DNA of 34,947 bases from Microcystis aeruginosa Ma_MB_S_20031200_S102 (GTDB taxonomy: Bacteria > Cyanobacteriota > Cyanobacteriia > Cyanobacteriales > Microcystaceae). Positions 1 to 34,947 of the stretch are shown here, in pieces. The translations under genes were made by a program, and so were the position numbers. Under the pieces are notes generated by a model. The model made no database searches, was not told where the DNA came from, and saw nothing but the letters and a program-made list of their open reading frames with translations. Location of the stretch: contig SFBI01000008.1 in assembly GCA_007095845.1 (NCBI GenBank), positions 1 through 34,947 of the forward strand. Reading direction: 5' to 3'. The stretch's first letter is position 1. Each line of letters starts with the position of its first letter.

Positions 1-87
1 TATTAACCAGTTTGTGCCTTAAGTCTTTTCCTGTATGAATTTCAGCTACTTTTGAGCGTAGTTGCTCTCATCGAATTTTATTTTAAG

Positions 88-413
88 TTAATTATTTGCA
101 TAACAATTCCCGAAGAGCCGCTTTACATTGTAGTCATGGATAAAATACCAAGAGTTTCCCCAACATGATTCTCCATTTTTCTAGAGAAAGATAGACTCTC
201 TCTCACCAACCAAGAAAGCCTGTGTCGAAAGGTATTATTTAATCTTTCAATAGGATTAGTTTGACCAATTTCTTTCCCGACCGGTCGATGACGTTTACTG
301 GGAATGACTGTTTTATAGGACTCCCAAAAGTCTGTGTAAGCAACCGCGCATTGTCGGTAAACACCTGGTAAACTAGCCCAAAGTTTTTTGGCTGATTGAC
401 GACTTCTATCTCC
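88..413 (-). pseudogene. IS1-family transposase (InsB-like) C-terminal remnant
   Basis: Reading the minus strand from about 413 gives an IS1 InsB-like C-terminal half: DRSRQSAKKLW, then YTDFWESYKTVIP, then the diagnostic RPVGKEIGQTNPIERLNN and FRHRLSWLVRESLSFSR. Near 150-165 the frame shifts, and the typical IS1 end (WYFIHDYN...) continues in another frame to a stop at 88-90. The N-terminal DNA-binding half is absent; an in-frame stop lies just upstream at 414-416. In IS1 these residues belong to the DDE catalytic domain. This copy cannot make a complete transposase. The family assignment rests on recognised motifs; the exact element boundaries were not found. Confidence 0.7.
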
Positions 414-494
414 TCAATAGAGTCTGCTGAAAAAGTTTTTCCCGGGGGTAGTAGCCGGTCGTCAGGCTGATGGGAGATGGAAGATAGGGGATAG

Positions 495-1270
495 GAAGAA
501 GTTGAGTTAATATTTAATCAATGTGCTAAAGAACTAGAAAAGGAAGAGTGGGAAAAACCAGAACGAATAAGCTTAGATGAATTTAGTAACTTAAAAGGAC
601 ATAAAGATTTCATAACAACGGTCGTAGATCTGGACAAGAAAATTTTACTAGATGTGATTAAAGGACATAAGCAAGATGAATTTGGAAGCCTTAAAAGCAC
701 AGCCTCCAGGCAGTTCGGGAGAAGGTGAAAGAAGTGAGCGTCTATATGTGGTCAGGATTTACAGCAGTAATCAAGGAATTATTTCCTAATGCTAAAATCA
801 TCTATGACCGTTTTCATGTAATGGCCATCATCAATGACGAGCTTAATAAATTGAGAAAGTTAATGGGGGTGCATGAAAAAGGATTACCTCATTTATTATG
901 GAAGAATAAAGAGTACTTAAAGGACGAGCAAAAACAACAACTAGAAGTTATCTTAAAAGAACATCTCTGCTTGGGAATAGCCTGGGAAATGAAAGAAGAA
1001 ATTAGACAAATTTATCAAAGTAGTAGAACGTTCAGAGGTGCTGAGAGAAAATTGAAAAAATGGATAAGAATAGGCGGGATATTATATGAAAGTAGTGCCA
1101 GGATGATCCAGAAGCATTCGCTTGGTATTTGTAATTACTTTGAAAATCATACAAACAAAGGATTAATTGAGGGAATGAATACCAAAATAAAGCTTATTAA
1201 AAGAATAAGTTATGAATTTACCAATTTTGCACGTCTTCGACTTAAGCTGTTTGCTTGCTTTAATTCATAA
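495..1270 (+). pseudogene. ISL3-family transposase, 5'-truncated and twice frameshifted
   Basis: Three consecutive frames reconstruct one ISL3-type DDE transposase. Positions 495-683 encode VELIFNQCAKELEKEEWEKP, then LDEFSNLKGHKDF and VDLDKKILLDVIKG. Positions 685-708 encode EALKAQPP. From 710 the third frame gives AVREKVKEVSVYMWSGF and runs to 1270 with the family's DRFHVM motif and a C-terminal EGMNTKIKLIKR. The nominal GTG start at 725 is therefore internal, not a real start. Two small indels (near 684 and 709) and loss of the N-terminal zinc-ribbon/HTH half make it non-functional. A matching terminal inverted repeat lies just downstream at 1281-1301; no left end was found. Confidence 0.8.
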
Positions 1271-1280
1271 CAAAAATTAA

Positions 1281-1301
1281 CACACGAAAACCGGAAGAGC
1301 C
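1281..1301. repeat. Right terminal inverted repeat of the ISL3-type element
   Basis: Read on the minus strand this is GGCTCTTCCGGTTTTCGTGTG. It resembles the end of the MITE at 30079 (GGCTCTTCTCGACTTTGTGTG). It lies 11 bases after the transposase stop, where an ISL3 right end is expected. No partner end was found near 420-500, in agreement with loss of the left part of the element. Confidence 0.6.
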
Positions 1302-1493
1302 GAAATAGTTCCTCTCAGTAGCGTTAGCCATAGATTCAGGAAACTCGGCGGAACCAAGAATCCCTTGCGCTTAGTGCGAAGGGAGTGTCAATTCCGTTCA
1401 CTTCACCCATGGGAAGGGGGGGACTTCTGGCGAAATTTGAGTTAAACTAGAAAGGTTGACTATTGACAAACATCGATCGCACAGGAGCAAATT

Positions 1494-1730
1494 ATGTCTA
1501 GAGTCTGTACTATGACGGGAAAAAAGGCCAATAACGCCTATGCGGTGTCCCACTCCCACCGTCGCACCAAAAAATTACAAGAAGCAAATCTACAATGGAA
1601 AAGAGTTTGGTGGTCGGAAGGCAACCGTTGGGTAAAACTACGCCTCTCCACCAAAGCTATCAAAACCATTGAAAAGAAAGGATTAGCTCTCTTCGCTAGA
1701 GAAGTAGGCTTAAACTTAAATTTGTACTAA
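1494..1730 (+). CDS. rpmB: 50S ribosomal protein L28 (bL28)
   Basis: A 78-residue basic protein that begins [20 protein letters not shown] and contains [14 protein letters not shown] and [19 protein letters not shown], the conserved bL28 pattern, at the usual cyanobacterial length. It is a component of the large ribosomal subunit. GGAGC at about 1483 is correctly spaced from the ATG. It stands alone, with psaK 144 bases downstream on the same strand. Nothing is unusual apart from the decayed insertion sequence just upstream; about 190 bases separate them, so the promoter is probably intact. Confidence 0.97.
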
Positions 1731-1874
1731 GCAAGTAGTTCAGGAGTGGAGATGAATTGGCTGTATGGTTGACTCCTGTGCTTTTGATTATTAAGTATTG
1801 CAACAGGGCGTGATGTGGGGTGAAAACTACCTTTAAGATTAAAAACTTAAAACGACCTGTTCAGGAGAATTTCA

Positions 1875-2141
1875 ATGTATTCAACCCTATTAATGGCCGC
1901 CACCGTCGTGCAAGGTTCCAGCGAATGGAGTCCCAAAGTGGCGATTATCATGATTATCTGCAATATTCTCGCTATTGCTTTCGGTAAAGCGACTATTCAA
2001 CGACAAAACGTTGGTCCAGCTTTGCCTTCCCCCGCTTTATTCGGTGGTATGGGATTAGGCGCTTTACTGGGTACTACCAGTTTTGGTCATGTCCTCGGCG
2101 CTGGTGTTATCCTCGGTCTCTCCCGTCTGGGGGTTATCTAA
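1875..2141 (+). CDS. psaK: Photosystem I reaction centre subunit PsaK
   Basis: An 88-residue membrane protein. A short N-terminal segment resembling a cleaved presequence (MAATVVQGSSEWSP) is followed by two hydrophobic helices, roughly residues 22-36 (VAIIMIICNILAIAF) and 63-85 (LLGTTSFGHVLGAGVILG). The linker FGKATIQRQNVGPALPSP is typical of PsaK. PsaK sits at the periphery of photosystem I in the thylakoid membrane and takes part in antenna coupling. AGGAG at 1862-1866 precedes the ATG, and a hairpin terminator follows the stop, so the gene is probably monocistronic. Cyanobacteria often carry two psaK paralogues with different light responses; which one this is cannot be told from the sequence alone. 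Confidence 0.95.
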   Translation: MYSTLLMAATVVQGSSEWSPKVAIIMIICNILAIAFGKATIQRQNVGPALPSPALFGGMGLGALLGTTSFGHVLGAGVILGLSRLGVI

Positions 2142-2159
2142 ATACGTTTTGATTTTCTT

Positions 2160-2190
2160 AATCGGTGGCCAAAAGTCACCGATTTCTTTT
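2160..2190 (+). terminator. Rho-independent terminator of psaK
   Basis: An 8-bp stem AATCGGTG (2160-2167) pairs with CACCGATT (2177-2184) across a 9-base loop and is followed by a T-rich run, 18 bases after the psaK stop codon. Confidence 0.8.
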
Positions 2191-2226
2191 GTTAAGTACC
2201 TAGGCAAAATTAATTACACATATCTA

Positions 2227-2333
2227 ATACTAAATCCAGTTATTAAAAACTGATTATTTATTCCCCCTTTTGGCTCTTGCCTCCTGCCTTTTGCCTATCC
2301 TGATATGTTACCTATACTCAACGGATTTAGTAT
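2227..2333. mobile_element. MITE-like element with 11-bp perfect terminal inverted repeats
   Basis: The left end ATACTAAATCC (2227-2237) is an exact inverted copy of the right end GGATTTAGTAT (2323-2333). The 107-bp interior holds no ORF but does contain pyrimidine-rich CTGCC/TTGCC runs. The longer right end ACTCAACGGATTTAGTAT recurs exactly at 34066-34083. The parent transposase family is not determined. Bases 2334-2404 between it and the permease hold only more pyrimidine-rich sequence. Confidence 0.6.
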
Positions 2334-2404
2334 AACTACCTCTGACCTTTTGCTCTTTACCTTTTGCCTATCCTAACCAAGAAATTAATTTTGTACGACC
2401 ACTT

Positions 2405-3541
2405 ATGACTTTACATCAGAAAAATTCTTTTTGGTACGATGAGCGATTTCAGAAGATTTTTTTACAGGTAATTATCCTGCTAATTGTCTGCCTAATTTTC
2501 TGGTTTTTTGGTCGCAATTTAGTGATTAATTTCCAACGCTTACGCTTAAGTTTTGGCTTTGGCTTTCTCTTTGATCCTGACCGACCAGCTTCTTTTGCGA
2601 TTGGTGACTCCCCTATTCCCTACAGTCCCACCGATACCTATTTTCGCGCTCTTTTGGTGGGATTAGTAAATTCCCTCCGTATTATGATTAGTGGCATATT
2701 TTTGGCGATTAGTCTGGGAATAGTCATCGGGTTAGGTCGCTTGTCCGATAATTGGTTAATTCGTCAGTTGGCTACAATCTATGTGGAAACTATTCGTAAT
2801 ACTCCTTTATTATTACAATTATTCTTCTGGTATTTTGCTGTATTTCTAAAACTGCCAAAGATTGAGGAATCCTTAGAGTTTTTGGGTAGTATATTTTTAA
2901 ATAACTCAGGAGTATATTTACCATTCCCTGCTAATAGTTTTAGAACATGGTTAGCCTTATCTATCATGATTTTAGGAATAATTCTTTCAGTATTTTTATA
3001 TATAAAAAATAAACTTATTTTATACCTAACTAGCCTACTAATCCTAGTTATAATTCCTCTAATCTGGGGTTTAAAATGGCAAAGCCCCCAGATTAATCCT
3101 ATTAATCAAAATATTGACTTTGGTTTACATCTTTCTTCCGAGTTTGCTACCCTCTTGATCGGTTTAACTGTTTATACAGCTGCCTTTATTGCGGAAACGG
3201 TACGGGGGGGGATTCAATCGGTTAATCGGGGACAATGGGAAGCAGCCAAAGCCTTGGGATTAAAACCTTTATTAGTGATAAGATTAGTAATTTTTCCCCA
3301 AGCTTTGCCGGTGATTATTCCTCCTCTAACTAATGAATGTTTAAACCTTGTTAAAAACTCTAGTTTAGCGATCGCTATTGGTTATAATGATATTTATGCT
3401 ATCTCTAGTACCATCGCTAATCAGACAGGAAAAGCTGTAGAAATGTTAATAGTAGTTATGGCAACCTATTTATTCTTTAATTTGGTGATTTCTCTGACTA
3501 TGAATCAATTAAACCAACGGGTACAAATTCAAGAGAGGTAG
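2405..3541 (+). CDS. Polar amino-acid ABC transporter permease (BztB/AapQ/NatG type)
   Basis: A 378-residue inner-membrane permease of the His/Glu/Gln/Arg family. An N-terminal helix (about residues 19-36) is followed by the family signatures RALLVGLVNSLRI and YVETIRNTPLLLQLFFWY, then a long middle section with two further helices. The C-terminal EAA-type loop is GGIQSVNRGQWEAAKALGL, followed by IFPQALPVIIPPLTNECLNL. The extended length with a large inserted central region is typical of the BztB/AapQ branch rather than the shorter HisQ type. In cyanobacteria such proteins (for example NatG) pair with a second permease, an ATPase and a binding protein. None of those is adjacent here, so partners must be encoded elsewhere. 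There is no clear upstream Shine-Dalgarno, and TTATG at 2403 is the only plausible start. Confidence 0.85.
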   Translation: MTLHQKNSFWYDERFQKIFLQVIILLIVCLIFWFFGRNLVINFQRLRLSFGFGFLFDPDRPASFAIGDSPIPYSPTDTYFRALLVGLVNSLRIMISGIFLAISLGIVIGLGRLSDNWLIRQLATIYVETIRNTPLLLQLFFWYFAVFLKLPKIEESLEFLGSIFLNNSGVYLPFPANSFRTWLALSIMILGIILSVFLYIKNKLILYLTSLLILVIIPLIWGLKWQSPQINPINQNIDFGLHLSSEFATLLIGLTVYTAAFIAETVRGGIQSVNRGQWEAAKALGLKPLLVIRLVIFPQALPVIIPPLTNECLNLVKNSSLAIAIGYNDIYAISSTIANQTGKAVEMLIVVMATYLFFNLVISLTMNQLNQRVQIQER

Positions 3542-3565
3542 TGTGGGTGTTTGTGCGTATTAAGC

Positions 3566-3692
3566 TCTCTTAGGTTTGGTGGGCAAAATGTATTCTAAGA
3601 TACATTCTTTCTGGCGAGCGAGTGGAAGGAACCACAAAGACACAAAGGACACAAAGATGGATCGATCCTCTGTAAGTTAAACTTATCACACA
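3566..3692. repeat. Dispersed intergenic repeat, copy A (uninterrupted)
   Basis: Bases 3566-3657 match 32711-32802 with scattered differences and no gap. Both carry a 20-base palindromic core, AATGTATTCTAAGATACATT (3587-3606 here), and an ACCACA-AGACACA-GGACACA tail. The similarity continues to about 3692 (AAGTTAAACTT...CACA), matching 32917-32935 on the far side of an inserted MITE in copy B. No coding potential was seen. Confidence 0.7.
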
Positions 3693-3846
3693 GAACCGAG
3701 AAGAACCCTGATCAAACTAGGCTAACCCAAGAAACACCCAACCCCCAACACCCAACCCCCCACGGATCACAGAAAAAGCCTAGCTCAATCCGGAAATTTT
3801 GATTATGATCATTAAGTAATTGACCTGTATTTGCGATATAGATTCA
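3693..3846. other. Intergenic, C/A-rich low complexity, no gene seen
   Basis: The stretch contains CACCCAACCCCCAACACCCA-type low-complexity sequence around 3731-3765 and then an AT-rich segment that probably carries the clpS promoter. No ORF, RNA gene or clear hairpin was recognised. Confidence 0.5.
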
Positions 3847-3859
3847 AAGGAGAGACACG

Positions 3860-4147
3860 GTGTCCACAGAAGTCATCGAAAAGCGTTCCACAGCGACAAT
3901 CCGTAAACCAGCACCGCGTTATCGCGTTTTACTCCACAATGACGACTTTAACTCGATGGAGTATGTGGTTCAGAGTTTAATGCAAACGATCGCCGGTATG
4001 ACGCAACCCCAAGCAGTTGATATCATGATGGAAGCGCACACGAATGGTACAGCCTTGGTGATTACCTGCATCCAAGAACACGCGGAATTTTACTGTGAAA
4101 CCTTGAAAAATAAAGGTTTGACTAGCAGCATCGAACCCGATGAATAA
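3860..4147 (+). CDS. clpS: ATP-dependent Clp protease adaptor ClpS
   Basis: A 95-residue ClpS with the core YRVLLHNDDFNSMEYVV (about residues 21-37), where the HNDD turn and following residues form the N-degron pocket, then a helix-rich part ending in CETLKNKGLTSSIEPDE. ClpS delivers N-end-rule substrates to the ClpC/ClpP protease in the cytosol. The start is GTG at 3860, supported by AAGGAGAG at 3847-3854 with good spacing. The last codons overlap the next gene by 8 bases, which suggests translational coupling with the membrane protease downstream. Cyanobacteria can have two ClpS paralogues; the type was not resolved. Confidence 0.95.
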   Translation: MSTEVIEKRSTATIRKPAPRYRVLLHNDDFNSMEYVVQSLMQTIAGMTQPQAVDIMMEAHTNGTALVITCIQEHAEFYCETLKNKGLTSSIEPDE

Positions 4148-4970
4148 AAGATTGCGGGTAATTGCCACTTACCCAGTCCCCCTGCGACTGGGAATTTTTA
4201 TTTTGCTCCTACTTTTTCTCTGGTTGCCGATCGCACTTCCCCTCTATCACTTTTTTGCCACTAATGCTAATCTGGTCTCAATTTTGACCCTTTCTGTTCT
4301 CTATCTAGAGTTTTTGGGGTTATCCCATTGGTGGGGACGGATAATTTATGGTGATGAGGGATTAGCCGATTATGGGTTGATTTGGCGAAGAAAAACGCTG
4401 ATCGAGTTAATTAACGGGTTAGCGATCGGTTTATTTTTCACTTTCTCGCTTTTTCTATCCCAAGCGTTCCTAGGTTGGTTAAATTTCTTACCCGCAAATC
4501 CCCAGATCAGCAAAATCATCCTGGAGGGGTTTTTAGTCGCTTTAGCGGTGGGTTTTGCCGAAGAATTGCTATTTCGGGGCTGGTTACTGCGAGAATTAGA
4601 AAAGGATTATCGTCCCGCTATCGCTCTAGTGATTAGTGCCTTAATTTTCGCTCTTACCCACTTTATTAAACCTTTAGCCGAAATTATCCGCACTTTTCCC
4701 CAATTTCCTGCCTTAGTCTTGCTAGGATTGATTCTCGGTTGGGCCAAACGCGCCTGTGGTGGTAATTTGGGTAAAAGTATCGGTCTGCACGCGGGTTTAA
4801 TCTGGGCATACTATATATTAAATGTGGGTCAGTTAATTAAATACACTGGTACTGTTCCCAATTGGTTAACTGGAATCGGTAAAAATCCTTTAGCGGGAGT
4901 GATGGGTTTACTTTTCCTGACAATTCTCGCTATCTGGATCAGAAAAAAAGCAGTTTTGAGTGAACGATAG
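4140..4970 (+). CDS. CPBP-family (CAAX/Abi) intramembrane metalloprotease
   Basis: A 276-residue polytopic membrane protein with about seven hydrophobic segments. It shows the three CPBP (Rce1/Abi) motifs: EELLFRGW (residues 141-148, the EExxxR glutamates), FALTHF (His174) and GLHAGLIW (His217). These residues bind the catalytic zinc in this family. Substrates in cyanobacteria are unknown. The start ATG lies inside the clpS 3' end, so the two genes form an operon. The last 48 or so codons and the following 50 bases are duplicated downstream in a degenerate form at 10022-10212 and again at 13935-14145; only this copy is intact. Confidence 0.88.
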   Translation: MNKRLRVIATYPVPLRLGIFILLLLFLWLPIALPLYHFFATNANLVSILTLSVLYLEFLGLSHWWGRIIYGDEGLADYGLIWRRKTLIELINGLAIGLFFTFSLFLSQAFLGWLNFLPANPQISKIILEGFLVALAVGFAEELLFRGWLLRELEKDYRPAIALVISALIFALTHFIKPLAEIIRTFPQFPALVLLGLILGWAKRACGGNLGKSIGLHAGLIWAYYILNVGQLIKYTGTVPNWLTGIGKNPLAGVMGLLFLTILAIWIRKKAVLSER

Positions 4971-6190
4971 GGGATTAAATCAATTACTATAAAGGGGAAA
5001 TTGCCCATGAGAGTTATAGGCGATTCTAATTTTTGATGGGTTATTTTTAGTTTAATTCTCTGGCTAATGATTGGCAATCTCCTCTATTATATGCAAGTAA
5101 TTGTTTTACGTCAAAAGAACCCACAGGTTAATTCCTCTCCTGTTATCAGGAGTCAATTATTGAATCTTCCTGACCTATTCTCTCTATTTTGGTCACGGGG
5201 AAGGGAAGGAATCCGAGTATCATTATCCGAGGAATTAACGGGTAGTGATGGGGTATTTAGTGATTGAAAAATTAATGTTTATTCAATAAGTTTTTGGCAA
5301 TTTGGATTATCTTGCAAAGCTCGATCGATATCCGATTTCCAAGCTCTGTCATTATACCAACGTTTTGCCCAAAATTGAGCTTCTTTAAAGTTATCAGAAG
5401 TTGGGGGGATTTTGCACAAAATTTCAAAAGCACCTTCTCTACCCGGCACATCAGCGACAAAATTATCGACAGCTAGTCCTATTGCTTGCTGAATTAACCT
5501 TAATTCATTTAATTGAGTCCCACACTTGTAATAAAACTGATCACCTTGTTGCTTTTGCAAGTCTTGCAGTTGTTGAATATTCTTTTCCAAGCTAATATTA
5601 AAATCTCGTTTAGTACAAATTTCTGGAATACTAGGTGAGGGTTCCTTATCGGGAGTTCTTTGTGGTTGCAATGATAATAAGAACAAAATAATAAACGTAC
5701 CAAGTAGTAATAGTGCCGACGAAAAGGTAGAATCCTCCTCCTTAACTAATTTTTCTAATTCTTGTTTAACCCATTGAATATTAAATACCTCTTGATAAAT
5801 TCGATTGGTCACTTCTAGATACTCATCATTGTTAATCACTAATTCTGCTTGCTGAAGTGCCAATTTTTCTGGTTTGTTATCAGCAAAGACTCTCCCCTGC
5901 AAAATTTCTTGATAGATTTCTAATCTTGACCTAACATTTTTATCAGGAGTTAAGAGACTGTTTTGTATTTTCTGGAGATGGTCTGCCGCTTTATTTTGTA
6001 ACCAATTTTCTACAATATTTTTCTGAATTAATTGTTCAATTTTTGGTTTTTCTTGTCCTTCTCGTAACTCATTTTTATTGTCGATTAGCAAAAGGATAAC
6101 TATTATCGTTAACTCCCAGTTACCACCTGTCCAAGCTGGAATTTCCTCAATTAAAGCTGCTCTTTGATTCTCATCAAATTCAGTCCTTAA
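4827..6190. repeat. Segmental duplication, left copy (CPBP 3' end, amt remnant, AAA 3' half)
   Basis: This segment is collinear with 10022-12690. 4827-5019 matches 10022-10212. 5032-5278 matches 11477-11745 with a 20-base internal deletion. 5279 to about 6190 matches 11746 to about 12690. The left copy lacks the bulk of amt, roughly 1.27 kb. The gene order [CPBP tail, amt, convergent AAA gene] is the same in both, so this is one duplicated block rather than independent insertions. Boundaries are by eye. Confidence 0.85.
5032..5267 (+). pseudogene. Ammonium transporter (amt) C-terminal remnant
   Basis: From 5067 the frame encodes MIGNLLYYMQVIVLRQKNP and ends SDGVFSD, near-identical to the last 66 residues of the intact amt at 10217-11734. 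The DNA match extends upstream to about 5032 (TTTTGATGGGTTA) apart from a deletion of about 20 bases. All transmembrane helices except part of the last are gone, so it cannot transport ammonium. The residual frame is still open to its native stop, so the deletion may be fairly recent, or the conserved tail may simply not have had time to decay. I treat it as a remnant, not an independent gene. Confidence 0.9.
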
Positions 6191-7336
6191 TAGTATTTTA
6201 GCTAGTTGATCTACTCTTTCGTAGTATGCAGGGATTTTATTTAATTCCGTTGTCACCCAATTTTCATTAAAAACATTTCTATAAATCTTATTATAAACTT
6301 TTAACTTTTGTCGGTCTTGAACTACCAATCCCGTTAAGCGTAATTCTATTTGATCGGGACTACCATCATCGGTAATTTCACCATTTCTTAAAATTTCTTG
6401 GTAAAGCTTCAGCATTCTTCTACCCGTGACACGCTTATTTAATAAACGATTCCGAATAGTTTTTAGGTGTTCTGGACTATCTTGAGATACCCAGTTACTA
6501 ATTACTTGCGACTGGATAAAATCGCCGACATTAATCGGGGTTGCTGGGGATTCCTTGCCAAATCCAGGGCGAGATGTGGAGATTAAATTACAAATTTTTT
6601 GAGTTAAAAATGGTTGTCCACCTGTCCAGTCTATAACCTCCTCTAAAACCCGTTGCGGTGCGATAACTTTGTCCTGCAATCCCTCGGCAAGTTTTTTGGC
6701 ATCCTTTATAGTAAATCCAGATAATCGAATATCTTTACCAATATTAAAAGGACTACGATAATTATCTAGAATAAAGTTAGAAACTGCCGCTACCCCCAAC
6801 ATACAAAAGGTTAGACGTTGGTAATCCCTATTATGAGGACGTTTTTCATGACAGCTACGCAGCCAAGCAAAGAAATCATCTGTGGAAAAATTTAAGCTCA
6901 GAACGCTATCAATTTCATCGAAACAGATAACAATAGGTCGGGATACCTCCTTTAAGAGAACTTCCTCAACAAATTGATCAAGACGATTAATAGGTGATTT
7001 ATAGGCTCGTTCATCCCACCAAGTTTGCTCTTTTCCCCGAATAGAAAGATTGAAGCGTTTAACCAGTTGCTCAAATAATACTCGATACCAAATATCTTCG
7101 GAGATGTTTTTTCCTAGACCACTCAAATCAATGGTGGCACAATCAATATTATCCTCTTGCAGTCGTTTCTGTGTCTGTACCCACAAACTTGATTTTCCCA
7201 TCTGACGGGAATTCAACACATAGCAATACTGTCCATTTTTTAGATAGTTATAAAATAGATCATCTGCTTCCCGCTTGATATAACTAGGTGACTCTAGGGG
7301 GACGCTGCCTCCAATATGATAAAAATTGTTCGCCAT
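5279..7336 (-). CDS. AAA_35-type STAND-like ATPase with duplicated winged-helix module and C-terminal membrane segment
   Basis: A 685-residue protein. Residues 1-250 form an AAA_35-like P-loop domain: YIKREADDLFY lead-in, Walker A-like NSRQMGKSSL (42-51) and Walker B IVICFDEID (135-143). WTGGQPFL at 237-244 starts a C-terminal helical/winged-helix module. That module is repeated within the protein: WTGG at 237 and 402, ISNWV/VENWL, LYQEIL/IYQEIL, and IYRNVFNENWV/IYQEVFNIQWV. One strong hydrophobic helix (about 538-556) then precedes a soluble tail of about 125 residues containing PEICTKRDFNISL and FKEAQFWAKRW. AAA_35 proteins are abundant in cyanobacteria and thought to act in signalling or conflict; no function is proven. 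The gene converges with the amt remnant and lies 89 bases downstream of a second AAA gene on the same strand. Its 3' half is duplicated in the gene at 11746-13659. The tail matches no domain I recognise. Confidence 0.8.
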   Translation of the reverse strand: MANNFYHIGGSVPLESPSYIKREADDLFYNYLKNGQYCYVLNSRQMGKSSLWVQTQKRLQEDNIDCATIDLSGLGKNISEDIWYRVLFEQLVKRFNLSIRGKEQTWWDERAYKSPINRLDQFVEEVLLKEVSRPIVICFDEIDSVLSLNFSTDDFFAWLRSCHEKRPHNRDYQRLTFCMLGVAAVSNFILDNYRSPFNIGKDIRLSGFTIKDAKKLAEGLQDKVIAPQRVLEEVIDWTGGQPFLTQKICNLISTSRPGFGKESPATPINVGDFIQSQVISNWVSQDSPEHLKTIRNRLLNKRVTGRRMLKLYQEILRNGEITDDGSPDQIELRLTGLVVQDRQKLKVYNKIYRNVFNENWVTTELNKIPAYYERVDQLAKILLRTEFDENQRAALIEEIPAWTGGNWELTIIVILLLIDNKNELREGQEKPKIEQLIQKNIVENWLQNKAADHLQKIQNSLLTPDKNVRSRLEIYQEILQGRVFADNKPEKLALQQAELVINNDEYLEVTNRIYQEVFNIQWVKQELEKLVKEEDSTFSSALLLLGTFIILFLLSLQPQRTPDKEPSPSIPEICTKRDFNISLEKNIQQLQDLQKQQGDQFYYKCGTQLNELRLIQQAIGLAVDNFVADVPGREGAFEILCKIPPTSDNFKEAQFWAKRWYNDRAWKSDIDRALQDNPNCQKLIE

Positions 7337-7425
7337 AGGATTAAAATTAGCAATTTGTCTGATTAGTTAATTTTGATGAATAATTTAATCAAAGGTTATC
7401 TGTGCCTAACTCAATATATCGGATT

Positions 7426-8682
7426 TTAGGAGGATAGGCGATACCTAAAATAGTTGCTGTATAGTGGATAACGGGGTTGAACAGCATTCTGCACAAAGGT
7501 TACTAATCCTAAACTATGAAGTTGCCAATTAATTGTTGCACCTAAATCAACGGGAGAAGACGACTCTACAACCTTTTTCATTCCTGCTGCTAGGTTTGGA
7601 TGTTCTTGTAAGTTTAGCAAATGTCCTCGCAAATGATCCCCATAAATCCCCGCTTCCGTGGCTGCTGTCTCTAAAAAATCTGCTAAAGACAGTTGTTTTT
7701 GGCTAATCCCATAAATCGCTTTTTGGATTAAATAGGGATGTCCCCCGACAAGATTAATTATTCTTTGCAGTTCATCTTCTCCCAAGTCAGCCTGATATTT
7801 ATTGGCTAGAGTCAAGACCTGTTCTAGAGTAAAATCAGGTAACAGGATTTCTGTTCCTACATTCAAAGGAGATTTATTCAGGTCAGCAGGAACATAATTT
7901 TCTGTGGAATAGGTGATAATTAAGTGTAACTTTTGCCAAGTATTATTATTTTTTGCCTCCTCGTGCCAAAGACGAAATAAACTAAGGAAATCGTCGGCAA
8001 CGCTGGTATAGGTAAAGAGACTATCTATCTCCTCTAAAACTAAAATTAGGGGTTTATCCAGCTTTTTGAGCAAATGGTCTTCAAAATAGGCAGTACAGCT
8101 ATAAAGTCCTAATCCTTCTTGCCATTTTTCCTGAAAGAGAGCTGCTAACCCTAATGTCTTGGAAATAATCAAAGCAAACCAAGAGAGCAATCGGTCTAAA
8201 TCGCCGATAATTCCTTTGCTTGCTTGTAAAAAACTCAAACTGACGGTTTTATACTGTCTTTTGTCAACTTGACTCAAAATTCTATCGACTAATAGGGTTT
8301 TACCCATTCCCTTGGCTGATTTAATCCGCAACAATGAACCTGCTTGACTCACCGTCTCCAGACAAAGCTGTTCCACTGGAGGACGTTCAATATACTTGGA
8401 AAAATCCGCAGCCCGGTTTTCTCCCTCATCCTCAGACGTGGCAGCTGCTGTTTCCTCCAACTCATCCCAGTCAGCGATTTCTCGATAATCAAGTCCTAAT
8501 TTTTGACAAATTTCATAAAAATTGAGATTACTAATCGGTTTACCGTTAAGAAAAAGGCTAATAGTCGATTTTGCCAACCCTAACTCCTCAGCAAGCAGCT
8601 GTTGAGTTGCGAAACTATTGCGTTTAACTGCTTGTCTGACTCTAGGGATATATTCTGATTTTACTTTAAGCGATCGCCCCAT
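7426..8682 (-). CDS. HTH-AAA_35-type ATPase, probable transcriptional regulator
   Basis: A 418-residue protein. The N-terminus holds a Cro/XRE-like helix-turn-helix (about residues 23-65: FATQQLLAEELGLAKSTISL, then FLNGKPISNLNFYEICQKLG). After an acidic linker comes an AAA_35-like ATPase: KSAKGMGKTLL (Walker A, 121-131), PLILVLEEIDS (Walker B, 211-221), LHLIITYS (sensor 1-like, 252-259) and LVGGHPYLIQ (311-320), the GGxP motif common to STAND-type C-terminal modules. The C-terminus is helical without a membrane segment. Upstream at 8727-8797 there are two tandem 29-bp repeats plus an inverted half, which could be its operator. It probably switches transcription of itself and of the divergent pair at 8846-10016 in response to a signal read by the ATPase. 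That role is inference. Confidence 0.8.
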   Translation of the reverse strand: MGRSLKVKSEYIPRVRQAVKRNSFATQQLLAEELGLAKSTISLFLNGKPISNLNFYEICQKLGLDYREIADWDELEETAAATSEDEGENRAADFSKYIERPPVEQLCLETVSQAGSLLRIKSAKGMGKTLLVDRILSQVDKRQYKTVSLSFLQASKGIIGDLDRLLSWFALIISKTLGLAALFQEKWQEGLGLYSCTAYFEDHLLKKLDKPLILVLEEIDSLFTYTSVADDFLSLFRLWHEEAKNNNTWQKLHLIITYSTENYVPADLNKSPLNVGTEILLPDFTLEQVLTLANKYQADLGEDELQRIINLVGGHPYLIQKAIYGISQKQLSLADFLETAATEAGIYGDHLRGHLLNLQEHPNLAAGMKKVVESSSPVDLGATINWQLHSLGLVTFVQNAVQPRYPLYSNYFRYRLSS

Positions 8683-8726
8683 AAACTTCCATCAATCTAC
8701 GCAATCTCTATTTTATCGCAAAAAAC

Positions 8727-8797
8727 TCAGACATATCTCAGTCATGAGATCAGAGTCAGACATATATCAGTCATGAGATCAGAGAGTCATGACTGAG
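8727..8797. promoter_or_regulatory. Candidate operator: two tandem 29-bp repeats plus inverted third element
   Basis: 8727-8755 and 8756-8784 are 29-bp head-to-tail copies with one mismatch (TCAGACATATCTCAGTCATG... versus TCAGACATATATCAGTCATG...). Each contains CAGTCATGAG. At 8787-8797 TCATGACTGAG is the exact reverse complement of CTCAGTCATGA from the first copy. The cluster lies in the 163-base divergent spacer between the HTH-AAA gene and the small winged-helix gene, where an autoregulatory site would be. No binding data exist; this is inferred from position and symmetry. Confidence 0.65.
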
Positions 8798-8845
8798 GAT
8801 CAAGATGTACTGGTCGAAGTGTATTTATAAACTACACAAAATATA

Positions 8846-9154
8846 ATGCTTGACATATTTCCTCCTAAGCCCAAAGACAAGGACACTTATAAGGGTGATT
8901 CTGGGACTTCAGCTAAGTCTGACAATTATTTAACCTCCGCGGAGAAGTCTCTTTTATCTGATTTACTCAAAGTTAGGGCTGCCACTGTCGTAAGCTTTAA
9001 AATTGAAACAGATAGAGTTGGAGAAGCTGACTTACAACGTAAATTAGTAGAACTAAAGGACAAAGGCTATATCAAAGTCAATAAACAAAAAAACTACGAA
9101 ATCTTTACTCCCACTTGGAAAACTCGTTGGCTGAGGGTAAATGGTATTTTGTAG
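8846..9154 (+). CDS. Small hypothetical protein with winged-helix-like domain
   Basis: 102 residues. A polar, charged N-terminus (to about residue 30) leads into a segment that looks like a MarR/LexA-type winged helix: EKSLLSDLLKV, then EADLQRKLVELKDKGYIKV, then KNYEIFTPTWKTRWLR, where KGYI...YEIFTPT resembles the wing. I cannot name a family. The start ATG is preceded only by A-rich sequence (CACAAAATATA), with no strong Shine-Dalgarno. Its end overlaps the next gene by 14 bases in another frame, so the two are almost certainly co-transcribed from the divergent spacer that holds the 29-bp repeats. Confidence 0.7.
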   Translation: MLDIFPPKPKDKDTYKGDSGTSAKSDNYLTSAEKSLLSDLLKVRAATVVSFKIETDRVGEADLQRKLVELKDKGYIKVNKQKNYEIFTPTWKTRWLRVNGIL

Positions 9155-10016
9155 TCAGGTTCTAACGGAATTAGATAAGTTTCCTTTTTTCAGTTCATTC
9201 ACCCATTACCTATTTTTAGTAGATTCTCAGACAACTGCTGCCACCGACCTTTCTAGTGAAATACAGAAATTTGTGGAAGGACATCGGTGGTCTTTTGTGG
9301 TGACTGCGATAATTATTGGAGTAGCAGTTGAAACTAGAATTAGCTATTTCTCAGCTTTTAGGATTCGTCATTTATTTCCTAATTTAAAAAAGGATTTTTT
9401 AAAGACTTTCCGTTGTTTATTAATTGTCAAAATTGTTATATCAATACTCTTATACTATCTGATTCAATTTATATTTTCTCTATTAAGCTCGATCGAGGAT
9501 AATGTATATGTTAATTTAATCATTGCTCTGGTCTTCGGTTTTATTATTAGTTCCTTAAACCCTAATTTAGAACAAATTGACCAAGTAATGGGTGGATTTA
9601 GCCTATCTACAATTAATCCTGTCTCCAGTCTGATCAAAAAGCTATTAGAGTTGTACCAAGGATTTCAAATATCTATTATGGAGACTTTCGACGAGAAATT
9701 GGCATCGGAGAGAAACAGACTATATGATGATACCAGACATGAATTTGATCGTTTTCAAAGACTTACTATTCAAAAATACATCGAAGAATTAATCGGGAGA
9801 TATACACTGGAAAAAAAGCAAAAGAACTATCAAAGAAGATTAGACGCTATTCTAGCAGGATTTAGTGGCAGCGATCAGAAAGAAGAATTAATATGGTTAT
9901 TATTTACTATGGGTTTTACTGATGAAGATATTAATAAAATTAGAGATAACTCAACACAATCAATAATTTTAAAAAGACTGCGAGAAATAGAACAGGAGAA
10001 TAGTAGGATAAATTAA
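9141..10016 (+). CDS. Hypothetical multi-pass membrane protein with cytosolic C-terminal domain
   Basis: 291 residues, no family recognised. Hydrophobic segments lie at about 51-64 (FVVTAIIIGVAVE), 92-115 (LLIVKIVISILLYYLIQFIF) and 124-140 (NLIIALVFGFIISSL), with a possible weaker one near 15-28. From about 155 the protein is soluble and charged, with a helical region (FDEKLASERNRLYDDTRHEF) and an end EELIWLLFTMGFTDEDINKI that looks like a small helical interaction domain. GAGG lies just before the ATG. It overlaps the upstream winged-helix gene and ends about 5 bases before the right-hand duplicated block. A membrane protein with a coil-like cytosolic tail controlled by an ATPase regulator is a typical effector layout, but the function is unknown. 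Confidence 0.7.
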   Translation: MVFCSQVLTELDKFPFFSSFTHYLFLVDSQTTAATDLSSEIQKFVEGHRWSFVVTAIIIGVAVETRISYFSAFRIRHLFPNLKKDFLKTFRCLLIVKIVISILLYYLIQFIFSLLSSIEDNVYVNLIIALVFGFIISSLNPNLEQIDQVMGGFSLSTINPVSSLIKKLLELYQGFQISIMETFDEKLASERNRLYDDTRHEFDRFQRLTIQKYIEELIGRYTLEKKQKNYQRRLDAILAGFSGSDQKEELIWLLFTMGFTDEDINKIRDNSTQSIILKRLREIEQENSRIN

Positions 10017-10021
10017 ACTTC

Positions 10022-10164
10022 GGCCAGTTAATTAAATACACTGGTACTGCTCTTGAGCGATTAACTGGAATCGGTAAAAATCCTTGAGAGGGAGTGATGG
10101 GTTGACTTTTCCTGACAATTCTGGCTATCTGGATCAGAAAAAAGCAGTTTTGAGTGAACGATAG
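10022..10164 (+). pseudogene. CPBP protease 3'-end duplicate (non-coding)
   Basis: This copies the last codons of the CPBP gene at 4140-4970, from QLIKYTGT to the stop at 10162-10164. In the frame of the parent, two leucine TTA codons have become TGA (CCT-TGA-GAG and GGT-TGA-CTT), and one A is lost from the run before GCAGTTTTGAG. The match continues past the stop to about 10212, the leader of amt. It marks the left edge of the right-hand duplicated block. Confidence 0.9.
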
Positions 10165-10216
10165 GGGATTAAATCAATTATCATAAAGGGGAAATTGCCC
10201 ATCATAGCTATACCCC

Positions 10217-11734
10217 ATGAATCGATTATTATCTTTTCTAGAATATCGCCCGCGTTTGCGTAACATCCTATCTTTTTGTTTCTCTCTTATCGTCATGCTG
10301 TTGATCGGTGTAGGCAAAGTCACAGCACAGGATTTAAATAATTCTACTCTGGATTTAGTTGCTAATATCTGGATGTTAACAGCTGGCTCATTAGTATTCT
10401 TTATGAATGCAGGTTTTGCCCTGCTGGAAACGGGTTTTTGTCGTACTAATAACGCCACTAATGTTTTAGCTAAAAACCTAATTGTCTTCTGTATTTCTGC
10501 CTTAGCTTATTGGATGTTTGGTTTCGGTTTAATGTTTGGCAATACATCGGTACTACAAAATAGTTTCTCTGGTGGTACAGGATTTTTCTTGGAAATTTTA
10601 ACCCCTAATAATCAATACAGTCAATTCCAAGAATCGTGGCCAGGTCGTTCAATTGCTACTTTGTTTTTCTTTCAATTAACCTTTGCAGGAACTGCGGCAA
10701 CCATTGTATCGGGAGCGGTGGCAGAAAGGGTTAAATTTTGGGCATTTTTGCTATTTAGCTTCTTTTTAGTCGCTTTTTCTTATTCTATTACAGGACATTG
10801 GATTTGGTCATCGGAAGGATGGTTATATAACTTATTTAAGTTTCGAGATTTTGCTGGTTCAACGGTGGTGCATTCGGTGGGAGGAATGGCCGGATTAGTG
10901 GGTGCTTGGTTACTAAAACCGAGAGATGGACGCTTTGGTTATAATCGCAAAACTGATCGTTATGAAGAAAAAGAAAGGGGAAATTTTGCTCCCCATCAGT
11001 TAGGATTTGCAACTCTTGGTTGTTTCATTCTTTGGTTAGGATGGTTTGGTTTTAATGGTGGTTCGGCAGTAAATTTGAATGATGTCCCCATGGTAATTAC
11101 TACTACGGTTATTGCCGCTGCTACAGGAGGATTTTTGGCCTTAATTTTTAATCCTTTAATTGGCCGCAAAGTCAGTTTATCCATAATTATTAATGGCATT
11201 TTGGGGGGATTAGTGGGGATTACGGCATCCTCAGGTTATGTTAATATCAAATCAGCTATTATCATCGGTGGCATTAGTGGCATTATCGTCTTATTGGGGG
11301 GAGAATTTTTAGTTAAAACTAAAGTAGTTGATGATCCAGTGGGAGCAATTTCAGTACATCTTTTCTGTGGTTTTTGGGGAACAATGGCAGTGGGTTTCTT
11401 TAGTACCAAAGATGCGGGAGAATTCGCCCTTGGATTAACACAAAATAGTCGCATATCTCAAGTCGCTTTTCAATTTTTTGGATGGGTTATAGTCATGGCA
11501 TTTACCTTTATTTTTAGTTTAGTTCTCTGGCTAATGATTGGCAATCTCCTCTACTATATGCAAGTAATTGTTTTACGTCAAAAGAACCCACCAGTTAACT
11601 TCTCTCCTTTTATCAAGAGTCAATCCTTCAATGTTTCCGACCTATTCTCACTATTTTGGTCACGGGGAAGGGAAGGAATCCGGGTATCATTATCCGATGA
11701 ATTAACGGGTAGTGATGGGGTATTTAGTGACTAA
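10217..11734 (+). CDS. amt: Ammonium transporter, Amt/MEP/Rh family
   Basis: A 505-residue Amt. An N-terminal hydrophobic segment ending GVGKVTAQ (about 18-38) looks like a signal peptide. It is followed by ANIWMLTAGSLVFFMNAGFA, LLETGFCRTNN and the TFAGTAATIVSGAVAERVKF motif. The pore twin histidines are His219 (VVHSVGGMAGLVGAW) and His381 (ISVHLFCGFWGTMAVG). NFAPHQLGFATLG and LGWFGFNGGSA are also family hallmarks. The C-terminal cytosolic tail ends SDGVFSD. Amt passes ammonium through the plasma membrane and is usually under NtcA/PII control, but I found no clear GTAN8TAC site in the leader. The leader is the duplicated CPBP 3' region, so its promoter probably lies within 10022-10216. It converges with the Hpt-AAA fusion gene, with 11 bases between the stops. 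Confidence 0.95.
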   Translation: MNRLLSFLEYRPRLRNILSFCFSLIVMLLIGVGKVTAQDLNNSTLDLVANIWMLTAGSLVFFMNAGFALLETGFCRTNNATNVLAKNLIVFCISALAYWMFGFGLMFGNTSVLQNSFSGGTGFFLEILTPNNQYSQFQESWPGRSIATLFFFQLTFAGTAATIVSGAVAERVKFWAFLLFSFFLVAFSYSITGHWIWSSEGWLYNLFKFRDFAGSTVVHSVGGMAGLVGAWLLKPRDGRFGYNRKTDRYEEKERGNFAPHQLGFATLGCFILWLGWFGFNGGSAVNLNDVPMVITTTVIAAATGGFLALIFNPLIGRKVSLSIIINGILGGLVGITASSGYVNIKSAIIIGGISGIIVLLGGEFLVKTKVVDDPVGAISVHLFCGFWGTMAVGFFSTKDAGEFALGLTQNSRISQVAFQFFGWVIVMAFTFIFSLVLWLMIGNLLYYMQVIVLRQKNPPVNFSPFIKSQSFNVSDLFSLFWSRGREGIRVSLSDELTGSDGVFSD

Positions 11735-11745
11735 AAAGTTAATGT

Positions 11746-13659
11746 TTATTCGATAAGTTTTTGGCAATCTGGATTATCTGGCAAAGCTCGCTCGATATCC
11801 AGTTTCCAAGCTTTGTCATTGTGCCAACGTTTTGCCCAAAATTGAGCTTCTTTAAAGTTATCAGAAGTTGGGGGGATTTTGCACAACATTTCAAAAGCAC
11901 CGTATTTACCCGGTAGATTAGCCACAAAATTATTGGCAGCTAATCCTATTGCCTGCTGAATTAACATTAATTCACTTAATTGAGTCGCACACTTTTCAGA
12001 AAGCCGATTACCTTGTTTCCTTTTCAAGTCTTGCAGTTGTTGAATAGTCCTGTTTAAGCTAATATTAAAATCTCGTTTAGCACAAATTTCTGGAATACTA
12101 GGTGAGGTTTTAACTACGACATTAGGAGTCTTTTCAGGAGTCTTGAATGACAAAAAAGCAAATCCAAGAAAGCCTAATATTGCCAAGAAAGATAACAATT
12201 TAGTTAAATCAGCAGGAGAATTTTCCACCTTAACTAATTTTTCTAGTTCTTGTCTAACCCATTGAACATTAAATACCTCTTGGTAAATTTGATTACTCAC
12301 TTCTAGATAATCATCATTTTTAATCACTAATTCTGCTTGCTGCAGTGCCAGTTTTTCTGGTTTGTTATCAGCAAAGACTCCCCCCTGTTGCAAAATTTCT
12401 TGATAGATTTCTAATCTTGACCTAACATTTTCATCAGCAGTTAAGAGACTGTTTTGTATTTTCTGGAGATGGGATGCCGCTTTATTTTCTAACCAATTTT
12501 TTACAATATGTTTCTGAATCAATTGTTCAATTAATGGTTTTTCTTGTCCTTCCTGTAACTCATTTTTATTGTCGATTAGCAAACGGATAACTATTTCCGT
12601 TAACTCCAAGTTACCACCCGTCCAAGCTAGAGTCTCCTTAATTAAAGCTGCTCTTTGATTCTCCTCAAATTCGGGTGTTAATTTTTCTTCAGCTAGTTGA
12701 TATGCTTCCCTTTGGCTTGCCATCTCTACTTTTCGCTCCGTTGGGATTTGACTTAACTCTAACAAACGCTTTTCTGACTCATTAGGATCCTGATTTTCAC
12801 TCCAATTTGAAGCTTCTTCTAAATCTTGATCAGAAAAAAGTTCGTATGTACTAACTATTGATTCCGCTTCCGGGTTAATCAGGATTTGTGGTAATTTGGC
12901 GGCGGCTAATAATTGCAATTCTTGACTGACGGTGATTTCTTCCCCGCGACCCCATTCTAATAAATCACTAGCTTGTTTTAATTCCCTAATAATAACTGGG
13001 GCGAGAGTGCGGTAGGAATGTTTGGGGTTGGCTAAGGCTGATTGGGCATTTTTAACTAAATATTGCCATTGTTGTTGTTCTGAAGCTAATTGAGACAGAG
13101 ATAAAATTAATTCTTGCAATTGCTCACGGGAAGTGCTGGTTTCTTCCTGTTTAAACAGTTTTAACATCTGTTTGAGGCTATCTCTGACGCTGATGGAGAT
13201 AGAATATCTTGCCGCAATAGCGGGGGTGGATTTTACTTGGCCGAGCAGATAGTTAAGATGGGCCTGTAATTCAGCAAAAGTCGGTTCACCGTTTTTGACG
13301 ATAGCATTAGCTTCTTCGGCCTGCAAACCTAATGGCTCCTGCAGCTTATCAATCAATACGTGAAGTAGCTCATAACTCTTGAGGAACAAAGACTCTAATT
13401 TTTGATCCACTTCTATGGGGTTTTCTTTCAATATTGTGAAAGCATCCTCAAGACGGTGAGCAGTTTTCTGGATACTACTATAGCCTAACATGGCCGCCCC
13501 TGCCTTGACGGAATGGGCGGCACGAAACACCTCGTTAATCTGTTCAGTGTTATTGACGAGATGGCCTAAGTTTAAAATCCCCTGTTCTAAAGTTTCCAGG
13601 TGTTCTTTCGCTTCTTCGATGAAATAGCCGAGAATTTTCTGATCGTTAGCGGAGTCCAA
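11746..13659 (-). CDS. Chimeric protein: Hpt (CheA/PilL-like) N-terminus fused to AAA-gene C-terminal half
   Basis: 637 residues in one frame. Residues 1-110 are an Hpt domain (FIEEAKEHLETLEQGIL; phospho-accepting His49 in FRAAHSVKAGAAMLGY), like the first domain of cyanobacterial CheA/PilL hybrid kinases. Residues 110-315 match the helical region that follows in such kinases. From about 328 (LTPEFEENQRAALI) to the end the protein is homologous to residues 384-685 of the AAA protein at 5279-7336. That part comprises one WTGG module (346-349), a membrane helix (about 485-504) and the tail with PEICAKRDFNISL and FKEAQFWAKRW. It lacks both the kinase catalytic domain and the P-loop ATPase. The 5' end points away from amt. 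The simplest explanation is recombination during the block duplication. It could be expressed, but whether it is functional is open. Confidence 0.8.
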   Translation of the reverse strand: MDSANDQKILGYFIEEAKEHLETLEQGILNLGHLVNNTEQINEVFRAAHSVKAGAAMLGYSSIQKTAHRLEDAFTILKENPIEVDQKLESLFLKSYELLHVLIDKLQEPLGLQAEEANAIVKNGEPTFAELQAHLNYLLGQVKSTPAIAARYSISISVRDSLKQMLKLFKQEETSTSREQLQELILSLSQLASEQQQWQYLVKNAQSALANPKHSYRTLAPVIIRELKQASDLLEWGRGEEITVSQELQLLAAAKLPQILINPEAESIVSTYELFSDQDLEEASNWSENQDPNESEKRLLELSQIPTERKVEMASQREAYQLAEEKLTPEFEENQRAALIKETLAWTGGNLELTEIVIRLLIDNKNELQEGQEKPLIEQLIQKHIVKNWLENKAASHLQKIQNSLLTADENVRSRLEIYQEILQQGGVFADNKPEKLALQQAELVIKNDDYLEVSNQIYQEVFNVQWVRQELEKLVKVENSPADLTKLLSFLAILGFLGFAFLSFKTPEKTPNVVVKTSPSIPEICAKRDFNISLNRTIQQLQDLKRKQGNRLSEKCATQLSELMLIQQAIGLAANNFVANLPGKYGAFEMLCKIPPTSDNFKEAQFWAKRWHNDKAWKLDIERALPDNPDCQKLIE

Positions 13660-13934
13660 AGTCCTATCCCCCTTATCACGATGCTATCTAGTCCTGGATT
13701 GGCCTAGTTTTTCATTAAATATATCAGTGACTCTTAAATCATTATAAATACATTCACAACTGCCTGCGAGCATCTCATGAAAAAATTAATGCGCTCCAGG
13801 GTTCGGGGGTTACGCTGTTTGTAATTTAAATTACTTTTTGAGACAAGGTAAGCGGCATTCATGCAAAGATAAAAAGTAAAGGGATTGGCGGAGATTGGGC
13901 TAATCTAAGAATAATTGGTTTAAATAGGTCTTAC
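13660..13934. other. Intergenic, probable promoter of the Hpt fusion gene
   Basis: AT-rich sequence upstream of the minus-strand Hpt gene. I saw no ORF of coding character, no tRNA-like structure and no clear repeats in it. Confidence 0.4.
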
Positions 13935-14145
13935 TTACTATTCCCGATCGATTAACTCGAATCGATAAAAATCCTGGCTCTTCTCGACTTTGTGTGATAA
14001 TTTTTGCTTATAGAATCGTGAAATATTTACCTGGAAAGACTTTTAGGACTATTTTGCTGAAGAAACTATCAGTATAGACCCCGTTTCCACACACTTTTCC
14101 TGACAATTCTCACCATCTGGACAAGAAAAAAAGTAACAGACGTAA
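13935..14145 (+). repeat. Third, degenerate CPBP 3'-end copy split by a MITE fragment
   Basis: The left part (about 13935-13975: TACTATTCCCGATCGATTAA, then CGAATCGATAAAAATCCT) and the right part (14094 on: ACTTTTCCTGACAATTCTCACCATCTGGAC...AGAAAAAAAGTAAC) align with 4850-4960 of the CPBP gene. The 20 bases between them in the parent are replaced by the 118-bp element at 13976-14093. It is more diverged than the copy at 10022. Not coding. Confidence 0.7.
13976..14093. mobile_element. ISL3-type MITE, right-truncated copy
   Basis: The 118 bases differ from 30079-30196 at only two positions that I could see (TGTGTGAT/TGTATGAT and CTGGAAAG/CTAGAAAG). It starts with the intact end GGCTCTTCTCGACTTTGTGTG but stops at GTTTCCACACA, and the last 15 bases forming the right inverted repeat of the full copy are missing. 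Confidence 0.8.
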
Positions 14146-14335
14146 AACCAGACAGTCTAACTGTCTTCTCTCCCTGTCGATTCCAGTGTTTTCAGGGGTT
14201 TTTTCGCCCATAAGTATTAAGGGGTATGCTGCCGATATGTCCGATGATTGACAATTTTCTGGCGATCGAGCCTTTCCACTACCGAAATTCGGGTTTATTA
14301 TAAAAAGAAATCCTCTCTCAGGTAAGAGCGGTAGT

Positions 14336-14923
14336 ATGGCTTACTCGACACAGCAGTTAATTGAAATCCTCGAGCGAGAAATGCACGCCACTTGCAAAGG
14401 GGAACGTCTGTTACTCTCTCCAGCGGAGCGCATTGATAATCCGGTGATTGCCAAGGCGATAAATCTAGAAAAGGTGGGCAAAGTCTTCGCCTATCAGGAT
14501 TTTCGCCGCCAAGTTCACGATTATCAACAACAATATCAGGTTTCAGGCATTATCTGGCGTGTTTGTCAATGGGGCGATCGCACTATCCGTTATCCCGAAA
14601 TTCATAATCAATTAGTTGCCGTGGAGGGTGACAAGGAAATTCTCATGGCTGCTAAAGCCTCGGTTTTAGATTTTTGGAACAGTATCACCCCTAATATGAA
14701 TTTTTGGTTGGCACTTAACTCCCGTCGTCCCATTTCTGCCGACTCTCTAGCCGAATTAGTCGCCCAGTCCGAATGGGCGGAATTAGATGTGGCGCGCACA
14801 GAATTATACCTCGGTCTCTGTTGGGGTAATCCTTTAGAACACCAGTATCAATGGGCGCAACCCTTTTCCGGTTGTCATCGCATTATCGCTGCCCTCGATG
14901 AACCTAGTTCGATTAAGGTATAA
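14336..14923 (+). CDS. Conserved cyanobacterial hypothetical protein
   Basis: 195 residues, soluble, no signal or membrane segments. It begins MAYSTQQLIEILEREMHATC and has a tryptophan-rich middle (IIWRVCQWGDRTIRYPEIHN) and a C-terminal half with TPNMNFWLALNSRRPIS and ELYLGLCWGNPLEHQYQWAQ. The codon use and composition look genuine. I do not recognise a named domain and propose no function. The ATG follows GGTAAGAGCGG, a weak Shine-Dalgarno. It stands alone between the degenerate CPBP/MITE region and a repeat-rich spacer. Confidence 0.75.
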   Translation: MAYSTQQLIEILEREMHATCKGERLLLSPAERIDNPVIAKAINLEKVGKVFAYQDFRRQVHDYQQQYQVSGIIWRVCQWGDRTIRYPEIHNQLVAVEGDKEILMAAKASVLDFWNSITPNMNFWLALNSRRPISADSLAELVAQSEWAELDVARTELYLGLCWGNPLEHQYQWAQPFSGCHRIIAALDEPSSIKV

Positions 14924-14942
14924 GGGCGATTGATGTCTTGGG

Positions 14943-14970
14943 AATTATGAATTATGAATTATCAATTATG
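14943..14970. repeat. Heptamer tandem repeat (AATTATG x4)
   Basis: Four consecutive 7-bp units AATTATG (the third is AATTATC), followed by AATTGGG. The reverse complement CATAATT is the unit of the array at 19902-19931. Confidence 0.85.
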
Positions 14971-15015
14971 AATTGGGGTATGGGGAAGTGGGGAAGTGGG
15001 GATAATAAATAAAAG

Positions 15016-15092
15016 CTGCCTTCTGCCTTCTGCCTTCTGCCTTCTGCCTTCTGCCTTCTGCCTTCTGCCTTCTGCCTTCTGCCTTCTGCCTC
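15016..15092. repeat. Heptamer tandem repeat (CTGCCTT x10-11)
   Basis: Ten perfect head-to-tail copies of CTGCCTT followed by one imperfect copy (CTGCCTC), 77 bases in total. This is a short tandemly repeated repetitive (STRR) array of the type known in cyanobacteria. There is no spacer sequence, so it is not a CRISPR. Confidence 0.95.
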
Positions 15093-15232
15093 GGAGTCTC
15101 CTATTGTAAAGTTTTGTTAATTTTTCTGGGATTAGGACGTTTTGTAAAAATAGATACAGAATTGTATGTTATATATATTAGTGGGTGATTTAAAAAGTTC
15201 TAAACACGATTTGCAGCTCGGAGGAAATGATT

Positions 15233-15433
15233 ATGTCCACAGAACAACAAGCTCGCGCCTTAATGATGCGTCACCACCACGCCGTTAAAAATCGTCAACA
15301 ATCGATGTTAGACAGAAGTGCTTCTGAAATCGGTATTGACAATGATAATGGCCACGGGGAAACCGTTCAACGTCGCTTCTCAGCCGACTTTTCTTCCCAA
15401 ACTTACGATCGCTCTGGTGCTACTCTGAGTTAG
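15233..15433 (+). CDS. Small conserved hypothetical protein
   Basis: 66 residues from the second ATG. The sequence STEQQARALMMRHHHAVKNR, then QQSMLDRSASEIGI, is rich in His, Arg and Gln. GGAGG at 15220-15224 is only 2 bases from the ATG at 15227 but 8 bases from the ATG at 15233, so the latter is the better start. The C-terminus (FSADFSSQTYDRSGATLS) is polar. No domain was recognised. A strong terminator follows, which supports a real, independently transcribed gene. Function unknown. Confidence 0.75.
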   Translation: MSTEQQARALMMRHHHAVKNRQQSMLDRSASEIGIDNDNGHGETVQRRFSADFSSQTYDRSGATLS

Positions 15434-15488
15434 GGTCTGAGGTTTCGCCAAAGTATCAGCTTTCAATCTTAGAATTAAGTGAACAATC

Positions 15489-15532
15489 AGCCCACACAAA
15501 CCGAGATCGGAAGGTGTGGGCTTTCGGTTTTT
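15489..15532 (+). terminator. Rho-independent terminator of the small hypothetical gene
   Basis: A perfect 9-bp stem AGCCCACAC (15489-15497) and GTGTGGGCT (15514-15522), with a 16-base loop that itself contains CCGAGATCGG, followed by TTCGGTTTTT. It lies 55 bases after the stop codon. Confidence 0.85.
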
Positions 15533-15558
15533 AGAGATGGGGGTCAGTCCTGGGCCGA

Positions 15559-16398
15559 TTACGGGGTTTCATCGGGATTTATGCCTAATTGCCGTAATTG
15601 CGCCGCTAAACGTTCTGCCCGTTGACGTTCGTTTTCGGCCTGTTGATAGGCTGCCTGAGCCCGTTGACGTTCAATTTCAGCATTCTGACGTTCAATTTCA
15701 GCATTCTGACGTTCAATTTCGGCATTCTGACGTTCAATTTCAGCATTCTGACGTTCAATTTCGGCTAATTCTGCAGGTAAGAGGATTAAATTGCCGTCTA
15801 GGTCATAAAAACGCAGCCAAGGGGCTTCTTCTCGCTGTATGATGCCCATCCAGACTCCTAACCATAATCCCAAACGTTGACACCATAACCAACCGCGGTG
15901 GTCGGGAATAATTTCTTGATAGCATTGATTTGGGTCTAAAGCCCAACCTTGCAAGGAAGTGGCATCAAAGGGATTATAAACGAAGTATTGGGAACAGCGA
16001 AAAGTCCGCTCATAGAGGTTTTTTTTGGTAGTTAAATCGATTTTTGCGGTGCTTTCTGACATTAATTCCACGATCACATCGGGATAACGTCCGTTTTCGT
16101 TCCAAACCACCCATCCTTGTCGTTTATAACTACCATCAATATCAAGGACAACAAAAAAATCGGGGCCACGAAAATCTTTATTAAAAACCCGCTCACGGCT
16201 AAAGTAAATAAACATATTACCGCCAACAAAAAAGTCCTCTCGATCCTGATAGGCTTGTTCGATAGAATCGATTAACACATTCATGGCCTTGCGGTGACGG
16301 TACGTTTCCAAAGGTTCTCCATCATCAAAAATCAAGTCTTCTGGGGGAATCGGGGGTTCTTCCCAATCGATAACTGGAGGAGTGAGGGGTTGAGTCAT
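15559..16398 (-). CDS. Uma2 family (DUF820, PD-(D/E)XK) protein with heptad-repeat tail
   Basis: 279 residues. The Uma2/DUF820 domain is recognisable from RGPDFFVVLDIDG (about 100-112) and YPDVIVELMSESTAKIDLTTK (about 125-145), which carries the nuclease-like PD...E.S...D...K pattern, and from CSQYFVYNPFDATSLQGWAL. Residues from about 205 consist of repeated EIERQNA heptads, then QQAENERQRAERLAAQLRQLG, which should form a coiled coil. The family is hugely expanded in cyanobacteria and structurally related to restriction endonucleases; its role is unproven. The heptads are encoded by a 21-bp DNA repeat and may vary in number between strains. The ATG at 16398 is preceded by AACCCCGATG with a weak ribosome site. 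Confidence 0.88.
   Translation of the reverse strand: MTQPLTPPVIDWEEPPIPPEDLIFDDGEPLETYRHRKAMNVLIDSIEQAYQDREDFFVGGNMFIYFSRERVFNKDFRGPDFFVVLDIDGSYKRQGWVVWNENGRYPDVIVELMSESTAKIDLTTKKNLYERTFRCSQYFVYNPFDATSLQGWALDPNQCYQEIIPDHRGWLWCQRLGLWLGVWMGIIQREEAPWLRFYDLDGNLILLPAELAEIERQNAEIERQNAEIERQNAEIERQNAEIERQRAQAAYQQAENERQRAERLAAQLRQLGINPDETP
15665..15765. repeat. 21-bp tandem repeat inside the Uma2 gene
   Basis: Four full 21-bp units (TGACGTTCAATTTCAGCATTC, with A/G variation) and a partial fifth, each encoding one 7-residue IERQNAE unit of the coiled-coil tail on the minus strand. The unit length keeps the reading frame. Confidence 0.9.
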
Positions 16399-16426
16399 CG
16401 GGGTTAAGTCCGGGATAGAGATGGTT

Positions 16427-17431
16427 TTATTTTATTTGTAAGACGAGGCGATATTTAGGTTGTCCGGTTCGCAATTTTTCCATAGCTTCATTCACCCGGG
16501 AGATAGGATAGGTTTCCGTCACCGGTTCAATGTCATGACGAGAGGCAAATTCGATCATTTTATTGATGGTACTGGGACTACCCAAAGGACTGCCAGAAAT
16601 CGATTTTTGACCCATAATCAAGGGAAAAGCATAGGTAGCCATGGGTTCAAGAACAGCCCCAACAATATGCAGACGACCTTTGGGACGTAAACAGGCGATA
16701 TAAAGACCCCAATCGAGATTAACGTTAACGGTAGAGATGATGAAATCAAAGTAATTTTGTACCGATTGCAAAGCTTCCTGGTCTCTGGAATTGATAAAAT
16801 GAGTCGCCCCTAGTTCTTTTGCTTCTGTTTCTTTGTCGGGACTACTGGAAAAAGCGGTTACTTCGCAGCCCCAAGCTTTGAGGAATTTTAAGGCTATATG
16901 GCCCAATCCACCAATACCAATGACACCAACTCGAGCCGTGGGTTTAATATCAAATTGAACAATCGGATTAAAGACGGTAATACCACCACAAAAAAGCGGG
17001 CCAGCTTTGGCAGCATCTAACTGCTCTGGTAAGGGAACCAACCAACTATGATGGGCCCGGACTCTTTCAGCAAAACCACCATGGCGACCGACGATAGTTC
17101 CTTCAGCAGTAGCACAAAGGTTTTGATCCCCTGACATACAGGTTTCACAGGTGGAACAGGAACGGGAAAACCAACCAAGACCAACTCTTTGCCCTAATTT
17201 TAACTCTTTGACTTTAGCACCAAGAGCCGCGATCGTACCGACCACTTCATGGCCGGGGACAAAGGGATAGGTGGTCAGTCCCCAATCGTTATCGAGCATA
17301 CTTAGGTCACTGTGACAGATGCCGCAATATTCCACCGCAATTTCTACATCTTCATCCGCTAATATACCTGGATCGTAGTCAAAAGGCTCTAGTTTCCCCC
17401 CTTTTTCTCGGGCAGCATAGGCTCTAATCAT
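16427..17431 (-). CDS. Zinc-dependent NAD(P) alcohol dehydrogenase (cinnamyl-alcohol-dehydrogenase type)
   Basis: 334 residues of the medium-chain dehydrogenase family. Catalytic zinc ligands are Cys36 in YCGICHSD, His61-Glu62 in PGHEVVG and Cys148 in LFCGG. The structural zinc is bound by Cys92, 95, 98 and 106 (CSTCETCMSGDQNLC). The Rossmann motif GIGGLGHIALKFL lies at 172-184. Members of the YahK/AdhA-like group reduce aldehydes with NADPH in the cytosol; NADP preference is likely but not proven by the motif (ssSPDK follows strand 2). Downstream of it, on the same strand, lies the Uma2 gene with a 28-base gap, so they may be co-transcribed. The best start is the ATG at 17431. Confidence 0.92.
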   Translation of the reverse strand: MIRAYAAREKGGKLEPFDYDPGILADEDVEIAVEYCGICHSDLSMLDNDWGLTTYPFVPGHEVVGTIAALGAKVKELKLGQRVGLGWFSRSCSTCETCMSGDQNLCATAEGTIVGRHGGFAERVRAHHSWLVPLPEQLDAAKAGPLFCGGITVFNPIVQFDIKPTARVGVIGIGGLGHIALKFLKAWGCEVTAFSSSPDKETEAKELGATHFINSRDQEALQSVQNYFDFIISTVNVNLDWGLYIACLRPKGRLHIVGAVLEPMATYAFPLIMGQKSISGSPLGSPSTINKMIEFASRHDIEPVTETYPISRVNEAMEKLRTGQPKYRLVLQIK

Positions 17432-17712
17432 GATTAAGTCCTCTAGAATCGGTTTACTGGTTATTTTATCCTAAATTTATCTGAGTATGGCTTGTCCTAA
17501 ATCCTGTTTAAAAGGTTTCTCTTGTATCTAATCTACTAGAGCACTCGCAGGTCGCTCGCGGATTTTACTGACAAGTTTTGTTAAGATAAGATGAAAATTG
17601 TCCTGTTTTATCCTCGGCAAGATTAAACGAGGTAAAAAGCCCGTTTCTAATTTGGGGATATTTTTCGTAAACGATTGTATCCTAAGTTAACCACCGTTAT
17701 TATCAGAACGCT
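17432..17712. other. Divergent intergenic region, promoters of adh and dnaK
   Basis: 281 bases between two divergent genes. No CIRCE-like inverted repeat (TTAGCACTC-N9-GAGTGCTAA) was seen; GAGCACTCGCAGG near 17538 is not part of a symmetric element. No ORF or RNA gene was recognised. Confidence 0.4.
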
Positions 17713-19761
17713 ATGGGAAAAGTCATCGGCATCGACTTAGGAACAACCAACAGTTGTGTTGCCGTACTAGAGGGAGGTCAGCCGATTATAGTTCCTAACT
17801 CGGAAGGGGGAAGGACAACTCCTAGTATCGTGGGATTCGGCAAAGCCCAGCGCCTAGTGGGACAACTGGCCAAACGTCAGGCGGTTACTAATGCCGAAAA
17901 TACCGTTTATAGCATCAAACGCTTTATCGGTAGGCGTTGGCAAGACACCGAGGCCGAAAGGGGACGAGTTGCCTATCATTGCCAACGCGGTCGCGATGAT
18001 ACCGTCAATATCAAAATTCGCGATCGGGAATTTACCCCCCAGGAAATCTCGGCCATGATTCTGCAAAAATTAAAGGCCGATGCCGAGGCCTATCTGGGAG
18101 AACCGATCAAAGAAGCCGTGATTACAGTTCCCGCCTATTTTACCGATGCCCAACGTCAAGCCACTAAAGACGCGGGGATAATTGCGGGACTAGAAGTATT
18201 AAGAATTATTAACGAACCCACCGCCGCCGCCCTAGCCTACGGTTTAGATAAACGAAACGAAGATCAACATATCCTCGTTTTTGACCTAGGGGGAGGAACC
18301 TTCGACGTTTCCATCCTGCAGCTGGGGAAGGGCATCTTTGAAGTAAAAGCCACCGCTGGTAATAACCATCTTGGCGGGGACGATTTTGATAACCTCTTAG
18401 TGCGGTGGTTGGTGGAGAACTTTCAAGGCCAAGAAAACATCGATCTGGCCAGCGATCGTATGGCGATCCAAAGACTGCGGGAAGCCGCCGAAAAAGCCAA
18501 AATCGAACTTTCTAGCCTGATTACCACCTCGATCAATCTTCCCTTCATCGCCGCCGACGAAACCGGACCTAAACACCTAGAATTAGAACTAACTCGCGCT
18601 AAATTCGAGGAATTAACCAGAGAATTAGTGGAAAAAACCCTGGAACCCGTACAACAGTCCCTCAAAGATAGCGAACTGCAGCCTAACGATATTGATCGTG
18701 TCATCCTTGTCGGCGGTTCCACCAGAATACCCGCCGTACAGCAATTAATCTCCCGTTTCTTTTCTACGGGCCAAATTGATCGCTCTGTTAACCCCGATGA
18801 GGCCGTTGCTTTGGGGGCAGCGATTCAAGCGGGAGTTTTAGGTGGAGAAGTAGAAGATATCCTGCTACTCGATGTCACCCCCCTTTCCCTCGGCATTGAA
18901 ACCCTCGGCGAAGTTTTTACCAAAATTATTGATCGCAATACCACGATCCCCACCAGTAGATCTGAGGTTTTCTCCACCGCTGCCGATGGTCAAACTTCCG
19001 TGGAAATTCACGTTCTGCAAGGGGAAAGGGCTATGGCCCGGGACAATAAAACCCTCGGTAAATTTCTCCTGACGGGAATTCCTCCCGCCCCTAGAGGTAT
19101 GCCACAAATCGAAGTGGCCTTCGAGATCGATGTTAACGGCATCTTGAAAGTGGCCGCCAGCGACCAAGGCACAGGTAAAGAACAAAGCATTGTCATTAGC
19201 CACACTGGAGGGCTGAAAACAAACGAAATTGAAAAAATGCGCCTAGAAGCCAAAAAATACGCTGAATTTGATCGCGGTCGTCTGCAAATGATCGACATTC
19301 GCCAGCAATGCGATAGTCTTTTCTATAGCTACGAAGTCACCCTCAGGGAAAACAGTGAGTTAGTTGCCCCCGATATCCGGCAACTGGCCGACCAGAAGCG
19401 ACAACAGTTGGAAATCGCTCTGCGCGACCCCTCCCTATCCCCAGAAAAGCTAACAACCACCCTGGAAGAATTTCGTCAGATTGTCCTCGAAATCGGTACC
19501 CGCATCTACAGGGGTAAACAAGAGGACACGCAAATCCTCAACGGTAATGGTTTTAAATCGATCGATGTCTCCGAAAAACTGACCCGAACCACCCGCATTC
19601 AGGCCACTTCCTCGAATACCCTCACTGAGGGGCAAACCCTATTCCAGACTAGAACCAGAAACTATAGTAATCTGGAAACTAAATCTACCGAATCGGACAA
19701 TGATGATGATCCCTACAATGACGAAGAAATGATCTCCAGTGACTATGAGGCCGTAGATTAA
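17713..19761 (+). CDS. dnaK: Molecular chaperone DnaK, DnaK3-like
   Basis: 682 residues. The Hsp70 ATPase begins [20 protein letters not shown], with [14 protein letters not shown] and [13 protein letters not shown] as the second and third signatures. The substrate-binding domain contains [20 protein letters not shown] and [18 protein letters not shown]. The C-terminal lid is followed by an acidic, low-complexity tail ([14 protein letters not shown]) instead of the usual EEVKD-like end. This tail and the adjacent dnaJ are features of cyanobacterial DnaK3, which is reported as essential and membrane associated; the DnaK3 assignment is therefore likely but inferred. The chaperone acts with DnaJ and GrpE in protein folding. 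A repeat-rich gap of 310 bases separates it from dnaJ. Confidence 0.93.
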
Positions 19762-19812
19762 AAAGGGAAAAGCTATCGGTCGTCAGGAGACGGTCGTCAG
19801 GAGATAGGGTGA

Positions 19813-19884
19813 TAGGGTTTTGGGGTGATAGGGTTTTGGGGTGATAGGGTTTTGGGGTGATAGGGTTTTGGGGTGATAGGGTGA
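19813..19884. repeat. 16-bp tandem repeat (TAGGGTTTTGGGGTGA x4)
   Basis: Four consecutive identical 16-bp units at 19813-19876, flanked on each side by the short form TAGGGTGA. Confidence 0.95.
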
Positions 19885-19901
19885 TGAGACAGCTTCCCCA
19901 C

Positions 19902-19931
19902 TTCATAATTCATAATTCATAATTCATAATT
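19902..19931. repeat. Heptamer tandem repeat (TTCATAA x4)
   Basis: Four head-to-tail copies of TTCATAA followed by TTCC. It is the opposite-strand version of the AATTATG array at 14943-14970. Confidence 0.9.
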
Positions 19932-20065
19932 CCCCCTCCCCACTCCCCCACACCCCTAACCCCCAGCAAAAAAAGTAGGGATAACCCAACTAAACTATTA
20001 TGTATAGTTTGTTAAAGTAACAACTAGACCGAAAATTTATTTATAAATTGCCAGCAGAACCATAG

Positions 20066-21196
<1,131 letters not shown>

Positions 21197-21198
21197 CT

Positions 21199-21420
21199 AT
21201 GACTTTAGACCTGCGCGGCACTCCCTGCCCAATTAATTTTGTCCGGACAAAATTGCAATTAGAGAAAATGACCGCCGGGGAACGGTTGGAAGTCTGGTTA
21301 GATGCCGGGGAACCGATCGAACAGGTTCCCACTAGCCTGACAGTGGAGGGTTATCAGATAGAATCGATCGAGGATCGAGATAGCTTTTTTGTTCTCAAAG
21401 TCTATCGTCCCGATTCCTAA
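21199..21420 (+). CDS. TusA-like sulfurtransferase-family protein
   Basis: 73 residues with the TusA/SirA/YedF fold pattern: LDLRGTPCPINFVRTKLQLE (the conserved Cys in TPCP, about residue 10), then LEVWLDAGEPIEQVP and a C-terminal strand FVLKVYRPDS. TusA proteins use the Cys of a CPxP motif to carry persulfide sulfur. Here the second proline is replaced by asparagine (CPIN), so sulfur transfer is plausible but not certain. It starts 2 bases after the dnaJ stop, and its stop is directly followed by the rsgA start, which points to tight translational coupling. What links it to chaperone and ribosome biogenesis genes is unknown. Confidence 0.85.
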   Translation: MTLDLRGTPCPINFVRTKLQLEKMTAGERLEVWLDAGEPIEQVPTSLTVEGYQIESIEDRDSFFVLKVYRPDS

Positions 21421-22497
21421 ATGCCAGATGCACAATTAACCGATTTATACGGCACAGTGGTGGCTGTACAGGCGAATTTCTATCAGGTACGCTTGGATTC
21501 TGCCGTTATGGGCGAGAATCTTCTCTGTACCCGTCGCGCTCGCTTGCAAAAAATCGGTCAATCGGTGATGGTTGGTGATCGGGTGCGCGTGGAGGAGGCC
21601 AATTTTGATGATCGGCAGGGTGCGATCGCAGAAGTTCTCCCCCGCAGTACCGAGATCGATCGACCGGCCGTTGCTAATATCGAGCAGATTTTGCTAGTTT
21701 TTGCCCTTGCTGAACCTGTCCTCGATCCTTGGCTGATCAGTCGTTTTTTGGTGAAGGCCGAGTCCACAGGCTTGGAAATTGCGGTCTGTGTCAATAAAAT
21801 TGATCTGGGGGAACCAGAACAAATAGAGGTCTGGGGCGATCGCCTAGCTAGTTGGGGATACCAGCCCTTTTTTGTCAGTGTCGAGAAAAATCGGGGATTT
21901 GAGGCTTTATTGGCACAATTAAACCATAAAATCACTCTCTTGGCCGGTCCTTCGGGGGTGGGAAAATCGAGTTTAATTAATTGCCTAATTCCTGAGATTA
22001 ATCAACGGGTGGGGGATGTGTCGGGAAAACTGCAAAAAGGTCGTCACACTACCCGTCATGTGGAGTTATTTGCTTTACCAAATCGGGGTTTATTGGCCGA
22101 TAGTCCGGGGTTTAACCAACCGGATATTAACTGTTCACCGGAACAATTAACTTTTTATTTTCCGGAAGTGAGACAGCGTTTAGCTTTAGGAAATTGTCAA
22201 TTTAATGATTGTACTCACCGTCAGGAACCTAACTGTGTGGTGAGGGGAGATTGGGACCGTTACCAACATTATTTAGAGTTTTTAGAAGAAGCGATCGCAC
22301 GAGAACAGTCATTACAGAAAACTAGCACAAAAGAGTCAAGTTTAAAGTTAAAAATTAAAGAAGCAGGTCAAGAAACCTACGAACCGAAATTAGCCAATAA
22401 AAAATATCGTCGTCCTTCCCGTCGCGGCAAAAATCAAGATCAGGAACGCTATGAAAATAAAACTCTCCAAGATATTTATAATGATGATTCTGAATAA
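21421..22497 (+). CDS. rsgA: Ribosome small-subunit-dependent GTPase RsgA (YjeQ)
   Basis: 358 residues with the circularly permuted GTPase order. An N-terminal OB fold (1-75) is followed by G4 NKID (125-128), G1 GPSGVGKSSLIN (176-187) and G3 DSPG (227-230), then a zinc-binding site made by Cys259, Cys264, His266 and Cys272 (CQFNDCTHRQEPNC). RsgA checks late maturation of the 30S subunit and is released on GTP hydrolysis. The C-terminal 65 residues are basic and low in complexity (YRRPSRRGKN), an extension beyond the usual end. The ATG directly follows the TAA of the TusA-like gene. Confidence 0.95.
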   Translation: MPDAQLTDLYGTVVAVQANFYQVRLDSAVMGENLLCTRRARLQKIGQSVMVGDRVRVEEANFDDRQGAIAEVLPRSTEIDRPAVANIEQILLVFALAEPVLDPWLISRFLVKAESTGLEIAVCVNKIDLGEPEQIEVWGDRLASWGYQPFFVSVEKNRGFEALLAQLNHKITLLAGPSGVGKSSLINCLIPEINQRVGDVSGKLQKGRHTTRHVELFALPNRGLLADSPGFNQPDINCSPEQLTFYFPEVRQRLALGNCQFNDCTHRQEPNCVVRGDWDRYQHYLEFLEEAIAREQSLQKTSTKESSLKLKIKEAGQETYEPKLANKKYRRPSRRGKNQDQERYENKTLQDIYNDDSE

Positions 22498-22640
22498 AAT
22501 CGGTTAGGTTGCCTTTATCTTCAGGGTTACTAAAGTAAGAATCGGGAAAAGATGCTGGGGGGGTTAGACTATGAGTGTATTTGGTGCATTTTTTGATAGA
22601 ATAACTCGGAAATTTTTGGGAAAATTTGCCAGTTTTGAGC

Positions 22641-23030
22641 CTAGGCAGCATCTTGGGTAAACACAGCTAAAATATAAGCAACTTGACCATCATTAATATA
22701 AGCTACCTCATTACGACTGTCACTTGTCCAACCAGCTTTAGAAGCAAATTCTTGGATATTTTTAGGGTCACTGTTGGCAAAATATTCACCAAAAAATCCT
22801 TTAATCGGATTAAAATGACCTTGACCTTGATTTGGGTCAATACTTTTCCAGCTGCCATCTTGCATCATGTTTATTCTGTTTAAATAGTATCGCATCTCCT
22901 GACTAGATTCGGACGATATAGCTTGTCCTGTAATAATTTCATACATTAATCTAGCAGCTTATTCAGTTATAATTTTATTTCTAATCGGATTTTTAGGATC
23001 ATTGCCTCTCATTGAAGAGCCATTTTGACG
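22641..23030 (-). pseudogene. Beta-lactamase-like serine hydrolase, C-terminal remnant
   Basis: In one frame the minus strand reads NGSSMRGNDPKNPIRNKIIT, E, stop (TAA at 22959-22961), AARLMYEIITGQAISSESSQ and then FNPIKGFFGEYF, FASKAGWTSDSRNEVAYIND and GQVAYILAVFTQ. The KAGWTSD...N...VAYI pattern resembles the KTG-containing C-terminal part of class A beta-lactamase-like serine hydrolases in cyanobacteria. The N-terminal part with the catalytic SxxK is missing, and the stop splits what remains, so it is a pseudogene. Family assignment is by motif and moderate. Confidence 0.65.
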
Positions 23031-23056
23031 GACAATTTAGTAAAGTGATAACAGCT

Positions 23057-24037
23057 ATGAAGATTTTGACGATTTTACAGGGATTAATCGACAAAAATCC
23101 CTTAACTCAGACGGATCTAGAAGAATTACTAGAGAGCGAATCCTTAAGTTTTAGGGAGACTAACCCTCTCATCCTACAGGAAAGGGCGGAACTATTAACG
23201 ATTCTCTGGCCGCGAGTCTGGCAAAAATGTCAGGAGTTAGGGATAAATCAGCCAAATCAGATTTTGATCAGCTGTTGGCGCTTCTGGATTCCCTGGGCGC
23301 TAGAGCTACGCAGTCACGTAAAACCGTTGATTCAAGGCATTTTGGCTCCTCAAGGCACAGGAAAGACCACTTTAACATCCATAATATCGATTATTTTAGC
23401 CTATTTTGATTTAAAAGTAAATAATCTCTCTTTAGATGATATTTATAAGACCTATAATGAGCGAATAAAATTGCTTCAAAAGGATGAAAGATTGCGCTGG
23501 CGTGGTCCACCGGGTACTCATGATATAGAATTAGGGATTAAAGTTTTAGAACAGGTTTGTCAGCAAGAAAGTCCGATTTTAATCCCGCGGTTTGACAAGT
23601 CCCTGCATCAAGGACAAGGAGATAGAATTGCACCGGAAAAAGTGGAACGAGTTGATATTCTTTTTTTCGAGGGTTGGTTTGTGGGCATGAATCCAATAGA
23701 AGAAACAGTCTTTGATCATGCCCCCGATCCGATTAATAGGGAAGAAGATCGACAATTCGCTAGGGATAATAATCAGAGATTGCGGGAATATCTACCCCTC
23801 TGGTCAAAAATTGATCGCTTACTGATTCTTTATCCCCTTGACTACCGTTACAGTTTACAATGGCGACAGGCGGCCGAAACAAAAGGAGGTATGACCCCAT
23901 CAGAAATCGAGGAATTTGTCAAGTATTTTTGGAAAAGTTTACATCCGCAATTATTTCTGCCACCCCTGCTCAAACAAGCAGAGCTAGTGGTAGAAATTAA
24001 TCAGGATCATAGTCTGGGAAAAATCAGTTATCAGTGA
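23057..24037 (+). CDS. D-glycerate 3-kinase (plant-type GLYK)
   Basis: 326 residues from the first in-frame ATG; a TTG at 23012 would add 15 residues, but it lies inside the beta-lactamase remnant. The P-loop GILAPQGTGKTT is at 94-105. It is followed by NNLSLDDIYKTYNER, RWRGPPGTHDIELG, IPRFDKSLHQGQGDR and DILFFEGWFVGMNP, the pattern of plant-type glycerate kinase related to phosphoribulokinase and pantothenate kinase. It phosphorylates D-glycerate to 3-phosphoglycerate, the last step of photorespiration, in the cytosol. There is no strong Shine-Dalgarno. The gene is followed by a heptamer repeat spacer. Confidence 0.9.
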   Translation: MKILTILQGLIDKNPLTQTDLEELLESESLSFRETNPLILQERAELLTILWPRVWQKCQELGINQPNQILISCWRFWIPWALELRSHVKPLIQGILAPQGTGKTTLTSIISIILAYFDLKVNNLSLDDIYKTYNERIKLLQKDERLRWRGPPGTHDIELGIKVLEQVCQQESPILIPRFDKSLHQGQGDRIAPEKVERVDILFFEGWFVGMNPIEETVFDHAPDPINREEDRQFARDNNQRLREYLPLWSKIDRLLILYPLDYRYSLQWRQAAETKGGMTPSEIEEFVKYFWKSLHPQLFLPPLLKQAELVVEINQDHSLGKISYQ

Positions 24038-24103
24038 GCAGTAATCAGTAATCAGTGAAAAGAAAGCCCCGAACTGGTCACTTAACAGACTGAAAACTCC
24101 CAT

Positions 24104-24166
24104 CTGATAACTGCTAACCGCTAACTGCTAACTGCTAACTGCTAACTGGTAACTGATAACTGATAA
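24104..24166. repeat. Heptamer tandem repeat (CTGNTAA x9)
   Basis: Nine consecutive 7-bp units: CTGATAA, CTGCTAA, CCGCTAA, three CTGCTAA, CTGGTAA and two CTGATAA. At 24025-24056 the inverted form (TTATCAGT, CAGTAAT) occurs, so the transcript of this spacer could fold into a long hairpin. The array ends 5 bases before the next start codon. Confidence 0.9.
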
Positions 24167-24171
24167 AGCTT

Positions 24172-25113
24172 ATGATTGAAGTGAAACATCTGAGTAAAAT
24201 TTATGGTTCGACCCCGGCAATTAGTGACGTGGATTTTACCGTAGAAAAAGGAGAAATACTCGGTTTCTTGGGACCCAATGGAGCGGGAAAAACCACGACT
24301 ATGAGGATTTTATCTGGTTATATTCCTGCCACAACGGGAACAGCAAGGATAGCAGGATACGATGTGCATGAACAATCCTTAGAAGTGCGTCGTCGCATTG
24401 GTTATCTTCCCGAAAATCCCCCCTTGTATCCAGAGATGACCGTGGAAGGTTTTCTTGATTTTGTGGCACGGATTAAAGGTATCTCATCGGGGGATAGAAA
24501 AGCGCGGGTAGATTTAGTTTTAGGTAAATGTCAGTTACTAGAAAAAAGAAAAGTTATTATCCGCAAGTTGTCTAAAGGTTATAAACAGCGTGTGGGAATT
24601 GCCCAAGCGATTGTACACGATCCACCGGTAATTATTTTAGATGAACCGACAGTAAGATTGGATCCGAAACAGATTATCGAGGTGAGAAATCTGATTAAAA
24701 GTTTAGCGGGAGAACATACAATTATTCTCTCCACTCATATTTTGCCAGAAGTGAGTATTACCTGCGATCGAGCGACAATTATTAATCGGGGTCGCATCGT
24801 AGCCAATAATATTACTACCGCTACCCCTGCTGGTTCCAGTTATGAAATTGAGATCGAAGGTGATAGGGATTCCCTGTTAGAAATCCTGCAACAAATGCCG
24901 CAAGTCGAGCAAGGGGCAAAAGTCGGCGATAACCTGCTTAAAATTGTTGGTCAAGCGGGGACAAACCTAGGGGCAGAACTTGCTAGAATAGTTGTCAACA
25001 ATGGTTATAACCTATTAGAAATGCGTCGCACCCGTAAAACCCTAGAAGACATCTTTCTGGAAGTAATCGGCAGCGGGGAAAGTAACCAGCAAGAGGAGAG
25101 ACATGATCAATAA
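24172..25113 (+). CDS. ABC transporter ATP-binding protein (GldA-like, ABC-2 exporter)
   Basis: 313 residues: Walker A GPNGAGKTTT (34-43), signature LSKGYKQRVGIAQAI (133-147), Walker B VIILDEPT (153-160) and H-loop His189 (STHILPE). The stretch after Walker B reads DEPTVRLDP, where nearly all homologues have DEPTVGLDP; Arg162 replaces the glycine of the D-loop approach. The protein powers export in an ABC-2 system. Its 3' end overlaps the permease gene by 11 bases. The trio ATPase-permease-GldG domain protein resembles the Gld machinery and is widespread in non-gliding bacteria, where the substrate is unknown. Confidence 0.92.
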   Translation: MIEVKHLSKIYGSTPAISDVDFTVEKGEILGFLGPNGAGKTTTMRILSGYIPATTGTARIAGYDVHEQSLEVRRRIGYLPENPPLYPEMTVEGFLDFVARIKGISSGDRKARVDLVLGKCQLLEKRKVIIRKLSKGYKQRVGIAQAIVHDPPVIILDEPTVRLDPKQIIEVRNLIKSLAGEHTIILSTHILPEVSITCDRATIINRGRIVANNITTATPAGSSYEIEIEGDRDSLLEILQQMPQVEQGAKVGDNLLKIVGQAGTNLGAELARIVVNNGYNLLEMRRTRKTLEDIFLEVIGSGESNQQEERHDQ

Positions 25114-25933
25114 TATCTGGGCGATTTTTCGCAAGGAATTTCAAAGCTATTTTACCGCCGCTAATGCCTATATCATTATGGGTATATTTTGGTTAGTAGC
25201 AGGATTTTTCTTTAACTCCCTTCTCTACGGCATTATTCTCGATATTGGTATTCAGGAACAATCGGGATTTCTGGTAGCCAGAGATACGGTATCTGAATTT
25301 ATGACCACTTTCATTGGCATTATTTTATCCTCTTTATTGTTGGTAATTTTGCCGGCCCTGTCTATGGGATTATACGCAGAGGAAAAAAAACAGGGAACCC
25401 TAGAACTTTTAGCCACTTCTCCCCTGACTAATTGGAGTATAGCCATCGGTAAATTATTGGGAGTGCTGGCCTTTTTTACCGTGATGATTACCCCCCTCTG
25501 GATTTACGAAATAGTGGTTTTTAGTGCCGCAGTTCCCCCGGTGAATATAGCCAGTGTTTTACTAGCTCATCTAGGATTAATTTTACTGGCAGCGGCCATC
25601 CTAGCCATCGGGATGTTTATTTCTTCCCTTACCAATAGTTCTATCCTTGCTTACATCATCACCTTTATCACCATCTTATTTATCTGGATACTGGATGTCA
25701 TTGCTAACAATGCCGAAACCTTCTTTCGAGATCGCATTGGAGGAGAAGTGGGAGAACAGATCGGATTTTTCCTGAAAGAATTGCTCTCCCATCTATCTTG
25801 GTATCAACCCTTTAACAATTTCGTGCGGGGAATTTTTGACAGTAGTAGTTTAGTCATCCTCCTCAGTTATATTCTGCTGGGAATCTTCCTAACTACTCAA
25901 GCGATTGAAGCGAACCGTTATCAAAGAAACTAA
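25103..25933 (+). CDS. ABC-2 type permease (GldF-like)
   Basis: 276 residues with six predicted membrane helices: about 22-42, 68-90, 112-135, 145-170, 178-198 and 252-270. It carries the typical ABC-2 motif KKQGTLELLATSPLTNWSI after the second helix and begins MINNIWAIFRKEFQSYFTAA, like GldF/NosY-type permeases. It forms the membrane channel for the ATPase encoded just upstream (overlap 11 bases) and is followed after 2 bases by the GldG-like gene. Transported substrate unknown. Confidence 0.9.
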   Translation: MINNIWAIFRKEFQSYFTAANAYIIMGIFWLVAGFFFNSLLYGIILDIGIQEQSGFLVARDTVSEFMTTFIGIILSSLLLVILPALSMGLYAEEKKQGTLELLATSPLTNWSIAIGKLLGVLAFFTVMITPLWIYEIVVFSAAVPPVNIASVLLAHLGLILLAAAILAIGMFISSLTNSSILAYIITFITILFIWILDVIANNAETFFRDRIGGEVGEQIGFFLKELLSHLSWYQPFNNFVRGIFDSSSLVILLSYILLGIFLTTQAIEANRYQRN

Positions 25934-25935
25934 CT

Positions 25936-27462
25936 ATGATATCCTGGCAAAAATACAGTAAATTTCTCTATATACCCGCCCTCTTTCTGGGTAGTGCTGG
26001 CTTAACCGTGGGGTTAATCTCCGGTCAGTGGTCATCCCTCTCTCTGGGGTTATTAATTGCTGGAGCTATTCTGTTTCTAGGGTGGCTATTGTTATTAGTA
26101 ATCACTCACAAAGACTTTTGGCAAAAAAGAAGTACCCGCACTGGTACTCAAACCCTCATTACTACTATTATTGTCCTCAGCGTTATCGGTTTAATCAACT
26201 TTCTCGCTCTCCGTTATCCCTATCGAGTTGATTTAACCGAAAACCAAATCTTTAGTTTATCCCCCCAAACCGAAAGACTATTAACCAATCTGTCAAAACC
26301 CGTTAAAGTCTGGATTTTTTCAACCCGGGGAATCAGTGCCAACGAAGAGGAACTTTTAGCTAATTATCAACGCAAAAATCCCCAATTTCAGTACGAGATA
26401 GTTAACCCAGAGAAAAAACCCAATATCGCTCAGGAATTCAAAAAACTAGCTGATGATAATCTGTCTAGAGTCTATCTACAGTATGGTGACAAAAAACAAC
26501 CCCTAAAAACCATTAGTGAACAGGAAAGTCTCACCGAAGCGAAACTGAGTAACGCCATCGAAACCGCTAAAACCAATCGCACTTTAACCGCTTATTTTCT
26601 GCAAGGTCATGGAGAAAATGCTATCAAAGAGCCTCAAGGTGGATTAGTGCAAGCAGTCAATAGTTTAGAAGCAAAAGGTTATCAAGTAGAACCACTTAAT
26701 CTAGTGGAACGTTCCACCATTTCCAATAATGCCGATGTCATTATTATTGCCAGTCCCAAAAGAAAAATATTTCCCCAGGAAGTCACCGCTTTAAAAAACT
26801 ATCTTGAGCAAGGGGGCAAAATTTTATTAATGATTGACCCCCAAACCGAAACCGGATTAGAACCCTTATTAACCCCTTGGGGTGTGAAACTAGATAATCG
26901 AATTATTATTGATGCTTCCGGTGCTGGGGAAATCATCGGTTTAGGTCCGGCTAGTCCCATTATTACCAATTACGGCAATCATCCGATTACTCGCGATTTT
27001 GCTAACGGTATTTCTATCTTTCCCTTTGCTCGTCCCATCGCTACCGTTCCCATCGAAGGAATTGAAGCTGTATCTTTAATGATTACTAATGATAAAATGT
27101 GGGCTGAGAGTGATTTAAATGATCAGAATCTCCAGTTTAACCCTGAAAAAGATTTAGCTGGCCCCTTTGATTTAGGAGTTGCTCTGACGGGAAAAAAAGG
27201 TAAATTAATCGTGATTGGTAATGCCAGCTTTGCCAGCGATGGACTATTTGAACAACAGTTAAACGGAGATATATTTTTAAATTCTGTGCAGTGGTTAGCC
27301 AGTGGTGAAACAGCCACCTTATCTATCCGAGCTAAGGAACCAGAAAATAGAAGAATCAATTTAAATCCCCTGCAAGCTAACGCTATTTTTTGGATAGCGA
27401 TGGTAGTGATGCCTTTAGTAGGATTTACCCTAGCTGTATTGACTTGGTGGCAACGTCGTTAA
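25936..27462 (+). CDS. GldG-family ABC-type auxiliary protein
   Basis: 508 residues. Three N-terminal helices (about 12-30, 33-57, 72-93) are followed by a large extracytoplasmic domain and a C-terminal helix (about 482-503). After the third helix, YRVDLTENQIFSLSPQTERLL is the GldG-family hallmark. RTLTAYFLQGHGENAI, ILLMIDPQTETGLEPLL and LIVIGNASFASDGLF belong to its periplasmic domain. It completes a three-gene ABC-2/Gld-like operon and probably couples to the permease at the plasma or thylakoid membrane. No gliding function is implied. Confidence 0.88.
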   Translation: MISWQKYSKFLYIPALFLGSAGLTVGLISGQWSSLSLGLLIAGAILFLGWLLLLVITHKDFWQKRSTRTGTQTLITTIIVLSVIGLINFLALRYPYRVDLTENQIFSLSPQTERLLTNLSKPVKVWIFSTRGISANEEELLANYQRKNPQFQYEIVNPEKKPNIAQEFKKLADDNLSRVYLQYGDKKQPLKTISEQESLTEAKLSNAIETAKTNRTLTAYFLQGHGENAIKEPQGGLVQAVNSLEAKGYQVEPLNLVERSTISNNADVIIIASPKRKIFPQEVTALKNYLEQGGKILLMIDPQTETGLEPLLTPWGVKLDNRIIIDASGAGEIIGLGPASPIITNYGNHPITRDFANGISIFPFARPIATVPIEGIEAVSLMITNDKMWAESDLNDQNLQFNPEKDLAGPFDLGVALTGKKGKLIVIGNASFASDGLFEQQLNGDIFLNSVQWLASGETATLSIRAKEPENRRINLNPLQANAIFWIAMVVMPLVGFTLAVLTWWQRR

Positions 27463-27510
27463 TCGAGTTAGAATCTAGAAAAATGCTCTCTCTTCTTCCC
27501 CCTAACTGCC

Positions 27511-28131
27511 ATGACCACAACCCAAACTATCCCCCAATTGTTGACTTTTGATGACTATATCAATCAATATCCCGATGATGGACAACAATACGAATTAATC
27601 GCAGGAAAATTATTGGCCATGATGCGACCGATCGGAAAACACGAAGAAATTGGCGGATTTGTTTCTGGAACCCTATTCTTAGAGATAAATCGGCAGCAAT
27701 TACCCTATTTTATTCCCAATACTGCCGCAGTAAAACCCCTTCGCCCCCATACAGGTTATCTACCCGATATTATTGTCTTAGACAGAGAAAATCTAGTTAA
27801 TGATCCCTATTGGGAAACCGCTTCCTCAATTTCTCTGGCAACATCAGCTAAATTAATTATTGAAATTGTCAGTTCCAATTGGCGAGATGATTATCTGAAA
27901 AAATTCGATGACTACGAACAATTAGGAATTGCTGAATATTGGATTATCGATTATTTAGCCAAAGGTTCGTCCCGATATATCGGCAGCCCCAAAGAACCCA
28001 CCATTTCTATCTATCAATTAATCGATGGAGAATATCAAAGTAATTTATTTAAACAGGATCAACGTCTTATTTCAGGGGTTTTTCCAGAGTTAAACCTCAC
28101 TGCTAATCAAATTTTTTGTGCTAGAGCTTAA
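27511..28131 (+). CDS. Uma2 family (DUF820) protein
   Basis: 206 residues. It has the Uma2 pattern: YELIAGKLLAMMRPIGKHEE near the start, GYLPDIIVLDRENL (PD motif, about 86-99), KLIIEIVSSNWRDDYLKKF (E.S...D...K) and YEQLGIAEYWIIDY. The fold is PD-(D/E)XK-like. Function is unproven; the family is massively expanded in cyanobacteria. It lies 48 bases after the GldG-like gene on the same strand but has its own upstream stretch; co-transcription is possible. Confidence 0.9.
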   Translation: MTTTQTIPQLLTFDDYINQYPDDGQQYELIAGKLLAMMRPIGKHEEIGGFVSGTLFLEINRQQLPYFIPNTAAVKPLRPHTGYLPDIIVLDRENLVNDPYWETASSISLATSAKLIIEIVSSNWRDDYLKKFDDYEQLGIAEYWIIDYLAKGSSRYIGSPKEPTISIYQLIDGEYQSNLFKQDQRLISGVFPELNLTANQIFCARA

Positions 28132-28242
28132 AGAAAAACCCGTATTTTTAGATTGAACCTATTGCAAAAATCAAAATTGTCCTGAGAGTAAGGAGTCAGG
28201 AGCTTATAATAGAAAACAACTCAAGATCGGAGAAATCAATTA

Positions 28243-28818
28243 ATGTTTGCCACAATAGAAGATAAACAAGCTCTTTCCCTCGAAGTATTTCTTGCCCTTC
28301 CAGAAACTAAGCCTGCTAGGGAATATTATCATGGAATTGTCACTCAAAAACCTATGCCCAAAGGAAAACACAGCATCTTACAATTTGAGTTAGCCTCTGC
28401 CATTAATCAACAGACTAAACCTCAAAAATTAGCTTATGCTCTACCTGAATTGCGTTGTACTTTTGCAGAACGTTCAATTGTGCCAGATATTGCGGTGATT
28501 CGTTGGGAGAATTTGCCAAGAGATGTAGATGGAGAAATGGCCGATCAATTTTTACGTTATCCCGATTGGATTATTGAAATTATGTCTCCTGAACAATCTG
28601 TTACCTTAGGGATGGAAAAGATTATTTTCTGTTTACAACAAGGAACAGAATTAGGTTGGTTGATTGATCCTTCAGCAAAGTCAGTCACCGTTTTTCAAAC
28701 AGGATTACCGAAAGTACATATTGCAACTGAAGGAAATAATGAGTCTTTAGCAGTGATTAAAGGTTTAGAATGTTGGTCAATATCAGCAGTGGATATTTTT
28801 GCTTGGCTAAAGGTTTAA
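28243..28818 (+). CDS. Uma2 family (DUF820) protein
   Basis: 191 residues, a different subtype from its upstream neighbour. Motifs are GIVTQKPMPKGKHSILQFEL, RSIVPDIAVIRWENL, YPDWIIEIMSPEQSVTLGM and TELGWLIDP. In the third motif the usual ...D...K spacing is altered (SVTLGMEKI), so the catalytic lysine may lie further on, at Glu-Lys. GGAG at about 28231 supports the ATG. No functional partner is nearby. Confidence 0.88.
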   Translation: MFATIEDKQALSLEVFLALPETKPAREYYHGIVTQKPMPKGKHSILQFELASAINQQTKPQKLAYALPELRCTFAERSIVPDIAVIRWENLPRDVDGEMADQFLRYPDWIIEIMSPEQSVTLGMEKIIFCLQQGTELGWLIDPSAKSVTVFQTGLPKVHIATEGNNESLAVIKGLECWSISAVDIFAWLKV

Positions 28819-29035
28819 TTTCTTCTGTCAGCATCGTTTGGTTTATCAGTTTATTCTAGAAGAATGAAGTTGTCAAAGTTATAGGGATGTGGATTTATTT
28901 TTTAATTATTTTATACTCGTAGCATTAATGATTGATTTGGATTGTAAAAATTAGGAACATGAAAAGCTTATGGTATAAGACTTTGGCCTTCCGCAAAGCG
29001 GTATAAATACCCTCAAGATAACATAAAAATATGAT
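28819..29035. other. Intergenic, no gene seen
   Basis: AT-rich sequence with no ORF of coding character. It holds GGTATAAATACC (29000-29011), a short palindrome related to the stem that follows. Confidence 0.4.
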
Positions 29036-29077
29036 ATAAATGCCCCTACTCAACTGACTAAATAAAGGGACATTTAT
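29036..29077. repeat. Imperfect hairpin
   Basis: ATAAATGCCCCT (29036-29047) pairs with AGGGACATTTAT (29066-29077) with one mismatch across 18 bases. There is no T-tract on the plus strand. It may act as a bidirectional barrier between the convergent Uma2 and toxin genes, or be part of a small repeat. Confidence 0.5.
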
Positions 29078-29094
29078 AGTATTTTAGAAGCAAT

Positions 29095-29217
29095 TTAGCC
29101 TACTTTTCTGGTTTCTTTTTCAGTAGATTTGGATAGTTTTAGTTTACGCTTCAGGGTTAAATCTGCGCTGAGTGTACTGACTACCAAGAGTCTTAAAGTT
29201 CAAGTTTTCCAGACAGA
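29095..29217 (-). pseudogene. PEP-CTERM sorting-signal remnant
   Basis: The minus strand encodes LRLLVVSTLSADLTLKRKLK, then LSKSTEKETRKVG and a stop at 29095-29097. This aligns without gaps to the end of the PEP-CTERM protein at 34144 (SLLALGTLGAASTLKRQLKS, then SKSSEKETTKVS). An in-frame TGA sits where the PEP motif should precede the helix. It is the decayed 3' end of a PEP-CTERM gene. Confidence 0.7.
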
Positions 29218-29250
29218 AAATTAAACTAATTAAGCATTCCTATTAGTGTC

Positions 29251-29586
29251 TTATATTAAATCTAATGTGTATCGCATCGCTTCTTCCAATTGCTGTAAAT
29301 AACTAGAAGAAAGTGTCCCCAACTGTCTCTGAAGTCGTTGTCTATCAATAACAACAATTTGATAACATAAGGCTACTGATTCCTGATTTAAACCTCCTTG
29401 TTCTGCGGGAATAACCATTGTTCCGGGGATTTGTGCGCGACGTAAATTACTGGTTAATGGAATTACAACAACAGTGCTAGTGAAGCGATCAATATTGTTA
29501 TGTTGGACAATAATAACAGGTCGAATACCAGCTTGTTCTAAACCACGACTCGGATTCAAATCAGCTGGATAAATATTGCCTCGCAT
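29251..29586 (-). CDS. MazF/PemK-family toxin (mRNA interferase)
   Basis: 111 residues: MRGNIYPADLNPSRGLEQAG, then IRPVIIVQHNNIDRF, VVVIPLTSNLRRAQ and a C-terminal VIDRQRLQRQLGTLS. This is the usual MazF/PemK arrangement (R-G-x-I-Y-x-x-D, then RPVIIVQ, then PLTSN). Such toxins cleave mRNA at short sequences until bound by the antitoxin. The ATG starts directly after the antitoxin stop, so the two are translated together. All family positions I can recognise are present, so the toxin may be active. Confidence 0.93.
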   Translation of the reverse strand: MRGNIYPADLNPSRGLEQAGIRPVIIVQHNNIDRFTSTVVVIPLTSNLRRAQIPGTMVIPAEQGGLNQESVALCYQIVVIDRQRLQRQLGTLSSSYLQQLEEAMRYTLDLI

Positions 29587-29841
29587 TTATTTCTTATCCT
29601 CTTGTTCAAGGTGAGATAAATAATCGGGTAAAATACTTTCTGAAAAGCTAATATTCTCTTGAGCAAATTCATTTTGTAGCGATTGTGCTTCTGCATCTGA
29701 AATATTATCCCATTTCTGAAAACGTGAATTTCTTTGTAAGGATTTGACAAATTCAAGAACTTGTTGCTGTTTTTCTAGCGGTAAAGTCTTAATACTTTGC
29801 AAAATCTGGTCTTGAAGATTATTAATATGGGTGATAGACAT
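29587..29841 (-). CDS. Antitoxin of the MazF/PemK pair (DUF2281-like)
   Basis: 84 residues from MSITHINNLQDQILQSIKTL. An upstream ATG at 29886 would give 99 residues, and the start is uncertain because no clear Shine-Dalgarno was seen for either. The segment LPLEKQQQVLEFVKSLQ resembles the DUF2281 antitoxin core common in cyanobacteria. The acidic C-terminal half (DISDAEAQ-like, FSESILPDYLSHLEQEDKK) would be the flexible toxin-binding tail. It neutralises the toxin encoded immediately downstream and probably represses the operon. Confidence 0.85.
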   Translation of the reverse strand: MSITHINNLQDQILQSIKTLPLEKQQQVLEFVKSLQRNSRFQKWDNISDAEAQSLQNEFAQENISFSESILPDYLSHLEQEDKK

Positions 29842-30078
29842 TTTAACTTTTACCATATCTACACTAGAATAACCATCTGACCACAAAAAACGCTCTTGTT
29901 GTCAATTAGTTAGCAACAATTAAATAATAGACAATAAACGGTTCTTTGGTTTGTATTATGCAATGGACGGGAGTTATAAGGGATGGAACGCTTATGTAGA
30001 AAGGCATTTGGCGATTTTGGTCAATTGTTTTCAATCTAGAATGTTTTAGCTTGTTTTTTGATAACTTTCTAGTCATTT

Positions 30079-30211
30079 GGCTCTTCTCGACTTTGTATGA
30101 TAATTTTTGCTTATAGAATCGTGAAATATTTACCTAGAAAGACTTTTAGGACTATTTTGCTGAAGAAACTATCAGTATAGACCCCGTTTCCACACAGAAA
30201 CCAGAAGAACC
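30079..30211. mobile_element. ISL3-type MITE, complete copy with target duplication
   Basis: 133 bases. The left end GGCTCTTCTCGACTTTGTGTG and the reverse complement of the right end GGTTCTTCTGGTTTCTGTGTG agree at 16 of 21 positions. The element is flanked by GTCATTT on both sides (30072-30078 and 30212-30218). It has no ORF. The first 118 bases match 13976-14093 with two differences. Confidence 0.8.
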
Positions 30212-30271
30212 GTCATTTTCTCCTTGTCACATTAATCAAACGTTTGACCCTGGATAATTGTGATATATTTG

Positions 30272-31294
30272 TTATATTTCGTTACTTAAAATAAAATTAT
30301 GCTTGCTTTGAGTTTTTGAATCTACCTCAAAATTATCTAGTCTTAAACAGCTATCTAATTGATCTTGTAATATATTTGTATTAATTGTCTCCGTGCTAAT
30401 TAATACCAATTCGGTAAAGGGTGGATTATTACCCCATTCCTCGCCTATTTCTAAGGTAATTCTCGGCCCCACTTGTTGCAAAATTACCCTTTTATTGGGA
30501 TATTCAACAGTAGATAAAATACCCTTGGCTCGCAATACAGTTACGGGTAATTTACCTAATATTCTTCGCAGGGTTAATAACTGAAAAGGACGAACACTTT
30601 CATAACTCCAAGTATGAAAGTTATCCGAGGGATTAGATTTGAATTGACTAGATACAGAATGAACGGGAAATGAGTCCTTAAATCCTAATAATAAATCTAG
30701 GGAAACATCCCCATAACTCCCTTTTAACAAACGCGCCCAGGGTGCTATTTTTTGGATAATCTGACTAGCATTAATTTGTGCTTTTTCATCAATCAAATCA
30801 ATTTTATTGAGAACCACAATATCAGCCGCTGAAATTTGATCAATTAGCAAATCTTGATAGTTAATTTTTCCAGATGGTTCACAAATTTGGGGTAGATAGG
30901 TGGCATCAACTAGGGTAATAATGCTTTCTAAGCGAATTATTTTACTTAAAACTGGACGCTTTAGGGTTTGTAACAGGGTGTAAGGATTAGCAATTCCACT
31001 GGCCTCAATTAATATATGATCTGGACGGAGAGATAGGATTTTGGGAAGAGAATTAACCAGATTATTTTGTAAATTACAACAAACACAACCTCCCTCAAGA
31101 GTGATGAGATCATCGTCTCTATTTTTAATTAACATCTGATCAATATTAAGACTACCAAAATCATTGACCAGTATGCCAAAACGGCGATCACTTTTACCCT
31201 TAAGAATGGAGTTAAGTAAAGTAGTTTTACCAGCACCTAAAAAGCCTGTTAGCAGTGTTACTGGTGTCTTCCAGAGATTTGATGATAAAACCAC
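30272..31294 (-). CDS. CobW/COG0523-family G3E GTPase (putative metallochaperone)
   Basis: 340 residues. Walker A GFLGAGKTT (17-25), the metal-binding motif CVCC (70-73 in EGGCVCCN), DHILIEASG (Walker B region) and NKID (163-166) define the COG0523 subfamily of G3E GTPases. The C-terminal CobW domain lies at about 235-320. These proteins insert or deliver metals, often zinc. The start is GTG at 31294, which overlaps the TAG of the amidohydrolase by one base (TAGTG), so translation is coupled. The pairing with a metal-dependent hydrolase suggests that enzyme as a possible client. Confidence 0.9.
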   Translation of the reverse strand: MVLSSNLWKTPVTLLTGFLGAGKTTLLNSILKGKSDRRFGILVNDFGSLNIDQMLIKNRDDDLITLEGGCVCCNLQNNLVNSLPKILSLRPDHILIEASGIANPYTLLQTLKRPVLSKIIRLESIITLVDATYLPQICEPSGKINYQDLLIDQISAADIVVLNKIDLIDEKAQINASQIIQKIAPWARLLKGSYGDVSLDLLLGFKDSFPVHSVSSQFKSNPSDNFHTWSYESVRPFQLLTLRRILGKLPVTVLRAKGILSTVEYPNKRVILQQVGPRITLEIGEEWGNNPPFTELVLISTETINTNILQDQLDSCLRLDNFEVDSKTQSKHNFILSNEI

Positions 31295-32559
31295 TATGCT
31301 TGTTCTCCCGATGGTTGTTTATAGATGACTCCCCGTTTCATCACAAAATCAACTTGACCAGTAACATTAATATCATCAAAAGGATTACCCGGCATAGCGA
31401 TAATATCAGCAAATTTCCCCACCGCTAACGCACCAATATTCGGCTGCATTAATAATTCAGCCGCTACAGTAGTTGCTGCTTTTAAAGCGCGTAAAGGAGT
31501 AATACCATTTTGAACCATCGCTGGAAACTCTTTCCAGTTATCTATATGAGGAAAAGTTCCTGCATCAGTACCAAAAGCAATCTTAACGTTACTTTTAGCT
31601 AAATTATCAGCACAAGCAATCAGTTGAGGGGCATATTTTTGATATTTAGCGTGTTGCCAAGAAGAACGATTTTGCCAATATTCAGGATTATTAGCATTGC
31701 GAGCTTTTTCTAAAACAGTGTATTGAGTTGGTACGAGATAAATTCCCTTCTGTTCCATCAATTGCAAAGTCTCGGAACTGGCAAGATTACCATGTTCAAT
31801 GGAACGTACCCCCGCATTAACAGCACGTTGAACCCCTTCCCCTCCATAAGCGTGAGGACAAGCAGAAATACCGAAATCTTTGGCGGTGCTAACCAGAATA
31901 TTCATCTCCTCTTGGGAATAAGTGGTTTGACTGGGATCATCTGTAGGAGAGCTAAAACCCCCTGTAGCACAGAATTTAATCCAATCTGCTCCTGAGCGAA
32001 TTTCTTCCCGTACTATGCGGATAATTTCTGCTGTTCCGTCTGCTACTTCAAATTTTTCTGGTCTGAACTGAAAAGCAACTAAAGAGGTAAAATCACCATG
32101 TCCTCCTTGGGCTGAAATCAGGTGAGGTGCTACCAATAGATCTGGTCCAATAATCCAGCCGTTGGCGATCGCTTTTTTAAGATCGACAGTAATAAATTCT
32201 GGATCGGGACAACCCACTTCCCGTACAGTAGTAAAACCGTTCATTAACAGTATTTTCAGGGGATTTAAGCTATAAAGGGTCATGAATGGCACTGTCACCA
32301 TATAAGGATTTTCTGGAATTGTAGGATCCCCTTCACAGAAGGTGATATGAACATGACAATCAATGAAACCAGGGGTAACGGTGTGTCCTTTTAGTTCAAT
32401 AATTTGAGCGTTGCTGTGATCAACTGTTGCGGCGATCGCAGTAATATTCCCGTTTTCGACGCGAATTTCCGTGGCACCAAGGGGATTATCAGCCAAACCA
32501 TCCCAATATTGATCGGTTACGATTACATAATTTGGGCTAGTGGAATTAGTACCAGTCAT
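31294..32559 (-). CDS. Amidohydrolase family protein (imidazolonepropionase/prolidase-like)
   Basis: 421 residues from the ATG at 32559, which has AGGAG 9 bases upstream; a longer reading from 32655 adds 32 residues without a ribosome site. The metal-binding motif GFIDCHVHI (64-72, His69 and His71) is followed by ADWIKFCATGG (probable carboxylated lysine), PHAYGGEG, SIEHGNL and FGTDAGTFPH (catalytic Asp), all typical of the metallo-dependent amidohydrolase superfamily. The substrate, perhaps a cyclic amide or an X-Pro dipeptide, cannot be told. There is no signal peptide on the short form, so it should be cytosolic. The next gene on the same strand is the CobW-type GTPase. Confidence 0.88.
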   Translation of the reverse strand: MTGTNSTSPNYVIVTDQYWDGLADNPLGATEIRVENGNITAIAATVDHSNAQIIELKGHTVTPGFIDCHVHITFCEGDPTIPENPYMVTVPFMTLYSLNPLKILLMNGFTTVREVGCPDPEFITVDLKKAIANGWIIGPDLLVAPHLISAQGGHGDFTSLVAFQFRPEKFEVADGTAEIIRIVREEIRSGADWIKFCATGGFSSPTDDPSQTTYSQEEMNILVSTAKDFGISACPHAYGGEGVQRAVNAGVRSIEHGNLASSETLQLMEQKGIYLVPTQYTVLEKARNANNPEYWQNRSSWQHAKYQKYAPQLIACADNLAKSNVKIAFGTDAGTFPHIDNWKEFPAMVQNGITPLRALKAATTVAAELLMQPNIGALAVGKFADIIAMPGNPFDDINVTGQVDFVMKRGVIYKQPSGEQA

Positions 32560-32710
32560 AGTTGTTGCTCCTGTCGTTAATTTTTGCAGCGTTTTTCTTA
32601 GTTTGCAAGAGGCTTTTAAGCAAGTTTCGGAAAAAGACCTTCGTAATTGGTTCACACACTGTTGCTATTGCACCTCATTTATCTGAGAAAGGCTGTAGTA
32701 AAACCGGGAC

Positions 32711-32935
32711 TCTCTTGGATTTGGTGGGTAAAATGTATTCTAAGATACATTCCTGCTGGCGCGGGAGTGGAGGGAACCACAGAGACACAGAGGACACAAA
32801 GACCGATGGCTATTATATAGTGCGCCTAATTGATTTGTGAACGGGTAGGCTCTAGAAGTCAAGTGTAGCACGACGGCAAACGGAGGGTTTTTACATTTCA
32901 TTTAGGTGCGCTATATAAGTTAAACTTGTTACACA
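32711..32935. repeat. Dispersed intergenic repeat, copy B (interrupted by a MITE)
   Basis: 32711-32802 corresponds to 3566-3657, including the palindrome AATGTATTCTAAGATACATT (32732-32751). After the inserted element at 32814-32917 the similarity resumes with AAGTTAAACTTGTTACACA (to 32935), matching the end of copy A. Confidence 0.7.
32814..32917. mobile_element. 104-bp MITE with 16-bp terminal inverted repeats
   Basis: The left end TATATAGTGCGCCTAA (32814-32829) and right end TTAGGTGCGCTATATA (32902-32917) are inverted copies with two mismatches. No ORF. It sits inside the dispersed repeat 32711-32935. The target duplication could be a TA, but this is not certain. Confidence 0.75.
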
Positions 32936-33022
32936 AAGCATAAGAAAGCCGATAAATTCTCAAAACTTGCTATGATTCAAAAAGATTGTTAATACACTTT
33001 CTCGGCTTAATTATCCCCCGCA

Positions 33023-33979
33023 ATGACTCGCCAAATTCACGACCAATTTGCCAAGGAATATTTAGAGGAACTCTTAGCGTCTCTGGGAACGATTAAAAAG
33101 AGCAAGAAAGTCAAGAGTGAAGTCCAAGAAATCGATGTTTGGTTTGAACCAGCCACAGCATCAAGGACGGAATTACCCTTGGGTTTACTCGCTAAAATGG
33201 CGGCGACTTGCTGCTTATTTGAACCCTTCCGTAACCCACCCTCCGAGGTAGAGATTCGCAGTTGCATCTCCAAGTTATACGCGGTTCATGGCGAAGTCTT
33301 AAGGAAGGCGAAAAGGACAAGCAAAACTCTAACAGAAGCTGAACTACCAGTTCTCTGGATTTTAACGCCTACTTTTTCAGCGAGAATGATTGAAGAAGTC
33401 GTGGGATTCCCCCCTTCATTCCTACCGGAAGAGGGGATGAAAGAGGAGTGGGGAAAAGGAGTTTATTTTTCCCCTAACCTATTCAAAACGGGAATTGTCG
33501 CCATCCATCAATTACCAGTCAATGAGGAGACTTTATGGTTGAGGGTGCTAGGTAAAGGAGGGACACAGAAACGAGCAGTAGAAGAATTAGTGCAATTGCC
33601 TGAAGATAATCCCTTCCAAGAGAATTTACTGGAAATTCTGGCCAACTGGCGCAAGAATTTAGAGTTGAGAGATAATTTAAGTACCGAAGAACAGGAGGAC
33701 ATCATGAACTTATCACCAGCTTATCTAAAACAACGGGAAGAGTGGAAGCAAGAAGGGATACAAGAAGGGATACAAGAAGGGATACAACTAGGCAGTTTAG
33801 AAGAACGGTATTCCCTGATAACCAGTCTTCTGGAAGGACGCTTTGGCAGCCTAGATGCAGAATTATCTGGTCTGGTGGAACAGATTGCCCAACTTCCTAT
33901 CTCGGAACGCACCGGGTTACTTCTTTCTCTGGCTAATTTATCTCGCTCAGAACTGTTAGAAAGATTCAGGGAAAATTAA
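33023..33979 (+). CDS. Rpn/PD-(D/E)XK-type protein with DUF4351-like C-terminus
   Basis: 318 residues. The N-terminal part has the pattern FAKEYLEELLASLG, then VQEIDVWFEP, where the D.WF segment is the counterpart of the nuclease-like core in Rpn/DUF4351 cyanobacterial proteins. The C-terminal domain, ITSLLEGRFGSLDAELSGLV, then ISERTGLLLSLANLSRSELL, fits DUF4351. Between them lies a charged linker with three QEGI repeats encoded by a 12-bp tandem repeat. Related proteins have been described as recombination-promoting nucleases, but activity here is unproven. The gene stands alone. Confidence 0.8.
   Translation: MTRQIHDQFAKEYLEELLASLGTIKKSKKVKSEVQEIDVWFEPATASRTELPLGLLAKMAATCCLFEPFRNPPSEVEIRSCISKLYAVHGEVLRKAKRTSKTLTEAELPVLWILTPTFSARMIEEVVGFPPSFLPEEGMKEEWGKGVYFSPNLFKTGIVAIHQLPVNEETLWLRVLGKGGTQKRAVEELVQLPEDNPFQENLLEILANWRKNLELRDNLSTEEQEDIMNLSPAYLKQREEWKQEGIQEGIQEGIQLGSLEERYSLITSLLEGRFGSLDAELSGLVEQIAQLPISERTGLLLSLANLSRSELLERFREN
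33749..33784. repeat. 12-bp tandem repeat inside the Rpn-like gene
   Basis: Three exact copies of CAAGAAGGGATA, each encoding Gln-Glu-Gly-Ile, in frame. Confidence 0.95.
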
Positions 33980-34026
33980 ACTTTTAATCCCCCTAAGCTA
34001 GGAAAAACTATCCCCCAGCATTAATA

Positions 34027-34057
34027 GAAAACGGGTTTCTCCGAGAAACCCGTTTTC
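34027..34057. terminator. Strong hairpin, likely bidirectional terminator
   Basis: A perfect 14-bp stem GAAAACGGGTTTCT (34027-34040) / AGAAACCCGTTTTC (34044-34057) with a 3-base loop, 48 bases after the Rpn-like stop and between convergent genes. The GGGTTTCTCCGAGAAACCC core is often seen as a dispersed hairpin in cyanobacteria. Confidence 0.7.
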
Positions 34058-34065
34058 TGTGCGTT

Positions 34066-34083
34066 ACTCAACGGATTTAGTAT
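34066..34083. repeat. Solo MITE end (ACTCAACGGATTTAGTAT)
   Basis: 18 bases identical to 2316-2333, the right end of the MITE at 2227-2333. No matching inverted end was found within the next few hundred bases upstream, so it looks like a solo or truncated end. Confidence 0.6.
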
Positions 34084-34143
34084 GACAAATGACAAAAACC
34101 CCTCCAATTAATGAAGGGGAATTGTCGGATTTGATTGATGGTA

Positions 34144-34803
34144 TTAGGAGACTTTTGTGGTTTCTTTTTCTGAGGATTTAGAGGATTTCAATTGGCGCTT
34201 GAGGGTTGAGGCTGCGCCGAGTGTGCCGAGCGCGAGAAGGCTTAGAATTGAGGTGGGTTCGGGAACTTTTATAAAATTAATACCGGCGACGGGATTACTA
34301 CTACCGCAACTGTCAGCAATCCCATTAGCTGTGCAGGAGAATCTTTCAAAGTAAATATCGTAGTTACCCGGCTGCTCAAAATATTCAACGGCATTAAATG
34401 AGGTCAAAACATCCAATGCGAATCCGAAGAAATTTCTATCTCCTGTTCCATCTGCTGGGTTTGCGGTTAGGTTGTAATCCAATGTGAGCGTACCAGTATC
34501 TTCATTATTCGTGAAGGTAAAGACAGTACCTGGTCTTGGTCCTTGTAAAGGAAAATCGCCTTCAAGCAGTTCAGCAACACCTGTTTGAGTCTCGATAGGT
34601 GGACAGAAGCCGCCATCGGAGAAATCACAAAAAAAGAACGCACTGGGATTCGTGTCGATTCTTATCTTGTTTGTATCATATTTCATGGTGAAGCCAATTT
34701 GACTCACGTTATTCCCCGGTGGGTCTAGCAATAAAAATTCGCAAAAACGTCGCCCTGCCCTGACACAAATCCTGTATGCTACAAGACTAGCAAACGTAGG
34801 CAC
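34144..34803 (-). CDS. PEP-CTERM sorting-domain protein without signal peptide (probably 5'-truncated)
   Basis: 219 residues from a GTG. The C-terminus is a clear PEP-CTERM signal: VPEPTSILSLLALGTLGAAS, a hydrophobic helix preceded by PEP, then a basic tail (TLKRQLKSSKSSEKETTKVS). Such proteins are normally exported by a signal peptide and processed by an exosortase. Here the N-terminus has no signal peptide: the frame is open upstream only to a TGA near 34845, and the extra residues (LLIVTGVTGNP) do not form one. The middle is a secreted-type beta-rich sequence with pairs of cysteines (FFFCDFSDGGFCPP; CTANGIADSCGSSNP). Probably a truncated gene or pseudogene. Confidence 0.65.
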   Translation of the reverse strand: MPTFASLVAYRICVRAGRRFCEFLLLDPPGNNVSQIGFTMKYDTNKIRIDTNPSAFFFCDFSDGGFCPPIETQTGVAELLEGDFPLQGPRPGTVFTFTNNEDTGTLTLDYNLTANPADGTGDRNFFGFALDVLTSFNAVEYFEQPGNYDIYFERFSCTANGIADSCGSSNPVAGINFIKVPEPTSILSLLALGTLGAASTLKRQLKSSKSSEKETTKVS

Positions 34804-34911
34804 CGGATTCCCAGTAACACCAGTAACAATAAGTAGTCATGCAAAATTAATTACCCAAATAAAAAATTAAGAAGTATAATATATGAAGAAACGAAGTAGC
34901 AGGAAAATACA

Positions 34912-34947
34912 ATGAGATTTATTAGAGACCTAAACCCCGAGAGCCAG
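34912..34947 (+). CDS. Start of a probable IS630-type transposase, cut by the window end
   Basis: ATG at 34912 preceded by AGGA at about 8 bases. The visible residues MRFIRDLNPESQ resemble the N-terminus of IS630-like transposases common in Microcystis. Only 12 codons are present, so this is a tentative call. Confidence 0.4.
   Translation, partial: MRFIRDLNPESQ

Follow-up and report, generated by a model that had tools for sequence, protein, structure and literature searches.

The window, by which we mean the whole stretch of 34,947 nucleotides of a Microcystis aeruginosa contig (SFBI01000008.1) that was analysed, contains two ATPase genes and, on the other side of a divergent spacer, a pair of smaller genes:

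5279-7336, minus strand: second ATPase, AAA_35 plus a C-terminal region, 685 residues (Pfam, hydrophobicity)
7426-8682, minus strand: first ATPase, AAA_35 with a fused XRE-type HTH, 418 residues (Pfam)
8683-8845: divergent spacer of 163 bases between the first ATPase and the 102-residue gene
8846-9154, plus strand: small winged-helix-like protein, 102 residues (family alignment A6, weak MarR-type matches)
9141-10016, plus strand: membrane protein with a long helical tail, 291 residues (three hydrophobic segments)

Both ATPases scored above the curated AAA_35 (PF14516) cut-off of 27 bits. The first ATPase matched AAA_35 with 401 bits and HTH_3 with 23 bits, the latter exactly at the cut-off, and it carries a Walker A-like motif (IKSAKGMGKTLL) and a Walker B-like motif (ILVLEEIDSLF). 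The second ATPase matched AAA_35 with 124.2 bits and has a single, late hydrophobic segment (residues 535-553) that is followed by ~130 residues. Pfam reported neither a kinase nor a receiver domain in either ATPase, and the Pfam scan of the first ATPase revealed no SARP or BTAD domain, only HTH_3/XRE-type matches; a search of solved structures with this protein gave no match. The first ATPase is the predicted DNA-binding partner and the second the predicted sensor partner. The anatomy described in the first-pass annotation, that is an HTH-ATPase, spacer repeats, two overlapping genes and a membrane AAA_35 ATPase, was confirmed from ORFs, Pfam and repeats. Since homologues of each of the four proteins were found in other genomes and the spacer array recurs at orthologous loci, this anatomy is more than a chance arrangement.

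Relatives of the first ATPase are widespread (48 of 50 genomes of the family at E <= 1e-20), and a close relative (E <= 1e-110) was found in 15 of 388 sampled genomes of the order. At all 15 of these loci the second ATPase is encoded within 0.9 kb downstream, with gaps of 66-830 bp, the gene being broken in G015 and short (373 residues) in G024. The first-pass annotation had mentioned the second ATPase in passing; its presence stands, and it is in fact the constant partner of the regulator. In the families f10 and f17, the partner was present at 22 of 23 further HTH-bearing loci, six of which were re-fetches, and absent at L156; besides L156, eight loci encode HTH-bearing paralogues without a partner ATPase. 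In a tree of the ATPases, from which 4 of 47 rows were dropped since they did not match the Walker pattern used, a branch with 100/100 support sets the second ATPases apart, and the partners fall into separate deep clades. The distances of the partners co-vary (r 0.89, 19 pairs, 0 of 5000 permutations as high), also within f10 alone (r 0.79, 10 pairs, 0 of 5000), related loci not being independent of one another. The C-terminus of the second ATPase is exchanged between genomes: Pfam identified WD40 in G505, G476, G460 and G482, Peripla_BP_6 in G597 and TPR plus COP23 in G562, and AAA_35 was the only Pfam domain in G026, G017 and G438. The conserved core of the locus, as read from these sequences, is thus a pair of adjacent AAA_35 ATPases, one with an XRE-type HTH and one with a membrane segment, and we have little doubt that the two are functional partners.

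The spacer upstream of the first ATPase contains the following elements:

8722-8743, plus strand: two predicted 11-bp operator repeats, AAAACTCAGAC and ATATCTCAGTC (PWM scores 9.6 and 7.1)
8751-8772, plus strand: degenerate second cluster, CAGAGTCAGAC and ATATATCAGTC (PWM scores 1.1 and 3.8, below threshold)
8727-8755 and 8756-8784, plus strand: two 29-bp tandem copies, 97% identical (repeat search)
8694-8699, minus strand: putative -10 hexamer TAGATT for the first ATPase, with the nearest repeat 22 nt away (sequence match)
8710-8715, minus strand: alternative candidate -10 hexamer TAAAAT (sequence match)
8767-8796, no strand: inverted element TCAGTCATGAG-8-GTCATGACTGA (8767-8777 against 8786-8796, 10 of 11 positions paired)

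The repeat unit, AASTCAG plus four nucleotides, occurs as direct repeats with an 11-bp period upstream of the first ATPase. In 25 upstream regions the mean self-match at offset 11 was 14.48 of 20, compared to 10.5 in 176 controls, and the other 28 offsets tested in the same regions gave 9.1-11.1; a motif near the start was absent in four of the 25 (L143, L149, L162 and L124). A PWM was derived from 16 loci in a different family and held-out loci were then scored; its seed had been chosen by eye with the upstream sequences, those held out included, already in view. An 11-spaced pair was found at 4/4 held-out loci of other Microcystis and at 4/7 further held-out loci, the window included, and upstream of other genes in 0 of 163 cleaned control regions. 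Within 439,234 bases, 13 of 15 eleven-spaced pairs are located upstream of the HTH-ATPase gene type, and when two mismatches or fewer are allowed, 8722-8743 is the sole match of the extended pattern in its own genome. Furthermore, a TANNNT hexamer lies 22-23 nt from the last repeat at 11 of 21 loci (mean 1.13 in shuffles, none of 2000 reaching this count), and at 7 of 16 loci after removal of near-copies. The motif's recurrence at held-out loci against none in the controls supports the earlier proposal that the HTH-AAA protein recognises the spacer repeats: it very probably binds the 11-bp repeats, and the array is in all likelihood its operator. Since 11-spaced repeats were also found in 3 of 8 tested HTH-bearing paralogues that lack a partner, the predicted operator is not limited to ATPases that have a partner.

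The 29-bp repeat was rejected as the basic operator unit, because its copy number varies and the 11-bp unit gives the better explanation: by reading, four of five aligned Microcystis rows have two, one, two and one copies, and the fifth holds a longer array that contains an insertion. The length of the repeat agrees with a distance that recurs between repeats; the degenerate cluster lies 29 bp beyond the first, which is the offset of the tandem copies. By eye, the side of the 102-residue gene seemed to carry an operator copy as well, but the PWM gave this no support; in the window, no repeat facing this gene scores at least 4. With its default settings, the repeat search did not list an inverted pair in the spacer.

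The ORFs of the two divergent genes overlap by 14 bases in the window. The 102-residue protein weakly resembled MarR-type chains, MarR/EmrR being the best solved chain at E 0.0058, and matched winged-helix Pfam models below the cut-off. In the 291-residue family, three hydrophobic segments were found in the window protein and three to five in the others examined; the structure model is all-helical at low confidence (mean pLDDT 57.5). Weak Pfam matches of this protein to SLATT, MatE and others were all below the cut-off and were discarded, and a SLATT model, which comprises two membrane helices, was not among the Pfam matches listed; the 291-residue protein may nevertheless be distantly related to SLATT effectors. 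Solved-structure searches with both proteins gave weak matches only.

Could the pair be an unrelated, decaying passenger that landed in the spacer in a Microcystis ancestor, next to ATPases that control only themselves? Indeed, mean dN/dS of its two coding parts was 1.52 and 1.02, compared to 0.15 for the neighbouring CPBP gene. In Microcystis the 291-residue gene is split in G024, ended by the contig end in G031, reduced to remnants in G025 and G028 and without match in G027, G030, G033 and G034. A CPBP-gene tail, a sign of rearrangement, follows the pair at the five loci with the 3' end present (G000, G024, G026, G029 and G032), and the missing motif site on the side of the pair would also fit a passenger. 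Against this, the ORFs are intact in four of the six genomes that hold the 102-residue gene, and the two-gene order is conserved in other genera. Moreover, change in the 291-residue protein is uneven: in the window compared to three others, dN was 0.035-0.062 for residues 1-179 but 0.248-0.285 for the tail, where dS was raised too (0.199-0.228). This pattern speaks for exchanged tail alleles more than for uniform decay. We regard a passenger origin as unlikely, although it keeps some weight.

If the pair were toxin-antitoxin-like, with a small regulator and a membrane toxin that have nothing to do with the ATPases, this would fit the small size of the first gene, its overlap with a gene for a membrane protein and the patchy distribution. 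PIN domains matched 3 of the 66 ORFs in the neighbourhoods of seven pair loci elsewhere, and ORFs at L008 presumably resemble PIN and HicAB proteins. However, Pfam gave no toxin or antitoxin family at cut-off and NCBIfam matched neither protein below 0.05, and the overlap is not universal, the two genes of L083 being separated by 367 bases. This reading is improbable.

The first-pass annotation had proposed that the regulator and the 102/291 pair form one system. Consistent with a dedicated, defence-like regulator-effector unit, 5 of 12 Microcystis genomes hold both the regulator (at least 93% identity) and the pair, all five with the divergent order kept; in one more genome, G031, the pair is located at a contig end. 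Both coding parts of the pair evolve fast. But all co-occurrences in Microcystis descend from one locus, and the divergent placement beside the ATPases is confined to this genus. Outside Microcystis, the pair was found at seven loci in six genomes, these ATPases being absent within 8.5 kb of each, and regulators orthologous to the first ATPase lacked an adjoining pair at 10/10 loci, one of them (G460) on a contig that extends 292 bases upstream of it; G438 carries both, but on different contigs. The co-occurrence search suggested in the annotation thus found the two apart in other genera, which largely refutes the proposal as a general unit. PADLOC anti-phage models matched none of the four proteins at E below 0.01; in the neighbourhoods of the pair elsewhere, 14 PADLOC models matched one ORF each, among housekeeping genes. 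A genome-contig search yielded three loci, the 102-residue homologue at L010 had no counterpart in a search of plasmids, and the weak profile match L048 is a 214-residue protein without a membrane partner. A single dedicated unit is quite improbable, and from its distribution the 102/291 pair is a cassette separate from the ATPase core. That the repeats serve the 102-residue protein as repressor of its own operon is very improbable: it is winged-helix-like and encoded beside the partly palindromic element, but the motif follows the HTH-ATPase gene across families, no 11-spaced pair was found upstream of 7/7 non-Microcystis homologues, and the palindromic element is absent from one of five aligned Microcystis rows.

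Small membrane ORFs were found in the divergent position at 14 of 24 orthologous loci, two of which (L141 and L149) may be chance ORFs, compared to 30 of 163 control genes (Fisher p 8e-5), and two of the divergent ORFs at orthologous loci matched CyanoTRADDas_TM. This enrichment makes a membrane output, as the first-pass annotation proposed, plausible. By the same criterion Microcystis itself scored 0/5, because the divergent gene closest by lacks a membrane segment and the start of the 291-residue gene is too distant.

Taken together, we consider a two-ATPase signalling locus a reasonably likely explanation of the whole. A signal would be received by the C-terminal module of the second ATPase, here the membrane segment and the residues behind it. 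The first ATPase would then assemble cooperatively on the 11-bp direct repeats, one per DNA turn, in an array that would adjoin position -35 of its own promoter. In this way it would switch its own operon, probably as activator; such autoregulation is probable. In Microcystis the winged-helix/membrane cassette occupies the divergent position, where it may be controlled from the same spacer and would act at the membrane. Control of the pair by the locus, which would make it an output of the ATPase switch, is about as likely as not, and a role of the 291-residue protein as membrane effector is conceivable but doubtful.

Several known systems share features with this locus. STAND-type activators such as MalT form an ATPase-gated oligomer on repeated sites near -35, as proposed here, but MalT is one protein with its own sensor instead of two ATPases. 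Two-component systems likewise have two constant neighbours, one of which carries exchangeable sensor modules, but involve kinase and receiver domains. According to two reports, Streptomyces SARP-LAL and large SARP regulators (PimR, AfsR), in which a DNA-binding domain is fused to an ATPase, act on direct repeats with 11-bp spacing, a heptamer plus 4 nt, and PimR has a main and a secondary repeat cluster (PMC5930380, PMC10936776). To that extent the repeats and the two clusters in the window, deduced from sequence alone, are similar, whereas the locus differs in its XRE-type HTH in place of a SARP domain, its AAA_35-type ATPase, its constant second partner ATPase and its cyanobacterial host. 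Cyanobacterial TRADD-N and NTP-dependent conflict systems also combine variable modules with a constant core (PMC8195603, PMC7159879), which resembles the exchanged modules here, and a CyanoTRADDas_TM protein is encoded divergently at two orthologous loci; no TRADD-N domain was among the Pfam matches listed for the seven window proteins scanned.

AAA_35 genes are abundant in cyanobacteria, and no description of such an ATPase pair was found among the papers listed by literature searches on AAA_35 and on AAA-like domains in these organisms. We tentatively suggest that the locus may represent an undescribed class of cyanobacterial signalling systems built on obligate AAA_35 ATPase pairs, in which a sensor ATPase with exchangeable modules would pass its state to an HTH-ATPase that polymerises on helix-phased 11-bp repeats, in clusters 29 bp apart, and thereby gates an exchangeable divergent membrane effector; the 102/291 cassette with its fast-exchanging tail would be the Microcystis version. 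With a predicted operator of exact spacing, a constant partner and swapped sensor modules, both binding and signalling can be tested directly, and the repeat array provides a DNA signature by which further members may be located.

The anatomy proposed in the first-pass annotation holds, with four genes, a 163-base spacer, two 29-bp copies and a partial inverted half, in a host genome of 4.57 Mb (219 contigs):

5279-7336 (-), second ATPase, AAA_35, 685 aa
7426-8682 (-), first ATPase (HTH-ATPase), XRE-type HTH and AAA_35, 418 aa
8683-8845, spacer
8722-8732 and 8733-8743, 11-bp repeats found by weight matrix
8727-8755 and 8756-8784, 29-bp copies
8846-9154 (+), winged-helix-like protein, 102 aa
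9141-10016 (+), membrane protein, 291 aa

The HTH-ATPase was searched against 388 genomes of the order, evenly sampled from a larger group, and close relatives (E <= 1e-110) were found in 15. In all 15 a relative of the second ATPase followed downstream on the same strand, with gaps of 66 to 830 bp, including a broken copy in G015 and a short one in G024. At HTH-bearing loci of the families f10 and f17 the partner was present at 22 and absent at one of 23, six of which were re-fetched from the 388-genome search; eight HTH-bearing loci with only about 40% identity had no partner. A tree of 43 AAA domains (four of 47 rows were dropped because the Walker pattern missed them) contained a 100/100 branch separating the second ATPases from the first and the unpaired ones. 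Pairwise distances of the two partners were correlated (r 0.89, 19 pairs; no value as high in 5000 permutations), also within f10 (0.79, 10 pairs). The C-terminus of the second ATPase varies among genomes: WD40 repeats and no hydrophobic segment in four, and one hydrophobic segment followed by Peripla_BP_6 or TPR/COP23 in two; Microcystis, G017 and G438 also have a hydrophobic segment there, and what lies beyond it matches nothing in Pfam. Since the first ATPase bears the HTH and the second the changing C-termini, the pattern is that of a DNA-binding responder and a sensor, respectively, and we infer these putative roles.

Upstream of 25 first-ATPase genes, self-match at an offset of 11 bp averaged 14.48 of 20, versus 10.5 in 176 controls; the remaining 28 offsets tested gave 9.1 to 11.1. 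A weight matrix built from a seed chosen by eye, with refinement on 16 f10 loci, yielded the motif ATAAGTCAGTT with the core AASTCAG. In held-out loci, 11-spaced pairs were found in 4/4 other Microcystis, in four of seven further loci (the window, G017, G438 and G482) and in three of eight unpaired HTH paralogues. Within 439,234 bases there were 15 such pairs, 13 upstream of a first-ATPase-type gene and two elsewhere in locus L121. The control, once 13 first-ATPase upstream regions had been removed from it, had a pair in none of its 163 upstream regions. At L126 the site lies within the longest ORF, yet upstream of the conserved start. No second match to the extended repeat pattern (<=2 mismatches) was found in the window's own genome. 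The L121 pairs, at 15325 (+) and 3740 (-), lie away from the first-ATPase gene and may mark other targets in G562. In Microcystis, unpaired HTH-AAA_35 genes (L064, L067) are preceded by runs of 7-bp tandem repeats.

The recurring distances between repeat hits were 11 (19/25 loci), 22 (8), 29 (8) and 40 (6). Against a block-preserving null the distance of 29 was in excess (P 0.001, or 0.01 when the best of all distances is taken), its eight loci including two unpaired paralogues and two close relatives. The window is not counted among them: its second cluster, 29 bp further along, is degenerate and falls short of the threshold score. A TANNNT hexamer, 22-23 nt beyond the nearest repeat, occurred at 11 of 21 loci (shuffled mean 1.13, 0/2000 as high) and at 7/16 with near-copies dropped, with a smaller peak one repeat further out; the window has two candidate -10 hexamers. 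With a standard 17-bp spacer, this spacing sets the repeats against the -35 position, which would suit an activator, though a repressor would also be compatible.

The 102/291 pair had been proposed as the dedicated effector of the regulator; instead, it is a separate cassette. Profiles of both proteins detected the same gene order at seven loci in six non-Microcystis genomes (G012, G035, G042, G045, G438 and, twice, G049, one copy broken), and no relative of either ATPase was found within at least 8.5 kb on both sides. The G438 version of the small protein is a fusion with a membrane domain of three segments. Among 12 Microcystis genomes, pair and regulator co-occur in five, the pair lies at a contig end in G031, remnants are left in G025 and G028, and four have no match. 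The weight matrix found no repeat facing the 102-residue gene in the window, which speaks against the cassette as the output of the ATPase module. A divergent small ORF with a hydrophobic segment was present at 14/24 paired loci outside Microcystis versus 30/163 control genes (Fisher p 8e-5; one locus omitted for its short flank, related loci not independent, two of the 14 possibly chance ORFs), at one of eight unpaired paralogues and, by the same criterion, at 0/5 in Microcystis. Two of these proteins match CyanoTRADDas_TM (E 9e-8 and 1.8e-19), and several f10 genomes share a 51-residue type. That the ATPase module controls the 102/291 cassette we consider about as likely as not, the link being plausible in Microcystis only. 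Separately, HTH-less unpaired AAA_35 genes (L072, L074, L075, L078, L080) stand divergent from ORFs 51-76 aa long, whose products begin with a hydrophobic stretch resembling a signal peptide and end in an acidic region containing cysteine.

Mean dN/dS was 1.52 for the 102-residue and 1.02 for the 291-residue gene, compared with 0.42 for the first ATPase, 0.82 for the first 370 codons of the second and 0.15 for the CPBP gene. When the window was compared with three others, nonsynonymous differences clustered in the 291-residue protein's tail and, since dS was raised there too, exchange of tail alleles appears likelier than selection alone. An AlphaFold2 model of this protein (10 sequences) was all-helical with a mean pLDDT of 57.5 and supports no fold assignment. 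The CPBP-gene tail is duplicated (4813-5018 and 10008-10212, 89% identity) on either side of the ATPase/cassette block and an Amt-gene tail remnant lies at 5067-5267; together they are a recombination footprint. The ORF 11746-13659 (-), also present in G025 and G028, is chimeric: a CheA-like Hpt N-terminus runs into the second ATPase gene's C-terminal part (11508-12701 versus 5041-6210, 86% identical at the DNA level). Downstream of the second ATPase, and convergent with it, is an ammonium transporter gene (64-66% identical; 10217-11734 in the window, and at L093, L094 and L119) in Microcystis and likewise in G017, G015 and G438.

A search of literature listings found no published description of an AAA_35 ATPase pair, and a passage of PMC11119718 mentions AAA_35 solely as a domain accessory to sigma factors. 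Cyanobacterial conflict systems that combine constant cores with variable modules have been described (PMC8195603, PMC7159879), and the closest working analogue are SARP regulators with a fused ATPase, which act on 11-bp direct repeats (PMC5930380, PMC10936776); the HTH-ATPase stands outside this group because its DNA-binding domain differs. In sum, the two-ATPase regulatory module is, judged from sequence comparison, real and conserved, its predicted operator is well supported, and we class it as a variant of ATPase-gated transcription regulators.
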